A stretch of 64,000 nt of DNA. Origin: Gemmatimonas sp. Its GTDB lineage: Bacteria; Gemmatimonadota; Gemmatimonadetes; Gemmatimonadales; Gemmatimonadaceae. A model generated the notes under the pieces. It searched no databases and was not told the DNA's origin. It was given only the letters and a program-made list of their open reading frames with translations. Numbering within the stretch: the stretch's first letter is position 1; each line of letters starts with the position of its first letter. Below, one piece after another: positions 1-64,000 of this stretch. Made by a program: the position numbers and the translations under genes. Location of the stretch: contig NZ_JAPZSK010000005.1 of NCBI RefSeq assembly GCF_027531815.1, forward strand, positions 186,001 through 250,000, written 5' to 3'.

Positions 1-1170
1 CACGAACAGCGGCGACGAACTGCCCGCTGTGTCTTCGGGCGTGACGCGTCCGTACAGCAGCGTGTAGTCACCGGCGCGCGTGGCGCCCCACTCCCACGTC
101 ACGCCACGCCAGCCTCCCCAGTTGTGATCGTGATACGCCTGCGCTTCGGCATAGCGGTCGCAGCGCGACGCGACGCAGATGCGGCCGGTGGCCGTGGCGC
201 GCAGCGCCGGCACCGCGTAGCCCGAGGTGAAGTCACCGCTCACCAGCGTGGCACCGGGGAACTCCACGCGCGGCGTTGGTGACACCACCAGGTCGAGGGA
301 GAGCGATGCGCCCGTGCCTGCTTCACGACCCACGGACCGAATCGCGTAGCGCCCGTCGGGAAGCACCGTGACGCTTCCCTCGCCAATACGCACGTCGGCA
401 TCGCGACGACTGAAGCGAACCCGCTCCCGCGGAACGTTCGTGACGAAGCGCCGCGGCGCCCGCCCCCGCTCGTGCAACGTGACGAGCAGTTGCCCTCCCC
501 ACCGCTCTCCCCGTACATCACCGCCCACGAGGAACGTGATGAAGGCCCACCTCGAGGCGTCGGGGGAAAGCACGTTGAAGTAGTGCCATTCGCCCCACGA
601 GTCGGCGTTCGCCAGCCCATCGGCAGGGCGATGGAAGTGGTCGATTTCGTGTCGCAGCTCCGCCACCGTGGGACGCGTCCAGCGCAGGTCACCAGCATCG
701 TCCTCCCACACCCCCTCGGTGATCGTGGGCATCGCCCCGAGCGCCCGCGTGGCCGACGGCACTTCACCGGTGGCCCGAACGGCCCGCTCCACGCCGTCCG
801 GTGTGGTGAGATAGAGCAGCTTTCCCTCCATCTGCGGCGCCGCCACCGAGACGGCATCAGCGAGACGCGGATTGCTGAGCACCTGCCGGTACACGAAGCG
901 CGCGTTGGGCACCGAGAAGAACAGCCCACCCAGCCCGCCGGTCGTGAGGACCTCGAGATCGATCCCTTCCGGCAGCACCGTGATCTGGCCACCGCCCACC
1001 AGCCGCTCCTGACTGGCTTGGCGCACCATCGCCTCGCCGACGGCCAGCAGCACCACCATGACGCCCACTCCGACGCCGAATCCGCTGCACAGCAGCAGCG
1101 CACGCCACGGACGTGACGTGACCGTGCGCCACGCCAGCAGCCACGAGGTGCCCAGCCGTTCGCGGTTCAT
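1..1170 (-). CDS. Permease-like N-terminus fused to AttH/CrtC lipocalin-like domain (3' end cut by window)
   Basis: This is a partial gene: the frame is open from the ATG at 1168-1170 to base 1, at least 390 residues. Residues about 1-130 look like the start of a MacB/FtsX permease: a basic N-terminus, one membrane segment near 24-45 and a periplasmic part. From about residue 165 the protein changes to a beta-rich domain whose motif AYHDHNWGGW, followed by WEWG, is typical of the AttH / carotenoid-1,2-hydratase-like lipocalin family. It starts 10 bp after the ABC ATPase stop, so it should be co-translated with it. AttH is the extracytoplasmic component of AttEFGH ABC systems, and here it seems to be membrane-anchored by fusion. 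Substrate and function are not known. The end of the protein lies outside the window. Confidence 0.8.
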   Translation of the reverse strand, partial: MNRERLGTSWLLAWRTVTSRPWRALLLCSGFGVGVGVMVVLLAVGEAMVRQASQERLVGGGQITVLPEGIDLEVLTTGGLGGLFFSVPNARFVYRQVLSNPRLADAVSVAAPQMEGKLLYLTTPDGVERAVRATGEVPSATRALGAMPTITEGVWEDDAGDLRWTRPTVAELRHEIDHFHRPADGLANADSWGEWHYFNVLSPDASRWAFITFLVGGDVRGERWGGQLLVTLHERGRAPRRFVTNVPRERVRFSRRDADVRIGEGSVTVLPDGRYAIRSVGREAGTGASLSLDLVVSPTPRVEFPGATLVSGDFTSGYAVPALRATATGRICVASRCDRYAEAQAYHDHNWGGWRGVTWEWGATRAGDYTLLYGRVTPEDTAGSSSPLFV

Positions 1171-1180
1171 GGCACGTGGC

Positions 1181-1903
1181 TCAGGCAGGGCGGTTGCGGG
1201 TGTCTGACGACACCAGGCCGTCGCGCAGGCGAATCACCCGCTGGGCGCGGTTGGCCACGACCGTGTCGTGCGTGACAAACACCAGCGTCGTGCCGTCGCG
1301 ATGCAACTGTCCGAACAGCTCGAGCAGACGCTCACCGGTGGCGGCATCCAGCTCGCCCGTGGGCTCGTCGGCCAGCAACAGCGCCGGACTGTTGGCGAGC
1401 GCACGGGCAATGGCCACGCGTTGCTGTTCACCACCCGACAGCTGCGTGGGGCGATGATCCCGACGGTCACCCAGCCCCACGTACCCGAGCAGCTGCTCGG
1501 CCCGCGTGCGGCGCGCACGCCGGTCCATCCCCGCTTCGGCGAGCGGCAGCTCCACGTTCTCCTGGGCCGACAACGTGGGCATGAGGTAGAAGCGCTGAAA
1601 CACAAAGCCGATGTGCCGCAGCCGAAAGTCGGTGGCCTCGGTATCGCCCAGCTGCGCCGTGTCCCGGCCGTTCACGAGCACGCGCCCGCTGCTCGGCGCG
1701 TCGATGGCCCCCAGGAGATGCAGCAGGGTGCTCTTGCCGCACCCGGATGGTCCCGTGATGGCCGCAAACTCACCGCGAGCGATCTCCAGATCGATGCCGC
1801 GCACCGCCTGCACGAGGGCGTCGCCCATGCGGTAGCTGCGCTCCACCTGTTCGCAACGAATCACCACCTCGTCACGCGAGCCCACGGGTGTGGAGTGCGT
1901 CAT
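1181..1903 (-). CDS. ABC transporter ATP-binding protein (LolD/MacB/AttE type)
   Basis: This 240-residue nucleotide-binding subunit energises the neighbouring FtsX-type permeases. Visible motifs are Walker A GPSGCGKST (51-59), the Q-loop in VFQRF (about 101-105), signature LSGGEQQ (155-161), Walker B with DE at 179-180, and the H-loop THD around 211-213. I chose the ATG at 1901-1903 because it lies one base beyond the permease stop (1905-1907). Longer forms would run into the permease gene. It sits between two permease genes and the lipocalin-fusion gene. LolCDE, MacB and AttEFGH ATPases are all of this subfamily; the AttH-like neighbour favours the last. Confidence 0.93.
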   Translation of the reverse strand: MTHSTPVGSRDEVVIRCEQVERSYRMGDALVQAVRGIDLEIARGEFAAITGPSGCGKSTLLHLLGAIDAPSSGRVLVNGRDTAQLGDTEATDFRLRHIGFVFQRFYLMPTLSAQENVELPLAEAGMDRRARRTRAEQLLGYVGLGDRRDHRPTQLSGGEQQRVAIARALANSPALLLADEPTGELDAATGERLLELFGQLHRDGTTLVFVTHDTVVANRAQRVIRLRDGLVSSDTRNRPA

Positions 1904-1904
1904 G

Positions 1905-3131
1905 TCAGCCAACAGCGTCCTCGCGCAGCGAGCGCACGATGGGAATGGAGGCGGCGCGCCACGCCGGCAACAGTCCGGCAAGCGTTCCGGAGACGAGCAG
2001 CAGGGCCAGGGACTTCCATGCCGCTTCGGGGCTCCAGCGGAAGAAGTCGAACGCGGCCGGCAGCCCGGGGAAGTCGCGCAGAATGCCGTTCAGCCAGCGT
2101 GCGGTCACGAGCCCCAGCAGCAGCCCCCCCGCAATGCCGGTGGCACTCAGCATGAACCCCTCGAGAAAGACCTGGCGCAGTACGCCCCCCTTCTGGGTAC
2201 CAATGGCGCGCAACACGGCGATCTCTCCCCGTCGCTCGTTCACCGACAGCGTGACGAGCGTGGCCACGAGGAGAAAGCCGATGCCGAGGCTGATGGCCCC
2301 GAGTACGAAGGCGAGCTGCCGGAAGTACGAAAGGCGCTCCTCGACCTGCCGAATGGCGGTCTCGGTGCTGATGGCCGTCACGCGCGGTTGGGTCTGCGCA
2401 ATCCAGGTGCGCACCGCTTCCACGCTGGCCGAATCGCCGCGCCGGCTCTCGGCCATGGCCACCGACATGCGGTCTCGGTAGGCGCTCCCCAACAGGGTGC
2501 GGAGTTCGCGCAGCGGCAGGGCCATGACCGGCGTTTCGGCGGGTACGTAGAAGAACCGGCCTTCACCGGCCAGCACCACCACGCGCGCGCGCGCCGTGGT
2601 GCGCAGCTGCGCGTCGATACCGGATGCCACCGTGAGCGTGTCGCCCAGCTGCTTGCCGCTGCGCAGCAGAAACGCGCGGTTCACCACCGCCGGCAATGGC
2701 GCAGCCGCACCGGTGGTGCGGTCGGACGGCGGCGGCAGGTCGCGCCCTCCGTCCAGGACGTAGTCGCCCTGCACATCGGATTCGAGCCCGAGCGAAAAGA
2801 CCGACGGGAACCGATGGCCCGGCAACGCCAGCGTGGCCCCCAGCCCCGGGCTGACGGCGCGAATGTCGGGATTGGCACGCAACGCCGACACGATGGCCGT
2901 CGCGCCGTCGATGGTGGCCTCGCTGTCGAAGGGGAGCGTCCCCTTGGGGGACACGCGCAGCTGGTAGCCGCGGGTGAGCAGCAGCGAGCGGAAGCTTTCC
3001 CGCATGCCCGTGGCCAGCATGACCATGTCGAGCAGCAACGCGGCCGCCACGGCAATGCCCATCACGGCCAGGGCGGTGCGTGAGGGATGACGGCGCAGGG
3101 TGGCCAAGGCCAGCGTGGCGCGCATGCTCAT
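1905..3131 (-). CDS. FtsX-family ABC transporter permease
   Basis: A 408-residue permease of the MacB/LolC/AttG fold: an N-terminal transmembrane helix (about 20-42), a large periplasmic MacB_PCD-type domain, and three C-terminal helices around the FtsX core. The conserved stretch NERRGEIAVLRAIGTQKG follows the second helix. I chose the ATG at 3129-3131 (protein begins MSMRATLA) because GGAGG lies seven bases upstream. An in-frame upstream start at 3227 would overlap the previous gene by about 70 bases and lacks such a site. It should form the membrane channel or mechanotransmission unit with the ATPase at 1181-1903. Confidence 0.9.
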   Translation of the reverse strand: MSMRATLALATLRRHPSRTALAVMGIAVAAALLLDMVMLATGMRESFRSLLLTRGYQLRVSPKGTLPFDSEATIDGATAIVSALRANPDIRAVSPGLGATLALPGHRFPSVFSLGLESDVQGDYVLDGGRDLPPPSDRTTGAAAPLPAVVNRAFLLRSGKQLGDTLTVASGIDAQLRTTARARVVVLAGEGRFFYVPAETPVMALPLRELRTLLGSAYRDRMSVAMAESRRGDSASVEAVRTWIAQTQPRVTAISTETAIRQVEERLSYFRQLAFVLGAISLGIGFLLVATLVTLSVNERRGEIAVLRAIGTQKGGVLRQVFLEGFMLSATGIAGGLLLGLVTARWLNGILRDFPGLPAAFDFFRWSPEAAWKSLALLLVSGTLAGLLPAWRAASIPIVRSLREDAVG

Positions 3132-3153
3132 GGGTGGCCTCCGGGGTGCGACG

Positions 3154-4053
3154 TCATCGGCCAAGCAGCGTGAGCGGCGGCGTGCGCACCAGTCGCCAGG
3201 CGGCCACGGCGCCCGCGGCGATACCAAGCACGAGGCTGGTGAGCGTGGCGAAGGCGAAGATCTCCGGCGTGAGCAGCGCGAACAGCAGCGGGGTGCGGTA
3301 CACCTGCTGGAAGTGCGCGTTCACGATGAGACTGGCGACCCACCCGATCCCGGCACCGATGACGCTCCCGATCACCGAAACCAGCGCCGCCTCGATCACG
3401 ATGGCCCGCACGACCGTTGCCTGCGAGATCCCCATGAGCCGCAGCGCCGCAATGTCGCGCCGGCGTTCCTCGACACTCAACAGCAGCAGGCAGAGCAGAA
3501 AGACCGCGCTGGCCACCACGGTGATGAGGCCAATGGCGCGATGAAAGCGCTCCACCACCCGAAAGGTGCGTGAGCTCTGCACCGCCACGTCGGCCGACTT
3601 GTGCGCGCGAAAGCCGAACGCCACGTGGTTGATGCGGGCGACGGCGGAATCGATGGGCACAGAGTCGGGAACGCCCACGGCGAATCGGTCGACCCGATCG
3701 TCGAGTGCGAGCAGCTGCTGCAGATGATCGACGTGGGTGCGGATGCGATACTCGCGCCGCGCCACTTCGGCGGGGTCGGCCCTGCGCTCGAAGACGGCAG
3801 CCACGGTGACGCTGTCCCCCGGTACCCCCGGCGTACCCGACAGCCGCACTACCGCGCCCGGGCGCAAGCCGAAATCCTCGGCCATGCGCGCATCCACGGC
3901 GATCCCGCGTACTGTGGGCGCACGGCGGCCGTACGTGGGCGACAGAATGGTGTCTCCCTGCGCCCCCGCCGTAGGCGCGAGCGCGGGACACGCGGCGAGT
4001 GCCGCGAACAGCACGAGCGCGGCGGAGACCGCGCGCCATCGGTAGCACATCAC
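3154..4053 (-). CDS. Short FtsX-family ABC transporter permease
   Basis: A 299-residue permease-like protein. It has an N-terminal hydrophobic segment (about 9-31) that looks like a signal or anchor, a short periplasmic region, then helices near 175-195, 220-245 and 265-290. A typical FtsX cytoplasmic motif EERRRDIAALRLMG follows the first of these. The periplasmic domain is shorter than in the 408-residue partner, so the two permeases could form an asymmetric AttF/AttG-like pair. It starts 31 bp after the DtxR-family stop and ends 22 bp before the next permease, consistent with one transcript. Confidence 0.85.
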   Translation of the reverse strand: MMCYRWRAVSAALVLFAALAACPALAPTAGAQGDTILSPTYGRRAPTVRGIAVDARMAEDFGLRPGAVVRLSGTPGVPGDSVTVAAVFERRADPAEVARREYRIRTHVDHLQQLLALDDRVDRFAVGVPDSVPIDSAVARINHVAFGFRAHKSADVAVQSSRTFRVVERFHRAIGLITVVASAVFLLCLLLLSVEERRRDIAALRLMGISQATVVRAIVIEAALVSVIGSVIGAGIGWVASLIVNAHFQQVYRTPLLFALLTPEIFAFATLTSLVLGIAAGAVAAWRLVRTPPLTLLGR

Positions 4054-4084
4054 CGCCCCTCCCTCGGCAACGCCAGCGGGCGGG

Positions 4085-4885
4085 TCAGCGCGACGGCTTG
4101 CGGGAGCGGGGGCGTGCGCCCGCCGACTCGGCGGTGGCAGCAGGAGCCGGTGCGGAGGGCGCCGCAGGGCGGCGAGCGGAAGCGGAGGCTGGCATGGAGG
4201 ACGTCATCGATTCCACCAACACCTGCGCGGCCAGATTGGGTCCCACCAGCGGCTCGGCGGTACCGATGCGCAGCGTGATGGGGCCGTCGAAGGGCGCGCG
4301 TGCCACGAGGGTGATTTCGGCCCCCGGCTGCAACGAGATTTCGGCCAGGTAGCGCAGCAGCGACGGATCCTTGTCGCTCACGCGCACCATCCGCGCGCAT
4401 TCGCCCACTTCAAGGTCGGCCAGCGTGCGGTGTGTGCGCTCGTCCACGTGGCCGTCGGCTGTGGGGATGGGGGCGCCATGCGGATCCGCCGTGGGGTTGC
4501 CCAGCGCCGCCGCCATGCGCGCGATGAGGTCGTCGGACGCGGCATGCTCGAGCCGCTCGGCCTCGTCGTGCACGCGGTCCCACGGGTACCCCAGCACGCG
4601 CGTGAGGTACGTCTCGAGAATGCGGTGCCGGCGGATGGTACGCAGCGCCGCCTGGCGGCCCAGCGCCGTAAGCTGCACGCCCTTGTAGGGCACATGATCG
4701 AGAAAGCCCTGGCTGGCCAGCCGGCGGATCATCCCGGTCACCGACGCCGGTGCCACGGCGAGCGCACTGGCCACGTCGGAGGTGGCCGCCGCACCGTGGC
4801 GCATCTCGAGCTCGTAGATCGCCTTGAGATAGTCCTCGACCGGTTCGGTGAGCAGCGGGGGCGAGTCAGCGGGGCGGGCAGTCAT
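4085..4885 (-). CDS. mntR: DtxR/MntR-family metal-dependent transcriptional regulator with FeoA-like domain
   Basis: A 266-residue regulator. An N-terminal winged helix (about 13-75; begins EDYLKAIYELE) is followed by the dimerisation/metal-binding region (about 80-150, rich in H and E: RRHRILETYL, DEAERLEHAASD) and an SH3/FeoA-like domain (about 165-225). A Pro/Ala/Ser/Arg-rich tail (230-266) is unusual for the family and probably disordered. I chose the ATG at 4883-4885, because the longer frame overlaps the universal stress gene. Co-transcription with an Nramp Mn transporter makes it a likely Mn(II)-responsive repressor of that operon, acting through the TTTAG/CTAAA site upstream of mntH. 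Fe(II) sensing cannot be excluded. Confidence 0.88.
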   Translation of the reverse strand: MTARPADSPPLLTEPVEDYLKAIYELEMRHGAAATSDVASALAVAPASVTGMIRRLASQGFLDHVPYKGVQLTALGRQAALRTIRRHRILETYLTRVLGYPWDRVHDEAERLEHAASDDLIARMAAALGNPTADPHGAPIPTADGHVDERTHRTLADLEVGECARMVRVSDKDPSLLRYLAEISLQPGAEITLVARAPFDGPITLRIGTAEPLVGPNLAAQVLVESMTSSMPASASARRPAAPSAPAPAATAESAGARPRSRKPSR

Positions 4886-4896
4886 GGTGCGAAAGA

Positions 4897-5337
4897 TCAG
4901 CGGGGGCGACCGCCAACGGGACCCCGGACCATGAGGACCGGCACCATGGTCCGGTGCCGGACCCCGTTGGCGGTGGTCCCGTAGAGCAGGTCCTGCAGCC
5001 CCTTGTGCCCGTGCGTCGCCATGGCGATGAGGTCGCACCGCTCGCGGTCGGCGGCGCTCGCGATCTCCGAGGCCGGGTCCCCTCCAGCAAGGAGGGACTC
5101 GGTCTCAAACCCTTCGCCGCGCAGCTGGGCGCAGAGCCCCTCGAGGTAGTCGCGATCGACGCGCATCTCCTCCGACTCGCGCAGCTTGAGCGACTGCTGG
5201 TTGCGCGCGGCCCAGCCGTCGGCCACATGGATGAGCACGATGGAGGAGCCGCACAGGCTGGCGAGCTGGCGCACGTGGTCGATGATGACGCGATCGTACG
5301 ATGAGTGCTCGAGGGGCACGAGGATGCGGCGGTACAT
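4897..5337 (-). CDS. Universal stress protein, UspA family
   Basis: A 146-residue single-domain Usp. It begins with the usual hydrophobic beta strand ([12 protein letters not shown]) and has the C-terminal ATP-type loop THGHKG followed by GTTANGVRH. This is a relaxed form of the G-2x-G...G(S/T) nucleotide-binding motif, so ATP binding is likely but not certain. Its ATG (5335-5337) overlaps the mntH stop codon by one base (TGATG), and the regulator gene starts 11 bp after it, so translation is coupled. A Usp sandwiched between a Mn transporter and its regulator suggests metal or oxidative stress response. Confidence 0.92.
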   Translation of the reverse strand: MYRRILVPLEHSSYDRVIIDHVRQLASLCGSSIVLIHVADGWAARNQQSLKLRESEEMRVDRDYLEGLCAQLRGEGFETESLLAGGDPASEIASAADRERCDLIAMATHGHKGLQDLLYGTTANGVRHRTMVPVLMVRGPVGGRPR

Positions 5338-6725
5338 CAGTGCATCCACCCGAGCACGGTCTGCGCGAGCAGCCACACGTTGAGCGAGGCGATGACCGTG
5401 GCCACGGTATAGGCCGCAACCTTGAGTGGCGTGGAGTTGACGAACGCGCCCATTTTCACCTTGTCGGAGGTGAACTGCACCAGCGGAAACACGGCGAAGG
5501 AGAGTTGCAGCGAGAGGATGACCTGGCTGAGCACGAGCAGCTTGGCCGTGCCACTCTCGCCATAAAGTATCGCCACGATGGCCGCCGGCACGATGGCGAT
5601 GGCGCGCGTGATGAGCCGGCGCAGCCACGGCCGCAACCGGAGATCGAGGAATCCCTCCATGACGATCTGCCCGGCCAGGGTGCCGGTGAGCGTGGAGTTC
5701 TGTCCCGACGCCAGCAGGGCGAGGGCGAAGACCGCGCTGGCACCACCCACGCCCAGCAGCGGCGACAGCAGCTTGTAGGCGTCCTGGATCTCCGCCACCT
5801 CGGTGTTGCCGGTGCTGTGGAAGGTGGCGGCGGCCACGATGAGGATGGCCGCGTTGATGAACAGCGCGAAGGTGAGCGCGATGGTGCTGTCCAGAAACGC
5901 AAAGCGCACCGCCTCCCGTTTCCCCTCGGTGTTTTCGGCGTACTTCCGCGTCTGCACGATGCTCGAGTGCAGATACAGATTGTGCGGCATCACCGTGGCA
6001 CCCAGGATGCCGATGGCGATGTACAGCATCTCGGGGTTGGTGATGATCTCCGTGGTGGGCAGGAAGCCGCGCGCCACCTCACCGATGTCGGGCTTCGAGA
6101 TGAACAGCTCGAAGACGAAGCAACCGCCCACCACCGCGATGAGCGCGATGACCAACGCTTCGAGGAGGCGGAAGCCCTTGTTCTGCAGGTACAGCACGAT
6201 CATCACGTCGAACGCCGTGATGGCGATGCCCACGGGCAGCGAGATGCCGAAGAGCAGGTTGAGGGCGATGGCGGTGCCGATCACTTCGGCCAGGTCGCAG
6301 GCCGCGATGGCGAGCTCACAGAGCACCCAGAGCGCGAACCCGGTGCGCCGCGAGTAGTGATCCCGACAGGCCTGCGCGAGATCGCGACCGGTGACGATGC
6401 CCAGCTTGGAGGCGAGCCCCTGCAGGAGCACCGCCATGAGGTTGGAGAGCAGGATGACCGACAGCAGCGCGTAACCGAAGCGCGACCCACCGGCGAGGTC
6501 GGTGGCCCAGTTGCCCGGGTCCATGTATCCCACCGCCACCAGATAGCCGGGGCCGGCAAAGGCCAGCAGCTTGCGGAACCAGGTGGCGCCGTGCACCTCG
6601 ACGGAGCGGTGCACCTCGGAGAGCGATGGCGCCAGCCGGGCACGGCGCCAGCCGGGTTCGACAGTCGCCGCTTCCGGAGGGACCGCTACTGGATCGGACG
6701 GAGGGGAAGGATTCGGTGTTGCCAT
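5337..6725 (-). CDS. mntH: Nramp-family Mn(II)/H+ symporter
   Basis: A 462-residue divalent-metal transporter of the inner membrane. The family signatures are present: DPGN in TM1 (69-72) and MPHNLYLH in TM6. The metal ligands Asp and Asn of TM1 and the Met of TM6 are therefore conserved, pointing to Mn/Fe uptake rather than Mg or Al relatives that lack the Met. About eleven hydrophobic segments are visible, with a 40-residue hydrophilic N-terminus before TM1. It is the first gene of the likely mntH-usp-mntR-ABC transcript. The promoter/operator lies directly upstream and leaves almost no leader. Confidence 0.95.
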
Positions 6726-6731
6726 ACCAAC

Positions 6732-6759
6732 AATTTAGGCACCACTAAACCCTCGGCAA
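6732..6759 (-). promoter_or_regulatory. mntH promoter, probably leaderless
   Basis: On the minus strand a -35-like TTGCCG (6754-6759) is separated by 16 bp from a -10-like TAAATT (6732-6737). The mntH ATG begins only six bases after the -10, so a transcript would start at or next to the start codon. The DtxR-type palindrome overlaps the spacer and the -10, as expected for repression. Confidence 0.6.
6734..6749. promoter_or_regulatory. MntR/DtxR-type operator (TTTAG-N6-CTAAA)
   Basis: A 16-bp inverted repeat with perfect five-base arms TTTAG and CTAAA and a six-base centre. DtxR-family metalloregulators (MntR, IdeR, SirR types) bind palindromes of this shape. It overlaps the predicted mntH promoter, and the putative regulator is the third gene of the same operon. 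This implies autoregulation. Confidence 0.72.
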
Positions 6760-6788
6760 GCGCCCCAGCGCCGGTCGGCCGGCGCGAG

Positions 6789-8561
6789 CTACTGCCGCGC
6801 CGCCACCCCGTCGCGGCGCGGGTCGGCCACGCCAATGCGACGGCCGCGCGGACTCACGTACACCGCGTGTACGCCGCCAAAGGTGATGTCGGCCACCCGG
6901 CTCTCCGGGCGATAACCGCGCCGCACCAGCGCCTCGTACACCTCCGACGCAAAGCCCGGCTCCACTTCCACCTCGGTGCTCGCGGCCGACGCGTGAATGC
7001 GCGGCGCCGCGATCGCCGTCCAGGGATCTTCGCCGAACGCCAGAGTGCGCAACGTGACCTGCGCGATCGCTGGCTGAATGTACTGCGACCCGGCCGCACC
7101 GATCACCAGACGCACGGCGTTCCCCTCCAGCACGAGCGTGGGAGACATGGTGCTGTTGGCATACCGCTCGGTGCCACGCGTCCGCGCATCGAAGTTCGAG
7201 GCCGACGAATTGAGCCAGAAGCCGTCGGTGTAGACCCCCGACCCGAAGAGCACGCCCACCGTCGTGGTGGCCGACACGGCGTTGCCCTGCCCGTCCACCA
7301 CCGAGAGGTGCGAGGTAAAGCTCTCGCCCTCGCGCGGCGCCTCACCCGACACGTCGCGTCCCGTCGGTAGGTCGCCCGCCTCACCCGGCGCCGTCGCCGA
7401 GACCGGTTGCGCGGGATACGGGTCGAAGCCGGCACACGTCGACGCCACCGCGATGCTGTCGAAGGCCGGAGCGTTGCCGGCCAGCACGGTGTCCGGCAAC
7501 GCGCCGCCAACGAGCCCCGCACGGACGGCTGCAAACGATGCGCTCGACGCGCCGCGCGCCGGTACGCGCAGCGCGACCGGGTCACCACGCCACCGGTTCG
7601 CATCGGCACCGGCAAGGCGCATGATGTCGGCCATCTTCACCACCGCCTCGGGGTGCGACGTGAAGCCCCCCGCGCTGGCCACCCCACTGCGATCGGCCAT
7701 CTGCAGCATCGCCAGCACCGAGGCACCACCCATTGGCGGTGGCGCACCGAGCACCGTGTACTGCCGCCACGTCGTGCACAGCGGACGCACCGTCAGCACG
7801 GCGTAGCGCTGCATGTCGCTCACGCTGATCAGCCCGCCGCGCGCCTGCACCTTGGCACTCAGCCGCTCGGCGATGTCGCCCCCGTAAAACGCGGTGCGTC
7901 CGCCGTCACGAATGCGCTCCAGCGTGTTCGCGAGCTCGGGCTGCACCAGCCGCTCTCCCGGCCGCAGCGCGCGGCCTCCCGGCATGAAGCGCAGCATCGC
8001 CAGCGAATCGGCCATCATCTTGTCGCGCGAACGCTCGATCGTGCGCGCCAGCAGCGGTGACACGATGAAGCCGTCGCGTGCGAGGCGAATGGCCGGTGCC
8101 ATGACCTGCGCGAGCGGCAGGCGGCCCCACTTGCCGTGCGCCTCCAGCAACCCGGCCACCATGCCCGGCGTCGCGGCGGCGCGTCCCATCGCCCGGCCGC
8201 GCGAGCTGTCGGGGCGCGCCCACTCGGGATTGGCGCCGGTGCGGGGATAGAAGCTCAGGTGCTCCACCCGGCGCGCCGACGCGTCGTAGAAGGTCATCGC
8301 CCCGCCGCCGCCAAGTCCGGTCTGCGAGACGTCGGTTACGGAAAGGGCAAACGCCGTGGCCACGTACGCATCGATGGCGTTGCCACCCTGCCCAAGCAGC
8401 GCCGCGCCGGCGGCGGCTGCATCGGGGTGAGACGCCGCCACCATACCGCGATCGCCTTCCACGCGCTTCCCCGCCATGGGTGCCGACAGGGGCACCGGTG
8501 CCGGCCGGGCGCAAGCGCCGAGCAGGAGTAGCACACCGGCAGCGGCAGTGGCCCGCTTCAT
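6789..8561 (-). CDS. ggt: Gamma-glutamyltransferase, lipoprotein
   Basis: A 590-residue N-terminal-nucleophile hydrolase that cleaves or transfers the gamma-glutamyl group of glutathione and related peptides outside the cytoplasm. The N-terminus is a lipoprotein signal (lipobox LGAC), so the enzyme is probably membrane-anchored rather than freely periplasmic. The family landmarks AASHPDAAAAGAALLGQGGN, GLGGGG and the autoprocessing site are visible. The nucleophile Thr begins TSHLSVVD, where most relatives have TTHxSVVD, so the second Thr is Ser. I chose the ATG at 8559-8561. It starts 11 bp after the Nudix gene. Confidence 0.92.
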   Translation of the reverse strand: MKRATAAAGVLLLLGACARPAPVPLSAPMAGKRVEGDRGMVAASHPDAAAAGAALLGQGGNAIDAYVATAFALSVTDVSQTGLGGGGAMTFYDASARRVEHLSFYPRTGANPEWARPDSSRGRAMGRAAATPGMVAGLLEAHGKWGRLPLAQVMAPAIRLARDGFIVSPLLARTIERSRDKMMADSLAMLRFMPGGRALRPGERLVQPELANTLERIRDGGRTAFYGGDIAERLSAKVQARGGLISVSDMQRYAVLTVRPLCTTWRQYTVLGAPPPMGGASVLAMLQMADRSGVASAGGFTSHPEAVVKMADIMRLAGADANRWRGDPVALRVPARGASSASFAAVRAGLVGGALPDTVLAGNAPAFDSIAVASTCAGFDPYPAQPVSATAPGEAGDLPTGRDVSGEAPREGESFTSHLSVVDGQGNAVSATTTVGVLFGSGVYTDGFWLNSSASNFDARTRGTERYANSTMSPTLVLEGNAVRLVIGAAGSQYIQPAIAQVTLRTLAFGEDPWTAIAAPRIHASAASTEVEVEPGFASEVYEALVRRGYRPESRVADITFGGVHAVYVSPRGRRIGVADPRRDGVAARQ

Positions 8562-8572
8562 GGAGACGATGG

Positions 8573-9220
8573 TCACGCGGTGTCCTCGAAGTTGAAATGC
8601 TCGGGATCGAGCAGCGACAGCAGCTGCTGCACGATGCGTTCGGTCAGGCCCCACACGATATGCTGCTCCACGCGGTAGCCGGGGAAGCGCGCCCGCGTGC
8701 CGTTGATGGTCATCACGTGCTCGCCGCGGCTGTCCGCGTGCGCGAGAACGGCGAGCGGGACCCAGAACGTTGCGGCCACTTCCTCGTTCGGCAGGAACGT
8801 CACGTCGGCCGCCACGAGCGCCACGAACGGGCGGATGAGCAGCGGCGGCAGCACCGCATTGCGCGGAGCGAGGTCATCCAGCTGCCCCAGCCATACCCCC
8901 GCCCGCAGGTCGAGCGCCAACTCCTCCAACGCTTCACGCTGCGCCGTGACCAGCAGCGACGCATCGGTCGCCTCGTAACGGCCACCGGGAAACGCCATGT
9001 GCCCGCTCCACGGATCGCCGTCGTGGTCGGCCCGCTTGATGAAGAGCAATTCGGGCGCGCCATCGACGACCCGCAGCACCGCGGCGACGGCGGCAAGCCG
9101 CGTGTCGTCGAGCGCCGTGGCCTCCTCGGGAGCGCGAGCCGCCAGGCGCGTGGCCAAGGCAGATACCATGGGGTGCCGCAGCGCCTCGCGCAGGCGCGCG
9201 GCCGAGTCGGCGTTGTTCAC
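8573..9220 (-). CDS. Nudix hydrolase, CoA-pyrophosphatase (NudL)-like
   Basis: About 215 residues with the Nudix fold. HMAFPGGRYE leads into the helix TAQREALEELAL, matching the REUXEE part of the Nudix box. The preceding LLFIKRADHDGDPWSG context resembles NudL/NUDT7-type CoA diphosphatases, which split CoA into 4'-phosphopantetheine and 3',5'-ADP. The upstream Glu of the Nudix box is not in its canonical place, as is common in this subfamily. The start is uncertain: GTG at 9218-9220 lies 18 bp after the rhodanese stop, and an ATG at 9167-9169 is also possible. Confidence 0.82.
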   Translation of the reverse strand: MNNADSAARLREALRHPMVSALATRLAARAPEEATALDDTRLAAVAAVLRVVDGAPELLFIKRADHDGDPWSGHMAFPGGRYEATDASLLVTAQREALEELALDLRAGVWLGQLDDLAPRNAVLPPLLIRPFVALVAADVTFLPNEEVAATFWVPLAVLAHADSRGEHVMTINGTRARFPGYRVEQHIVWGLTERIVQQLLSLLDPEHFNFEDTA

Positions 9221-9237
9221 CGCCGGCAATCGCGCGG

Positions 9238-9594
9238 TCAGCCGGCGACCTCGCCGCCCGACGCCACCCAGTCGCGGAATCCGCCAGCGAGCGACGCCAC
9301 GTTGCCGTAGCCCATCTGCTGCAGCGTCACCGCGGCCAGCGCCGACCGGTTGCCGCTCGCGCACATCAGCACCACCCGCGCATCGCGCGGCACCTTGGCC
9401 TCGATCTGGCTTTCCAGCACGCCGCGCCCTATGTACTGCGCCGGTGCCGCATGCCCCAACGCCCACTCGTTCTGCTCGCGAATGTCGATGAGCGTGAGCG
9501 CCTCACCGCGGCCGAGGGCATCCTGCACCTCGCGCGCCGTGACTTCGGTGACGGCGGCCTTGGCCTCGGCGATCAGCTGCTGCGCGGTCTTCAT
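9238..9594 (-). CDS. Rhodanese-like domain protein
   Basis: A single-domain sulfurtransferase of 118 residues. The active-site loop CASGNRS carries the persulfide-forming Cys, and the helix before it (EALTLIDIREQNEW) and the tail LAGGFRDWVASGG are typical. I prefer the ATG at 9592-9594 because GGAG sits eight bases upstream. A GTG three codons earlier overlaps that ribosome site. The six-residue loop fits a sulfurtransferase acting on small donors. Cellular partner unknown. It probably leads a short operon with the Nudix and ggt genes. Confidence 0.9.
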   Translation of the reverse strand: MKTAQQLIAEAKAAVTEVTAREVQDALGRGEALTLIDIREQNEWALGHAAPAQYIGRGVLESQIEAKVPRDARVVLMCASGNRSALAAVTLQQMGYGNVASLAGGFRDWVASGGEVAG

Positions 9595-9664
9595 GGCGAA
9601 CACTCCGGAGCGGGGAAACGATGGGGCACCCTTGAAAGATAACGGAAACCGTGCTGTGCAGTGG

Positions 9665-10516
9665 TCAGCGGGTGAGCCGTTCTGCCCGCGCCAGATACGC
9701 CGCGCGCATGCGACTGGTCACCGGCCCCATGGCCCCCGTTCCCACCACATGGCTGTCGATGGACGTGATGGGCAGAACGAAGCTGGTGGCGCTGGTGATG
9801 AAGCACTCGTCAGCCGCGCGTGCCTGGTCGACCGTGAAGGCGCGCTGGACCACCGGCACCTCGGCGTCATCGGCCACCTCGAGGCACACGTGCCGGGTGA
9901 TACCGGCCAGAATGTCGTTCGACAGCGGCCGGGTGTACGCCACCCCGTCGCGCACGATCCACAGATTGCTCGAGCCGCCTTCGGTCACGAGGCCGTCTTC
10001 GTGCATCATCGCCTCGAACGCACCCGCCTGCCGCGCCGCCTGCTTGGCCAGCACCTGCGCCAGCATTGCCGTGCTCTTGATGTCGCATCGCTGCCAGCGA
10101 ATATCGGGTACCACGTGCACACGCACGCCGCTCGCATTGGGATCGTCGCTCAGGCGCTTGGGGCGCGCGAAGGCGAACACCGTGGGCGTGACCTGCTCCG
10201 GAAAGGCGAAGTCGCGTTCGGCTGCACCGCGCGTGACCTGCAGATACACCAGCCCTTCGGTGATGCCGCCCCGCGTGGCCAGCTCCTGCATGACCGCTTC
10301 GAGCTGTGCCACCGGATACGCGCTCGGCAGCGCGATCTCGCGCATGGAACGCTCGAGGCGCACGAGGTGCCGGTCGGCATCGAGCAGCCGGCCGTTGAAC
10401 ACGGCCGCCACCTCGTACACACCGTCGCCGAATAGCACGCTGCGATCGAAAATGGAGACGGTGGCGTCGGCTTCGGAGACGTACGAGCCGTTGATCCAGC
10501 AGGTGCGCAGGGACAC
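9665..10516 (-). CDS. D-amino-acid transaminase-like PLP enzyme (class IV)
   Basis: A 283-residue fold-type IV aminotransferase. Recognisable segments are FDRSVLFGDGVYE near the N-terminus, the PLP lysine in RCDIKSTAML, and EGGSSNLWIV followed by ILAGITR, which bind the cofactor phosphate. The DIKS context fits D-alanine transaminases better than IlvE or PabC. The reaction would be D-alanine + 2-oxoglutarate to pyruvate + D-glutamate, feeding peptidoglycan precursors. The frame starts at GTG (10514-10516); no earlier ATG is available before the ChrA stop. Aminodeoxychorismate lyase is the main alternative. Confidence 0.85.
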   Translation of the reverse strand: MSLRTCWINGSYVSEADATVSIFDRSVLFGDGVYEVAAVFNGRLLDADRHLVRLERSMREIALPSAYPVAQLEAVMQELATRGGITEGLVYLQVTRGAAERDFAFPEQVTPTVFAFARPKRLSDDPNASGVRVHVVPDIRWQRCDIKSTAMLAQVLAKQAARQAGAFEAMMHEDGLVTEGGSSNLWIVRDGVAYTRPLSNDILAGITRHVCLEVADDAEVPVVQRAFTVDQARAADECFITSATSFVLPITSIDSHVVGTGAMGPVTSRMRAAYLARAERLTR

Positions 10517-10535
10517 GAGGCGGAGGGGAGTGAGG

Positions 10536-11759
10536 TCAGGGAGAACCGGCGGCGCCGGTGATCAGCAGACGCGTGAGTCCGGCCAAGGCACCGCCGAAGA
10601 GTACCCACCCGGCACCAACACGCGTGCCAAGCAGCAGCAGAGTGGCCGAGACCAAGATAGCGAGCGACCACGGCGAAAGAGCGATGCCGCGTGCCATGAG
10701 CAGGACCACCCCCGCCATGAAGGCCAGCGTGACGGCATTCACGGCGTCGAGGGTGCGGCTCAGTACCGGCGACCGGCGCAGGCGCGCCACCAGTGGCGCC
10801 GTCACGGCAACACCCACGAACGCCGGCAGAAAAATCCCGGCCGTGGCCGCGGCGGCTCCAGCGTGGCCGCCCAGCAGATAGCCCACGAAGGTCGCGGCCG
10901 AGAAGACCGGCCCCGGAGTCACCTGCCCTACGGCAATCGCATCCAGCAGTTGTGCTTCCGACAGGACGCCCAGTCGCGTCACGAACTCGCCGCGCAAGAA
11001 GGTGAGCAGCACGTAGCCGCTGCCAAAGAGTACGCTGCCGATCTTCGCGAAGCTCAGAAACAGCGCCCCCGCGGAGAGCGAGGCGGTGGCTTTCACGGCG
11101 GCCGCTCCCGCGGCGGTCCACATGGCCGCGGCTCCGGTGGGCGTTACCGGCTGGGGTAGGCTCGCACTCCCCAGCCCCAGCCACGGTCCGATGGCGAACC
11201 CGGCACCCGACGCGTTGGCGCCACGCCAGGAGAGGACCGCATACAGCAGGGCCGCGACCAACGCCCCCAGCAGCAGCACCAGCTCCGACACACCCAGCAG
11301 CACCCCCACGAAGGCCAGCATCGCCAGCACCACGCCAAGCCGCGTGCGCGCGAGGCTGCCCTTGAGCCGCCAGATGGCCTGCGCGACCACGGCCAGCACC
11401 GCCGGCTGCATCCCCTGGAACAGCGCCTGCACCTCCACACGCGTCCCCAGAGCGACGTACGCCCACGCGATCCCCCAGACCAGCAGCACCGCCGGGGCGA
11501 TGAAGCAGCACCCGGCCACCACCAGTCCGGGCCACCCGGCACGACGGTAGCCCAGGTGAATCGCCAGTTCGGTGGAATTGGGGCCGGGAATGAGATTGGC
11601 CGCGCCGATGAGGTCGGCGAAGTCGTCGCGCGACAGCCACGCGCGCCGAGTGACGAGTTCGTCGTCCATGGCGGCGATGTGCGCGGCCGGACCGCCGAAC
11701 GCCGTGAGCCCCAGGCGGGTGAAGACCAACGCCACTTCGCGTACCGGAGTCATCGGCAT
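10536..11759 (-). CDS. chrA: Chromate transporter, long-chain ChrA family
   Basis: About 407 residues with two homologous halves, as in long-chain CHR proteins that expel chromate from the cytoplasm. The N-terminal half carries LTAFGGPAAHIAAMDDELV and LIGAANLIPGPNSTELA. The second half repeats the pattern (FAKIGSVLFGSGYVLLTFLRGE, AIAVGQVTPGPVFSAATFVG). About ten membrane segments are visible. Two ATGs are close together (11757-11759 and 11751-11753) and either may be used. A 96-bp gap separates it from the divergent methyltransferase gene. Confidence 0.93.
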   Translation of the reverse strand: MPMTPVREVALVFTRLGLTAFGGPAAHIAAMDDELVTRRAWLSRDDFADLIGAANLIPGPNSTELAIHLGYRRAGWPGLVVAGCCFIAPAVLLVWGIAWAYVALGTRVEVQALFQGMQPAVLAVVAQAIWRLKGSLARTRLGVVLAMLAFVGVLLGVSELVLLLGALVAALLYAVLSWRGANASGAGFAIGPWLGLGSASLPQPVTPTGAAAMWTAAGAAAVKATASLSAGALFLSFAKIGSVLFGSGYVLLTFLRGEFVTRLGVLSEAQLLDAIAVGQVTPGPVFSAATFVGYLLGGHAGAAAATAGIFLPAFVGVAVTAPLVARLRRSPVLSRTLDAVNAVTLAFMAGVVLLMARGIALSPWSLAILVSATLLLLGTRVGAGWVLFGGALAGLTRLLITGAAGSP

Positions 11760-11855
11760 GGCGCAAAAGATGGCGCGTCGGCCCCTGCGTTGGAATGCAC
11801 ACGCGCGCACGATTCGGGTGACACAACGTGCGCGCGTCGGTGACATCGTGCCGCC

Positions 11856-14800
11856 GTGCTCACTCTCCGCTCTGCTGCCCGACTGCTCGCGCGTGCCGAC
11901 ACGCGCCCCGATGGTGCACTCAACCCGTTCACGCCGCTGCGCGCAATCGGCCAGGTGCTGGGCTTCGGCCCTGCGGCACCCGTCGATGCCGCCAACAGGC
12001 GCGCCCTCGGCATCGCCCCCCTCACCCGGCGCGCCGAACTGGCGGTGGGCGCGGGAACCCTGCGCCTCCTGCTCGCCGACCTCGCGGCGCCACTGGCAGA
12101 CACCCTCCCCATCGACGACGCCCGGGAGCGTACCCGACGACTGGCCGCCTCGCTCTGCCGGTCCGCCCCCGATCGCCTCTGGTGCCTGCTCACCGTCGAC
12201 CGGCGAGCCGATGGCACCACCCTCTGCCTCGCCATCGCCTCCCCGGGCCAGGGTACCACCCGCGTGGCCGCGCTCCGCGTCGAGTGCACCCGCGTGCTCG
12301 ACTCCGATGCGGAAACGCTGCGCACCCTCGCCGCGGTCGGTGAGCCCGATGATCTGCTGCGACACGCCCGCTTTGCCGACATCCTGCAGCGTGACGCACT
12401 CGGCGGACGATTCTACCGCGCCCTCGAGCAGGCGGTCGATACCCTCGCGCTGTCGCTGCACGCGCCCCACTCCACGCGCGGCCCCGCCGCAACTGCCGCG
12501 ACCACACCCGCCCACCAGCGCGCCCCCTCGCGCGAGGAACGGCGCGAACTCGCCCTGCTCTGCGCATCACGATGCCTGTTCCTCGCGTTCCTCGAAGCGA
12601 AGGGATGGCTCGATCAGCGGCGCGACTTCTTGCTCACGGAAACGGTCAAGCAGCTGGAAACCGGCGGGCGCCTCCATGATCGCCTGCTCCGCCCCCTCTT
12701 CTTCGGTACCCTCAACACCCCGGCCCGCCAACGCGCGGCCGCCGCGCGCGCCTTCGGTGCCGTTCCCTTCCTCAACGGCGGACTCTTCTCCCCGACCGCA
12801 CTCGAACGGCGGTGGCACCGCTGGCGCTTTTCCGACGATGCCGTCACCCATCTCGTCGTCGCCGTCATCGACCGGCACCGCTTCACGGCGCACGAAGACT
12901 CCGCGCAATGGTCCGAAGCCGCCGTCGACCCTGAAATGCTCGGGCGCGCCTTCGAGGGACTCATGGCCAGCAGCGAGCGACGACGCTCCGGATCGTACTA
13001 CACGCCCCCTGCGCTGGTCGGCCACACCGTCCACGCCGCGCTCACCACGCTCTTCCCCGATATCCCCGAGGCACTCACCCTCGCTGGCGAGACTGCCGCA
13101 GCCGACAGCACGGTCGTTTCCCCCGAGCAACGTGACGCGCTGCGCGCCCGCATCGAGGCGCTGCGGGTGATCGATCCCGCCTGTGGCTCCGGCGCCTTCC
13201 TCGTCCATCTCCTCGAACAGCTCGACGCCCTCCTCGCACGCCTCGGAGACCCGCGCGACACCCACATCCGCCGCCGAGACCTGCTCGCCCGCTCCATCTT
13301 CGGCGTCGACCGCCAACCCATGGCGGTCTGGCTCTGCGAGCTGCGCCTCTGGCTCTCCGTGATCATCGAATGCCCGGCCACACACCCCGACCGCATTCCA
13401 CCACTCCCCAATCTCGATCACCACATCCGCGTGGGCGATTCGCTCACCGGCGGAAGCTTCCAGTTCGCGGCGCCCAGCGCCCGCACCCTCGCCCGCCTGC
13501 GCGAGCGCTACGCACGCGCCGCCGGCGCCCGCAAGCACCGCCTCGCCGACACCCTCGACCGCGAGGAACGCCGGCGCGCCGTCAGGGAACTTGCCCGCCG
13601 CCGGGAGGCGCTGCAGCACGAACGTCGCACGCTGCTCACCGTGCTGCGCGGTCGCGATCTGTTTGGCGACCGCCGACGCCCGCAACGCGCCGAACGCCTG
13701 CGCCTCGACACGCTGCGCCAACACGCACGCGAACTGGCCGCGGAAACGCAACGACTGCACCTCGGCGCCGCCCTCCCCTTCCGCTTCGCCTCCGTGTTCG
13801 CCGATGTGGCCGCCCACAACGGCTTTTCGCTGGTCGTCGGCAACCCGCCGTGGGTACGCCCGCACGCGCTGGCCGCCAGCGAACGCCAGTGGCTGCGCCA
13901 CGAGTTTCGCGTCATGCGCGCCGCCACCTGGCACGCCGGCGCCACTCGCGCCGGAGCCGGTGCCGGCTTCGGCGCCCAGGCCGATCTCGCCGCCGCCTTC
14001 GTCGAACGCAGCGTGCACCTGCTCGCCCCACACGGTGTGCTCGCCCTGCTCGTTCCGGCCAAGCTCTGGCGCACGCTCTCCGGCGGAGGCGTCCGACGCC
14101 TCCTCCTCGAGGAAACGCAGCTGTGCCTCGTGCACGACTGGAGCCAGGCGCCCGCGCTCTTCGATGCGGCCACCTACCCGTCGCTCGTGGTGGCGCGACG
14201 CAAGGACGCCACCCCCGCCCGCCACGGAAGTCGCCGCACCCCCACCACCAGCCGCCACACACCACATCCCCACGCGGCCACGCCGTACACCGCCGCGCCC
14301 CATGCCACGCCGCCCCTCGTCCGCTGCGCCGTGACCACGCATCGCACGCGCTGGTTCGACCGCAGCGCCGAAACGCTCTCACTCCAAGGCGACCACGGCG
14401 CACCCTGGCTGCTGCTCCCACCTGCCGCCCACGCCGCATTCGAGCAGCTCCGCGCCGCCGGACCCGCGCTCGCCACCACGCCACTCGGCCGCCCACTCCT
14501 CGGCGTCAAATGCGGCTGCAACGCCGCCTTCGTGGTGCACGCCACTGAACACCACGACGATGGCGCAACCGTCACGGCACTCTCCGGCCCCGCGCGACAG
14601 GCCGTCATCGAGCGCACCCTCCTGCGCCCCGCACTCCGCGGCGACAGCATCGGCCTCGCCGCCGCACACGATGCCGCGCGGGGCGACACACCCGCCCCAC
14701 AGGACCTGCGCGTCCTCTGGACACACGGCCACGATGGACGTCCACTCAAGACCCTGCCCCCCGCCGCCACCCGCTGGCTCGCCCAATGGCGCCCCACCCT

Positions 14801-15299
14801 GCAGGCGCGCCGCGATGCACGACGCACCCACCCGTGGTGGACGCTCTTCCGCACCGAAGCCGCCCGCACCGATCGCCCACGACTCGTCTGGGCCGACATC
14901 GCACGCAGCATGCGCAGCACCGTGCTCCCCGCCGGCGATCCCACCGTCCCGCTCAACAGCTGCTACGTCATGCGACTCCCCACGCTCGCCGACAGCTACG
15001 CCCTCCACGCTCTCCTCTCCTCCTCCATCGCCAACGCCTGGCTCGGCGCACTCGCCGAACCCGCGCGCGGTGGATTCAAACGATTCCTCGGCTGGACCGT
15101 TGCCGCACTCCCCGTGCCCGCCGACTGGAATCGCGCCGTGCAACTGCTCCACCCCCTGGGGGAACAGCTGCTGCATCAGGAGCAGCAGGCACACGGTGCG
15201 CCCATCAATAGCGCCACGCTCGACGCCACCGTGCTGCAAGCCTACCAGCTGGCCCCCACCCTGCTCGCGCCACTGCTGGAGTGGCACCACCATGACTGA
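11856..15299 (+). CDS. Eco57I-like N6-adenine DNA methyltransferase (DrmMI/PglX-like)
   Basis: A 1147-residue protein that should transfer methyl from S-adenosylmethionine to adenine N6 in DNA. The N-terminal 350 residues are helical and of unknown role. SAM motif I is DPACGSGAF (440-448), the catalytic motif IV is NPPW (663-666), and the linker SYYTPPALV before motif I is typical of Eco57I/TaqI-type enzymes. The C-terminal region (about 880-1120) resembles a target-recognition domain: PLNSCYVMRLPTL, then GGFKRFLGWTVAALPVP. No nuclease motif (PD-ExK, HNH or PLD) was seen. The start is GTG at 11856-11858, without an obvious ribosome site. The stop overlaps the helicase start by eight bases, so the two proteins are translationally coupled. 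Confidence 0.88.
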   Translation: MLTLRSAARLLARADTRPDGALNPFTPLRAIGQVLGFGPAAPVDAANRRALGIAPLTRRAELAVGAGTLRLLLADLAAPLADTLPIDDARERTRRLAASLCRSAPDRLWCLLTVDRRADGTTLCLAIASPGQGTTRVAALRVECTRVLDSDAETLRTLAAVGEPDDLLRHARFADILQRDALGGRFYRALEQAVDTLALSLHAPHSTRGPAATAATTPAHQRAPSREERRELALLCASRCLFLAFLEAKGWLDQRRDFLLTETVKQLETGGRLHDRLLRPLFFGTLNTPARQRAAAARAFGAVPFLNGGLFSPTALERRWHRWRFSDDAVTHLVVAVIDRHRFTAHEDSAQWSEAAVDPEMLGRAFEGLMASSERRRSGSYYTPPALVGHTVHAALTTLFPDIPEALTLAGETAAADSTVVSPEQRDALRARIEALRVIDPACGSGAFLVHLLEQLDALLARLGDPRDTHIRRRDLLARSIFGVDRQPMAVWLCELRLWLSVIIECPATHPDRIPPLPNLDHHIRVGDSLTGGSFQFAAPSARTLARLRERYARAAGARKHRLADTLDREERRRAVRELARRREALQHERRTLLTVLRGRDLFGDRRRPQRAERLRLDTLRQHARELAAETQRLHLGAALPFRFASVFADVAAHNGFSLVVGNPPWVRPHALAASERQWLRHEFRVMRAATWHAGATRAGAGAGFGAQADLAAAFVERSVHLLAPHGVLALLVPAKLWRTLSGGGVRRLLLEETQLCLVHDWSQAPALFDAATYPSLVVARRKDATPARHGSRRTPTTSRHTPHPHAATPYTAAPHATPPLVRCAVTTHRTRWFDRSAETLSLQGDHGAPWLLLPPAAHAAFEQLRAAGPALATTPLGRPLLGVKCGCNAAFVVHATEHHDDGATVTALSGPARQAVIERTLLRPALRGDSIGLAAAHDAARGDTPAPQDLRVLWTHGHDGRPLKTLPPAATRWLAQWRPTLQARRDARRTHPWWTLFRTEAARTDRPRLVWADIARSMRSTVLPAGDPTVPLNSCYVMRLPTLADSYALHALLSSSIANAWLGALAEPARGGFKRFLGWTVAALPVPADWNRAVQLLHPLGEQLLHQEQQAHGAPINSATLDATVLQAYQLAPTLLAPLLEWHHHD

Positions 15300-17841
15300 C
15301 CGCCTGCGCACCGTCCGCCACCGCTTCGCCACCGCCCTGCTGCCGCCGCTCCCCCCCGAAGCGCTCGGCGACGTGCGCCTGCTGCCCCACCAGCGCCACG
15401 CCGCCGCACGGCTGCTCGCCATGCTCGAGCGCCACCGCGGTGCCCTGCTCGCCGATGCCGTCGGGCTCGGCAAGACCTTCACGGCACTTGCGGTGGCACG
15501 GCAGTACGCACACACCACCATCATCGCCCCCGCCACGCTCGTAACCATGTGGCAGGCCGCACTGCTACGCAGCCGGCAAGCCGCCATCACCGTGCATTCG
15601 CTGCACCAGGCCTCGGTGAAACCACTCCCCGCCTTCGCCGATCGGGCCACGGCATCGTCGGCACACCACCGGCGCGTGCTCGTCATCATCGACGAAGCCC
15701 ACGCACTACGCAATGAGCAGACCACCCGCTACCGACATGTCGCACAGGCTGTCACGGGCTGCGATGTGCTGCTCCTCAGCGCCACACCACTCCACAATCG
15801 GACGCGCGACCTCGAAGCACTCTTTGCGCTCTTCCGCGGTCATCACGCCACCCCGCTTCCCCGTCACCTGCTCGCCACCCTCATCGTGCGACGTGATCGC
15901 CTTCACGAGACGCCCGGGCACGGTAGCACGACGGGTGGCGGGGCAGGCGGGGAGAGCCCGACGAGTGGACCGCGCGCCGCACCGCCGCCACAACGCATCC
16001 ACCCCCCACACACGATCGCCCAACACCCCGGCACCCTCGATCGCCTGCTGGAACTCCCCGCCCCACTTCCCGCACGCCACGGCGCCGCCAGTGGCGCCCT
16101 CATCAGGCTGGGGCTGCTCCGCGCCTGGTGCTCCAGCGACGCCGCACTCACCCATGCCATCACCCGGCGACTGCAGCGCGCCGCAGCGCTCCGCTCAGCC
16201 CTCGATGCGGGACGACATCCCACCGCCCAGGAGCTCGCCAGCTGGCTCGTAGGCGATGAGGCCACCGACATGCAGCTCGGCTTTCCCGAACTGCTCGTCG
16301 AACACGCACTCGACCCCCCGCACGCACCCCAGCCGATGATCGAGGTGCTCGAGCGCCACACCACCGCGCTGCGCGCCCTGCGCGATCATCACCGCGCAAC
16401 CGCCCGCGCCGACCGGCTGCGGGCCGCGTACGTCCGGCACGTATGCCAAGGCCACAGCGAGGTGCCCGTCGTAGCCTTCTCCCAACACACCCGCACCGTG
16501 GAGGCGCTGTTTCGCGCCCTCGCCGACATTGCCGGCGTGGGACTGCTCACCAGCCGGCAGGCGCGCATCGCCAGCGGGCCGGTCACGCGCACCGCGCTGC
16601 TGGAAGCCTTCGCCCCGCGCGCCCACGGCCGCCCGCCGCCCCCCACCCACCAGCGTGTCACCCTGCTGCTCGCCACGGATCTCATCGCCGAAGGTGTGAA
16701 CCTGCAGGATGCCGGAGTCGTGCTACACCTCGATCTGCCGTGGACCCATGCGCTGCGCACCCAGCGCAGCGGACGCGTGCTGCGGCTGGGGTCCCCGCAT
16801 GCCGTTGTCCACGAGTATCGCCTGCGTTGCGCACGGCACATCCGACAGCACCTGCGCATCGAGGAGCGCGTGGCACACAAGGCCGCACTCGCCGCACGGC
16901 TCGTTGGCAGCACCGCCCGCCGCTCGGCACCCGACCGCAACACCCGCTGGCTCGAACTCCTCGCCACATGGATGCCACCGTCCACCAACGGAGACCACGA
17001 CCTGCCACACGCACGCCCGGTGAGATGGGCGAGGTGGCGCGCCGCCCCGCGCTCACTGCACGGCGCACTCGTGCTGCTGCACACGACCCACGGGCCGCTG
17101 GCGCTCGCCGTCGTGTTGCACCCGCAGCGCGCCTGGGTGTCGGCACGCCCCGATGCCCTGCTCGCCGTCGCAGAAGGGCACTGGCCACCACGATGCCGGC
17201 GACCACCGTCTCCACCGCCGGTCGGCGCGCGCTCGCATCAGGTGACGTACGCCGAACCGGACGTGCCGTGGCCCGCGGTACGCCGACGCATCGCCCGCGC
17301 CGTGCAACGCTGGCTAGCCCACGAACGACAGCGTCGGCTCAGCGGCCTGGCAACGGACGCCACCGATCAGCGGCCAGCCAATCATCGGCTGGCGGGCGTC
17401 GAGAAGCACAGTACCGAGCAACAGCTGACCCTGCACTGGCTGCGTTCCCTGCTGCAGAGCTGGAGCGCCGTCGAGCGCCAGCGTTGGGCGGCAGAGATCG
17501 CCGCGGCGCGAAGGTGTATTGCCGCAGCCACCGGCGCTGGATGCGAACCGGCCTTGCGACGCTGGCGCGCCGGCGCAGCCGCTCACGGTGAAGCCGCTCA
17601 CGGTGAAGCCGTGCGCGCGTGGCGCACCTTTCCGGAACTCGTGCGCACCTCCGAGCACGGCCGCAGCCCGGGGCGGGCTCTTGAGGGCGGAGGTGCGCAC
17701 GTCGACGCGTGCGTGGTGGTGCTGCCGCGGCCGGTCGCCGAGGGGGATGCGCCGAGGCGCCAGCCCCTGAGCGCCGGTGCTCCCCACCGGAGTGCTCGCT
17801 CCCGGGCCACCGGCGCTGATGAGCGGGGCCTCAGCGGTTAG
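15292..17841 (+). CDS. SNF2/DEAD-like helicase partner of the methyltransferase (DrmD-like)
   Basis: An 849-residue superfamily 2 ATPase. Motif I is GLGKT (58-62), motif II DEAH (134-137) and motif III SATP (163-166). The C-terminal RecA domain has TDLIAEGVNLQDAG (from about 462) and the arginine-finger region QRSGRVLRLG (from 491), a SNF2/RapA-like arrangement. A low-complexity Gly/Pro/His linker lies around 205-250. The last 250 residues are unrecognised and Arg/His/Ala-rich, with a small duplicated AHGEA unit (bases 17579-17611). ATG at 15292 sits inside the methyltransferase stop. It probably translocates on or remodels DNA for the modification or defence function of the pair. No nuclease domain seen. 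Confidence 0.87.
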   Translation: MTDRLRTVRHRFATALLPPLPPEALGDVRLLPHQRHAAARLLAMLERHRGALLADAVGLGKTFTALAVARQYAHTTIIAPATLVTMWQAALLRSRQAAITVHSLHQASVKPLPAFADRATASSAHHRRVLVIIDEAHALRNEQTTRYRHVAQAVTGCDVLLLSATPLHNRTRDLEALFALFRGHHATPLPRHLLATLIVRRDRLHETPGHGSTTGGGAGGESPTSGPRAAPPPQRIHPPHTIAQHPGTLDRLLELPAPLPARHGAASGALIRLGLLRAWCSSDAALTHAITRRLQRAAALRSALDAGRHPTAQELASWLVGDEATDMQLGFPELLVEHALDPPHAPQPMIEVLERHTTALRALRDHHRATARADRLRAAYVRHVCQGHSEVPVVAFSQHTRTVEALFRALADIAGVGLLTSRQARIASGPVTRTALLEAFAPRAHGRPPPPTHQRVTLLLATDLIAEGVNLQDAGVVLHLDLPWTHALRTQRSGRVLRLGSPHAVVHEYRLRCARHIRQHLRIEERVAHKAALAARLVGSTARRSAPDRNTRWLELLATWMPPSTNGDHDLPHARPVRWARWRAAPRSLHGALVLLHTTHGPLALAVVLHPQRAWVSARPDALLAVAEGHWPPRCRRPPSPPPVGARSHQVTYAEPDVPWPAVRRRIARAVQRWLAHERQRRLSGLATDATDQRPANHRLAGVEKHSTEQQLTLHWLRSLLQSWSAVERQRWAAEIAAARRCIAAATGAGCEPALRRWRAGAAAHGEAAHGEAVRAWRTFPELVRTSEHGRSPGRALEGGGAHVDACVVVLPRPVAEGDAPRRQPLSAGAPHRSARSRATGADERGLSG

Positions 17842-17849
17842 AGTTGGGG

Positions 17850-18494
17850 ATGGCCCAACCTGCCCTGCTCTTCGATCTCGACGGTACCCTCATCGATTCC
17901 ATTGGCCTGCTGCTGGAGTGCATGCAGTACGCCTTTGCGGAGCGGGACCGGGTCCCCACCACCGCGGAATGGGTGGCGGGAATCGGCACCCCGCTGCGCA
18001 CCCAGTTGCACGCGTGGTGCACCGATGCCGCCGACGTGGAGGCCATGGTGGGGCGCTATCGCGACTACCAGGACCTCCACCTCGAGCGGCTGACCACACC
18101 GTTTCCCGAGGTGCTCGACACCATCCAGTGGGCGCGTGCCGCCGGGTACCCCACGGCCATCGTGACCAGCAAGGGGAAAGGGATGACGAAGCGCTCCCTC
18201 GACCATGTGGGACTGGGCGACGCGTTCGATGCGGTCGTGACCTTCGAAGAGACCACTCGGCACAAGCCCCTCCCCGACCCGGTGTGGTTGGCGCTCGAGC
18301 GGTTGGGCGCCAACGCCAACGCCGCCCTCTTCGTGGGCGATTCCCCACACGACATGCACGCCGGTCGTGCCGCGGGGGTGACCACCGCGGCCGCCCTCTG
18401 GGGGCCCTTCAGCCGCGAGGAGCTGGCCGACGCCAAGCCAAACCACTGGCTCAGCCGCTTCGGGCAGCTGCGGGAGATCGTGGAGGGACGCTGA
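17850..18494 (+). CDS. HAD-superfamily phosphatase (Gph/PpaX-like)
   Basis: A 214-residue haloacid-dehalogenase-type hydrolase. Motif I FDLDGTLID holds the nucleophilic Asp, motif II is IVTSKGKG, motif III lysine is in TRHKPLPDP, and motif IV is FVGDSPHDM. The helical cap between motifs I and II is of the C1 type seen in phosphoglycolate phosphatase and PpaX pyrophosphatase; the substrate cannot be told from sequence. ATG at 17850 follows the helicase stop by eight bases. A TTG two codons upstream is possible. The gene may simply trail the helicase transcript. Confidence 0.9.
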   Translation: MAQPALLFDLDGTLIDSIGLLLECMQYAFAERDRVPTTAEWVAGIGTPLRTQLHAWCTDAADVEAMVGRYRDYQDLHLERLTTPFPEVLDTIQWARAAGYPTAIVTSKGKGMTKRSLDHVGLGDAFDAVVTFEETTRHKPLPDPVWLALERLGANANAALFVGDSPHDMHAGRAAGVTTAAALWGPFSREELADAKPNHWLSRFGQLREIVEGR

Positions 18495-18560
18495 CCCGGA
18501 GGCCGAGGCCTGGGGGCTCCCCTGCCGAGTCCCCCTGCCGAGGGCGCTGGTGCCGCCTTT

Positions 18561-18593
18561 CAAACCTTCGAGCCCGCCGCGCGGTCGAAAGGG
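18561..18593. promoter_or_regulatory. Imperfect palindrome upstream of the ECF sigma gene
   Basis: An interrupted inverted repeat: ACCTTCGA, about 13 bases, then TCGAAAGG. It lies 40-70 bp before the preferred sigma start and could be an operator or part of an autoregulated promoter. No clear sigma-70 boxes were seen. Confidence 0.3.
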
Positions 18594-18630
18594 TGTCAAG
18601 TTTCCGGAGCCCCCTCTGCTCGCCTTGCGC

Positions 18631-19194
18631 GTGAACGACCGCACTCTCCACATCTCCGCACCGAGCCCGGCGTCGAACACGCCGGACGGTGACGATGTGG
18701 CAGCCGCGGCCGGCGGCGACCGCCGGGCGTTTGAGCGGGTGTATCGGGCACATGCCGACCGGGTATACAGCCTGTGCGTGCGCATGCTCGGCGACCGGGT
18801 ACTCGCGGAAGAGGTTACCCAGGACGTGTTCGTGCGCGTGTGGGAGAAGCTTCCGGGCTTCCGCGGCGACGCGGCGTTTGCCACCTGGCTGCATCGCGTC
18901 ACGGTGAACGTCGTGCTCACCCGCCGGAAGACGCTTGGCATTCGGGACCACCGCACCGCCGATGACGAGGCCCTCGACCAGGCACCGTCACGCGGCGAGT
19001 CGGTGGGCGACCGCCTCGACCTCGAGGGGGCCATTGCCGGGTTGCCGAAGGGGGCACGCACGGTGTTCGTGCTGCACGACGTGGAAGGCTTCACCCACGA
19101 GGAGATCGGCGCGCAGCTCGGCATCTCGCCGGGCGGCAGCAAGGCCCAGTTGCACCGCGCGCGCATGCTGCTGCGTGCCGCACTGACTCGTTAG
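18631..19194 (+). CDS. ECF-type RNA polymerase sigma factor
   Basis: About 188 residues. Region 2 (RAFERVYRAHADRVYSLCVRML, followed by EEVTQDVFVRVWEKL) binds core polymerase and the -10 element; region 4 (TVFVLHDVEGFTHEEIGAQLGIS) binds the -35. The start is uncertain. GTG at 18631 gives a normal length, while the frame is open back to a GTG at 18550 with a Pro/Arg-rich extension that looks non-coding. It is followed after nine bases by its anti-sigma factor and two exported DUF4097 proteins, so the regulon probably includes envelope functions. Confidence 0.9.
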   Translation: MNDRTLHISAPSPASNTPDGDDVAAAAGGDRRAFERVYRAHADRVYSLCVRMLGDRVLAEEVTQDVFVRVWEKLPGFRGDAAFATWLHRVTVNVVLTRRKTLGIRDHRTADDEALDQAPSRGESVGDRLDLEGAIAGLPKGARTVFVLHDVEGFTHEEIGAQLGISPGGSKAQLHRARMLLRAALTR

Positions 19195-19203
19195 GACGTC
19201 ATC

Positions 19204-19971
19204 ATGACCACTCGCCCACCTGCCACCGTGTCCGCCGACTGTGCCCGTTTCGAGGCGCAGCTGGGGGCATGGCTGGAGCACGACCTGAGAGCCACCGATC
19301 AGGGCTGGATGCTCACGCACCGATCGACGTGCGCCACCTGCGACGCGTTGGTGGCCGATCTCGAGCGCCTCACGGCGCAAGCGGCCGCCCTGCCCTCGCT
19401 GTCTCCGTCGCGCGATCTCTGGTCCGGCATCGAAGCGCGGCTCGAGGCGCCGGTCGTTCCCCTGTCGCCGTCCACCACCGGCGCCCCCCCGGCGTTGCGC
19501 ACCGGACGCGGGATCTCGGTGCAGTGGTTCGCCATGGCGGCAACCGTGCTGGTGGCCGTGAGTTCCGGCATCACGTGGCAGCTCGCCAAGGCGCGCCGCG
19601 GTGATGCCGTTGCGGCGTCGGTTGCCGCACGCGCGCCGTCGGGTGAGCCGCTGTCGGCCGATGGCGGATTGCCGGGCGATGCCGCGACGAACGCGCGGCT
19701 GGTGGTGGCCGACGAAACCGATGCCGCCGACCCGCACTTCACCTATGAGCGCGAAATCGGCGCCCTACGACAGATCGTGGACGAGCGCTTCACCGAGCTC
19801 GACTCGGTGACCGTGACGGAGCTTCGGCGCAATCTGGACATCATCGACCGGGCCATCGCCGACAGCCGCGCCGCACTGGCGCGCGACCCGCGCAGCAGCG
19901 TGGTGTCGTCGCAGCTCGATCGGGCATTGCAGGCGAAGCTCACCCTGCTGCGCCGAGTGGCCCTGCTGTGA
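19204..19971 (+). CDS. Membrane anti-sigma factor with zinc-binding ZAS motif
   Basis: A 255-residue protein. The N-terminal domain carries H39-x3-C43-x2-C46, the zinc anti-sigma signature that sequesters the ECF factor. A single transmembrane helix lies at about 106-124, and the C-terminal part outside the cytoplasm ends in a long helix (about 180-250). ATG at 19204 has AGGA eight bases upstream. Its stop overlaps the GTG start of the next gene (GTGA). The ZAS Cys-x2-Cys form can respond to redox, but sequence alone does not show the signal. Confidence 0.88.
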   Translation: MTTRPPATVSADCARFEAQLGAWLEHDLRATDQGWMLTHRSTCATCDALVADLERLTAQAAALPSLSPSRDLWSGIEARLEAPVVPLSPSTTGAPPALRTGRGISVQWFAMAATVLVAVSSGITWQLAKARRGDAVAASVAARAPSGEPLSADGGLPGDAATNARLVVADETDAADPHFTYEREIGALRQIVDERFTELDSVTVTELRRNLDIIDRAIADSRAALARDPRSSVVSSQLDRALQAKLTLLRRVALL

Positions 19972-20948
19972 GTGACGTGTCCCTGCCCCGCGACCGCGCG
20001 CCCCGCGCCGGCGTCTCCGCCACGCTGCTGGCGGCGCTCGTCGCGCTCACCCCGGTCGCCATGCTGGTGCCGTCGACGATGGTGCACGCACAGGCACGCG
20101 ATACGTCGGTGCGTCTGGCTGACGGCGCGGTGGTGGACATCACCGTGCGCAGCGGACGGCTGGTCGTGCGTGGGGTGGACGGCAGTACGGGCCGTGTGCG
20201 CGCCGCGCGCGGCGACTATCAGCTGCGCAGCACCGGCGTCACGCTCGTGGTCATGCCGACCGAGGGGGAACGGAACGCGTCCAAGTGGCAGGACCAGCAG
20301 GCGATCGAACTCGATGTGCCACGTGGGGTACGCCTGGTGGTGAGCGCACTCTCGGCCGACGTGGAGGTGCGTGGGATCACCGGAGGAATCGATGTGCGCA
20401 GCACGAGCGGCAATCTGCGACTCGACGATGTGGGGGGCCGCATCTTTGCGGAGACCCTCTCGGGCGACGTGATCATTGCCGGCACGCGCACCGGCGCCCT
20501 GACGCTCGCGCGTGTCACCACGGTGAGCGGGGACATGCAGCTGCGCGACGTGCGCGGCGACATCGAGGTGCGCACCACCAGCGGTAACCTGAACGTGGAC
20601 GCCAGCCGGATTACCCGGTTCACCGCGGAAACCATGAGCGGTGACGTGCGGGTGTCCGCTGACTTCAACTCTGCCGCCCGCGTGCAGGTGGGTACCCACA
20701 GCGGCGATGTGATCCTGCGCCTGCCGGACGAGGCGCGCGGTCAGCTCGACCACAGCACCGTAACCGGTGAACTCTCCGCCGTCATGCCGCTCACCCTCAT
20801 GCCGGGGAGCGCGGGCGCCAACCGGCGCGGTGGCAATGTGCGGCGCTTCGAGTTCGGTCCCGCGTCCGGCAGCGGCGGGGTAGCGCTGCAGCTCGACATC
20901 TCGACCTTCAGCGGCGACGTGCGTCTCGTGCGCACGCCCCGCTCCTGA
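19968..20948 (+). CDS. Exported DUF4097-type beta-helix protein
   Basis: A 326-residue protein with an N-terminal signal or anchor (hydrophobic at about 17-42, likely cleavage after VHAQA). The mature part is built of short beta-strand repeats with recurring units such as DVRSTSGNLRLDDVGG, ETLSGDVIIAG and RTTSGNLNVD. This is the DUF4097 (putative adhesin-like) pattern that folds as a right-handed beta helix. It begins with GTG inside the anti-sigma stop codon, so expression is coupled to the regulator. The family's function is unknown; the operon suggests an envelope stress output or sensor. Confidence 0.85.
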   Translation: MSDVSLPRDRAPRAGVSATLLAALVALTPVAMLVPSTMVHAQARDTSVRLADGAVVDITVRSGRLVVRGVDGSTGRVRAARGDYQLRSTGVTLVVMPTEGERNASKWQDQQAIELDVPRGVRLVVSALSADVEVRGITGGIDVRSTSGNLRLDDVGGRIFAETLSGDVIIAGTRTGALTLARVTTVSGDMQLRDVRGDIEVRTTSGNLNVDASRITRFTAETMSGDVRVSADFNSAARVQVGTHSGDVILRLPDEARGQLDHSTVTGELSAVMPLTLMPGSAGANRRGGNVRRFEFGPASGSGGVALQLDISTFSGDVRLVRTPRS

Positions 20949-20971
20949 CCCTTTCCCATCCGGAGTCCCGT

Positions 20972-21781
20972 ATGCACGCCTCCCTCGTCTCCCGTTCCCT
21001 CGCCCGCAGCGGTGTGCTCGTGCTGCTCTCGGCTTCGGCGCTCGCCGCGCAGGATTCGCGGCGCGAGAACGCCTTCACGTGGATGGGCACCGTGCCGTCA
21101 CGCGGGGTGCTGTTCATCAAGAACATCAACGGCGGCGTGGAGGTCGAGCGCAGCACGAGCGGTCGCGTGGAAGTGACCGGCGAGAAGCGCTGGCGCCGTG
21201 GCGACCCGGAGATGGTGCGCATCGAGCAGAAGAAGTCGGGCGACAACGTCGTCATCTGTGCGCTCTACAACGAAGGCGCCACCTGCGACGAGAGCGGCAT
21301 CCGGTCGGAGAAGCGCATGCGCTGGAACGATCGCAACGACGTGTCGGTGCGCTTCGTGGTGAAGGTGCCCGAGGGCACGCGCGTGGATCTCGCCACCGTG
21401 AACGGCGGCATCGAGGTGCGCGACGTGAGCACCGAGGTGCGCGCGGCCACCGTGAACGGCAGCATCACCGCGCGCAGTGCCGGCGGACCGGTCTACGCGA
21501 AGACGGTGAACGGCAGCATCAACGTGTCCATGGGCGCGATGGGGCGCGCCGACGACCTGGAGTACGAGACGGTGAACGGGGCGATCACACTGGAATTCCC
21601 GGCCAACTTCGGCGCCGATCTCGAGCTGAGCACGGTGAACGGGCGCGTGTCCACCGACTTCCCCATCACCGTCTCGGGCACCCTGTCGCCCCGTCGTCTG
21701 CGCGGCACGGTCGGCGACGGACGCACCCGCGTGCGCGCGAGCACCGTCAACGGATCGGTCACGCTGCGCAAGGGTAGCTGA
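20972..21781 (+). CDS. Second exported DUF4097-type protein with TVNG repeats
   Basis: A 269-residue protein with a cleavable signal peptide (about 1-26, ...SALAAQD). The motif TVNG recurs six times at strand turns (LATVNGGIEV, AATVNGSITA, KTVNGSINV, ETVNGAITL, STVNGRVST, STVNGSVTL), giving an unusually regular beta-helix ladder. ATG at 20972 has GGAG at a good distance. It differs enough from the upstream DUF4097 paralogue to be an old duplication. Same sigma/anti-sigma operon; molecular role unknown. Confidence 0.86.
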   Translation: MHASLVSRSLARSGVLVLLSASALAAQDSRRENAFTWMGTVPSRGVLFIKNINGGVEVERSTSGRVEVTGEKRWRRGDPEMVRIEQKKSGDNVVICALYNEGATCDESGIRSEKRMRWNDRNDVSVRFVVKVPEGTRVDLATVNGGIEVRDVSTEVRAATVNGSITARSAGGPVYAKTVNGSINVSMGAMGRADDLEYETVNGAITLEFPANFGADLELSTVNGRVSTDFPITVSGTLSPRRLRGTVGDGRTRVRASTVNGSVTLRKGS

Positions 21782-21790
21782 GCGCCCGTC

Positions 21791-22084
21791 CTACTCGGCG
21801 GCGAGCCGCTCGATCGCCTCGGCGAGCGTGAAGTCCTTGGCGGTGATGCCGCCGCTGTCGTGCGTGGACAGCGCGAAGGTCACCTTGGTGTAGCGAATGT
21901 CCACGTCGGGGTGATGCTGCTGCGCTTCAGCCACGTCGGCCACCTTCGCGATGAAGGCGATGCCCGCTGGGAAGGTCGCGAAGTGGTAGCTCTTCGTGAT
22001 CGTCTCACCCTTGCGGGCCCACCCGGGCAGGGCACCCAGGCTGCGCTGGATCTCGATGTCGGAAAGCACGGGGAGGGAGCTCAT
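21791..22084 (-). CDS. phhB: Pterin-4a-carbinolamine dehydratase
   Basis: A 97-residue PCD/DCoH-family enzyme that dehydrates 4a-hydroxytetrahydropterin after aromatic amino-acid hydroxylation. The active-site stretch QQHHPDVDIRY with two adjacent His, and the following STHDSGGITAKDF, are diagnostic. I chose ATG at 22082-22084; the frame stays open upstream, but that part is not conserved-looking and crosses the repeat site at 22120. It converges with the DUF4097 operon, ending ten bases from its stop. No phenylalanine hydroxylase is visible in this window. Confidence 0.93.
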   Translation of the reverse strand: MSSLPVLSDIEIQRSLGALPGWARKGETITKSYHFATFPAGIAFIAKVADVAEAQQHHPDVDIRYTKVTFALSTHDSGGITAKDFTLAEAIERLAAE

Positions 22085-22119
22085 ACTGGTAGAGTAACCC
22101 CCCGCCAGCCACTTGCGAC

Positions 22120-22137
22120 TTCGGCATGTATTCGGTA
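22120..22137 (+). promoter_or_regulatory. SOS-like direct-repeat box 1 (TTCGG-N6-TTCGG)
   Basis: TTCGG at 22120-22124 and again at 22131-22135, exactly 11 bp apart, followed by TA. The same 18-bp arrangement precedes imuA and dnaE2. It lies ten bases before the ATG of a short open frame and at the head of the structured region that ends at the terminator near 22360. Confidence 0.6.
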
Positions 22138-22146
22138 GGGTCCAAC

Positions 22147-22332
22147 ATGTCGGATCCCCTGCTGCCGGAGCTGCGCGGGGACGTCGCCGGTCAGAGGGTC
22201 GGGGGGAACAGGTCGTCCCGCCAGCCCCCAAAGGCTGGGTGTCGGTCTCTGCCCACGGAGACAGGAAGAATGGTTCTCCCCGAGGAAGAAGGAATGAATA
22301 CGGCAATTGTCAGACAGCTCACGCTTAGTTGA
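22147..22332 (+). CDS. Possible 61-residue SOS-associated small protein (or part of a small RNA)
   Basis: An open frame of 61 codons starts at ATG 22147, ten bases after SOS-like box 1, and stops 11 bases before the terminator. The predicted peptide (MSDPLLPELRG...LTLS) is polar and Gly/Arg/Pro-rich and matches no family I know. Within it the DNA can form two hairpins (see the RNA entry), so the transcript may act as RNA rather than being translated. Coding confidence is low; it is listed because its promoter region matches those of imuA and dnaE2. Confidence 0.3.
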   Translation: MSDPLLPELRGDVAGQRVGGNRSSRQPPKAGCRSLPTETGRMVLPEEEGMNTAIVRQLTLS

Positions 22333-22340
22333 CAACGGGT

Positions 22341-22364
22341 CCGCCGCTTCAGTCGGCGGTTTTT
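22341..22364 (+). terminator. Rho-independent terminator before imuA
   Basis: Stem CCGCCG (22341-22346) and CGGCGG (22354-22359) with a seven-base loop, followed by TTTTT (22360-22364). It insulates imuA from the upstream transcript. Confidence 0.8.
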
Positions 22365-22377
22365 CTGCCCTGAGACT

Positions 22378-22395
22378 TTCGGCATTTGTTCGGTA
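22378..22395 (+). promoter_or_regulatory. SOS-like direct-repeat box 2, upstream of imuA
   Basis: TTCGG at 22378-22382 and at 22389-22393, again 11 bp apart, then TA. The centre (CATTTG) resembles that of box 1 (CATGTA). The imuA ATG is only seven bases downstream, so a leaderless or very short-leader transcript is implied. Confidence 0.65.
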
Positions 22396-22401
22396 TTCAT
22401 C

Positions 22402-23670
22402 ATGTCACGCACCTCCACCTCGTCCGCTGCGCTGCGTCCTCACGCGGAGTCCCCGCCGGTCGGGGCCGAATCGGCTGGGCGGGCGCTGCCGGCCACCATT
22501 TCCCCTGCGCTGCAGGCCGACGTGCACCGGGTGGTGGCGGGTGGCCGTCGGGCCAGTGCGCCCTGGTCCACGGGGGTGCCGGCGCTCGACCGGGCGCTGG
22601 GGGGCGGGATTCCCCGGGGGCGTATCACGGAACTCACCGGCCCGTTGGCGGTGGGCAAAACGGCGCTGCTGCGGCAGGTGGTGGCGCAGGTGCTGCGGAG
22701 CGGGGCCTGGGTGGCCTGGATCGATGCCGGCCGCACCTTGGCCCCGGCCCCGTGGGCCGACCTAGGGGAGCGATTCGTCGTCATCCGCCTCCCCGAGGCC
22801 AAACGAGCGGCCTGGACCACCGATCTGCTGCTGCGCAGCGGGGTCTTCGGGCTGGTCGTGCTCGACGGGGCGCCGCCCCTCTCCCGGGTGCACGGCGTGC
22901 GTCTGGCGCAGCTCGCTCGTGAACGCGATGCCGCCTGTGTGGTGCTGGAGCATGCCTCTCCCGGGGAAACGCGTGTCCAGCGGCTGGCCGGCACGGTGCG
23001 TGTGCGGGTGGCGCTGAGCCCTCCGCCATCCATGCACGCTCCGGCAGGGCGTCCCTCGGCTTCCCGCGCCCCCACTCCTGCCTCCCGCTCCCTCCCCCCC
23101 GCCCCCTGCTCCCTGCTCACGATCGAAAAGGGCGCCGTCCCCCTCACCAGCAACCGGCCCATCGAGGTCCCCCGTGTCGTCCTCCTGGCGCGTCGCGTGT
23201 GTGCGCATCCCGAGATTCCCGATCGGCGCGGGGTGGCGCGCAGCGCGCGTCGTCCCTGGGCCCCCAGTGGCAACGGCGTCGACACCGGCAACGACGCCCA
23301 GCGCAGCGAGCACCCCGTCACCTGGGGGGGACTCGGTGTTGGCAGCCACGACCTGTACGGAACTGACCTTCCGGGACATCCAGCTCGACTTGCTGCTGGA
23401 CTCGACGAACCCGGCGACCGCCTCGGCAGCGACCGCTTCGAGGACACCGACCGGCTCCGGCTCGACCGGGAGCTCGACCGGCGTACCCGCGACTGGACCA
23501 CATACCGTGGGCGACGGCGTGCCGCCGAATCAGGGTTCGGGCGACGCGGACGCCGCGAATTGGCGCGCGAGCGTACCGGGGCACTCCTCGGCAGCGGCGG
23601 CGGGCAGTCGGCCCCGCGGAAAGAGCGCCCCGATCCCGCCCCCGCCGCCGCCCCTCCCGCACTGGGATGA
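22402..23670 (+). CDS. imuA: ImuA-like RecA-fold protein of the mutagenesis cassette, with long C-terminal overlap
   Basis: A 422-codon frame. Residues about 35-215 form a RecA/SulA-like ATPase core: TGVPALDRALGGGIPRGRITELTG, then Walker A GPLAVGKT (80-87) and LVVLDGAPP. ImuA works with ImuB and DnaE2 in damage-induced translesion synthesis. Family members are usually about 200-260 residues. Here the frame continues another 160 residues past a Pro/Ser-rich stretch (about 215-245) and overlaps imuB by 497 bases. The extra tail is charged and low in complexity. It could be read-through after an insertion or an error, or genuine dual coding. ATG at 22402 is right behind SOS-like box 2. Confidence 0.83.
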   Translation: MSRTSTSSAALRPHAESPPVGAESAGRALPATISPALQADVHRVVAGGRRASAPWSTGVPALDRALGGGIPRGRITELTGPLAVGKTALLRQVVAQVLRSGAWVAWIDAGRTLAPAPWADLGERFVVIRLPEAKRAAWTTDLLLRSGVFGLVVLDGAPPLSRVHGVRLAQLARERDAACVVLEHASPGETRVQRLAGTVRVRVALSPPPSMHAPAGRPSASRAPTPASRSLPPAPCSLLTIEKGAVPLTSNRPIEVPRVVLLARRVCAHPEIPDRRGVARSARRPWAPSGNGVDTGNDAQRSEHPVTWGGLGVGSHDLYGTDLPGHPARLAAGLDEPGDRLGSDRFEDTDRLRLDRELDRRTRDWTTYRGRRRAAESGFGRRGRRELARERTGALLGSGGGQSAPRKERPDPAPAAAPPALG

Positions 23671-25378
23671 GCGGCCGCGGGCGCTCAGCCACGGCGCCCG
23701 CCTGCGTGTGGTCTCGCTGGCGGCGGGGCGGGCCGGTGTGCGGGCGGGGATGACCATTGTCGACGCCAGGGCACGCTGCGCGGCGCTCGAGGTGCGGCCG
23801 TGGGACGATCACGCCGTGGCCGACGCCATGCTCGCTGCCACCACGGCGTTGCTGGCGGCCAGCCCTCAGGTTACCCCGGCCAGCAGCGCCCCGGGGTTAT
23901 GGTGGGTGGGGGCCACCGGCTTCGAGGCGCTGGGTGGCGAGGAACAGCTCGCACGCACCCTGCTCGCCATCGCGCGCCAGTGGCACCCCGACGCGCGCGT
24001 GGCCATCGCCGACAGCTGTGTGGCGGCGCGCGCGGCCACATGGGCGCCGGGACGTCGGGACGCGGGTGCGGAAATCACGTTGATTCCACGCGGCGGCTGC
24101 GCCCGCTATCTCGCCCCCGCCCCGCTCGGGCTCGTGCCCATGAGCGACGAAGTACGCGACGCCCTGCGCATGCTCGGCCTCACCACCGTGGGGGCGCTCG
24201 CCGCCCTCCACGCCGGGGAGGTCGAGCAACGGTGGGGGGCCGAGGGACTCACGGCCTGGCGGCTGGCGCGCGGCGACGACCCGCGGCGTCCGGGGCTCGT
24301 GCGTGTCGAAGCCGCGCGCAGTACGAGCGTGGAGTTGCCAGGGGCCGTGGAAAGCGCCAAGCCCATTCTCTTCGTGCTGCGCGCCCAGCTGCAACGGCTC
24401 CTGCAGGAGTGTGTGCACGACGGTCGCGCCGTGGCCGCCGTGGCCATTACGCTCGTGCTCGATGCCGGGCGGCAGTACCCCATCGAGGAGATCGGGAGTG
24501 AACTGCGCGGGCATGTGCACGTGCCGGAGACGAGTGATGACTCCGACCATACCAGGAAGCAGGGAGCAGGAGGCCGGGAGCAGGAAGCAGGGGGAACAGC
24601 GCGCCGCGACGAGGCGACAACCTGCCCCCTGCTCCCGGTCCCCTGCTTCCTTCCCCCTGGTTCCCCCGATCCCGGCCCTCGCGCCATCCCCGCGTTGCTC
24701 GGCATCCCCCAGCGCACCATCACCCGGGAAGTGCGCCCTGCGCGCCCCCTCGCGCGGCTCGAGCCGCTCTTCGATCAGTGCCGTGCCCTGCTCGAGCGCT
24801 GGCCCATCCCCGCGCCGGTCATCGGGGTGACCCTGGGCATCCCCGCCACGGCCCCGCTGGCCGCCGATCAGGGCGACCTGCTCGTTCCCTCCTGGCGTGA
24901 TGCGGCCATGCATGCCGACGCGGTCTTCGCCCGCCTGCGCGCCGTGCTCGACCCCGACAACCGCGGCGACGTCGTGGTCCACCCCGAGGCGCGAGACACG
25001 CACCGCCCCGAGGAAGCCGGTCGCTGGGCGCCCGCCGACGCCCTCACCCTCGCCGCCGCGCCCGTGCCCGTGTCCGCCAATCCAGCCGATGCCGCGGGAG
25101 CCGCGGGTGCCACCAATGCCCCCACCGCCGTCCTCCGTCTCCTTCCCGCCCCCGACCCCGTCGACATCGAAGCCCCGCACGGCGTGCCCGGCGCCATCTG
25201 GTGGCGTGGTCGCCGCATCGATCTCGCCGCCGCCCACGGCCCGGAACGGCTCAGCGGCGACTGGTGGCGTGGTGATGGCTACGCGCGCGACTACTGGCGC
25301 TGCACCGCCCCCACCGACGGTGATCTGCTGGTGTACCACACCGAGACCGGCTGGTACCTGCAGGGGTGGTACGACTGA
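23174..25378 (+). CDS. imuB: ImuB, catalytically inactive Y-family polymerase paralogue
   Basis: A 734-residue ImuB: longer than the usual 450-550. It begins at GTG 23174 with WRVACVRIPRF, the family's first strand, but then has a low-complexity insert (about residues 30-165, rich in Ala/Thr/Pro/Ser). The conserved RLRVVSLAAGRAGVRAGMTIVDARARC follows. The palm residues are not acidic (GLWWVGATGFEALGG), matching ImuB's role as a non-catalytic adaptor linking beta clamp, ImuA and DnaE2. A second insert near residue 460-500 comes from a GC-rich hairpin repeat. The C-terminus WWRGDGYARDYWRC is typical. It is co-transcribed with imuA. Confidence 0.88.
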   Translation: MSSSWRVACVRIPRFPIGAGWRAARVVPGPPVATASTPATTPSAASTPSPGGDSVLAATTCTELTFRDIQLDLLLDSTNPATASAATASRTPTGSGSTGSSTGVPATGPHTVGDGVPPNQGSGDADAANWRASVPGHSSAAAAGSRPRGKSAPIPPPPPPLPHWDERPRALSHGARLRVVSLAAGRAGVRAGMTIVDARARCAALEVRPWDDHAVADAMLAATTALLAASPQVTPASSAPGLWWVGATGFEALGGEEQLARTLLAIARQWHPDARVAIADSCVAARAATWAPGRRDAGAEITLIPRGGCARYLAPAPLGLVPMSDEVRDALRMLGLTTVGALAALHAGEVEQRWGAEGLTAWRLARGDDPRRPGLVRVEAARSTSVELPGAVESAKPILFVLRAQLQRLLQECVHDGRAVAAVAITLVLDAGRQYPIEEIGSELRGHVHVPETSDDSDHTRKQGAGGREQEAGGTARRDEATTCPLLPVPCFLPPGSPDPGPRAIPALLGIPQRTITREVRPARPLARLEPLFDQCRALLERWPIPAPVIGVTLGIPATAPLAADQGDLLVPSWRDAAMHADAVFARLRAVLDPDNRGDVVVHPEARDTHRPEEAGRWAPADALTLAAAPVPVSANPADAAGAAGATNAPTAVLRLLPAPDPVDIEAPHGVPGAIWWRGRRIDLAAAHGPERLSGDWWRGDGYARDYWRCTAPTDGDLLVYHTETGWYLQGWYD
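24552..24660. repeat. Hairpin-forming repeat inserted in imuB
   Basis: The left arm (about 24552-24593) is built of GGAAGCAGG and GGGAGCAGG units. The right arm (about 24620-24660) holds their complements CCTGCTCCC and CCTGCTTCC. The element can fold into a long imperfect stem and reads through in frame. One arm-like copy (CCCCTGCTCCCTGCTC) also occurs in imuA near 23100-23118, so it may be a dispersed repeat family. Confidence 0.6.
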
Positions 25379-25423
25379 GCAAAGCCTTCCATTATTGCGA
25401 AAGCCCTCAAACGCGGGAATCGC

Positions 25424-28117
25424 ATGACCGTATCTGGCCCAGGCGAACGGCCGTGGCATACGATGACGACCGCCGCCGTCGCCGAGCAGCTGCGCGTCGA
25501 CCCTGCCCGCGGGCTCACCCCCAACGAGGTGACGCGCCGCCAACGGGAGCACGGCGACAACACCCTGCGCGCCGCCACCCGACGCGGGCCGTTACGCATG
25601 CTGCTCGCGCAGTTCGCCGACGTCATGGTGCTGGTGCTCATCGCCGCCGCCATCATCGCCGCCCTCGTCGGCGACCCCGAAGACACGCTGGCCATCGTCG
25701 CCATCGTCATCCTCAACGCCGTCCTGGGCTTCGTGCAGGAATACCGTGCCGAGCGCGCACTCGCGGCCCTCGGCGCCATGGCTGCGCCAACCGCACGAGT
25801 GCGGCGCGCAGGCGAGGAGCGCACCGTCCCTTCCCACGACCTCGTCCCGGGTGACCTCGTGCTGCTCGAGGCGGGCAATGTGGTGCCCGCCGACGTACGC
25901 CTCACCGACAGCGCGCGCCTCAGCGTGGAGGAAGCGGCACTCACCGGCGAGTCGGTGCCGGTGGAAAAGGACACGGCGCCCACAAGCGCCACCGACGCCC
26001 CGCTCGGCGACCGCCACGGCATGCTGTACAAGGGCACGAGCATCGCGGCGGGCCGCGGCACGGGCATCGTCGTCGCCACCGGCATGCGCACCGAACTTGG
26101 CCGCATCGCCGCCATGCTGCAGGACGACACCGATGTACGCTCACCGCTGCAGCTCCGCCTCGCCGCGTTCGGCCGCCGACTCGCGGTGCTGGTGATTGGC
26201 CTCTGTACCATCATCTTCGTCACAGGGCTGCTGCGCGGCGAACCGCTGGGGCTCATGTTCATGACCGCGCTCAGCCTCGCCGTGGCGGCCATCCCCGAAG
26301 CGCTTCCCGCCGTCATCACGGTGTCGCTCGCTCTGGGGGCCCGCCGCATGGTGCGCCAGCAGGCCCTCATTCGCCGCCTCCCCGCGGTGGAGACGCTCGG
26401 GTCGGTCACGTACATCTGCACGGACAAGACCGGCACCCTCACCGAAAACCGCATGCGCGTGGATGTGGTGCAGGCGCCGTGCGGATCAGCGCTCGAGGCA
26501 TCCCACGTGCGTACCCCGCTCCCGCACGTAGCGCTCACCATCGCGGGTGTTGCCACCCTGTGCACCGACGTGCAGGGCGCGGCAGACGATGCAGCGGCAG
26601 ACGATGTACTGGTGGGTGATCCCACGGAAACCGCGCTCGTGCGCTGGGCGACGGCGCACGACGCGCACAAGCCGTCGCTCGAGCAGCGCTGGCCGCGTAT
26701 CGCCGAGGTGCCGTTCACCTCCGAGCGCGCGCGCATGACAACGGTACACGCCGCGCCTGGACACGAGCAGCGACTGGCCTGCACGAAGGGTGCCCCCGAG
26801 CGGGTGGTACCCCACTGCGACCGCATGCTGCGCGACGGCGCGCTCGTGCCCATCGATCGCGCGGCCGTACTGCAGCAGGCCGAGCAGATGGCGGCCGCGG
26901 GACTGCGAGTGCTGGCCGTGGCCACCAACAGCGATCATGGGGAACCGGGCGATCCGCCGGACGCGCTCGAGGAGCACCAACTGCTCCTCGCGCTCGTGGG
27001 CCTGATCGACCCGCCACGCCAGGAGGCGGCCGACGCCGTGCGCACCTGCCATACGGCAGGGATTCATGTGGTGATGATCACCGGTGATCACCCGGCCACC
27101 GCACGCGCCATTGCGCTCCGCCTTGGCATCATGACCGATCCCACGGCGCCGGTACTTACGGGACGCGCCCTGGCCGACCTCAACGACGAGGCGCTGCGCG
27201 AACAGGTCGAGCACACGCGCGTGTACGCGCGCGTCGCGCCGGAGGACAAGCTGCGTATCGTGCGCGCGCTGCAGGCGCGCGGCGAGTTTGCCGCCATGAC
27301 GGGCGACGGCGTGAATGACGCCCCGGCGCTCAAGCATGCCGACATCGGCATTGCCATGGGTCTCGGCGGCACCGATGTCGCGCGCGAGGCCTCGCACATG
27401 GTGCTGCTCGACGACAACTTCGCCACCATCGTGCAGGCGGTGCGCGAAGGGCGTCGCATCTACGACAACATCCGTCGTTTCGTGCGCTTCGTTCTCTCCA
27501 CCAATGCCGGCGAAATCTGGACGCTCTTCCTCGCCCCGTTTCTCGGACTGCCACTGCCGTTGCTCCCCATTCACATCCTGTGGATGAACCTCGTCACCGA
27601 CGGATTGCCGGGACTGGCGCTCGCGGCCGAGCGCGCCGAGCGCGACGTGATGCAGCGCCCACCGCGCCCGCCTCAGGAGGGCATCTTCGCCCACGGCCTG
27701 TGGCAGCATGCCGTGTGGGTGGGATTGCTCATGGCGGCGCTGTCGCTCGGCACTCTCGCCTGGGCCAGACATACGGGCAACGCGCACTGGCAGACGATGA
27801 CGTTCACCGTCCTCACCCTCTCGCAGCTCACGCACATCATGGCCATCCGGTCGGAGCGCCAATCGGTGTTTCGCCAGGGAGTGACGAGCAATCCGTTGCT
27901 GCTGTTGGCGGTGGTGGCTACGCTGCTGCTGCAGCTCGCCACCATTTACGTGCCGGCCATGAACCGCGTGTTTCACACCGTCCCGCTCACCCTCGGTGAG
28001 CTGGCCGCCTGCCTGGCCATTGCGTCAGTGGTATTCGTGGCCGTGGAGTTCGAGAAGTTCCTGGTCCGTCGCCGAGGATTGTATGCCGACCCGGCGGCCG
28101 CAACGCCAGCACCATGA
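25424..28117 (+). CDS. SERCA-type (P2A) Ca2+-transporting P-type ATPase
   Basis: An 897-residue P-type ATPase. The phosphorylated Asp is D334 in DKTGTLT; TGES and the hinge GDGVNDAPALKHADIGIAMG are intact. Ion-site residues of SERCA are conserved: Glu in M4 (AIPEALPAV), Asn and Glu in M5 (STNAGEIW) and Asn, Thr, Asp in M6 (WMNLVTDGLP). Calcium, or possibly Mn, export is therefore more likely than H+ or Na+/K+ transport. The N-terminal cation-ATPase domain (about 10-80) and six C-terminal helices are present. It starts 45 bp after imuB, in the same direction. Regulation is not evident. Confidence 0.92.
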   Translation: MTVSGPGERPWHTMTTAAVAEQLRVDPARGLTPNEVTRRQREHGDNTLRAATRRGPLRMLLAQFADVMVLVLIAAAIIAALVGDPEDTLAIVAIVILNAVLGFVQEYRAERALAALGAMAAPTARVRRAGEERTVPSHDLVPGDLVLLEAGNVVPADVRLTDSARLSVEEAALTGESVPVEKDTAPTSATDAPLGDRHGMLYKGTSIAAGRGTGIVVATGMRTELGRIAAMLQDDTDVRSPLQLRLAAFGRRLAVLVIGLCTIIFVTGLLRGEPLGLMFMTALSLAVAAIPEALPAVITVSLALGARRMVRQQALIRRLPAVETLGSVTYICTDKTGTLTENRMRVDVVQAPCGSALEASHVRTPLPHVALTIAGVATLCTDVQGAADDAAADDVLVGDPTETALVRWATAHDAHKPSLEQRWPRIAEVPFTSERARMTTVHAAPGHEQRLACTKGAPERVVPHCDRMLRDGALVPIDRAAVLQQAEQMAAAGLRVLAVATNSDHGEPGDPPDALEEHQLLLALVGLIDPPRQEAADAVRTCHTAGIHVVMITGDHPATARAIALRLGIMTDPTAPVLTGRALADLNDEALREQVEHTRVYARVAPEDKLRIVRALQARGEFAAMTGDGVNDAPALKHADIGIAMGLGGTDVAREASHMVLLDDNFATIVQAVREGRRIYDNIRRFVRFVLSTNAGEIWTLFLAPFLGLPLPLLPIHILWMNLVTDGLPGLALAAERAERDVMQRPPRPPQEGIFAHGLWQHAVWVGLLMAALSLGTLAWARHTGNAHWQTMTFTVLTLSQLTHIMAIRSERQSVFRQGVTSNPLLLLAVVATLLLQLATIYVPAMNRVFHTVPLTLGELAACLAIASVVFVAVEFEKFLVRRRGLYADPAAATPAP

Positions 28118-28394
28118 CGATCATACCGGGTATGCCGGTGCCTACCAGACCAACGATACCGGCGTGGCGATCAGGCCGGTGGCTTCGCCTCCGCGCAACG
28201 CGCGCGAACTTAGACCGATGTCGGCCGTGCTGTCGCGCGCTGCTGCTGCGCCCACCCCGCTTCCCGTGGTGCATCCCCTGCGGTTACGATGCGAGTGGCG
28301 AAGCGCCCGTCGGACTTCGTCACGAGTTGGTCACGGTGCGCACATGAAGCGCCGTGCTCGTGTGCGCGCTGGGTGTTCCCTGACACGATTACGG

Positions 28395-29654
28395 ATGATG
28401 TCGGCTCGCGTCCTTGCCTGTGGCGTCCTGGTGTGGACGGTTGTCCTGCTGGTCGGTTGCGCGACGTGGGGAGCGCAGCGCGGCTCCCGCGCCGCCCCCG
28501 CGGAGCAGCACACGCCACATGCCACCGTGCTGCTGTCCCTCGACGGTTTTCGCGCGGACTACCTCGCGCGGCCGAGTGCGGTGCGCCTGCGTGCGCTGGC
28601 CGCGCGCGGCGTGCGCGCGGAGCGTCTCGTGCCGGCGTTTCCCAGCAAGACGTTCCCCAACCACTACACGCTGGTCTCGGGGCTGCATCCGGAGCATCAT
28701 GGCATCGTGGCCAACACCATGCGGGATGCACGCATCGGCACCACGTTCACCATCGGCGATACGAATGTGGCGCGCGATCCACGGTGGTGGGGCGGTGAAC
28801 CCATCTGGAACACCGCCGAGCGACAGGGCATGCGAACGGCGGGGTTCTTCTGGCCGGGGAGCGACTACGCCATCAATGGTCGGTTTCCCACCTACTATCG
28901 GCCGTACGACGGGCGCGTTCCCAACACGCAGCGGGTGCAGCAGGTACTGGAGTGGCTCGCGCTGCCGCCGGAACGGGCGCCGCGCTTCATTGCGATGTAC
29001 GTCAGCACCACCGACGACGTGGGACACAGCTACGGGCCGTCCGCTCCGCAGGTGGACAGCGCCATCGCCCACGTGGATTCGCTCGTGGGGGCGCTCGTGG
29101 ATGGCCTCGCCACCCGCGGGCTGTCCGGGCAGGTGAACCTGGTGATCGTCTCCGATCACGGCATGACCGAGATCGACAGCACGCGTGTCGTTCGCCTCGA
29201 CGAGTACGTATCGCTCGACGACATGGAGGTGGTGGACTGGATGCCGGTAGCGGCCATCACGCCGGCACCGGGCAGGCTGGCCGACGTGTATCGCGCGCTG
29301 CAGCGTGTCCCGCACGTGCAGGTGTTTCTCAAGGACAGCGTACCTGCACGCTATCGCTATCGCGCTCACCCGCGCATCACGCCCATCGTGCTGCTCGCCG
29401 ACGAAGGCTGGACCATCAGCAGCACCGAGCGCCTGCAGCGGCTCGGCATGCCGCGTGGCGGCACGCACGGCTACGACAACTTCCTGCCCAGCATGGGCGC
29501 GCTGTTCGTGGCGGCGGGGCCCGACATTCAGCTGGGGCGTGTGATCGGCCCCGTGGCCAACGTCCACGTGTACCCGCTGCTGGCCCGTCTGCTGGGGATC
29601 ACGCCGGCGCCCAACGACGGCTCGCCCGACTCACTCGCCATCCTGCGCCGCTGA
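28395..29654 (+). CDS. ENPP-type nucleotide pyrophosphatase/phosphodiesterase lipoprotein
   Basis: About 419 residues of the alkaline-phosphatase superfamily. Zinc ligands and nucleophile are visible: LSLDGFRADY, the nucleophilic Thr in PSKTFPNHYTLVSGLHPEHHG, TDDVGHSYGP, VSDHGM, and the last His in GTHGYDN. Such enzymes hydrolyse phosphodiester or pyrophosphate bonds of nucleotides or phospholipid head groups in the periplasm. The N-terminus starting at the double ATG 28395/28398 gives a lipoprotein signal with lipobox LVGC. An in-frame ATG at 28344 would add 17 basic residues and cannot be excluded. About 280 bp before the start contain no other gene. Confidence 0.87.
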   Translation: MMSARVLACGVLVWTVVLLVGCATWGAQRGSRAAPAEQHTPHATVLLSLDGFRADYLARPSAVRLRALAARGVRAERLVPAFPSKTFPNHYTLVSGLHPEHHGIVANTMRDARIGTTFTIGDTNVARDPRWWGGEPIWNTAERQGMRTAGFFWPGSDYAINGRFPTYYRPYDGRVPNTQRVQQVLEWLALPPERAPRFIAMYVSTTDDVGHSYGPSAPQVDSAIAHVDSLVGALVDGLATRGLSGQVNLVIVSDHGMTEIDSTRVVRLDEYVSLDDMEVVDWMPVAAITPAPGRLADVYRALQRVPHVQVFLKDSVPARYRYRAHPRITPIVLLADEGWTISSTERLQRLGMPRGGTHGYDNFLPSMGALFVAAGPDIQLGRVIGPVANVHVYPLLARLLGITPAPNDGSPDSLAILRR

Positions 29655-29675
29655 TCGCCGCGGCGCGCCCCGCAC

Positions 29676-30095
29676 TCACTCGTCGTCGGTGGCCTGCGCG
29701 CGCAACGGCTTGCCGTCGTGATCGGAGATGAGCACCCATACCGTGCGCGAGCGCTTGGAGTACAGCAGCCGCACGGTCACATCGCGCGGGTTCTGCTTGA
29801 AGGCAAAGTGGAAGTGGAAGCTCGTGTCGAGCGCTTCGCGGATCACGCCTTCCTTGAAGCGCCCGTAGAACTCCTGCACGCGCGTGCACGGCGCAATCTC
29901 GGTGAAGAACTGCTTGCCGATGGCGTCGCCCTTGCTGAGAGACGCCAGTGAGGACTCGAGCGCGTTGTAGTTGAGAATGCGACCGCTCGCGTCAAGTTGG
30001 ATCATGCCGTACGGCAGGCGGTCCAGCTCCTCGGTGGTCATGTGATCGGCGGCCTCGAGGACCTCGTCGATCTGCTGCGTGTCGCGGTTGGGCAT
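29676..30095 (-). CDS. pyp: Photoactive yellow protein (PYP)-like PAS protein
   Basis: A 139-residue protein aligning over its whole length with Halorhodospira-type PYP (125 residues), offset by one. C70 in EIAPCT matches the chromophore-binding Cys69; Y43 and E47 in LNYNALE match Tyr42 and Glu46, which hydrogen-bond p-coumaric acid. FYGRFKEGV and the final strands also match. Differences: PYP Thr50 and Arg52 positions are Ala and Leu here, and Met100 is Gln. The ligand cage is thus kept but photocycle kinetics may differ. ATG at 30093-30095 includes the N-terminal cap; a shorter start 19 residues on is possible. It is divergent from dnaE2. No tyrosine ammonia lyase or pCoA ligase gene is in the window. 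Confidence 0.82.
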   Translation of the reverse strand: MPNRDTQQIDEVLEAADHMTTEELDRLPYGMIQLDASGRILNYNALESSLASLSKGDAIGKQFFTEIAPCTRVQEFYGRFKEGVIREALDTSFHFHFAFKQNPRDVTVRLLYSKRSRTVWVLISDHDGKPLRAQATDDE

Positions 30096-30157
30096 CGGGG
30101 TGGTACAGGAGTACTGGGGAGGTACGTCCAAGAATAACGCGCGAACACGAGGATGTG

Positions 30158-30201
30158 ATTCAGACGCGATGCAGACGTGATTCGGACGTGATTCGGACCT
30201 C
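30158..30201. repeat. Four tandem 11-bp units between pyp and dnaE2
   Basis: Units at 30158-30168, 30169-30179, 30180-30190 and 30191-30201 read ATTCAGACGCG, ATGCAGACGTG, ATTCGGACGTG and ATTCGGACCTC. The last two contain TTCGG exactly 11 bp apart, the spacing of the SOS-like boxes. Helical phasing suggests cooperative protein binding, perhaps serving both divergent genes. Confidence 0.65.
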
Positions 30202-30230
30202 ATCCAGCCCCCTCGCGCGCGCCGCTTGTT

Positions 30231-30248
30231 TTCGGTGTATATTCGGTG
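30231..30248 (+). promoter_or_regulatory. SOS-like direct-repeat box 3, upstream of dnaE2
   Basis: TTCGG at 30231-30235 and 30242-30246 (11-bp phase), overlapping a -10-like TATATT (30238-30243). The dnaE2 ATG is at 30251, so the message would have almost no leader. Sequence and placement match the imuA box. Confidence 0.65.
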
Positions 30249-30250
30249 CG

Positions 30251-33200
30251 ATGGCCAGTCCCGCGTACGCCGAACTCCACTGTCATTCCGCCCTCTCGCT
30301 CCTCGACGGCGCCTCCCTCCCCGAGACGCTCGCCGAACGGGCGGCGGCGCTGGGCTACCGGGCCCTCGCTCTCACCGATCACGACGAGATGGGGGGCGTG
30401 GTGCGCTTCGGCACCGCCTGTGCGGCCCTGGCGCTCCCGGGCATCCTGGGCGCTGAGCTCACGGTCCGCATGCCTGAGCTCGCCGGACGTGGCGGCGAGC
30501 GGCGCACGCATCTGGTGCTGCTCGCCGAATCGCGCACCGGCTACCACAACATTGCCACGCTCGTCACCCGGGCCCGCATGGACAGCGACCGCGGGCGCCC
30601 CAGCGTCCCGTGGGCTCTCGTCACCCGGCATGTGGAGGGGGTCACCGCACTCACGGGCTGTCCCCGGGGCTGGCTGCCGCAACTGCTCGCCGAAGGGCGT
30701 GCCGATCTCGCCTGGACCGCCGCCTGTGAACTGCGCGATGTCTTCGGCGCACAGCTGGCCATCGAGTGCTGGGATCATCGGCTTCCCGAAGAGCGCGCGC
30801 TGGTGAAGCAGCTGCGCCCGCTCGCCGCGCGGCTGGGGGTGCCATGGGTGGTCACCAACAACGTGCACTACGCCGATCCCTCGGCGCGCATCGTGCACGA
30901 CGTGCTGCACACGCTGCGCCACGAACGCACGCTCGACACCATGGGCACGCGCCTCAAGCCCAACGCCGAATGGGCGCTCAAGCCCATTGCGCGCATATAC
31001 CAACGCTGGCGTGGGGCCGAAGAGGGGGTGCGCGCCACCGTGGACATCGCCGAGCGCTGCGCGTTTCGGCTGGAGCAGCTCAAGCCCAGCATGCCGGCGT
31101 TTCCGCTGCCGCCAGGCGTGACGGCCAACGAGTATCTCTCGCGGCTCGTGGAGCAGGGCGCGCACGAACGCTGGGGCACCCAGCGTACGCCCCGGCACGA
31201 CCGGCAGCTGGCGCACGAACTGGGGATGATCCGCAAGCTCGAACTGGCGGGCTTCTTTCTCATCGTGTGGGACATCGTACGCTTCGCGCGGCGTGAGGGC
31301 ATTCTCTGTCAGGGGCGCGGCTCGGCGGCCAACTCCGCCGTCTGCTTCTGCCTCGGCATCACGGCGGTTGATCCCATTCGCATGGAGCTGCTCTTCGAGC
31401 GCTTTCTCAGCGAAGAGCGCCAGGAACCGCCCGACATCGACATCGACTTCGCGCACCGCGACCGCGAGCGCGTGCTGCAGTACGTGTACAACCGCTACGG
31501 GCGTGAACACGCGGCCATGGTGTGCGAGCAGATCACGTGGCGCGGCCGCAGTGCCGTGCGTGATGCTGCGCGCGTGCTGGGGTTCAGCACCGAGCAGGCG
31601 GACATGCTGGCGGCGCTGAGTGACCGGTTCAGTGCGCGGAGCACGGCGGAGGCGTTGCGTGTGGAGGAGGTCGAGGGTGGGGGTGAGGTCGGGGGGAAAC
31701 GCGATCGCACAGTGCGCACCGAGGCGGTGGAGAGCACCGGGCACCGCAACAGCAGTGACGCTGCACGCTATGGCCAGCACATGATCCGCGGCACCGAAGC
31801 GACGACCACGGCGCGCGTTGTCCGTGAGCGCGCCCGCACGGTGGCCGCGACGCGCACGTCGTCCTCGGTGCCCGCCACCGCCTCGGTGAGCGCTGCGGGC
31901 ACGCGTTTCTCCCCGACCCAGCCCCCGACCCAGCCCCCGACCCAGCCCCCCAAGGGGATCACCGAGCGCGACGCGACCTGGCAGCAGCTCATGGATCTGC
32001 GCGCCGAGCAGAAGCTCGCGAGCGACGAACACGCGCAGCTGGGCCCGCTCGCCAAGGGCGCCGAGCGTGAGACCCACACCGAGTTCGTGGAGGGGCGCAA
32101 CCGCACCACCGCCACACGTGAGGGCCCGACGGGGCGTGAACTGCTTCAGCGTGCCGGACTCGATCCCGACGATCCGCGCGTGCGACAACTCGCGCATGTG
32201 GTGAACGGCCTGCACGCCTTGCCCCGTCACCGGTCCATTCACGTGGGAGGGTTCATCCTCACCGAAGAGCCGCTCGGTGGCGTAGTGCCACTCGAACCCG
32301 CGTCCATGCCCGGGCGCACCGTCATCCAGTGGGAGAAGGACGATCTCGATCCCGTAGGGCTCGTGAAGATCGACCTGCTCGGGCTCGGCATGCTCACGGT
32401 CGTGCAGGACTGCCTGCTGTACATCCGCCACACGCGCGGGGTGACCGTGGATCTGGGGCAGCTCGACATGAGCGACGCCGCCGTGTACGACGTGATATGC
32501 CGCGCCGATACGGTGGGGCTCTTCCAGATAGAAAGCCGCGCGCAGATGAACACGCTGCCGCGCCTCAAGCCACGCTGCTTCTACGACCTCGTGGTGGAAG
32601 TGGCGCTCATCCGCCCCGGGCCCATTCAGGGCGAGATGGTGCATCCGTACCTGCGCCGGCGTGCAGGGCTCGAGCCGGTCACGTATCCGCACCCCAGTGT
32701 GGAGCACGTGCTGCGCCGCACGTTGGGCGTGCCGCTGTTTCAGGAGCAGGGGATGCAGGTGGCCATCGCCGCCGCGGGCTTCACTCCCGGGCAGGCCGAT
32801 GTGCTGCGACGCGCCATGGGACACAAGCGGTCACGCGAACGCATGGCGGCCATCTGTGAGGAGCTCATTGCCGGCATGCAGCGTAACGGCATTCCCGAGG
32901 AGACCGCGCGGCGCATTTACAACCAGATCAACGCCTTCGCCGACTACGGCTTCCCCGAGAGCCACGCCGCGAGCTTCGCGCTCATCGTGTACGCCACCGC
33001 GTGGCTGCGGCACTACTACGCGCCCGAGTATCTGTGCGCCATCCTCAATGCGCAGCCCATGGGCTTCTATTCGCCCGGCACCCTCATCGAGGATGCCAGG
33101 CGTCACGGGGTGCGCGTGCGGCCTATCGATCTCACCAGGAGCGTCTGGGATCACAGCCTCGAGCTGTCCGACGGCCGTGTGCTGTACGCCCACGATGGCA

Positions 33201-34018
33201 CCGTACGGTGGGGGCACAACAGGGAGCAACAGACGACTGACAACTCCAACTCAAAACTCGACACTTCTCCCCGGCCACGCGATGTATCAGTACGGCTCGG
33301 CCTCCGCCTCGTGCGCGGTCTCGGCGCGCGCGCCCGCCGCAGTCTCGAAGCCGCGCTGCGCGACGGCCCGTTCACCAGCGTGGAGAATGCGGTACAGCGC
33401 GTGACCCTCGACCGGGCCGCATGGCGCCGCCTTGCCGAGGCCGGCGCCTTCGACACCATGTTCGCGCACGAGCCGCCCGAACGCCGTCGCCGAGCCGCGT
33501 TGTGGGAGGTCATGGCTGTCTCGCGCGGACCGGCATTGCCACTCGCGCCTCGCGCAACGCCCACCACCGCCCAGCGTGCGCCGCTGCCCGCCTATACGCC
33601 GGTGGAGCTCACCGAAGCCGACTTCCGCATGACCGGTCTGTCGCTCACGGGGCATCCCATGGTGCACGTACGGGCACATCTGGCCCTCAACGGCGTGCGT
33701 ACCGCGCGCGAAGCGCACGAGACCGGCAAGGACGGGCAGCCCGTGGCGGTGGCCGGTCTCGTCATCTGCCGGCAGCGCCCCGGCACGGCCAAGGGCTTCG
33801 TCTTTCTCACCCTCGAAGACGAAACGGGGATGATCAACATCATCATCACCCCCGACCGCTTCGAGCAGCACGCGCTGCTCATCTCCACCACGCCGCTGCT
33901 GCTCGTGCGCGGCACCCTGCAGGTGGAGCAGCACGTGGTGAACGTGCGCGCGAAGCAGTTCCGCGCCCTCGAACTGGGCGGGGGCGAACAGCATGTGAAG
34001 GGGCACAACTACCGGTAG
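30251..34018 (+). CDS. dnaE2: Error-prone DNA polymerase III alpha-like subunit DnaE2 (ImuC)
   Basis: A 1255-residue C-family polymerase; relatives have about 1050-1100. The PHP domain opens the protein (ELHCHSALSLLDG, TDHDEMGG). Catalytic acids lie in PDIDIDF (394-400) and VGLVKIDLLGLG. FPESHAASFALIVYATAWL is typical of DnaE2. A helix-hairpin-helix (about 1017-1050) and an OB fold near the end (GLVICRQRPGTAKGFVFLTLEDE) follow. Extra length comes from an in-frame insert (about 470-610) partly flanked by an inverted repeat, and a short Asn/Gln/Thr-rich insert near 985-1010. I chose ATG 30251, three bases after SOS-like box 3; upstream frame lacks homology. It should act with ImuA and ImuB. Confidence 0.94.
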   Translation: MASPAYAELHCHSALSLLDGASLPETLAERAAALGYRALALTDHDEMGGVVRFGTACAALALPGILGAELTVRMPELAGRGGERRTHLVLLAESRTGYHNIATLVTRARMDSDRGRPSVPWALVTRHVEGVTALTGCPRGWLPQLLAEGRADLAWTAACELRDVFGAQLAIECWDHRLPEERALVKQLRPLAARLGVPWVVTNNVHYADPSARIVHDVLHTLRHERTLDTMGTRLKPNAEWALKPIARIYQRWRGAEEGVRATVDIAERCAFRLEQLKPSMPAFPLPPGVTANEYLSRLVEQGAHERWGTQRTPRHDRQLAHELGMIRKLELAGFFLIVWDIVRFARREGILCQGRGSAANSAVCFCLGITAVDPIRMELLFERFLSEERQEPPDIDIDFAHRDRERVLQYVYNRYGREHAAMVCEQITWRGRSAVRDAARVLGFSTEQADMLAALSDRFSARSTAEALRVEEVEGGGEVGGKRDRTVRTEAVESTGHRNSSDAARYGQHMIRGTEATTTARVVRERARTVAATRTSSSVPATASVSAAGTRFSPTQPPTQPPTQPPKGITERDATWQQLMDLRAEQKLASDEHAQLGPLAKGAERETHTEFVEGRNRTTATREGPTGRELLQRAGLDPDDPRVRQLAHVVNGLHALPRHRSIHVGGFILTEEPLGGVVPLEPASMPGRTVIQWEKDDLDPVGLVKIDLLGLGMLTVVQDCLLYIRHTRGVTVDLGQLDMSDAAVYDVICRADTVGLFQIESRAQMNTLPRLKPRCFYDLVVEVALIRPGPIQGEMVHPYLRRRAGLEPVTYPHPSVEHVLRRTLGVPLFQEQGMQVAIAAAGFTPGQADVLRRAMGHKRSRERMAAICEELIAGMQRNGIPEETARRIYNQINAFADYGFPESHAASFALIVYATAWLRHYYAPEYLCAILNAQPMGFYSPGTLIEDARRHGVRVRPIDLTRSVWDHSLELSDGRVLYAHDGTVRWGHNREQQTTDNSNSKLDTSPRPRDVSVRLGLRLVRGLGARARRSLEAALRDGPFTSVENAVQRVTLDRAAWRRLAEAGAFDTMFAHEPPERRRRAALWEVMAVSRGPALPLAPRATPTTAQRAPLPAYTPVELTEADFRMTGLSLTGHPMVHVRAHLALNGVRTAREAHETGKDGQPVAVAGLVICRQRPGTAKGFVFLTLEDETGMINIIITPDRFEQHALLISTTPLLLVRGTLQVEQHVVNVRAKQFRALELGGGEQHVKGHNYR
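31687..31918. mobile_element. MITE-like in-frame insert in dnaE2 with 17-bp terminal inverted repeats
   Basis: Left end 31687-31703 and right end 31902-31918 are inverted copies matching at 16 of 17 positions (GGTCGGGGGGAAACGCG against its complement). They enclose about 198 bp. The element lies in the non-conserved linker where this DnaE2 is about 150 residues longer than usual. No transposase and no clear target duplication were seen, so a non-autonomous element is an inference. Confidence 0.5.
31912..31950. repeat. Three tandem 13-bp CCCCGACCCAG-type units in dnaE2
   Basis: The unit CCCGACCCAGCC repeats about three times, encoding TQPPTQPPTQPP. It overlaps the right end of the insert described at 31687-31918. 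Confidence 0.75.
33211..33276. repeat. Low-GC insert in dnaE2
   Basis: A patch rich in AACAG, GACAACT, AACTC and AAAACTC interrupts otherwise very GC-rich coding DNA. It encodes a polar stretch (HNREQQTTDNSNSKLD) just before the helix-hairpin-helix region. Composition unlike its surroundings suggests a small inserted repeat that kept the frame. Confidence 0.5.
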
Positions 34019-34160
34019 CGACGCCCGCGCCACTGTGCCGCCTGTGACGCCGCCGTAGCCGTTTCGCAACGCAACCATCATCACATCGGCACGATCGACA
34101 CGGACCTTCGAGTATCCGTACGGTGCTCGACGGCGAATCCCCCCTCACTCCTCCGTGTCT

Positions 34161-36605
34161 ATGCGATACGATCCGCGCGCGCTGCACTTCGCGCTCCTCT
34201 CGGCGGCATCCCTGCTGGTGATCTCTCCGCTCACCGTCTTCGCCCAGGCTCCCGCCCGCAAGGATTCGGCGCAGGCGCTGGGCAAGGTGGTCGTCACCGG
34301 CGTCACCGGGCGTGGCAGCGCCAGGGCCGCTTCGGCTGTCGACACCTCCGTGCTCAAGCAGAACGTGCCCGGCACCAGCGCGCTCAAGGTGATCGAGCGC
34401 ATCCCCGGCGTGAACATGCAGTCGGTGGACGGCTTCGGCATGTACGAATGGTCGAACCGGATCACCATGCGCGGCTTCCAGAGTGCACAGATCGGCCAGA
34501 CGATGGACGGCATCCCGTTGGGTGACATGTCCTACGGCAACTGGAACGGGCTCGGGGTCGGTCGCGCGGTCGACGCAGCCAACCTCGAGTCAGCGGCCGT
34601 GACCCAGGGTACGGGAGCCCTCGGCACTGCGTCCGCCAACAACCTCGGCGGCGTCGTGCAGTACGCCACCGCCGAGCCCACGGCGCGTCCGCAGTTCACG
34701 CTGCAGCAGATGGGCGGCCAGTACGCCGCGCGGCGCAGCATGATGCGCTATGATCTGGGGCTCCGGACCTTCGGCGGCGGCAGCAACGGCGTGTCCGCCT
34801 TCGTCTCCGTCTCGCGCTTCGACACCGACAAGTGGAAGGGAGGCGGCACGCGGTTGTCCAACTTCCCCGGCGAGCAGAACCTGCTGTTCGGACAGCGTGG
34901 CTTTCTTGGCGGCGCCGGCGAAACGTGGCACGAGCAGCTGAACCTCAAGACCAACCTCTTCCTGGGGTCGAGCAAGATCACGGCGTTCTACAACTACGCC
35001 AATCGCAAGGAGAGCGACTTCATGGACCTGTCGCTCGGTGTCTTCAACGGCACCGAACAGGGGTCCGCACAGTTCGGGTTCGGTCCAATGTTCGATTACC
35101 TCACGGACTGGAACACCGCCAAGCGCTTCGCCGAAGCGAGCATCCCGCGATACACGCCGCTCACCGACGCGGCCTATTACAGCTCCGCGCAGGGCGCACG
35201 TATGGATCATCTCGCCTATCTCAAGGGCGAGTTCAAGCCCACCGCCGGCATACGTCTCGAGGTACAGCCGTATCTCCACCTCAATCGGGGCGGCGGTGAC
35301 TGGCATGCGCCCAGCTACGGTGCCGCCTACAGCCCCGATCCCATCATGTTCCGCCAGACCCAGTACAATGCGAATCGCGTGGGGGTAATGGCCAAGGGAA
35401 GCGGCAACTTCACCGTCGGCTCGGTGGCCAACCAGTTCGAGGTGGGTGGCTGGTACGAAATGAACGAGTCGAACAATCGCCGGCCGCGGTGGCGCCTGGT
35501 CAACTACCAGCAGAGCCCCGAGGTGGACTTCAACAACGTGCTCCGCCTTGACTACGACCGCACGGCCGACGTGACCACCAACATGCTCTACGCGCAGAAC
35601 ACGAGCCGACTGCTGCAGGATCGCCTCACGCTCACCTACGGCGCCAAGTACCTGTTGGTGAACGCCGACTTCCGCAACAATGGCAACACGCCCGTGAACG
35701 GCCGCACGGCACCGATCTTCGCCGATCAGGGTCGCCCATCGCTCAATATCGAAATGGATGGCGGCCTGCTGCCGCAGGTCGGCGCCGTGTTCAAGGTGAA
35801 CGAACGCAACGAGCTGTTCGCGAACTGGTCGGAGAACGTGAATCAGTTCCCGCTCAACCCGGCTGGCGGCGTGTACAACACAGCCGTCACCACCTTCGAC
35901 TTCTTCAAGTCTACGGCGAAGCCGGAGCGGGCCACGACGCTCGAGGTAGGGGCGCGCACGCGGCGTGGCGCCGTTGAGGCGGGGCTCACGGCGTACACGA
36001 TTGATTACCGCAATCGCCTCCTTGGGGTGGCGCTCTGCCCGCAGACCGTCACCTGTGCCTCCGGCTTCGGCAATGTGGGGTCGGTGAACACGATGGGACT
36101 CGAGGGCGTTTTCAATGCCGACCTCGGGCGTGGTCTGCGCCTCTTCGGCTCGGCCACTTTCAACAGCTCGCGGTTCGGCGAGGATTACCGCACCAACCCG
36201 AACGATCCCAACTCGCTCGTGAATACCAAGGACAAGTTCGTGCAGGATGCACCGCAGCAGATGCTCAACGCGTCGCTCGCCTACACGCGCAGCAAGCTGA
36301 GCCTGTCGCTTGGCGGTCGCTACGTGGGCGAGCGCTACTTCACCTACACGAACGACCTGGCCACGGCCGGTGACGGCGCCGGGAAGGTTCCCGGCTACTT
36401 CGTCTCGGATTTCTCGGCGCGCTATCGTGTGGGGGCCATCGGCGCCGTCAAGTCGCTCGAACTGCAGCTGAACGCCAGCAACCTGCTCGACGAGCGCTAC
36501 ATCGCGACCATGGGGAGCGGCGGTTTCGTGGCCCGCGGTGACCTGCCGACCTTCCTCACCGGCGCTCCGCGTCAGCTCTTCCTCTCGGTGAACACGAGCT
36601 TCTGA
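34161..36605 (+). CDS. TonB-dependent outer-membrane receptor
   Basis: An 814-residue receptor. A signal peptide (about 1-29, ...LTVFAQA) is followed by a short N-terminal region with a TonB-box-like KVVVTGV. The plug domain (about 60-170: TSALKVIERIPGVNM, ITMRGFQSAQIGQTMDGIPLGD) precedes a beta barrel ending in LFLSVNTSF with the terminal Phe. There is no STN domain, so this is a transport receptor rather than a signalling one. Substrate is not evident; siderophores and other large nutrients are typical. ATG at 34161 is preferred; a GTG two codons upstream is also open. It stands alone, with 140 bp of gene-free DNA upstream. Confidence 0.9.
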   Translation: MRYDPRALHFALLSAASLLVISPLTVFAQAPARKDSAQALGKVVVTGVTGRGSARAASAVDTSVLKQNVPGTSALKVIERIPGVNMQSVDGFGMYEWSNRITMRGFQSAQIGQTMDGIPLGDMSYGNWNGLGVGRAVDAANLESAAVTQGTGALGTASANNLGGVVQYATAEPTARPQFTLQQMGGQYAARRSMMRYDLGLRTFGGGSNGVSAFVSVSRFDTDKWKGGGTRLSNFPGEQNLLFGQRGFLGGAGETWHEQLNLKTNLFLGSSKITAFYNYANRKESDFMDLSLGVFNGTEQGSAQFGFGPMFDYLTDWNTAKRFAEASIPRYTPLTDAAYYSSAQGARMDHLAYLKGEFKPTAGIRLEVQPYLHLNRGGGDWHAPSYGAAYSPDPIMFRQTQYNANRVGVMAKGSGNFTVGSVANQFEVGGWYEMNESNNRRPRWRLVNYQQSPEVDFNNVLRLDYDRTADVTTNMLYAQNTSRLLQDRLTLTYGAKYLLVNADFRNNGNTPVNGRTAPIFADQGRPSLNIEMDGGLLPQVGAVFKVNERNELFANWSENVNQFPLNPAGGVYNTAVTTFDFFKSTAKPERATTLEVGARTRRGAVEAGLTAYTIDYRNRLLGVALCPQTVTCASGFGNVGSVNTMGLEGVFNADLGRGLRLFGSATFNSSRFGEDYRTNPNDPNSLVNTKDKFVQDAPQQMLNASLAYTRSKLSLSLGGRYVGERYFTYTNDLATAGDGAGKVPGYFVSDFSARYRVGAIGAVKSLELQLNASNLLDERYIATMGSGGFVARGDLPTFLTGAPRQLFLSVNTSF

Positions 36606-36739
36606 CCGACAGCCGTATCATCACGGTCAGCGCGGCAGGAAGACATCCGCCAGACCGGGCGGTGACGCAGCGAAGCCGGCGCTGCCGCCCGGCGATGGGT
36701 CCATCGAGATCCGCGTCATCCTCGATGGACCCCTGTGCA

Positions 36740-37156
36740 GGAGTCATGTCCGTGGGCAGTCCCATGCGCCGGCCTGCCGCATCAGCCCGGTGCCGCCGAA
36801 AGCCCGAGCGCACCCCCCACCACGCGGCGCGGCGGTAAATGCAACTGCTCGAACCTGTGGTACTGGACGTCTGCCGATATGCCGTCACCCGTATCCTGCA
36901 CCGCCATGGTCACAGAGCGCCCGCTCGGCATGTACTCGCCCTCACTCGCCCAACGGGTTTGGGGCAGGGGCACCATCCGGACTATCAGCTGGTGCGGATA
37001 CTTGAACGGCACCGAGACCGGCTGACCGACCACCTCCCTCCGCCGTTCAGCCCCCGCGAATAGCAGCGTGGCCGTAGTGGCCGCCACGATACGATCACCA
37101 TCATGAAGCACGATGCCATCCGGCAGCAGCTCCAGCAGCTCCGCAGCGTGGGCCAT
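36740..37156 (-). pseudogene. Decayed PAS/histidine-kinase remnant
   Basis: The frame from ATG 37154-37156 has a PAS-like start (LLELLPDGIVLHDGDRIVAATTATLLFAGAERR). Around residue 60-70 it jumps to the end of a HATPase_c domain (SGRSVTMAVQDTGDGI, then GGALGLS). The second half of PAS, the HisKA phosphoacceptor helix and the N box are missing. After LSAAPG a stop interrupts. Shifting frame by two restores a kinase-like GLMRQAGA, so a frameshift lies there as well. An internal deletion plus frameshift best explains this. It is the last gene of the response-regulator/KaiC operon and overlaps the kaiC-like stop (TGATG). Confidence 0.72.
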
Positions 37157-38643
37157 CACGACCCAAGGCGGCGTGACCTGGTGGGCGTGCCGGAGAGGAT
37201 CCCCTCGTACTCGGGCAGCGTGTCACCGAGTATGACCCCCGCCTCGGTCGACCGATAGCGCCGGAAGTCCCGGCTGTGATCACTGCCGCGCATCTTCACC
37301 ACGAGCAGGACCTTGTGGAGCGCACCATCGATCTCCGCGTAGCGCTGGCTCAGGATGATGTCCGTGAGGAACGACACGTGATACCCAGTCAGCGTCGCGC
37401 GGTCCTGCGCCTCGATCTCCACCGTCGAGTACGTCGTGACTCCCAGACGGGTCAACGTCCCGATCAGACGATACAACGATTCGCGGAAATCCTCGCGAAA
37501 CGTGGGGGCAAGCGCCATCTCGAAGCCGTTGATCGAATCAATCACCACGCGGGAGGCGCCGATGTCCTGCACCGACTCCCGGATCTCCTGCAACGTCTCG
37601 TCCACGGACAGATCGAGCGGTCGCAGGTAGATCACGCGCAGGCGCCCCGCCGCCACGGCATCAGAGAAGGCGCTCCCGAACCGGGCCGCGCGCGCCAGGT
37701 ACACATCGGGACGTTCCTCGAAGACCGCCACCACCGCCGATTCGCCGGCGACCAGACCGGCGAGCACGAAGTGCATGGCAAAAGTCGTCTTGCCTGATCC
37801 CGTCGGTCCCGTGAGCACCAGCGAGTCGCCCGCCGGAATGCCGCCGCCCATGAGCGCATCGAGTCCCGTGATGCCCGTGCTCACGCGCGCGTTCGACGCT
37901 GGACACTGCTCACCCGCCTGAATGGGGAGACGCGGGAAGACCTGCACGCCGGCCGTGGTGATCTTGAGGGTGTGCAGCCCCGGCATGTGCGGCACGCCGC
38001 GCGACTTCACCACCTGCAGCTTGCGCACCACCGAATTGCGCTCGACGTCCTGCGTGAGCCAGAAGATGCCGTCAGCCACCGTGAACACCGGGTTGCGCAG
38101 CTCCTGATGCTGATACTCGCCAATGAGGAGCGAGGTAATGTCCCAGGTGGTCAGATGCAGGGCAAGGCGCTGGACGAACCGCTCGAGACTGGAGTTCGGG
38201 GCTTCCGTTTCCACCGAATGCACGAGGGATCGGAAGGAATCCACCACCACCAGCCCGGGGCGCAGCGCCTCCACGTTGTGCACGATACGCGCGAGGACCG
38301 CCTCGAGATCGCCACCGAGCGCCTCCTCACTAAGATTGAGGAAATGCACGCGCTCGCCCACGGCGTCCTCGACGAAGAAGTCGAAGCACTGCTGATAGCG
38401 TAGCATCTTGAGCGACGTTTCGCCCAGCAACGTGATGAAGAGACCGGGGCGTTCGACCGTTGCCGTGGCAAAAAGCAACTGCATGGCCATCGTCGTCTTG
38501 CCGGTTCCGGGCCCTCCGGCAACCAGGTTGAACGACAGCGCCGGCAAGCCACCGCCCAGCACCTCGTCGAGTCCCGGGACGCCGGTGGAAAGCAGGGCCA
38601 GTTCGTGCGGCACTTCGGCGGACGACATGTCAGGATGGGTCAT
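37156..38643 (-). CDS. KaiC-like double RecA-domain ATPase
   Basis: A 495-residue KaiC-family protein with two RecA-type domains. The first has Walker A GGPGTGKT (43-50) and a catalytic-region LLGETS (72-77) with only one Glu. The second has GPTGSGKT (279-286) and VFEERPD with the usual pair E309-E310. Cyanobacterial KaiC has EE in both. The C-terminal A-loop and autophosphorylation segment of true clock KaiC are not recognisable. Such stand-alone KaiC-like ATPases often sit with two-component genes and act in signalling. Its ATG overlaps the stop of the 144-residue gene (ATGA), and it is followed by the kinase remnant. Confidence 0.9.
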   Translation of the reverse strand: MTHPDMSSAEVPHELALLSTGVPGLDEVLGGGLPALSFNLVAGGPGTGKTTMAMQLLFATATVERPGLFITLLGETSLKMLRYQQCFDFFVEDAVGERVHFLNLSEEALGGDLEAVLARIVHNVEALRPGLVVVDSFRSLVHSVETEAPNSSLERFVQRLALHLTTWDITSLLIGEYQHQELRNPVFTVADGIFWLTQDVERNSVVRKLQVVKSRGVPHMPGLHTLKITTAGVQVFPRLPIQAGEQCPASNARVSTGITGLDALMGGGIPAGDSLVLTGPTGSGKTTFAMHFVLAGLVAGESAVVAVFEERPDVYLARAARFGSAFSDAVAAGRLRVIYLRPLDLSVDETLQEIRESVQDIGASRVVIDSINGFEMALAPTFREDFRESLYRLIGTLTRLGVTTYSTVEIEAQDRATLTGYHVSFLTDIILSQRYAEIDGALHKVLLVVKMRGSDHSRDFRRYRSTEAGVILGDTLPEYEGILSGTPTRSRRLGS

Positions 38644-39074
38644 GAGGAGAGATCGTTGTGCCTGGGCCCAGCAACACCGCGCGCCCCCGGGGTTCCGCTC
38701 TGCTCGATCAGACGGATGGCCATGGATTCGCCAACGATGCGGCCCAGTTGGCGCATCATGGTGACCAGCAGGGCTATGCAGGCCTCACGTTGCGCCAGCG
38801 ACTCGGCCGTCACGTCGACCGACGTCTCCGTCTCGTCGTTCAGCAGGTTGGGGATCGTGGCAAGGACCGGGTGCGTAGCCAGCGTCTCGGCAACCGACCG
38901 GGACAACAGCGAGCCGTACCCTTCCGCGCCGATCCACCGCCGCAATCGGGCGTCCAGCTGTGCGAGCAGCGCCTCACAGATGGCGAGCACGTCGTCGGGT
39001 GTCCCGGTGTGATGCGCGGTGGCATCCCACAATCGCAACGCCACCACACGCATCGGACGGCGATGGTCGCTCAT
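38640..39074 (-). CDS. Unknown 144-residue helical protein in the KaiC operon
   Basis: I do not recognise this family. The protein is almost wholly alpha-helical in appearance. A basic start (MSDHRRPMRVVALRLWDAT) is followed by helices AICEALLAQLDARLRRWIG, SLLSRSVAETL and ALLVTMMRQLGRIVGESMAIRLIEQ. No Cys cluster, signal peptide or membrane segment. Both ends overlap neighbours by ATGA (with the response regulator upstream and the KaiC-like gene downstream), so its dosage is tied to them. A four-helix or sensor-adaptor role linking the regulator and KaiC-like ATPase is only a guess. Confidence 0.8.
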   Translation of the reverse strand: MSDHRRPMRVVALRLWDATAHHTGTPDDVLAICEALLAQLDARLRRWIGAEGYGSLLSRSVAETLATHPVLATIPNLLNDETETSVDVTAESLAQREACIALLVTMMRQLGRIVGESMAIRLIEQSGTPGARGVAGPRHNDLSS

Positions 39075-39781
39075 GAACGCCGGCCAGGGCTGCGCGAGAA
39101 TGCCGCAACCTCGAGTCGGCTGTGCAACGACAGCTTCTCAAGGACGTTGTGCACGTGGCTCTTGACCGTGTGGATCGCGATGTGCAACCGTGCGGCGATT
39201 TCCTTGTTGCTCAGCCCTTCGCCGAGGAGCGCGACGATCTCCCGCTCGCGGGCGGTGAGGCGTACGCTGTCTTCCACGACGTCAGTCGGCAATGGATGGG
39301 GTTGCCGCGCGATCTGCGCAAACAGCGAATCGGTGAGCGCACGGGGCAACGCCTGCTCCCCCTGCGCCACGTGACGGATGGTCGCGGCAAACTCCTCTGT
39401 GGTCGCGTCCTTCATGATGAACCCGGACACACCGGCCCGCACGAACGCCGCGATGTCGTCGTCCGGCGATGCCATACCCATGACGATGACCCGCATGCCC
39501 GGGAAGCGCTCATGCACGCGTGTGCAGATGTCGAGACTATGGTCGTCCTGCAGCCCGACGTCGAGCAGCAGGATGGCCGGCTGTTGCCAGGTACTGTGGC
39601 GACCCAGCACCGAAGAGTCGGCACCAGCATCCAACACACGGAAGTCCGGTTGCCGCTGGAGCAGCGCGCACAGCCCTTCTCGCAAGAGCCGGTTGTCCTC
39701 GATGATCACCAGTGAGACCGGCACCACCGGTTCCGATGCGCCACCCGCTTCCGCCTGTGTCATCGCCGCAGCGTCGAGCAT
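39071..39781 (-). CDS. NarL/FixJ-type response regulator
   Basis: About 236 residues. The receiver domain begins VSLVIIEDNRLLREGL (acidic pocket ED), has the phosphoacceptor Asp in LLLDVGLQDD, and ends around GFIMKDA with the conserved Lys. A LuxR-type helix-turn-helix follows (LTAREREIVALLGEGLSNKEIAARLHIAIHTVKSHVHNVLEKL). ATG at 39779-39781 is preferred with GGGA upstream. The frame is open to a GTG at 39893-39895 that also has an AGG nearby, which would add 38 residues. First intact gene of the KaiC-like operon; its partner kinase may be the decayed gene at the operon end. Confidence 0.9.
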   Translation of the reverse strand: MLDAAAMTQAEAGGASEPVVPVSLVIIEDNRLLREGLCALLQRQPDFRVLDAGADSSVLGRHSTWQQPAILLLDVGLQDDHSLDICTRVHERFPGMRVIVMGMASPDDDIAAFVRAGVSGFIMKDATTEEFAATIRHVAQGEQALPRALTDSLFAQIARQPHPLPTDVVEDSVRLTAREREIVALLGEGLSNKEIAARLHIAIHTVKSHVHNVLEKLSLHSRLEVAAFSRSPGRRS

Positions 39782-39901
39782 ACCGTTCCCGTAGAGGCGA
39801 AGCACGGTGACCCCAAGCGGCGCCTGAAGACTCTGGGCCCCTCGAAGTCTGCCACCGCGTGGTCGTGCCGAGAACAAGGTACGTCGATCGTCCACGAAAA
39901 C

Positions 39902-40300
39902 CTACTCTGGCGAATCGGGGGCCTCGCCCACTGGAGACGAGACCTCGCCTGAACACACCGGCGGTTCCGTTGGGGCCGGGACAGGTGCGGCATCGGTGGG
40001 CGGTGCGCTGTTCAACGCCGCAGCCGGCGGCGCAGCGCCGGCCGTACGTGTGCCTCCATTCAGGATCACTCGCAGATGTCGTACGCGCATGTGCATGGTG
40101 CCATCCCCCGGCAATGGTTGGTAGCCGTTCACGCGGGAACGGCGTGGTGTCCGCATCCTTGCAGGCACCGGGGCGTTTCGCCGGCAGCGGCCGGAGAACT
40201 CGTGAGCACAGCGTACCATCAGGCCGTCCGCATCACCATCGCTCCGAAGAGTGATTTCGCTCGCTCCTCCGGTATCGCCCTGGTCCCACTCCACAATCAC
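39902..40300 (-). CDS. Doubtful 132-codon open frame upstream of the response regulator
   Basis: The 39782-40395 gap has no convincing gene. This frame starts at GTG, stops six bases before the longest response-regulator start, and runs in the same direction. Its first 30 residues (VEWDQGDTGGASEITLRS) look protein-like, and the frame remains open upstream through VRFAANVRTSVGG without a start I trust. The rest is Pro/Ala/Arg-rich. It may be a small unknown gene, a remnant of an upstream sensor, or chance. Confidence 0.25.
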   Translation of the reverse strand: MIVEWDQGDTGGASEITLRSDGDADGLMVRCAHEFSGRCRRNAPVPARMRTPRRSRVNGYQPLPGDGTMHMRVRHLRVILNGGTRTAGAAPPAAALNSAPPTDAAPVPAPTEPPVCSGEVSSPVGEAPDSPE

Positions 40301-40395
40301 TCCTCCGACCGATGTCCGGACGTTGGCGGCGAAGCGAACATGCAGGCACGGCGCACGGCGCCGGCATTGCCCCGTTTTCCTTCTCTGGAGCCACC

Positions 40396-41133
40396 ATGTC
40401 CATCCGTGTGGGGAGTACCCTGTTCCTTGTCATGGCGCTGCTTGGGTGCCGCGATGATGACGCGACCATCGAAACCACCAGTGGCGGGGAGACCAACATG
40501 TCGGCATCCGCCGACTCCGCCGTGGCCCGTGGGACGGCGATGCTGCGCTTCGTGAATGCCACCGAGGAGATGCGATTTGCGTCGTTGCAGCTCGACGGTA
40601 CGATGCTGTTCGACAGCGTCAAGGCGGCGTCGGTGACCGACTACCGCGAAGTCGACAAGCGGATTGCACAACTCACGGCACGTGCGGCCGGGGGGCGCGA
40701 CACGGCCTCGCTGGCCACCGACAACAAGGTGCTCGTGGACGGGAATCGCTACAGCGCCTTCCTGATGTCGGAGAACATGACCACCCGGCGTCTGCATCTC
40801 GTCGAGGATGAGGTCATCCCCGACAGCGGCAAGGCGCGTCTCCGTGTCATCCATGCGGCCTCGGGCGCCCCCGCCATCGATGTGCGAGCACTGAACGGCA
40901 CCGACAACCTCTTCAGCAACGTGTCCTTCGCCGGCAACGGTGGTTACCGGGACATCGAGCCGGTCTCCCTCTCGCTGCAAGTGCGGGAACAGGGAACGTC
41001 GCGCGTGTTGCTCACCATACCGGCCATGAGCCTCAAGCGGGGGAGTGCCACGACAGTGGTCATCACCGGGTCGACGAAGCTGTCCTACTTCACATTCAGC
41101 GACTCAATGATGCCGCGCCAAGCCACCCCGTGA
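40396..41133 (+). CDS. DUF4397 lipoprotein
   Basis: A 245-residue exported protein. The lipoprotein signal has lipobox LLGC at about residues 14-17. The C-terminal half carries the DUF4397 landmark ARLRVIHAASGAPAIDVRAL, followed by beta-rich FSNVSFAGNGGYRDIEPVSLSLQVRE. The first half (FVNATEEMRFASLQLDGTMLF) looks like a second, diverged copy of the same fold. ATG 40396 has GGAG six bases upstream. Function of DUF4397 proteins is unknown; they are surface or periplasmic beta-sandwich proteins. It ends just before a strong hairpin shared with the convergent OmpA-like gene. Confidence 0.85.
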   Translation: MSIRVGSTLFLVMALLGCRDDDATIETTSGGETNMSASADSAVARGTAMLRFVNATEEMRFASLQLDGTMLFDSVKAASVTDYREVDKRIAQLTARAAGGRDTASLATDNKVLVDGNRYSAFLMSENMTTRRLHLVEDEVIPDSGKARLRVIHAASGAPAIDVRALNGTDNLFSNVSFAGNGGYRDIEPVSLSLQVREQGTSRVLLTIPAMSLKRGSATTVVITGSTKLSYFTFSDSMMPRQATP

Positions 41134-41146
41134 TGCCGACAGCGAA

Positions 41147-41174
41147 CCGGCGGTGCCTCAGGAGGCACCGCCGG
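41147..41174. terminator. Long perfect hairpin between convergent genes
   Basis: Twelve-base arms CCGGCGGTGCCT and AGGCACCGCCGG with loop CAGG. It lies between the DUF4397 stop (41133) and the OmpA-like stop (41210). T-runs are weak on both sides, so it may be a bidirectional terminator or RNA 3'-end stabiliser. Confidence 0.7.
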
Positions 41175-41209
41175 CTGTTCATGACCCCAGGGGAACGCCG
41201 CCGTGCAGC

Positions 41210-41902
41210 CTACGGCTTCCGCGCCGCCGCGTTCGCGACGATGGCAATCTCCACCCGACGATTCGCCTGTCGCCCCGCCTCCGTTTCGTTGTCGGCGATG
41301 GGTTCCGCCTCTCCGCGCCCGACGGCACGCAGCCGGTTCGTACCCACGCCCTGCATGGACAGGTAGTTCGACGCCGCCACGGCACGCCGCTCGGCGAGTC
41401 GCTGGTTGTAGACACTGGTGCCAACGGCATCCGTATGCCCCACGATCAGCAGATCGGTATTCGGATACTTCGAAAGGCTCGCCGCCAGGCTGCGCAGGTT
41501 GCCGGCCGCATCGGCACGCACGACATCCGAATCGAAGTCGTACAAGAGCCCCGACGCGAACGTCACCGCGATGCCTTCACCCACACGCACCACCGTCGCG
41601 CCGGGGATGTGCTGCTGCAGTTCCTTGGCCTGCTGGTCCATCTGGTGGCCAATGACTGCCCCGATCGTACCTCCCACGACGGCGCCAATGATGGCCCCCC
41701 GGGCGGTCGATCCCGTCTGATTGCCGATCACCCCGCCGGCAACCCCACCCGTGGTGGCGCCAATGATGGCGCCCTGCTCCTTTCGATTCAGCGCCGCACA
41801 ACCCGCGACGGCACTCGCCAGGACCGCGCCACCCAACATCCGACACGCCAAGCGAGTCCGCTGCGGCCCCGTTGCCGGCCCTTCCACTCCGGTACGCTGC
41901 AT
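41210..41902 (-). CDS. OmpA-family lipoprotein with glycine-zipper region
   Basis: A 230-residue outer-membrane lipoprotein of the YiaD type. Lipobox AGC with Cys35; then a glycine-zipper segment (GAIIGATTGGVAGGVIGNQ and GAIIGAVVGGTIGAVIG, about 45-90). A C-terminal OmpA peptidoglycan-binding domain follows, with the core LLIVGHTDAVGTSVYNQRLAERRA and NRRVEIAI. ATG at 41900-41902 has GGGAG and GAGG just upstream. It probably anchors the outer membrane to the cell wall. Frames extending further upstream overlap the next gene and lack homology. Confidence 0.92.
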   Translation of the reverse strand: MQRTGVEGPATGPQRTRLACRMLGGAVLASAVAGCAALNRKEQGAIIGATTGGVAGGVIGNQTGSTARGAIIGAVVGGTIGAVIGHQMDQQAKELQQHIPGATVVRVGEGIAVTFASGLLYDFDSDVVRADAAGNLRSLAASLSKYPNTDLLIVGHTDAVGTSVYNQRLAERRAVAASNYLSMQGVGTNRLRAVGRGEAEPIADNETEAGRQANRRVEIAIVANAAARKP

Positions 41903-41937
41903 TGCCTCTCCCTCGTGATCGTGTGGACGGCCCCCCG

Positions 41938-42087
41938 CTAGCGCAAACGCCTTCCCTGAATGACCTGCACGAGAAACACCACGATGGCGATGACCAGCAG
42001 GACGTGAATGACCCCGCCCATCGTGTACGACGTCACCATGCCCAGCAACCACAGCACGAGGAGTACGATCGCCAATGTCATCAGCAT
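41938..42087 (-). CDS. Small DUF5670/lmo0937-type membrane protein
   Basis: Forty-nine residues with two hydrophobic helices (LAIVLLVLWLLGMV and VIHVLLVIAIVVFLVQVI) separated by TSYTMGG, ending in a basic QGRRLR. This matches the very small lmo0937/DUF5670 membrane proteins common in stress gene clusters. The ATG at 42085-42087 has GGAG nine bases upstream; a second ATG two codons on is possible. It overlaps nothing and lies 35 bp upstream of the OmpA-like gene in the same direction. Confidence 0.82.
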   Translation of the reverse strand: MLMTLAIVLLVLWLLGMVTSYTMGGVIHVLLVIAIVVFLVQVIQGRRLR

Positions 42088-42166
42088 GAGTCCGCTCTCC
42101 GATTTTTTGTTGCGGTGTGTTCGGCAGGCGCCGTGCACTGCCGATCCTTCTTCGGACTTCACCGGA

Positions 42167-42994
42167 ATGCCCGTGCACCACATCACTGCAAAGCCCATGC
42201 GCATGCTCCTGCCGGGCAGCGGCCTGATCGTCCTGATGACAGGCTGTGCCATGTCGCAACAGCAGGAAGTCGAGCTCGGCGCCAGCGCGGCACAGCAGGT
42301 GAGCGCCCAGCTGCCGCTCGTTCGCGATGCGGCCGTGATGGAGTACATCGGCACTCTCGGCCGCCGACTCGCCTACGCCACCGACACCCGGGGGCTGACC
42401 TGGACCTTCACCGTGGTGAACAGTCGTGAGGTGAATGCCTTCGCCATCCCCGGCGGGTGGATCTACGTCAACCGCGGCCTGATCGAGCGAGCCACCAACG
42501 AGAGCGAGCTGGCGGGCGTGATTGCCCATGAGATCGGACACGTCACCCGCCGACACAGCGTCCAGCAGCTGCAGCAATCCACCGGCGCCAATGTCGGCCT
42601 CACGCTGCTGTGCACCCTGACCGGTGTGTGCGAAAGCGGCGTGAGCCGGGCGGCCATCAGCGTGGGCGGTAGCGCCCTCTTTGCGAAGTTCAGCCGGGAC
42701 GACGAGGCCGAGGCGGATCGCGAAGCCGTGGCAACCACGATCACGGCCGGCATCTCGCCGCGCGGCATACCGACCATGTTTCGCGCGCTGCTGCGCGAAC
42801 GCCAGCGCGATCCCGGTGCGCTCGACGCCTTCTTCGCGAGCCATCCGCTGGAAGAGCGACGCATCGCCGCAACCGAGGCGCAGATTGCCACCTATCCGGT
42901 CACGGCCCTCTCGCGACTGCCGGAAGACTCACGGGCCTTTCAGACGTTTCGGCGTCGGCTGCTGGCGTTACCGCCGGCCCCGACGCCGAAATGA
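42167..42994 (+). CDS. M48-family zinc metallopeptidase, probable lipoprotein
   Basis: A 275-residue peptidase of the BepA/LoiP/YcaL type, which degrade misfolded outer-membrane proteins. The zinc site is HEIGH (121-125), with the third ligand Glu likely in SRDDEAEADREAV. FAIPGGWIYVNRGLIE before it is the family signature. The N-terminus has a lipoprotein-like signal ending VLMTGC (Cys27). ATG 42167 is preferred; ATG 42197 would still keep the signal. It diverges from the small membrane-protein gene. No TPR extension, so it is of the short LoiP-like form. Confidence 0.9.
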   Translation: MPVHHITAKPMRMLLPGSGLIVLMTGCAMSQQQEVELGASAAQQVSAQLPLVRDAAVMEYIGTLGRRLAYATDTRGLTWTFTVVNSREVNAFAIPGGWIYVNRGLIERATNESELAGVIAHEIGHVTRRHSVQQLQQSTGANVGLTLLCTLTGVCESGVSRAAISVGGSALFAKFSRDDEAEADREAVATTITAGISPRGIPTMFRALLRERQRDPGALDAFFASHPLEERRIAATEAQIATYPVTALSRLPEDSRAFQTFRRRLLALPPAPTPK

Positions 42995-43020
42995 CGCCGA
43001 CGTGCCGGGACAGCGGGTAC

Positions 43021-43230
43021 CTACTCCGTCTTCTGGTGTCGCGCTTCGAACTCCTTGATCTCGCGACTCACGACGTCCGTCGACTTGCCGTACCGCTCCT
43101 TGATCTTGCCGATGAGCTGCTCGCGCTTCCCGGCAATGATGTCCACGTCGTCGTCGGTGAGCTTGCCCCACTGTTCCCGAATCTTGCCCTTGAACTGCGT
43201 CCAGTTGCCCTCGATCGTCTGCGCGTTCAT
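43021..43230 (-). CDS. CsbD-family stress protein
   Basis: Sixty-nine residues, with the family start TIEGNWTQFKGKIREQWGKLTDDD followed by IIAGKREQLIGKIKERYG. CsbD-like proteins are small, hydrophilic and abundant after general stress; their molecular role is unclear. ATG at 43228-43230 has GGAG six bases upstream. A 200-bp region between it and the DUF937 gene holds nothing else I can identify. Confidence 0.93.
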   Translation of the reverse strand: MNAQTIEGNWTQFKGKIREQWGKLTDDDVDIIAGKREQLIGKIKERYGKSTDVVSREIKEFEARHQKTE

Positions 43231-43432
43231 GATCGTCTCCGCTTCGACGGCTGATGACACCGGCGCCCGGGGTGGCCCGCGGTGTCGAGCCTCGGGTTCC
43301 GTCGCGCTCCCCGCTACTCGTGCAACGTGCGTCCAGCGCACACTGCATGCACGAAAGGTCGGCCGACGGGCAACGGCCGACCATCCGTCGTGAGGACGAT
43401 TTACGATCGACGCCCGAGGATGGAGAAGCGCC

Positions 43433-43885
43433 TCATCCGCGCAGCATGCCAAGCACCGAGTTCACCAGCGCGCCGCTGTTGGCCGGCATGGAACCACCGG
43501 GAGTGAACTGATTCACCAGTTCGGGGAGCAACGACGCCAACCCATCCTTGGCCTGCGTGGCCGATACGCCGGCCTGAGCCGCCGCCTGCGCCACGCTATC
43601 GTGCCCCAGCACCTGCTCCAGCTGGTCCCCGCTGATCGGCAGGTTCGCTCCGGTTCCCACCCAGCTCTGCACGAGATCACTCATGCCACCCGTCTGGAAC
43701 TTCTGCAGCAGCCCTTCGAGTCCCCCCTGCTGCTGCACGAGGGCCATCGCCGCGCCCAACAGGGCGTTGTTGCTGCCGCCACCGAACTGCTTGAGCAACC
43801 CGCCCAGCATCTGCTGCGCGTCGCCACCCTGGCCGCCCAAGAGCGAGCCCGCTACGTCACCCAGTGCTCCGTCGAACAGCCCCAT
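43433..43885 (-). CDS. DUF937 (YidB-like) protein
   Basis: A 150-residue protein beginning MGLFDGALGDVAGSLLGG, with low-complexity Gly/Gln/Leu helices and the motif QSWVGTGANLPISGDQLEQVLG that defines YidB/DUF937. The last third (VSATQAKDGLASLLPELVNQFTPGG) is also family-like. No signal peptide. Function unknown. It follows the cysteine-cluster gene by 46 bp on the same strand. Confidence 0.92.
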   Translation of the reverse strand: MGLFDGALGDVAGSLLGGQGGDAQQMLGGLLKQFGGGSNNALLGAAMALVQQQGGLEGLLQKFQTGGMSDLVQSWVGTGANLPISGDQLEQVLGHDSVAQAAAQAGVSATQAKDGLASLLPELVNQFTPGGSMPANSGALVNSVLGMLRG

Positions 43886-43931
43886 CGCCGCCCCGTGGTT
43901 TGCGTTGAGCGGGAAAGATAACGGCTGGGCA

Positions 43932-44651
43932 TCAGCCGGCAGACAGCACCGGCAACGCGCGCAATTGGCCGCCCACCACCGCCGCACCAACCCGATGTGC
44001 CACATACACGCCCGCGGTTTCGCCAGGGACCACATCGGCCAGGGCGCGCTGCAAACCGCCACAGAGGTACGCGTTGCAGATGCTGCTGCGCAGGTCACGC
44101 GGGAGCGTGCACCCTTGGCCCCCCTGATAGACACACCCGCCAGCCATCGCGCGCTCGGGGAGCCACGACCGATAGAGGGCCACGACCGCTTCGTCGTCCA
44201 GCAACGGGTGGCGCGCCATGACCTCGCGCAGCGTGCGCGTGCGCAGAAACGCATGATCGCCGCCGTTGGCGCAACAGGCGCCACGGCAGGCGCTGCACGT
44301 TGCGGCCACCACGGCGGTGGCGACCGCATCGAGTGGCGCCGGATGGGCGAGCGTGCGCTCGTCGGCGTCGGCACCGTGCGATCGCACGAAGGCGATCAGT
44401 GCGCGCAACCGCGCCTCGAAGCGCGCGTGGCGACGCTGAGCCGTTGGGCGCACCCGCGCCCGATGCCGCGGCACGAGCGCCACCGGCCACGGCGACGTGG
44501 GTGTGTCCTCGCGGGGCACGTTGCGGGCGTCCAGCGCCGCATCGCGTCGAGCGCGCGCCGCGGCGGCAAGTGCCGCCAGCTGCGCACGCGCCGCGCGCAG
44601 CGAAGGGGCGGTCGTCGCACGCGCTGGCATCGCGGGTGTGTCTGACATCAT
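43932..44651 (-). CDS. YkgJ-type cysteine-cluster protein
   Basis: About 239 residues. A metal-type cluster begins CSACRGACC (residues about 120-128), followed by further Cys in GGCVYQGGQGCTLP and SSICNAYLCGG. This fits the Fe/Zn-binding YkgJ family (CxxCxxxCC). The N-terminal 100 residues are Ala/Arg-rich helices not typical of short YkgJ proteins and probably a lineage-specific extension. Two adjacent ATGs (44649-44651 and 44646-44648) are candidate starts. Function unknown; an oxidoreductase-associated or metal-binding role is suggested only by the cysteines. Confidence 0.82.
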   Translation of the reverse strand: MMSDTPAMPARATTAPSLRAARAQLAALAAAARARRDAALDARNVPREDTPTSPWPVALVPRHRARVRPTAQRRHARFEARLRALIAFVRSHGADADERTLAHPAPLDAVATAVVAATCSACRGACCANGGDHAFLRTRTLREVMARHPLLDDEAVVALYRSWLPERAMAGGCVYQGGQGCTLPRDLRSSICNAYLCGGLQRALADVVPGETAGVYVAHRVGAAVVGGQLRALPVLSAG

Positions 44652-44683
44652 GGCCACGTGGCGGGAGCAGGGGAAACACCAAC

Positions 44684-44711
44684 GGGCCACCGGTCGCTTG
44701 ACCGATGGCCC
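44684..44711 (-). terminator. Terminator hairpin of the cold-shock gene
   Basis: On the minus strand a 12-bp stem (GGGCCATCGGTC with GACCGGTGGCCC, one G-T wobble) and AAGC loop, followed by a T-rich GTTGGTGTTT. It lies 26 bp after the cold-shock stop. Confidence 0.75.
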
Positions 44712-44736
44712 GTCGTCAGTTCGCTGAAGTCGCGGC

Positions 44737-44949
44737 TCAGCCGCGGAGCTTCACGACCTGCTCGGCCGCGGGGCCCTTCTGGCCCTGCACGATGTCGAAT
44801 TCGACACGCTCGCCCTCGGCCAGGGTGCGGAAGCCGCCGCCCTGAATGGCCGAGTGGTGGACGAAGCAATCCTTCGAGCCGTCGTCGGGCGTGATGAAGC
44901 CAAAGCCCTTCGCGTCGTTGAACCACTTCACCTTGCCGGTCGTACGCAT
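44737..44949 (-). CDS. cspA: Cold-shock domain protein
   Basis: Seventy residues forming one OB-fold cold-shock domain that binds single-stranded RNA/DNA. RNP1 is KGFGFI and RNP2 [18 protein letters not shown] opens the protein. ATG at 44947-44949 has AGGAG seven bases upstream. The upstream 387 bp (44950-45336) hold no gene, leaving room for the long structured leader usual for csp messages, though I could not identify a specific thermosensor fold. Confidence 0.96.
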
Positions 44950-45336
44950 GGCACTGCTCCTGTGTGTTACTGGGTGTTCGGAGTCCGGCCCTGCCGTACG
45001 CACCGAGCACTCGCGTTGATTCGCGGACCGTTCCCCCGCGCGGGTTAGTCGTCGTCGTGCAACGGCGACCAAGCATTCACATCGCAATGCGCGTGTACGA
45101 AGAAGGGACCCGCGTAGAGCCAGGTCCCCGAAGTCGCCTGCGTCTGCGTTTCCCGCGCCGTGGCGCGCCCATCATGATCTGAGTGCTCCAAGACGTTAGC
45201 GCGGCCGGAACAACGCGTCAATACTGAATTCCGGCCCCCCGGTCACGCTCGGGTTACACTCCCGGATAGGACGGCGTCCGACTGCCGTGGGTCACAGCCG
45301 CGTTCCGTTCTCCGGTATCCTCTACCCACCCCGCAC
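44950..45336. other. Gene-free divergent region between cspA and esterase gene
   Basis: About 390 bp. It should contain the csp promoter and 5' leader (minus strand) and the esterase promoter (plus strand). Open frames here are short and lack protein-like sequence. No repeat, terminator or known RNA motif recognised. Confidence 0.6.
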
Positions 45337-46305
45337 ATGCTCGCGCCCTTGCCTGCTTCCGCGAACCGTATGCGCCGCACCCTCGCCGTCCTGCTGCCGG
45401 TGACCATGGTGGCCGTGACCGAGTTGCCGGCACAGCCCCCCACAGCGCCCGCGCGGCGCATGTCCGCGGCGGACATCGATACCGTCACGTTGGCACGCCC
45501 CGCCCTGCGTCAGCCCTACGGCGCGGATTCCCTGCAGTGGGGCGAGTTACGCCTCCCGGATCGGCAGGGGCCCGCGGAACGGGCACCCGTAGCGGTGCTG
45601 CTGCACGGGGGATGCTGGATCGCGTCCTTCGCCACGCTGCGCAACACGGCACCATTGGCCGACGCACTGGCGGCTGGTGGCATGGCGACCTGGAACGTGG
45701 AGTATCGGCGCAGCGATAGCCCGGGCGGAGGCTGGCCCAACACCTTCCTCGACGTGGCAGCCGCGGTGGATCACCTGCGCGTGCTCGCCCGCTCCTTCCC
45801 CATCGACACGGCGCGCGTGGTCATCGTCGGGCATTCCGCCGGTGGGCAACTGGCGCTCTGGGCTGCCAGTCGGGGCGCCCTGGTGCCCGCGTCACCGCTG
45901 TACCGGGCCGATCCATTGCGGCCGGCGGCCGTGGTCTCGCTGGGCGGAATCACCGACCTCGACGAGTTCGCCCGACGCGCCGCCTCCGGGTGCGGCCGCG
46001 GCGTGCCCCGCCTGCTCGGCGGCACCCCGGCGGAACTCCCCGACCGGCTCGCCGCCTCCTCGCCGATTCGCCGCCTCCCCCTTGGCACCCCAACGCTGCA
46101 CATCGCCGGTGAGCAGGATGGCATTGCCCCCGATAGCGTCCGTCAGGACTACGTACAGGCCGCCCGCGCCGCCGGCGATGCGCCGGCGGTGAACCGGACG
46201 GTGCCCGGCGGGCACTTCGAGCTCCTGGACCCGCGCACCGAGGCTGGGCGCACCGTCGTGCGCGAGTTGCTCTCGCTCCTCCTATCCACGCGTCCGGGCG
46301 GTTGA
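45337..46305 (+). CDS. Exported alpha/beta-hydrolase (BD-FAE/kynurenine-formamidase-like esterase)
   Basis: About 322 residues. A signal peptide is most natural if translation starts at the in-frame ATG 45370 (MRRTLAVLLPVTMVAVTELPAQ); ATG 45337 adds 11 residues, and neither has a clear ribosome site. Oxyanion motif LLHGGCW, nucleophile in VGHSAGGQL, acid probably in GEQDGIAPDS, and His in PGGHFEL complete a serine hydrolase triad. This arrangement occurs in small secreted esterases/feruloyl-esterase-like BD-FAE and kynurenine formamidases. Substrate unknown. Confidence 0.87.
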   Translation: MLAPLPASANRMRRTLAVLLPVTMVAVTELPAQPPTAPARRMSAADIDTVTLARPALRQPYGADSLQWGELRLPDRQGPAERAPVAVLLHGGCWIASFATLRNTAPLADALAAGGMATWNVEYRRSDSPGGGWPNTFLDVAAAVDHLRVLARSFPIDTARVVIVGHSAGGQLALWAASRGALVPASPLYRADPLRPAAVVSLGGITDLDEFARRAASGCGRGVPRLLGGTPAELPDRLAASSPIRRLPLGTPTLHIAGEQDGIAPDSVRQDYVQAARAAGDAPAVNRTVPGGHFELLDPRTEAGRTVVRELLSLLLSTRPGG

Positions 46306-46408
46306 CCGCCGCGCCCGTCGTCCCGCGCGCTGCAGCGCTTCGCTTTACAGAAGGTCGGGCGGGCGTCATCGTCTACCTATGTCGTTCACCCAATCCGGAG
46401 TTGCCCAG

Positions 46409-46585
46409 ATGAAGGACAATCAGTTCAAGTCGCTGCTGAAGAAGACGCAGGCCAAGGCCGCACAGGTGAAGAAGCCCACCAAGCAGGCGTACGATCCCAC
46501 CTTGGCGGCCACCCGTGGCAACGACCAGGCCGACGATTCGGAAGCGAAAGAGATTTTCAAGGAAATGAAGCGCCGCGAGTTCTGA
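46409..46585 (+). CDS. Small basic protein of unknown function
   Basis: Fifty-eight residues, Lys/Gln-rich (MKDNQFKSLLKKTQAKAAQVKK...) with an acidic patch (DDSEAKEIFKEM) near the end and no hydrophobic segment. I chose ATG 46409, which has GGAG nine bases upstream, over ATG 46379, which lacks one. It lies 43 bp before the kinase gene. Lower GC and good ribosome site support coding; no family recognised. Confidence 0.65.
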   Translation: MKDNQFKSLLKKTQAKAAQVKKPTKQAYDPTLAATRGNDQADDSEAKEIFKEMKRREF

Positions 46586-46628
46586 GGACCGGGAAACCCC
46601 GGCCGGGTGGCCGCCCGTAGGTACCACC

Positions 46629-48497
46629 GTGAGCACCACGCCCGCCGATCCCTCGTTCATCGCCCTGCAGTCCGCCGTCGCCGGCCGCTTCTCCCTGGAA
46701 AGCGAACTCGGTCGCGGCGGCATGGGCATCGTGTATCTCGCCCGCGATGTGCTGCTCGAACGTCCGGTCGCCATCAAGCTGCTCGCCCCCGCACTTGCAG
46801 CCCGCGAGGACATGCGCCGCCGCTTCCTGCGCGAAGCGCGACTGGCCGCGCAGTGCTTCCACCCCAACATCGTGCCCATCCACGAGGTGGCCGAAGCGGG
46901 TGATCTCGCCTGGTTCGTCATGGCGTATGTGCCAGGCGAATCGCTGGCCGATCGGTTGCGCCGCGCGGGCCCGCTGCCCGCCGAGGAGGTGCGTCGCATC
47001 GGTCGGGAAATCGGATGGGCGCTCGCGTACGCGCACGAGCGCGGCGTGGTGCATCGCGATGTGAAGCCCGAGAACATTCTCCTCGAACAGGGGTCCGATC
47101 GGGCGCTCATCGCCGACTTCGGGATCGCCGTTGCCGCGAACGGCCCGCATCACAGCGGCGAGGTGGCTGGCACCGCACGCTATATGGCGCCCGAGCAGGC
47201 ACTCGGTGAACCCATCGACGGGCGGGCGGACCTGTACGCCCTTGGCGTTACGCTGTACGTGGCCGCCACCGGCGCGTACCCCTTCGACGGCGCGTCGTCG
47301 GTGGCCATTCTCGCGCAGCAGTCGACCACGGCGGCACTCCCCGTGCGTGAACGGGCGCCGCGGTTACCAGTGCAACTCGCCGATGCCATCGACCAATGTG
47401 TCGCTGTTCGCGTAAGCGAACGGTTCGACAGCGCCGCGCGGTTCGTGCACGCGCTCGAACGCACACCGGACGGTGGCGAGTTGCCGAATGAGGCGCGGGC
47501 CACACGCTATGCCATAAGCAGTGCCATGAGCCTTGTCGACTGGACGCTCGCCATGGCCTACGCCGGCCTCTTCCTCGTGATGGGTGAGCCTCCGCAGTCG
47601 TTCGGCCGCAACATCATGATCGGCATCGTGGAGGCCGGGCTGCTCTTCATCGGCACGGCGACGGCTGTACGTGTCGGCGAAGCAGTCTTGGCCGCACGCA
47701 CCGCCCTGCGCCGCGGCGTGGCGCCACGGGATGTTGTGGAGGCCCTGGCGCCTCCCCCGGCCGCACCAGATCGCCCGGTCGGTTTCCTGCAGGGAATCGG
47801 GCTCCTCATCGCAGGATCGTCCCTTGCCCTTGCACAGGCCCAGATCGATCCCCTGGGGCTGCCATCGGCGCTCGAGTTGCTGGGCAACCTGATCACGTGG
47901 GTGGCACCACCGTTGCTCATTCACCGCGCCACGACCGGTATGCGCCACCCGAACGGCCAGAGCGGTTGGCTCTACCCGTTCGTTCGTCGTCCGCTTGCGC
48001 AACGCATCGTACGCTGGCTCGGAGGTACCGGCGCCCGCGATACGACGCCTGCGCTGTCGGCGTCGCCATCACATACCGAAGTCCTGCTCAGCGAGGCGGT
48101 CAACGCCATCTTCGAGCGCCTGCCACGCGACGTGCGCCTGCCGCTCGCGGCGCTCCCCGACGCCACCGCCGCACTCGCCCGCGAAGCCTTGGCTCTCCGT
48201 GCCAGGGCCGAGGCGCTGTCGGCCGAGCACCGTCGGCTGCGCACTGCGCCGCACGATGCCGCCATGCTGGCCGATATCGAACAGCAGCAGGCGACCGTAC
48301 GGGCGCGCCTCGGCACCGCCATCGCCGGATTGGAGAACATCCGCCTCGACCTGCTGCGGCTCGAAGCCGATCGCACCCTGCCCGGATCACTCACCGAACA
48401 GTTGGAGGCCGTGCGTGAGCTGCAACGCCAGGTGGATGCCGCGGCGGAGATGCAGCGCATACTCCGTGCGCCGGCGACGGAGCTGACACCGGTGTAG
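46629..48497 (+). CDS. Membrane Ser/Thr protein kinase (PknB-type catalytic domain)
   Basis: A 622-residue kinase. The catalytic domain spans about 21-280: glycine loop GRGGMGIVY, VAIK lysine, catalytic VVHRDVKPEN, ADFGIA and the APE-like APEQ. Then come up to four hydrophobic segments (about 305-320, 325-345, 380-400 and 415-430) and a helical C-terminus (480-610) with heptad-like Leu/Arg/Glu pattern, likely coiled coil. There are no PASTA, TPR or WD repeats as in many relatives. It starts at GTG 46629. The HerA-like ATPase follows 76 bp later, possibly under its own promoter (TAGAAT at 48517-48522). Confidence 0.92.
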   Translation: MSTTPADPSFIALQSAVAGRFSLESELGRGGMGIVYLARDVLLERPVAIKLLAPALAAREDMRRRFLREARLAAQCFHPNIVPIHEVAEAGDLAWFVMAYVPGESLADRLRRAGPLPAEEVRRIGREIGWALAYAHERGVVHRDVKPENILLEQGSDRALIADFGIAVAANGPHHSGEVAGTARYMAPEQALGEPIDGRADLYALGVTLYVAATGAYPFDGASSVAILAQQSTTAALPVRERAPRLPVQLADAIDQCVAVRVSERFDSAARFVHALERTPDGGELPNEARATRYAISSAMSLVDWTLAMAYAGLFLVMGEPPQSFGRNIMIGIVEAGLLFIGTATAVRVGEAVLAARTALRRGVAPRDVVEALAPPPAAPDRPVGFLQGIGLLIAGSSLALAQAQIDPLGLPSALELLGNLITWVAPPLLIHRATTGMRHPNGQSGWLYPFVRRPLAQRIVRWLGGTGARDTTPALSASPSHTEVLLSEAVNAIFERLPRDVRLPLAALPDATAALAREALALRARAEALSAEHRRLRTAPHDAAMLADIEQQQATVRARLGTAIAGLENIRLDLLRLEADRTLPGSLTEQLEAVRELQRQVDAAAEMQRILRAPATELTPV

Positions 48498-48573
48498 TCG
48501 AGGTCCGCTCGTGGTGTAGAATAGAGAGCGGTCGCGACGCAGGAGGCACGCGCTCCCACCCTTCCCCACCATC

Positions 48574-51036
48574 ATGACGGATTTCGAAACCCTCGGCGCC
48601 TTCTACCTCGGCAAGCGCTACGACGTTCCCGCGCGCGCCCGTCGCGACGACTACGTGTTGTACGACGCCAAGGATCTCACCACCCACGCCGTGATCATCG
48701 GCATGACCGGCAGCGGCAAGACCGGTCTCGGGGTGGGACTGCTCGAAGAGGCGCTCATCGACAAGGTGCCGGTGATTGCGGTGGACCCCAAGGGCGACCT
48801 GGGTAACCTCGCGTTGCGCTTCCCCGCCCTCGACGCGAGCGACTTCCGGCCGTGGGTGGATCCGCAGCAGGCCACCAACGCCGGCATGACCGCCGACCAG
48901 TACGCCGCCCAGCAGGCCGACCTGTGGAAGAACGGACTCGCCGGCTGGGGGCAGGACGGCGCCCGCATTGCGCGCTATCGCGACGCGGCCGACATCACCA
49001 TCTACACGCCCGGGTCGACCGCGGGGCGACCGCTGTCGCTGCTCAAGGCATTCGATGCCCCTCCCGCCGCCGTGCGCGACGATGCCGAGGCGCTGCAGGA
49101 GCGGGTCAACGCCACCGCCACCTCGCTGCTCGCGCTGCTTGGCATCGACGCCGATCCCATCTCGAGCCGCGAACACATTCTCGTGGCCAACCTGCTGCAC
49201 CACGCCTGGCGCGCGGGGCGCAGCCTCGATCTCGCCGGGCTCATTGGCGGCATCCAGAACCCCCCGTTCACCACGGTGGGCGTCATGCCGTTGGATACGG
49301 TGTTCCCACCCAAGGAGCGCATGACGCTGGCCATGCAGCTCAACAACCTGCTCGCGGCCCCAGGCTTCCAAACGTGGATGCAGGGCGAACCGCTCGATAC
49401 GGCCGCGCTGCTCTACGACATCAACGGCAAGCCGCGCGGCAGCGTCATTTCCATTGCGCATCTGAACGATGCCGAGCGCATGTTCTTCATGACGCTGCTG
49501 CTGTCGGACATTCTGGCGTGGGTGCGCACGCAGCCGGGAACCGGGTCATTGCGCGCCATTCTCTACATCGACGAACTCTTCGGCTACATGCCGCCGGTGG
49601 CCAACCCGCCCAGCAAGGTGCTGCTGCTTACGCTGCTCAAGCAGGCACGCGCGTATGGGCTGGGGGTGGTGCTGGCTACGCAGAACCCTGTCGATCTCGA
49701 CTATCGCGGTCTCTCGAACACGGGGACGTGGTTCATTGGCCGTCTGCAGACCGAGCGCGACAAGATGCGGGTCATGGAAGGACTCGAAGGCGTGAGCGGC
49801 GGCCAGCCGTTCGACAAGGGCGCCATGGAGCAGACCATTGCGGGGCTCGGCAAGCGCGTGTTCCTGCTGCACAGCGTGCACGAGCCGGCCCCCATCACCT
49901 TCGAAACCCGGTGGACGCTGTCGTATCTCGCCGGCCCCATGACCCGCGAGCAGATTCGCAGCGTGACAGCGCTGGCTCCAGCGGCGGCGCCCGCGGCAGC
50001 GCCCGCGGCAGCGCCCGCGGCAGCGCCCGCGTCGGCACCGGCATTGAGTACCGCGGCTACCGGTGGTGGGTTCGCGTCGCTCGATGCGCGTGCGGCCGTG
50101 GCACCCGTGCTGCCCCCTGACGTCCCGCAGTACTTCCTGCCGCCGACCAGGGACGGCGCCCTGCTCTACAACCCGGTGGTGCTGGGGCTCGCCGATGTGA
50201 GCTTCGCCAACGCCAGGCTGGGCGTCACCGAACAGCGCCGGGTCATGCTCATGACGTCGGTGGACGACGGCCCCATCGCGCTCGAGTGGGATGCCGCCGA
50301 GCGGGTGGAGCTGGAGCCGTCGGCCCTCGAGCAGCGACCGCATGACGGCGCGGCATTTGGCGCGTTGCCCGCAGTGGCCACGAAGTCCAAGAACTACGCG
50401 GTGTGGAGCAAGACGCTGCAGAAGTGGGTGGTGGCCAACGAAACGGTGACGCTGTTCAAGAGCGCGGCGTTCAAGGCCACCTCACAGCCGGGCGAGAGCG
50501 TAGGGCAGTTCCGCGTTCGCCTGCAGGTCATGGCGCACGAAACGCGCGACGCGAAGATCGAGGTACTGCGCGGCAAGTACACCACGCGGCTGTCGGCGCT
50601 GCAGGACAAGCTGCGGCGCGCGGAGCAGGCCGTGCAGCGCGAAGCCCAGCAGGCCTCGCAGGCCAAGATGGACACCGCCATTTCGGTGGGTGGCGCCATC
50701 CTTGGCGCCATCTTCGGGCGCGGCAAGGTGGGCGTGGGCACACTGGGCAAGGTGGCCACCGCAACGCGCGGGGCGGGTCGCGCCGCACAACAGGCGGGCG
50801 ACGTGACCCGCGCACAGGAATCAGTCGAGGCTGTTCGGCAGCAGTACGCCGACCTCGAAGCCAGGCTGCAGGCCGAGGTGGACGCCCTTGGCGCGGCCTA
50901 CGATGCGCAGCAGGAGGCGCTGGAGGAGGTCGTGGTGAAGGCCAAGGCTGCCGACGTGCACGTGCAGCTGTGCGCCCTGCTCTGGGTGCCGTATGTCAAG
51001 GATGCCAACGGCATCGTGAGCAAGGCGTGGGGATGA
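48574..51036 (+). CDS. HerA/FtsK-like ATP-binding protein (DUF87/DUF853 type)
   Basis: An 820-residue ATPase. Walker A is GMTGSGKT (43-50); Walker B is LYIDELFGYM with D333-E334. LLLTLLKQARAYGLGVVLATQNPVDLDYRGLSNTGTW is typical of HerA/VirB4-like pumps. The ATPase core ends near 460. An Ala/Pro linker of four 12-bp repeats follows, then a beta-rich part and a long Ala/Gln/Glu coiled coil (about 650-800) with a Gly-rich hydrophobic patch (AISVGGAILGAIFG). Role unknown: hexameric DNA or protein translocase are options. No NurA nuclease gene adjoins. It lies behind the Ser/Thr kinase gene. Confidence 0.87.
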   Translation: MTDFETLGAFYLGKRYDVPARARRDDYVLYDAKDLTTHAVIIGMTGSGKTGLGVGLLEEALIDKVPVIAVDPKGDLGNLALRFPALDASDFRPWVDPQQATNAGMTADQYAAQQADLWKNGLAGWGQDGARIARYRDAADITIYTPGSTAGRPLSLLKAFDAPPAAVRDDAEALQERVNATATSLLALLGIDADPISSREHILVANLLHHAWRAGRSLDLAGLIGGIQNPPFTTVGVMPLDTVFPPKERMTLAMQLNNLLAAPGFQTWMQGEPLDTAALLYDINGKPRGSVISIAHLNDAERMFFMTLLLSDILAWVRTQPGTGSLRAILYIDELFGYMPPVANPPSKVLLLTLLKQARAYGLGVVLATQNPVDLDYRGLSNTGTWFIGRLQTERDKMRVMEGLEGVSGGQPFDKGAMEQTIAGLGKRVFLLHSVHEPAPITFETRWTLSYLAGPMTREQIRSVTALAPAAAPAAAPAAAPAAAPASAPALSTAATGGGFASLDARAAVAPVLPPDVPQYFLPPTRDGALLYNPVVLGLADVSFANARLGVTEQRRVMLMTSVDDGPIALEWDAAERVELEPSALEQRPHDGAAFGALPAVATKSKNYAVWSKTLQKWVVANETVTLFKSAAFKATSQPGESVGQFRVRLQVMAHETRDAKIEVLRGKYTTRLSALQDKLRRAEQAVQREAQQASQAKMDTAISVGGAILGAIFGRGKVGVGTLGKVATATRGAGRAAQQAGDVTRAQESVEAVRQQYADLEARLQAEVDALGAAYDAQQEALEEVVVKAKAADVHVQLCALLWVPYVKDANGIVSKAWG
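49981..50031. repeat. Four tandem 12-bp repeats in the HerA-like gene
   Basis: The unit GCGGCAGCGCCC occurs three times after a variant GCGGCGGCGCCC, encoding AAAP repeats in the linker. Copy number is likely to vary between strains without breaking the frame. Confidence 0.85.
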
Positions 51037-51051
51037 CCCCGCATCTCCGAC

Positions 51052-51855
51052 TCACGACACACCTTGCCGCTTCTGAATGTTGAGCGACCAGTCGTAGCTG
51101 CGTGGCTGCACGATGGCCTTTCCCTCCAGCAGCCGCTTCCTCTGCGGCTCCGTTGGGCGCAGGGTGACGTACGGCGCCACGAACTGCACCCATTCCTGCC
51201 GCGTGGCCCCGAAGTCGCGCTCGTAGGCCAGGAACAGCGCGTTCACCCCCAGCACCCCATTGCGGTACCACGTCCTCGTCGTATCGGAGAGCAGGCGACG
51301 TGTCTGGTCCTCCAGCTGTTCGACCACGCGAGCACCGGTGTAGGCTTCACTGCGCAGCGGCGGCGCACCCTTGGCCGCAGGTACCAGCGCGAAGTGTACG
51401 CGCGGCTCGTGGAACTCCTTGCGTAGGACGCGGTGCAGCAGTTGGTCGAGGCTGTACACCTGCCCGCCGGCACGCACCAGTCGCTCGTTCCACGGCCCCT
51501 TGAGCTGCAGGACACCCAATGTGCGGTTGATGTTGCGGATCGACGTCCGCTCGCCGTGCGTGATGATGAGCTGGATCGTGTACGCGTTGTACACGTTGAT
51601 CCAGAAGGCCAGTCGATCGTCCTCACTCAGTGTTGCCGGACGTACCGCATCGAGCGACGCGAGGTATCGGGCAAACTCGGGCGCCGCGGCGAAGGCGTCG
51701 TAGTCCACCAGACCGTCACGCACGTGCGCGCGCAGCAAGCGGTCGAAGGGGTCGTGCAGCGAGGCCTGCGCACGAAGCGGCGGGCACAGCACGACCATGG
51801 CCGCCAGGGCGAGCAGCAGCGGGCCTACGCGCCCAATGCGCGTTGTGCCGGCCAT
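51052..51855 (-). CDS. Exported DUF547 protein
   Basis: A 267-residue protein with a signal peptide (about 1-30, ...PPLRAQA). The DUF547 signature is clear: LAFWINVYNAYTIQLIITHG, GVLQLKGPWNERLVRAGGQVYSLDQLLHRVL, EPRVHFALVPAAKGAPPLRSEAYTG. DUF547 proteins are thought to be papain-like but their substrate is unknown. The ATG at 51853-51855 gives the signal peptide directly. Its start is divergent from the next plus-strand gene by only 12 bp, so the two promoters must overlap coding DNA. Confidence 0.9.
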   Translation of the reverse strand: MAGTTRIGRVGPLLLALAAMVVLCPPLRAQASLHDPFDRLLRAHVRDGLVDYDAFAAAPEFARYLASLDAVRPATLSEDDRLAFWINVYNAYTIQLIITHGERTSIRNINRTLGVLQLKGPWNERLVRAGGQVYSLDQLLHRVLRKEFHEPRVHFALVPAAKGAPPLRSEAYTGARVVEQLEDQTRRLLSDTTRTWYRNGVLGVNALFLAYERDFGATRQEWVQFVAPYVTLRPTEPQRKRLLEGKAIVQPRSYDWSLNIQKRQGVS

Positions 51856-51867
51856 TATGCTTCACCC

Positions 51868-52185
51868 ATGTCGACGGATTGGCTGCTGGGCACATGGCGC
51901 CTCGTGCGCGCCGACGAACCGCTGGACTTTGCGCCGGGTGTGCGCATGGAGTTTCTCCCCGGTGGTGTATTGCGCTACCACGTGGACGTGGGCGGCGTCG
52001 ATCAGACCATCGACCTGCTCTATCGCGTGGAGGGCGAGGTGCTGCACACAGAGAATCCGGCGGCACCGCACGCCATGTCCGTACGGCTCAGCCACGGGGC
52101 AGGTGACAGCCTCCTCTTCGACTTTGGCGGTCCGCGGGCGCTGCTGGTGCGCGAGGTGCGCGGCGCCGGCGCCGCGGCATCGTGA
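51868..52185 (+). CDS. Small lipocalin-like hypothetical protein
   Basis: One hundred and five residues, mostly beta strands: MSTDWLLGTWRLVRADEPLDFAPGVRMEFLPGG, RYHVDVGG, TIDLLYRVEGEVLHTENP, DSLLFDFGG. The opening LLGTWRLVRA is typical of small lipocalin/THAP4-like or DUF-type beta barrels. No signal peptide. Start ATG 51868. I do not recognise a precise family, and no function is implied by the neighbours. Confidence 0.65.
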   Translation: MSTDWLLGTWRLVRADEPLDFAPGVRMEFLPGGVLRYHVDVGGVDQTIDLLYRVEGEVLHTENPAAPHAMSVRLSHGAGDSLLFDFGGPRALLVREVRGAGAAAS

Positions 52186-52205
52186 CGATCGGTACGTGAA
52201 GGCGC

Positions 52206-52904
52206 TCACATCCAGAAGACGTACTGCTTCGTCGCCACCGCATAGGCCGCCAGCGCGGCGTTGGTGGCCACGTGCGCCAGCACCAGGTCTCCCAGCGAGC
52301 GTGTCGTCCACATGTACCAGTTGAAGATGAGCCCGCACATCAGCGCCACGTCCCAGTAGGGGCCGTGCTGCGCGGCAAAGAGGAGCGCCGTGGCCACGAA
52401 CGCCACCGTGTTGTAGCTCCCCATGGGGACGGCATCCCAGTTGTTCCGCAGCACCCAGCGGGGGAGGAAGCCGCGCCAGAAGATTTCCTCCACCAGGGGC
52501 ACGAGCAGCACCGCGCGCGCAATACGCAGCGACAGGAGCAGCGGACTTGCCAGCCAACTGTCGGGCAGCGTGCTCACGGTTTCGCCCGTGATGCCGTTCT
52601 GAAACAGGCTCTGCTCGCGGTACCCCGGCCACACCACCCCCGGCAGCAGCCAGAGCCCGGCCACCAGCAAGCCCACCGTGATGCTCGACAGCCAGCGCGT
52701 CACGCGCAGCGACGCCACAATACCGCGCGACACAGTCAGCAGCACCACCGCCAGCAGGCCAAAGCGCAGCAGTTCCGAACGCAGCTCGTCGAGCGGCACT
52801 AACGGCCAGACCAGCATCCACAGCAGAAAAACGGCAAACGGCGCCACCCACGGGCGTGCCGAGGGTGGCGCCGCGAAGGCAGTGGGCAGGTCGGTGTCAG
52901 CCAT
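52206..52904 (-). CDS. CPBP-family intramembrane metalloprotease (exosortase-associated type)
   Basis: A 232-residue membrane protein with about seven helices. The protease motif LVEEIFWRGFL (EExxxR) and the later HVATNAALA supply the metal ligands of Rce1/CPBP proteases. The pattern with NWDAVPMGSYN, FAAQHGPYWDVALMCGLIFNWYM resembles the PEP-CTERM-linked CAAX-protease subgroup, though no exosortase gene is visible here. ATG at 52902-52904 is preferred over an upstream in-frame start that adds a non-hydrophobic extension. Confidence 0.87.
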   Translation of the reverse strand: MADTDLPTAFAAPPSARPWVAPFAVFLLWMLVWPLVPLDELRSELLRFGLLAVVLLTVSRGIVASLRVTRWLSSITVGLLVAGLWLLPGVVWPGYREQSLFQNGITGETVSTLPDSWLASPLLLSLRIARAVLLVPLVEEIFWRGFLPRWVLRNNWDAVPMGSYNTVAFVATALLFAAQHGPYWDVALMCGLIFNWYMWTTRSLGDLVLAHVATNAALAAYAVATKQYVFWM

Positions 52905-52970
52905 GGCTGAACTTACATGCGAAACGCCCGACGTCACGTGAGAGGCGACGCCCATGGCACGAGCACCGCC

Positions 52971-53264
52971 TTACGGGCTGTACACCATGGGCGCCGTCCC
53001 CTGCCGGATATCGCGCGCACCGGCGGCGACGCCTGCTCCCACGGCGAGGGCCGCTGTGAGCGCCGTCCCCACACCAACCAGCGGGAGCAGACCGGCGGCG
53101 GCGCTCCCCACCAGGAACACCGCGCCACCGGCAAGCCACGGCGCCAGCGACTTCTGCACGGCGTCGACGTACCGCAAACGGGTGCGCACGAAACGGCGGG
53201 TGGATCCGTGCAGCACGATGGCCAGTATGCTGGCGATGGCGAACGAAACGAGCAGGGAGATCAT
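52971..53264 (-). CDS. Small multi-helix membrane protein, unknown function
   Basis: Ninety-seven residues with hydrophobic segments at about 4-18, 43-62 and 66-88, a basic loop (STRRFVRTRLRYVDAVQKS) and a short tail. ATG at 53262-53264 has GGAGG four bases upstream, a strong ribosome site. No family recognised. Adjacent to the CPBP protease gene but separated by 66 bp. Confidence 0.7.
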   Translation of the reverse strand: MISLLVSFAIASILAIVLHGSTRRFVRTRLRYVDAVQKSLAPWLAGGAVFLVGSAAAGLLPLVGVGTALTAALAVGAGVAAGARDIRQGTAPMVYSP

Positions 53265-53365
53265 GGATCCTCCGAAGTGGCAACGTAGGCGCGCGGGCCG
53301 TGAGATGTCGGTTCAGGCCGGACGCGCGGGGCTGCTCATCCTAACGGCGCCACGCCGCACAGGTT

Positions 53366-54028
53366 TCACCCGGGCGGACGGCGCGGTGGCATGGTCACCT
53401 TGGTGTACGAGCTGGGCACCGCAAACAGGTCGTTGGATAGGCGCTTGCGCTCCACCTTGGTCACTTCCAGCGGCACCGAGCCGTCGGCCATGGTGACCTT
53501 GAGAGGAAACTCCGCCCCCAGCTGCCGCTGCCACGGCGCCAGCGCCCCGGCTCGCAGGCTTTCCATGGGATTTACGAACCGACCGAGCTCCCCCGTGAGG
53601 CACAGGTCCGTAGCCGTGCCGCCGCTGCTCACAAGCACATGCTCGCACGTCAGCCCCGCCACCTGCTCCCGACGTCCGGTGCGCGTGACCTTCACACTGT
53701 CGGCGGCGGCGGCCGAGGAGCGCGCCCGGTCGGCGAGACTGTCGGGGAGGCTCATCTCCACATAGCTGTTCTGCGCGGTCAGCAGCATGTACATCTTCTT
53801 TTCTGCTGGCGACACGATCATGGCCGCGCCGCCCATGGGGCCACCCATGGTCACGCGCATCTTGCCGCCGCGCACGAGGTACTCCACGGCTTGCGACATC
53901 GCGCCCTGCGGGCCGCGCGACGCCATGCGCATGGTGATGCTCCCCTCGAACGCCTGCGCGTGCAGGCGCGGGGCCGCCAGCAGCGCCCCGGCCATCGTCG
54001 CACCGGCAACCATTCCCCTGCAGAACAT
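53366..54028 (-). CDS. Exported DUF4412-like protein
   Basis: A 220-residue protein with signal peptide (about 1-25, ...PRLHAQA). The mature beta-rich part contains EYLVRGGKMRVTMGG, AAMIVSPAEKKMYMLL and VAGLTCEHVLVSSGG, which fit DUF4412 (LolA-like fold). The two Cys in CEHV... and TDLCL could pair. Its ATG overlaps the stop of the aminotransferase-like gene (ATGA), so both are made together. Function unknown. Confidence 0.82.
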   Translation of the reverse strand: MFCRGMVAGATMAGALLAAPRLHAQAFEGSITMRMASRGPQGAMSQAVEYLVRGGKMRVTMGGPMGGAAMIVSPAEKKMYMLLTAQNSYVEMSLPDSLADRARSSAAAADSVKVTRTGRREQVAGLTCEHVLVSSGGTATDLCLTGELGRFVNPMESLRAGALAPWQRQLGAEFPLKVTMADGSVPLEVTKVERKRLSNDLFAVPSSYTKVTMPPRRPPG

Positions 54029-55383
54029 CAGGCCAGCCCCTTGTGCATGGCGGTCAGCACCAGTTCGGCGAACCGGTCGATCTCATCGAGAGAGGTATAC
54101 ACGTTCGGCGTCACGCGGATCCCCTTGAACTCGGGATGCACGATGGGCGTCTGCACCACGCGATGCTTGCTGAACAGCCAGTCGCCGAGCTTCACCGGGT
54201 CGAGTCCGTCCACATTGAAGAAGCCGAGCCCGCCGCCCCACGGAGAATCGAGCGGCGTGAGCAGGCGCACCCGTCCCGCGCCCTCCGCCAGGAGGCGCTT
54301 CGCCCACCGGTCGCGCAGGTACACCAGACGCGCCGACTTGCGCGCGGCGCCCAGCGCCCGGTGGAAGGCCAGTGACACCGACACCGCGTTGTGGTTCGCC
54401 GCGGGATGCGTCCCCACCTCCTCGTACTTGCGAATGTCGGCCGCCTGGCCGTCGTTCTCGGCGTAGAGCGGCCAGACACGCGGGATACGATCGCGCCGCA
54501 CATAGAGGAAACCGGTACCGATGGGCGCCAGCAGCCACTTGTGCAGGCTCGTGCCGTAGTAGTCGCACCCCAGTTCGTCGCGCGTGAACGGGAACTGCGC
54601 GAACGCATGCGCGCCGTCGACGAACGTTTCGACCCCACGCGCCCGCGCCATGGCCACCAGTTCCTTCACGGGCAGGATCTGGCCGGTGAGGTTGGTGATG
54701 TGCGTGATCTCCATGACACGTGTCCGCGGGGTGATGCCGGCGGCAAAGGCATCGACGATCTGCTGCGGCGTGGTGCAGGGCACGGGGAACGAGATCTCCT
54801 TCACCACGATCCCCTGACGCCGCGCCCGCTGCTTCCACCCGTTGATCATGCGGCCGTAGTTCTGGTTGCTTAGCAGGACCTCGTCGCCGGGCTTGAGGTC
54901 GATGCCGTGAATGAGCGTCAGCAACGCCTCCGAGGCGTTGCGCGTCACGGCCATCTCCTCGGGGTCGCATCCGAACTCGCGCGCCAACTCGCGGCGTACC
55001 ACCTCGATGCGCGGTTCGAGGTCGCGCCACATGTGGATCACGGGCAGCTCGTTGCTGTAGCGGAGGTCCCGTTCGAGCTGCGCCATGACATGCGTGGGAG
55101 CCGGGGAGCACCCGCCGTTGTTCAGGTTGATCCAGGTGCGATCGAGGTCGAAGGCCCGTTGCACGGGCTCCCAGAACTCTTCGTCGGCGGCGAACCGCTG
55201 CGCCTCCTCCGCGCTCCCCTGCCAGGCGCCGGTGGCCGGATCAACCAGGGCACGCCCTCGACTTCGGGCCACGTCGGCGGCGTCGAGCAGACGGCGTATG
55301 GCCCCGGGCGCGAAGCGGGGAGCGGAGAGCGCCGGGAGGGCGGAGGTCCCGGCAAGCGCGGCAACGAAGAGGCGGCGGTCCAT
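54028..55383 (-). CDS. Class V aminotransferase-like PLP enzyme, probably Tat-exported
   Basis: A 451-residue fold-type I PLP enzyme of the isopenicillin-N-epimerase/cysteine-desulfurase group. The PLP lysine is in TSLHKWLLAP; EITHITNLTGQILPV and ETFVDGAHAFAQ contribute cofactor residues. The N-terminus MDRRLFVAALAGTSALPALSA resembles a Tat signal (RR-x-F), so the enzyme would be exported with cofactor bound, an unusual place for a PLP enzyme. ATG at 55381-55383 is chosen for that signal; an ATG-like start seven codons upstream would disturb it. Its substrate is unknown; cysteine desulfurase lacks support because no catalytic-Cys loop is seen. Confidence 0.87.
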   Translation of the reverse strand: MDRRLFVAALAGTSALPALSAPRFAPGAIRRLLDAADVARSRGRALVDPATGAWQGSAEEAQRFAADEEFWEPVQRAFDLDRTWINLNNGGCSPAPTHVMAQLERDLRYSNELPVIHMWRDLEPRIEVVRRELAREFGCDPEEMAVTRNASEALLTLIHGIDLKPGDEVLLSNQNYGRMINGWKQRARRQGIVVKEISFPVPCTTPQQIVDAFAAGITPRTRVMEITHITNLTGQILPVKELVAMARARGVETFVDGAHAFAQFPFTRDELGCDYYGTSLHKWLLAPIGTGFLYVRRDRIPRVWPLYAENDGQAADIRKYEEVGTHPAANHNAVSVSLAFHRALGAARKSARLVYLRDRWAKRLLAEGAGRVRLLTPLDSPWGGGLGFFNVDGLDPVKLGDWLFSKHRVVQTPIVHPEFKGIRVTPNVYTSLDEIDRFAELVLTAMHKGLA

Positions 55384-55563
55384 CCCACAACATGCTGCAC
55401 GCAACGACGCCCCGCGAGAGGAGCTGCGGCCACCGCCTCGGGACCCGTGCCGCTCACGGTCCCCATCTCAGAGCACCAGAGGCGGTCCTCAGCGCGAGCC
55501 CTGAGCGCGATTGGCCCGTGGACGGCGGTCGCGTCTGACGCGTCCGCGGCGTATCGTGCCCGT

Positions 55564-57486
55564 ATGCGCAGCTTTCGACTTTCCCGCCGGGCCGTGTTGG
55601 CCACGGCGTTGCTGGCCGGCCTGGCGGCCTGTGCTCAGCCGCTGACCATCGCCCCGAGCGACGCCGCCGCCGTCCTCGCGCGTCGCTCGATTACCGCCGC
55701 CAACCCCGGCCACCCTGGCCCGCACACGGTGCGCTTCCTGTACTACGGCAGTGGCAAGGATCGACGGCGCCCCGAGTACCGCGACTCCATTACCTACCGT
55801 ACGGCCCCGGTGGACGCGTCGCCGTTCGCGCGCACCGAGCCGTCCAATGCCAGGGCGCGCAAGAAGTACTGGGGGTATGACAACACGGCGTTTCCGCTCA
55901 ATGCGCGGGTGTGGTATCCCGAAGGGAACGGTCCCTTCCCGCTCGTGCTCGTGGTACACGGCAATCACAACATGCGCGAGTTCTCCGACCCCGGCTATCG
56001 GTGGCTGGGCGAGCTGCTCGCCTCACGCGGCTTCGTGCTCGCGTCCATCGACGAGAACTTCCTCAACGGCAACCTGCGTGGCGAGAACGATGCGCGCGGC
56101 TGGATGCTGCTCAAGCACCTCGAGGTGTTCCGCGCCCTCAACGACAGCGCCGGCAAGCCGCTCTTCGGCAAGCTCGACCTGTCGCGCATCGCGCTCATGG
56201 GCCATTCGCGTGGCGGTGAGGCCGTGGCCATTGCCGGGGCCTTCAACCGACTGCCGCACTACCCCGACGACGCCACCATCCGCTTCAACTTCAACTTCGC
56301 CATCAAGTCACTCGTGGCCATCGCCCCGGTCGATGGGCAGTACCGCCCGGCGGAGCAGCCCACGCCGGTGAGCGACTACAGCTACCTCGTCATTCATGGG
56401 TCGCACGATGGCGATGTGTCGAGCTTCATGGGGCTCACCCAGTACAACCGCTTTCGCTTCACGCGGCCGGGGCCCGAATTCAAGAGCGCCATCTGGATGC
56501 ACCGCGCCAATCACGGGCAGTGGAACACCGAGTGGAACAACAAGGACAACGGCAGCTACTCCGTGCGCGCGCTGCAGCTCGACGCGCTGGTGAGCGGGGA
56601 GGAGCAGCGGCGCTTCGGACGGGTGGTGATTGGCGGGTTTCTCGAGGCGACGCTCCATGGACGTGACGAGTACCGGCCGCTCTTCCGCGATCACCGCACG
56701 GCCGGCGATTGGCTGCCGCCCGAGATGTACATCACGCGCTATGCCGACGCGAACACGCGCTGGCTCGCCACCTTTGACGAGGACGTCGATGTAACGACGG
56801 GCACGGCCCCCGGTGTCCGCATCACCGCCGATTCGGTGAGCACCTGGAAGGAAGCCGACGCCCCGGCGCGTTCACGCGCATCGACCTTCCGCAGCAACAA
56901 CGCCACCTTCGGCTGGAACAATACGGCCATCGGCAAGGACAGTACGCTCACGCGATGGCCCGCGCGGGTAACCGTGACCGTGCCCGACTCCCTGCGCCGC
57001 GCCTGGTCGGTGTCGTCGTCCGCTTCGCTGCTGCTCACCATCGGCAGTACCGACCAGAAGCCGGGCCCCCGCAAGGTGCCGCGTGACACCGCACGCCGCG
57101 ACAGCACGGCGCGCGACAGCACCCGCACGGCCTCCCGTCGCCCCGCGCCGCCGCGACCGAAGAAGTCGGCCAAGGATACGGTTGCGCCAGACCTCACCGT
57201 GGAGCTGGAAGACGCCAGCGGGCACATCGCGCGCATGCCCCTCTCCACCTTCGGCCCCGTCCGCATGCCCTTCGAGAGCTACATCTATCGGCGGCGCAAT
57301 CGCGACAAGACGCAGTTTCCCACGCTCGCCGAACCGGTCATGCAGACCTACACGATGCCGCTCGCCCGCTTCCGCGACGCGAACACCGCGTTCGACCCGG
57401 CGACGCTGCACGCCATCCGCCTCGTCTTCGACCGCAAGCGGGTTGGCGCCATCACGCTCGACGACGTGGGCATCTCGTCGCGCTGA
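55564..57486 (+). CDS. Lipoprotein alpha/beta-hydrolase (dienelactone-hydrolase-like)
   Basis: A 640-residue exported hydrolase. Lipobox LAAC is near residue 22, after MRSFRLSRRAVLATALLAG. The hydrolase core (about 105-330) shows PLVLVVHGNHNMREF, the nucleophile elbow MGHSRGGEAV, and IHGSHDGDV plus RANHGQWN for acid and His. The second half (about 400-640) is beta-rich, holds a Ser/Arg/Thr linker (DTARRDSTARDSTRTASRR), and has no match I know; it may bind substrate. The gene diverges from the Tat-exported PLP enzyme across 180 bp. Frames extending upstream over that region are non-coding in appearance. Confidence 0.85.
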   Translation: MRSFRLSRRAVLATALLAGLAACAQPLTIAPSDAAAVLARRSITAANPGHPGPHTVRFLYYGSGKDRRRPEYRDSITYRTAPVDASPFARTEPSNARARKKYWGYDNTAFPLNARVWYPEGNGPFPLVLVVHGNHNMREFSDPGYRWLGELLASRGFVLASIDENFLNGNLRGENDARGWMLLKHLEVFRALNDSAGKPLFGKLDLSRIALMGHSRGGEAVAIAGAFNRLPHYPDDATIRFNFNFAIKSLVAIAPVDGQYRPAEQPTPVSDYSYLVIHGSHDGDVSSFMGLTQYNRFRFTRPGPEFKSAIWMHRANHGQWNTEWNNKDNGSYSVRALQLDALVSGEEQRRFGRVVIGGFLEATLHGRDEYRPLFRDHRTAGDWLPPEMYITRYADANTRWLATFDEDVDVTTGTAPGVRITADSVSTWKEADAPARSRASTFRSNNATFGWNNTAIGKDSTLTRWPARVTVTVPDSLRRAWSVSSSASLLLTIGSTDQKPGPRKVPRDTARRDSTARDSTRTASRRPAPPRPKKSAKDTVAPDLTVELEDASGHIARMPLSTFGPVRMPFESYIYRRRNRDKTQFPTLAEPVMQTYTMPLARFRDANTAFDPATLHAIRLVFDRKRVGAITLDDVGISSR

Positions 57487-57534
57487 CCGCCGGCTGCCAG
57501 CATCCGTACGGTTGCCGGCAGCGCACGGTGCGCC

Positions 57535-60141
57535 TCAGAACGTGGTGCGGACCCCGAAGGTGAGCGTACGCCCGGCGATCACGGTGGCGTTGTCCGGGGC
57601 ACCCGTCTGCACGTCGAGCAGGTTCTCCCCCGCTGTCATGAGTGCCAGGTCACCGCGCAACCGGAACTGCATCCCGGCACGCCATCGCGTCACGCCACCG
57701 TAGCGCATCCAGTACTGGCGCAGGTTGTTCCCGTCGAGTCCGCGCGGTGATTGCTCGACGGCTGCCAGCAGCGTCCCCACGGCCATTCGGTCGTAGCCCA
57801 TCCAATCGGCGGCGTGCATCGCCGTGCTCGTGAGCATCCAGCGCCCACGGGTCCACGCCGCCGACACACTCACGGTGTGCGCCGGCACATCCAGCATGCG
57901 GTCACCCGTGCGCAGGTCACCGCGATATCCCGGTGCCAGCCGCGTCACGCGGCTGTCCACCTGGGTCATGGTCGCCGCCAGTGACAGCGTCCGGACCCGC
58001 GCCGTCGCCTCCACCTCCCAGCCCCGGTTGCTGATGGCGCCCACGTTCTGCAACGTGAATGCCATCGTGCGGGTCAGGCGCCCGGCGCTGTTCACGGCGG
58101 TCACCACGCGCGACACCGGCTGGATGAGACCGGTGGCGCTCTGGTCGAATCGCGTCACGTGCACCGCTACGCGACCGCCGAGCATGAGGTCCACGCCAAG
58201 CTCCGTGCCCGACTGCTGCTCGGGGTCGAGGGCGGACAGCAGCGCCCCTTGCCCCTGTCCCATCCACGACGATGAGCGCAGCAGCGTGCGGGCCGGGCGA
58301 ATGCCGGTGCCAAAGGCGCTGCGGACCTTGACCACCGTGTTCCCGACTTCGCGCACGTATGCGGCTCCCAGCATGGGCAGCGCCGAATGCTGGGCATTGG
58401 GGGTCGCGCCCTGGATGCGCTCTCCGCGGACACCCGCCGAAGCGAACCAGCGATCCTGCCACGCGAACTGCAGCTGCGTGAGCAGGCCGGCGTTGTCATA
58501 CGTGGTTTGCGACGAACCCGAGGCGGCGGCGCCACGCAGCCCCGCGAACGCGGTGGTGCCGCCGGGTGCACCGCTCCCCGGTCCCAGCGTCGGGAGTGGC
58601 GTGACCGCACCGCCCGCCCCTGACATCGCACCGCGTGTCACCTCGTGCGTGAACGCCTGCTCGGCCCCCAGTGTGAGCGTGAGCAGCGCCCCCGGTGCCA
58701 CATCGAATCGCCCCACCGTGCGCAAGCGTACCGACGCACGATCGGCGGCCCCCTCCGGGCTCCCTACCGCGGCCGCCGACAGCTGCTGTGGTCCCACGAG
58801 CGAATACGGCGACAGTCCACGCAGGCGATAGCCATCGACTCCCGCGATGACCGTGTGGGTCCAGTGCATGGAGGGCATCACGGCAATGCTGCCCCCCAGC
58901 GTGTACTGCGCCATGGCCTGACCACTGACACTGTCCTGCGCAAATGGCATCGACGAGGCGGCATTGGCGCGTTGCAGTGCGAAACGGCTGAATCCCGTGT
59001 AAATGGAGCGTTGCCGCGAAAAGCGTCCGTCGGCATCGAGCAGGAGGCGGCGCTCCGACGCGCCCGACACGTAGGCGCCCATGGTGCTCACGTTCACCCC
59101 GAGCCCCGCGTTGCGCGCCGCCGACCCGCGCCGCAGCGACACGGAGTGCTCCTGCACGAACGGATCGCGCGCCGCGAAAGCGGTGCTCGTCACTCCCGCC
59201 GCGGCCTGCACCTGGATTTCACGCTGCCCATCCGACGTCCCGTCGTGGCGCGTGAGAATGTTCACTACGCCGCTGATGGCATCCGCGCCGTACAGCGCGG
59301 CACCCTGTGGCCCGCGAATCACTTCCACCCGCGCCACGCGTGCCGGGTCCAGCTGAGTCACGAGCAGCGGGTTCGCCACCTCAATGCCGTCGAGATAGAC
59401 CTTGGGAGCGCTCACGCCGAACGAACTGGCCCCGCGGATGCTCCCGTAGCGCGCCGTCACCGAACCGGCGGGCGTCGTCCAGCTCCACACCCCGGGAACC
59501 GACAGCTCCAGCGCTTCGCCAAGGGTACTCACGCCGTGGTCGGCCAGCTGTGCGCCATCCACCACGTCGAGCGCGAACGGCGACCCACGTTGTGCGGCCC
59601 CATCGGGAGACCCGGTCACAACGACACGATCGAGCAGGCTGGTGCGGCGCGACACCGTGGCGACCGGCACACCGGTGGACGTACGCGATGGGGCCAGCAC
59701 GACCTGTGCACTGCCCAGCACGATGGGGCTGAGCACCGACCCCTGGAGCAGATGATCGAGCACCGCGCCCACCGGGACGCGCTCGAGGGCCAGGCAGACC
59801 CGCTTTGTCGCGGGCAGCAGATCGGCACTGTAGGACAGGTCGAGACGCGCCACGCCCGCGAGATGGTCCACGGCATCGCGAACCGTCAGGTCGGACACGC
59901 GCAACGATACCAGCCGGTCGAGCGGCGGCGCCCACAAGGCGGCGCGATCGGCCGCGGGTACGCGCACGGTACACGACGGGTCCGTGTGCCCGGTACGCGC
60001 GGGAACGCCGGGACTCGCCAGCGCCGTGCGCACGGGGAGCACGCCCCACGCCACCAGGAGAGCGACTGCCGCGCGCACGGCACGGCTGTGACGGCCGCCG
60101 GACCGTCGCCCCGCCCCGCGCGCTCCCGAGCACGGCGTCAT
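57535..60141 (-). CDS. TonB-dependent receptor with STN signalling domain
   Basis: An 868-residue outer-membrane receptor. After a signal sequence (about 20-45) comes an STN/secretin-like domain (about 65-145: LRVSDLTVRDAVDHLAGVARLDLSY, VPVGAVLDHLLQG), which in FecA-type receptors contacts the FecR-like partner. The plug (about 175-300) contains LGEALELSVPGVW, KVYLDGIEVANPLL and RVEVIRGPQGAALYGADAISGVVNILT; the barrel ends GRTLTFGVRTTF. ATG 60139-60141 begins just after the FecR stop. Together with FecR and the divergent sigma factor it makes a cell-surface signalling set. Substrate unknown. Confidence 0.9.
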   Translation of the reverse strand: MTPCSGARGAGRRSGGRHSRAVRAAVALLVAWGVLPVRTALASPGVPARTGHTDPSCTVRVPAADRAALWAPPLDRLVSLRVSDLTVRDAVDHLAGVARLDLSYSADLLPATKRVCLALERVPVGAVLDHLLQGSVLSPIVLGSAQVVLAPSRTSTGVPVATVSRRTSLLDRVVVTGSPDGAAQRGSPFALDVVDGAQLADHGVSTLGEALELSVPGVWSWTTPAGSVTARYGSIRGASSFGVSAPKVYLDGIEVANPLLVTQLDPARVARVEVIRGPQGAALYGADAISGVVNILTRHDGTSDGQREIQVQAAAGVTSTAFAARDPFVQEHSVSLRRGSAARNAGLGVNVSTMGAYVSGASERRLLLDADGRFSRQRSIYTGFSRFALQRANAASSMPFAQDSVSGQAMAQYTLGGSIAVMPSMHWTHTVIAGVDGYRLRGLSPYSLVGPQQLSAAAVGSPEGAADRASVRLRTVGRFDVAPGALLTLTLGAEQAFTHEVTRGAMSGAGGAVTPLPTLGPGSGAPGGTTAFAGLRGAAASGSSQTTYDNAGLLTQLQFAWQDRWFASAGVRGERIQGATPNAQHSALPMLGAAYVREVGNTVVKVRSAFGTGIRPARTLLRSSSWMGQGQGALLSALDPEQQSGTELGVDLMLGGRVAVHVTRFDQSATGLIQPVSRVVTAVNSAGRLTRTMAFTLQNVGAISNRGWEVEATARVRTLSLAATMTQVDSRVTRLAPGYRGDLRTGDRMLDVPAHTVSVSAAWTRGRWMLTSTAMHAADWMGYDRMAVGTLLAAVEQSPRGLDGNNLRQYWMRYGGVTRWRAGMQFRLRGDLALMTAGENLLDVQTGAPDNATVIAGRTLTFGVRTTF

Positions 60142-60145
60142 GTCA

Positions 60146-61240
60146 TCAGCGCGGCGTCGAGGAACCGACACCCTGCGGTTGCAGCGTCACGGTGTCTCCC
60201 CGTTGCACCAGCTCGGCCCCCAGGGCCAACGCGATGACTCGCAGCACCTGAGTGGCAGAATCGCCGCGGAAGGAGGCCGTGAGCGTGCGCGCCGCCAGTG
60301 TGCTGTCAGGAACGCGCAGGTCGATGCCGTACCAGCGCCGTACGTCGGCGCGCACTTCCGTGAGCGAAGCGTCGCGATACGAGAGCTGGCCGCGTGTCCA
60401 GGCCACGTCGTCGGCGGTCACCGTCCCGCGGCGCACGGACACCGCCTCGCGCACCAGCACGCCGCGGTCGCCGGCGCGCAGTTCCACCGGGGCCACGGTC
60501 GAGTGTGCCGCACGCAGCGCGACGATCCCGTGCGTCACATCCACCGTCACTTCGCCGTCGTCACTCGTCTTGACCGCGAACGCCGTGCCGATGTCGCGAA
60601 TGTCGGCGCTGGCCGTGTGCACCGTAAACGGGTGCGCGGCATCGTGCTTCACGTCGAAGTAGGCCGCGCCGTCCAGCTCCACGTCGCGCGACGAGACACC
60701 GTACGCCGCGGCCACCACCAGGCGACTTCCTGGCGCCAGAACCACCATGCTGCCGTCGGGTAACCGCACGCTATCGCGCTGCCCCACGGCCGTGCGGTAT
60801 TCACGTGAGGCGCTCGCCTGGGGGGCACTGCGGAATTGCGAGAGGGCCGCCAGCGCGGCCACCCCGGCCGCCAGGGCACCGGCCACCCACGACGACCGGC
60901 GCCGCGCCGGCTGCCCCCCCGACACGTTCGCTCTCCCCGGCGATCCCCCGCGCTTCACCGAAAGGTGGGGAGTAGCGGAATCCGCTCCCATGCGGGCGCG
61001 CACCGCCGCCAGGGCACGCTCGGTATCCACCGTCATGTCGGCCCGATGCTCGGCATTGGCGGTGTGCACCTTAACGAGATCGACCAGCCTGGCGTCTTCC
61101 ACATGCGTGGCAAGCCAGCTCCGAACGGACGCCGCCTCAATCGGGTCGCTCTCCCCCGCCAGATGGCGGGCGATCGCCTCCCAATTGGCGTCCGGCGGCT
61201 GGCCGGAAGCAGGTCGGAGTTCGTTGGAACGGTCGGACAT
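60146..61240 (-). CDS. fecR: FecR-type anti-sigma/sigma regulator
   Basis: A 364-residue inner-membrane protein. The cytoplasmic N-terminus (about 1-115) would hold the sigma factor and starts WEAIARHLAGESDPIEAASVRSWLA. A transmembrane helix spans about 118-136 (WVAGALAAGVAALAAL). The FecR periplasmic domain follows: VRLPDGSMVVLAPGSRLVV, VELDGAAYFDVKHDAAHPFTVHT, IRDIGTAFAVKTSDDGEVTVDV. A C-terminal STN-like part (DVRRWYGIDLRVPDSTLAARTLTASF) completes it. ATG at 61238-61240; the longer frame has no homology. It ends five bases before the receptor start. Confidence 0.92.
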   Translation of the reverse strand: MSDRSNELRPASGQPPDANWEAIARHLAGESDPIEAASVRSWLATHVEDARLVDLVKVHTANAEHRADMTVDTERALAAVRARMGADSATPHLSVKRGGSPGRANVSGGQPARRRSSWVAGALAAGVAALAALSQFRSAPQASASREYRTAVGQRDSVRLPDGSMVVLAPGSRLVVAAAYGVSSRDVELDGAAYFDVKHDAAHPFTVHTASADIRDIGTAFAVKTSDDGEVTVDVTHGIVALRAAHSTVAPVELRAGDRGVLVREAVSVRRGTVTADDVAWTRGQLSYRDASLTEVRADVRRWYGIDLRVPDSTLAARTLTASFRGDSATQVLRVIALALGAELVQRGDTVTLQPQGVGSSTPR

Positions 61241-61410
61241 ACAGAGGGGAACACGGGAGCGGATCGGAACCCTACGTCGGTCGGCCACGCCCCGCGTGCG
61301 AACCCGGGGCGCATGGCGCGATCGGAAACTTAGCATTATTCACCTGCACGGACTGTCCTCGTTCGTCCACCGCTCGCTCCGCTGCCTGTGCGCCCCCGAT
61401 CAACCGCTCC

Positions 61411-61962
61411 GTGACCGACGCCGACCTGCTGACTCGACTTCGTCAGGGGGAGCACGCGGCGTTCGACGCCATCTTCCGGCAGTGGTACGAGCCAGTCGTA
61501 CGGTCGGCCAATCGCATTCTGCATGAGCCAGGCGTCGCCGAGGAGATTGCGCAGGACGTGTTTCTCGAGCTGTGGCGGCGGCGTGATCAGCTGCCCGATG
61601 GCAGCAGCGTGGCCGGCTATCTCGTGCAGGCGGCACGCAACCGGGCGCTCAATCATCTTCGGCACCTGCAGGTGCAGAAGAAGTCGCAGCTGCACGTGGA
61701 GGCGCTCCATGAGCCCGCGGAGCACGCCGACGCCGACGCGCACGCCAACGAGCTCGAGGGGGCCATGCACGAGGCCATTGCCGAGTTGCCGCCGCGCACG
61801 CGGGAAGTCTTTCTGCTCAGCCGCGAACGCAACCTCAAGTACAGCGAGATCGCTGCTCAGCTCGGCGTGAGCGTGAAGGCCGTGGAGGCCAACATGAGCC
61901 GCGCCTTGCGCCAGCTGCGAGAAAAGCTCGCCCCCTTTCTGCACCGAGCAGCAGACAGCTAG
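61411..61962 (+). CDS. fecI: FecI-like ECF sigma factor
   Basis: A 183-residue sigma factor. Region 2: AAFDAIFRQWYEPVVRSANRIL and EEIAQDVFLELWRRRDQL; region 4: LPPRTREVFLLSRERNLKYSEIAAQLGVSVKAVEANMSRALRQLRE, typical of FecI-like sigma-70 factors. It starts at GTG 61411. Unlike classical fecI-fecR-fecA in one direction, the sigma gene here is divergent from fecR and the receptor, with a 170-bp shared promoter region that it may itself activate. Confidence 0.93.
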   Translation: MTDADLLTRLRQGEHAAFDAIFRQWYEPVVRSANRILHEPGVAEEIAQDVFLELWRRRDQLPDGSSVAGYLVQAARNRALNHLRHLQVQKKSQLHVEALHEPAEHADADAHANELEGAMHEAIAELPPRTREVFLLSRERNLKYSEIAAQLGVSVKAVEANMSRALRQLREKLAPFLHRAADS

Positions 61963-62057
61963 GGTTCGCAGCCGCCGCGGTGTTCCTCTGCATGAACGCC
62001 CGAGGACACGCCGACGACAGTCGCCGGCCCGGCTCGGCATCACTCCCGGACACTCTC

Positions 62058-62969
62058 ATGGCACGCACCCTGTTTCGTGTACTGGCAACGGCGACCACGC
62101 TGATCGGCGCGACGGCCTGCACATTCGACGCGTTTGGCGGCCCCGGCGACACCATGCAGTTCGACTCGGCCTTCGACAGCGCACCAACCGGACTCGATGG
62201 CGCGACCAGCTCCTTCTCCCCCGACAGCGAAGGGGCGTGGGGCGGGCCGCGCCGCGGCCGCGGCCCCGGCGGCCCCGGCATGATGGGACTCATGGGCGGC
62301 GGCATGGGTGCCGACTTCCTCGGCACCGGGGGCTTCGGGCGCGGAGCCCATCGCGGTCCGTTTGCGGCGCGCATCGACTCCACCTGCACCGTGAGCGCCG
62401 GCGACGTCACCTGCACGCGCACCGACAACGGCCTCACCGCCACCACCATCTACACCATTCATGACGCGGCCGGCGCCGCGCAAACGCGCATCGACACCAT
62501 CACCACCAATTCGGTGCGTACACGCGCCACGGTCACGGGTACCAGCACGCACGGCCGTGACGGGGCGAACGTGACGGCCACCGTGAATCACACCAGCGAT
62601 CGTACCGTGACCGGGCTCGCCGCCAGCAGCACGCAGCGCACGGTAAACGGCACCTCGCGCGGTACCGAAAACTCTACCGGCACCAATCGCGACGGCCAGA
62701 GCTTCACCGCCGTGCGCCTCTCGGCCGACACGACGACCAATCTCGTGGTGCCGGTGTCCACCACCGGACCGCGGCACCCCACGGCCGGCAGAGTCGTTCG
62801 CACCATGAAAGTCACCACGACGGTGGTCGGCGGCACGCCCAGTGTGAAGGAGCGCCGCGAGGTGGTGGAGTACGACGGGTCGACCACGGCCAAGGTGACG
62901 ATCACGCAGGATGGTACGACCAGGAACTGCACCCTGTCGTTGCCGCGCGGCCGCCCCAATTGCGGCTGA
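62058..62969 (+). CDS. Lipoprotein of unknown function
   Basis: A 303-residue protein with a lipoprotein signal (MARTLFRVLATATTLIGATAC, Cys21). A Gly/Met/Arg-rich low-complexity stretch (about 60-100, with GMMGLMGGGMGADF) precedes a Thr-rich beta region of repeated Thr-x-Thr strands (TRIDTITTNSVRTRATVTGTS, VTATVNHTSDRTVTGL). The end RNCTLSLPRGRPNCG has two Cys that could pair with the two earlier Cys (STCTVSAGDVTC). I recognise no family. It lies downstream of the sigma gene in the same direction and has its own strong terminator. Confidence 0.75.
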   Translation: MARTLFRVLATATTLIGATACTFDAFGGPGDTMQFDSAFDSAPTGLDGATSSFSPDSEGAWGGPRRGRGPGGPGMMGLMGGGMGADFLGTGGFGRGAHRGPFAARIDSTCTVSAGDVTCTRTDNGLTATTIYTIHDAAGAAQTRIDTITTNSVRTRATVTGTSTHGRDGANVTATVNHTSDRTVTGLAASSTQRTVNGTSRGTENSTGTNRDGQSFTAVRLSADTTTNLVVPVSTTGPRHPTAGRVVRTMKVTTTVVGGTPSVKERREVVEYDGSTTAKVTITQDGTTRNCTLSLPRGRPNCG

Positions 62970-62993
62970 CGAACAGCAGCCCCCGATGCGCAA

Positions 62994-63023
62994 CGCCCGG
63001 CCAGATGGCCGGGCGTTTTTTTC
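62994..63023 (+). terminator. Strong rho-independent terminator
   Basis: Stem ACGCCCGGCC (62994-63003) and GGCCGGGCGT (63008-63017), loop AGAT, then seven T (63017-63023). It ends the lipoprotein transcript and faces the convergent PorV-like gene. Confidence 0.93.
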
Positions 63024-63054
63024 AGCCGCTGCGAACGCACGACGCGAGTTGCCG

Positions 63055-64000
63055 TTACCGCAGCCGGATGCCCACGCGGTGCACCACCGGACGTCCGCCG
63101 CGCATGGGCTCCATCGCCCAGTCGACGGAGAACCGGTCGACGTTGAGACCGAAGCCGGCTGTCGCGAGGGGCTCATCGATTTCTCGCGGGAGCCGCAGCC
63201 CGCTGCGCACGACCACCGCGACCCCCTCGATGGGCACATAGCCCAGCTCCACACCGCCCGCCGGGCGCACGAATCCGTCACGCTCGACGCTCACCTGCGT
63301 CTGCATGCCCAGATCCCAGTGCTCCCAGAGCGGAAAGAGGCCACCACCGAAGCCCACGGTAAAGCGCGTCGGGAGCGCCCCCGGCCCGAACCCGAGATCG
63401 GGATCGCTCCCGATGTTCTGCACGGCCATGGCCAGCGTGGCCGATCCCAGCGGTTTGCTCACGCCCACGTCGAGCGCGAAGCCCCCATCGTGAACGGCGT
63501 CGAGTCGCTCTTCCGCGTACTTGGCGCTCGCGCCGACCCGCAGCCCCTTGATGGTACGCGCTACCCCGAACACGAACGCGTTGCTCGACGCCGTGACGGT
63601 CCCACCGTCGGAAAGCCGTGGACCGCCACGCTCGTTGGCACCCACCGGGTCTGCCGCGTCTCCCTGGTACTGCAGCAGCTGCGCGCCCAGCCCGATCGAG
63701 TAAGCGCCGAAGGTCTGCACGCTGCCGAAGGAGCCACTCGTGGCGCGGGCGCCGTATCGCTGCACGGAAACGGCGACCCCGCGCGCCTGAGGCAACATGC
63801 CGGGATTGTAGAACACCGCGTCGCCGTCGGCCGCCGCCGCTCCGGCATTGGCCATGCCCAGCAGCCGCGCGCTGGCAGGGAGGCGCAGCACCAGGGGGCC
63901 CTCGAGTCGTGCCTCATCGCTCGTGGACTGGGGCGCCACGGGCTGCGAACGCGTCCCCTGAGCCTGCAGGGCGACGGGGGCGGCGAAGGGGACGGCGAAC
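63055..64000 (-). CDS. PorV/UPF0164-like outer-membrane protein (5' end cut by window)
   Basis: At least 315 residues; the frame is open to the right edge, so the true start lies beyond base 64000. The visible start FAVPFAAPVALQAQ looks like the end of a signal peptide. The mature part has LPASARLLGMANAGAAAADGDAVFYNPGMLP, the hallmark of PorV/UPF0164 and related FadL-fold barrels, followed by alternating amphipathic strands and final HRVGIRLR. Such proteins are outer-membrane beta barrels, some serving type IX secretion; no other T9SS gene is seen here. Confidence 0.83.
   Translation of the reverse strand, partial: FAVPFAAPVALQAQGTRSQPVAPQSTSDEARLEGPLVLRLPASARLLGMANAGAAAADGDAVFYNPGMLPQARGVAVSVQRYGARATSGSFGSVQTFGAYSIGLGAQLLQYQGDAADPVGANERGGPRLSDGGTVTASSNAFVFGVARTIKGLRVGASAKYAEERLDAVHDGGFALDVGVSKPLGSATLAMAVQNIGSDPDLGFGPGALPTRFTVGFGGGLFPLWEHWDLGMQTQVSVERDGFVRPAGGVELGYVPIEGVAVVVRSGLRLPREIDEPLATAGFGLNVDRFSVDWAMEPMRGGRPVVHRVGIRLR

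Follow-up and report, generated by a model that had tools for sequence, protein, structure and literature searches.

A conserved adenine methyltransferase–SNF2 ATPase gene pair of Gemmatimonas and related families: a candidate housekeeping epigenetic system

Orphan adenine methylases such as Dam take part in replication and repair and in the regulation of genes; CamA of Clostridioides difficile, an orphan adenine methyltransferase carried by all members of its clade, acts in sporulation (PMC8187626). The core methylases Dam, CcrM and CamA are described as lone actors. CamA, a protein of 577 aa, is reported to be rare outside its species; M.BseCI is the modification half of a restriction–modification system. 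We know of no SNF2 partner for either CamA or M.BseCI. In fungi, methylation by the cytosine-class enzyme Dnmt5 needs ATP hydrolysis by an SNF2 domain located in the same polypeptide (PMC7862722). In the eukaryotic DDM1/HELLS partnerships with DNMTs the SNF2 motor is a separate chromatin factor and the methylated base is likewise cytosine. Adenine methyltransferase and SNF2 helicase genes adjoin and overlap in class 1 DISARM, where they are accompanied by drmA and drmB, and in BREX the PglX/BrxX methyltransferase is found with BrxHII, pglZ, brxC and other genes.

The locus described here lies in a 64,000-nucleotide stretch of Gemmatimonas sp. DNA (the window), part of contig C5 of a 4.3-Mb genome (G000), and consists of a gene for an adenine methyltransferase followed by one for an SNF2 ATPase. 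The two form a core, vertically inherited two-gene unit of the order and of related families, and the unit is under purifying selection.

Architecture of the two genes

The initial annotation had placed the pair between chrA and a HAD phosphatase gene. Its coordinates, frames and start codons are confirmed, as is the 8-bp overlap between the two reading frames (ATGACTGA, 15292-15299), and Pfam matches to both enzymes and to the flanking genes bear out the arrangement (Table 1). The methyltransferase protein matches Eco57I (3.6e-17) and N6_Mtase, the helicase protein SNF2-rel_dom and Helicase_C. The overlap suggests that the two genes are probably translationally coupled; the HAD gene begins 2 bases past the helicase stop. 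Besides chrA and the HAD gene, the neighbours of the pair in the window encode an aminotransferase, a NUDIX protein, a gamma-glutamyltranspeptidase (GGT), a sigma factor and DUF4097 proteins. The GC content of the pair equals that of its surroundings, and a mobile element was rejected: the neighbours include no integrase, and neither a tRNA nor a break in composition is present. As a separate observation, third codon positions of the methyltransferase and the helicase core (11856-16930) show a strong excess of C on the coding strand, with a position-3 G-C skew of -0.44 and -0.31, respectively, against about -0.17 to +0.09 in the neighbours; the same excess is present in three congeneric loci (L072, L078 and L065) and absent in a fourth (L067).

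Table 1. Coordinates of the pair, of the parts of its two proteins and of the adjoining genes in the window
Feature	Position	Strand	Remarks
Chromate transporter chrA, divergent	10536..11738	-	Chromate_transp Pfam match, 247 bits
N6-adenine DNA methyltransferase (gamma-class), 1147 aa	11856..15299	+	GTG start
Methyltransferase residues 1-178, unrecognised alpha/beta N-terminal domain	11856..12389	+	without conserved nuclease-type residues
Methyltransferase residues 179-370, helical spacer common to MmeI and BrxX/PglX	12390..12965	+	FLEAKGWL, FFGTLNTP and FLNGGLF motifs
Methyltransferase residues 371-785, catalytic domain	12966..14210	+	DPACGSGAF (440-448), GNPPW (662-666)
Methyltransferase residues 835-1147, specificity (TRD-like) and C-terminal part	14358..15296	+	aligns with M.BseCI and CamA
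SNF2-family ATPase/translocase, 849 aa	15292..17841	+	8-bp overlap with methyltransferase gene
SNF2 motor core, helicase residues about 19-540	15346..16911	+	
Helicase tail, residues 545-849, predicted mostly helical	16924..17838	+	fast-evolving, no invariant residue, no family match
HAD-family hydrolase	17844..18494	+	HAD_2 Pfam match, 135 bits

Structures of both proteins were modelled with AlphaFold2 from family alignments (pLDDT 84 for the methyltransferase and 79 for the helicase). The predicted methyltransferase matches CamA, M.BseCI, MmeI and BrxX. In Foldseek CamA ranks first (E about 1e-20), with a VIA Z of 20.3 and an rmsd of 2.9 over 520 residues; it shares with the window protein the gamma-group motif order, the C-terminal specificity domain and the lack of a paired nuclease. 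The structural comparison is best for M.BseCI, with a Z of 22 and an rmsd of 2.8-3.0 for about 500 residues, and M.BseCI also heads the matches of the sequence profile (4e-20, as against 3.6e-16 for CamA), both profile alignments spanning the catalytic and specificity domains. The resemblance to BrxX (Z about 15, from residue 179 onwards) extends to the helical spacer and the catalytic layout. What sets the window protein apart from both CamA and M.BseCI is an N-terminal extension of roughly 345 residues.

The first 350 residues had been described as unrecognised. This description stands for about the first 178 residues but not beyond, since known methyltransferases can be aligned with the structural model from residue 146 (MmeI) or 179 (BrxX) on; almost no listed structural match covers residues 1-145, and residues 1-178 are barely covered. 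Within this domain only R90, W109, D151, R172 and L177 are invariant, and searches for Pfam families, PDB sequence matches and conserved nuclease-type residues gave none. Type IIG/IIL enzymes of the MmeI type carry an N-terminal nuclease of the PD-(D/E)XK class, in which acidic and lysine residues are conserved: no conserved set of this kind is found in residues 1-178, and the alignment with MmeI starts at its residue 156, past the nuclease.

The helicase protein has a two-lobed SNF2 core with Walker A, DEAH, SAT and QR.GR motifs. Its fold is closest to the cores of chromatin remodellers, with Z scores of 17-19.5 to INO80, SRCAP, Sulfolobus SNF2, Chd1 and ZorD, and Mot1 and RapA are among the matches. 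The tail had been called unrecognised, and so it is from about residue 545 to 849: almost no listed structural match covers residues 560-849, and the best PDB match, a designed helical binder (E 0.005), was taken to reflect composition. The initial annotation had further suggested that the unknown ends of the two proteins could hold an effector. This idea is unsupported, because neither end has conserved catalytic residues or a family match; a nuclease in either was likewise rejected for want of conserved residues and of a Pfam or convincing PDB match. The ends may yet contain a novel domain. No signal of coevolution between the methyltransferase N-terminus and the helicase tail was detected, the partial correlation (0.20) lying below that of most other pairs of parts.

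DPACGSGAF and NPPW in the methyltransferase, and Walker A, DEAH, SATP and QR.GR in the helicase, are invariant or nearly so throughout the family, for which reason both enzymes look active. In restriction and BREX methylases the specificity region is usually the most variable part. Here the specificity half has a mean identity of 53%, compared with 55-60% for the catalytic halves, and a single fixed target motif would be the natural reading of such conservation.

Distribution, linkage and ancestry

A profile of the methyltransferase finds a match in 149 of the 163 near-complete genomes of the order, 145 of them at E<1e-80 and four weak or partial (G043, G089, G096 and G167). By rank, again for near-complete genomes, the gene is present in 16/16 of the genus, 96/105 of the family (29/29 genera) and 146/159 of the order (55/57 genera); the helicase is likewise found in 16/16 of the genus. 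Across the phylum the methyltransferase signal is bimodal: it is strong in families f1-f3, which belong to the order, and in f7 and f8, which belong to the class, and falls elsewhere to weak, paralogue-level matches, with the exception of one f5 genome (G221).

That the two genes are conserved as a unit in other genomes is borne out by 51 of 53 loci, from six families, in which they are adjacent. Profile searches of the fetched loci revealed the methyltransferase followed by the helicase on the same strand in 46 of 47: 14/14 in the genus (leaving out the window itself), 13/14 in other genera of the family and 19/19 in f2, f3, f7 and f8. Further loci, drawn from weak or odd cases, are linked in 5/6, including that of the f5 genome. 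Two loci (L131, from the family, and L184) have an interrupted helicase reading, which is split or ends with the contig; in L131 the break involves a stop or frameshift. The exceptions to linkage are G057, where the methyltransferase is directly followed by a sigma-factor operon, and G167, with a truncated methyltransferase; they indicate that the partnership is not absolute. G057 is a complete genome of the family, in which the methyltransferase is kept (L137, 8000-12300) and the helicase is absent both at the locus and elsewhere: it offers a natural experiment on the need of methylation for the motor.

No helicase match better than about 1e-15 was obtained in the other genomes searched that lack a clear methyltransferase match, which suggests that loss of one gene goes with loss of the other. 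The pair is absent from about 8% of the near-complete genomes of the order and is thus not essential in every background; several genomes without it are small (1.8-2.6 Mb), others are not. Those relatives of the locus that bear a name are Gemmatimonas MAGs, and a contig scan by exact peptides of a single protein, which has no bearing on other phyla, returned four close relatives only. Outside the phylum a shallow search covered plasmids, phages and viral contigs and gave partial matches at about 22-35% identity (22-32% in viral contigs); carriage by phages or plasmids was rejected, the matches in both being weak and partial. Among the plasmids, one of Allomeiothermus silvanus (L205, 3060-10601) and one of Thermus oshimai (L206, 3804-10589) carry in a row a related methyltransferase gene, at least one unknown gene and a gene for a 1120-aa SNF2 helicase, possibly a mobile cousin system.

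Vertical inheritance is evident from trees of 26 genomes of the family (quick trees, LG+G4). The methyltransferase and rpoB trees have 15 of 23 splits in common, compared with at most 3 after label shuffling (n=1000), with no conflict at support >=95; the helicase tree has 13 splits in common with that of rpoB and one conflict at this level, the place of G018. Distances correlate with those of rpoB at 0.79-0.90 for the parts of the methyltransferase and the helicase core, and at 0.42 for the helicase tail. Comparison of the window with its nearest relative gives the methyltransferase a dN/dS of 0.26; the helicase core has 0.13-0.14 and the tail 0.51. The methyltransferase has two features in common with orphan core enzymes of the CamA, Dam and CcrM type: it is fixed across the clade by vertical descent, and no cognate restriction nuclease lies beside it.

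Within the genus the pair has a conserved chromosomal place in a collinear neighbourhood, which includes genes for the GGT, the NUDIX protein, DUF4097 proteins, the aminotransferase and a sigma-70-family factor; no defence gene is among these neighbours. chrA adjoins the pair in some congeners only and lies outside the unit. The HAD hydrolase gene stands beside the pair in the loci of the genus, and of 33 loci from other genera and families 13 have it nearby, a recurrence suggesting that it is possibly linked to the pair without being obligate. A gene resembling dicarboxylate symporters, named from sequence only, occurs near the pair in 12 of these 33 loci.

Proposed function and alternative readings

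Motors of the SNF2 family track along double-stranded DNA and displace proteins. The reading judged probable for the pair, short of any certainty, is a housekeeping epigenetic system, with an adenine methylase of the orphan type assisted by an SNF2 translocase that runs on ATP. A CamA/M.BseCI-type methylase without a nuclease would most likely methylate N6 of adenine in one conserved motif across the chromosome, and the motor, as a double-stranded DNA translocase, would spend ATP on clearing or remodelling DNA with bound proteins or, alternatively, on coupling substrate recognition to methyl transfer. In the simplest joint mechanism the motor would give the methylase access to DNA that is covered by proteins or newly replicated; alternatively, the motor could use ATP as a gate on methyl transfer, in the manner of the SNF2 domain of fungal Dnmt5 (PMC7862722). 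Methylation by the first protein, joint action of the two and the purpose of the mark are what we infer, as most likely, from the anatomy and evolution of the pair. The papers searched yielded no methylome, expression or knock-out data, and none of them deals with Gemmatimonas methylomes.

A more specific proposal is put forward tentatively: the adenine methylase may depend on its dedicated SNF2 motor for access to its sites or for their recognition. The pair would then be an independent equivalent, in bacteria, of the Dnmt5 and DDM1/HELLS partnerships, fixed across the order and several related families. The analogy, an SNF2 motor serving DNA methylation, is functional only: the pair is of the adenine class and encoded by two overlapping genes. 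What distinguishes it from the core methylases known so far is that methylase and motor are retained together and, in the genomes checked, absent together. Should the motor prove to be required, the maintenance of epigenetic marks by ATPases of the chromatin-remodeller kind would extend to bacteria, and a phylum that has been little studied would offer an epigenetic system shared by a whole clade and open to testing in cultured Gemmatimonas strains.

The initial annotation had offered a minimal stand-alone defence or epigenetic system, or a residue of DISARM. Descent of the pair from class 1 DISARM or BREX with loss of the other genes is very improbable, even though the enzyme classes are those of drmMI and drmD or of pglX and brxH. 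Both proteins were compared with the DISARM and BREX models and all scores fall far below the cut-offs: the helicase reaches 66 and 55 bits on the DrmD models (cut-offs 610 and 950), the methyltransferase 92 bits on DrmMI, over part of the profile, and 20-46 bits on the PglX models (cut-offs 400-900), and all 26 and 23 family members give equally distant matches. A congener, G015, provides a positive control, as it harbours the core pair (L077) and, at a separate locus (L122, 3060-15437), a complete class 1 DISARM, drmD-drmMI-drmA-drmB, with 1054, 1289, 914 and 227 bits, respectively. The pair is consequently not a residue of that system; its gene order is also reversed, drmD standing ahead of drmMI in L122. 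The reported lack of DISARM core genes and of a nuclease is borne out at the locus: drmA and drmB, both detected in L122 as a control, are absent from the neighbours of the pair in the window and from those scanned in other families (outside the genus neighbours were scanned in part for defence genes), and pglZ, brxC and brxA/B/F are missing from the window neighbours. BREX was thus rejected on scores and neighbours alike. In another genome (G024) a second overlapping SNF2-methyltransferase pair was noticed (L123, 3457-10181), with a helicase that reaches 284 bits on the DrmD model and so stays below the cut-off; the pair is possibly an undescribed DISARM-like pair.

Pairings of a methyltransferase with a helicase are typical of defence systems, which counts against the housekeeping reading, and to our knowledge BREX works without a known nuclease. 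The main rival, a stand-alone anti-phage system fixed across the clade, in which methylation would mark self and the SNF2 motor would load on unmethylated incoming DNA and block its replication without cutting, is nonetheless somewhat unlikely. The distant similarity of the pair to DrmMI, PglX, DrmD, BrxH and DpdE, and the joint occurrence of related genes on the Thermus and Allomeiothermus plasmids, are consistent with it; moreover, DISARM works without its nuclease DrmC, and a non-cutting block of incoming DNA has been proposed for DrmAB (PMC9142583). Near-universal vertical inheritance is, however, unlike that of arms-race systems: the DrmD model, run in the same way as the methyltransferase profile, exceeds its cut-off in only 3 of the 163 genomes of the order, a patchy pattern. 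The non-defence neighbourhood kept in the genus and the conserved specificity half argue in the same direction. Of the two stand-alone options, the epigenetic one agrees with the reading preferred here and the defence one is weakened by clade-wide vertical inheritance and a conserved place in the genus, and the minimal or residual DISARM/BREX defence reading appears mostly wrong; for methyltransferase-SNF2 pairs the enzyme classes alone are a poor ground for filing under defence. An improbable reading is that of a replication, repair or transcription-coupled factor, whose motor would act on stalled complexes as RapA or Mot1 do while methylation marks strand age or sites, gene regulation not being the main role. 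The remodeller-like fold, with Mot1 and RapA among its matches, and the part that Dam and similar orphan methylases play in replication and repair (PMC8187626) speak for it, but no conserved repair or replication neighbour was seen across the families.

Other genes of the same genome deserve mention. Another SNF2 protein is encoded on contig C2 of G000 (L121, 9053-12262) and matches the HKD+Snf2 family of PADLOC strongly, at 378 bits; contigs C17 and C23 contain further SNF2-like helicase matches. In the window, genes for a RecA-like protein (22402-23670) and a DNA polymerase III alpha-type protein (30155-34018), on the same strand, may represent an ImuA/DnaE2-type mutagenesis cassette.
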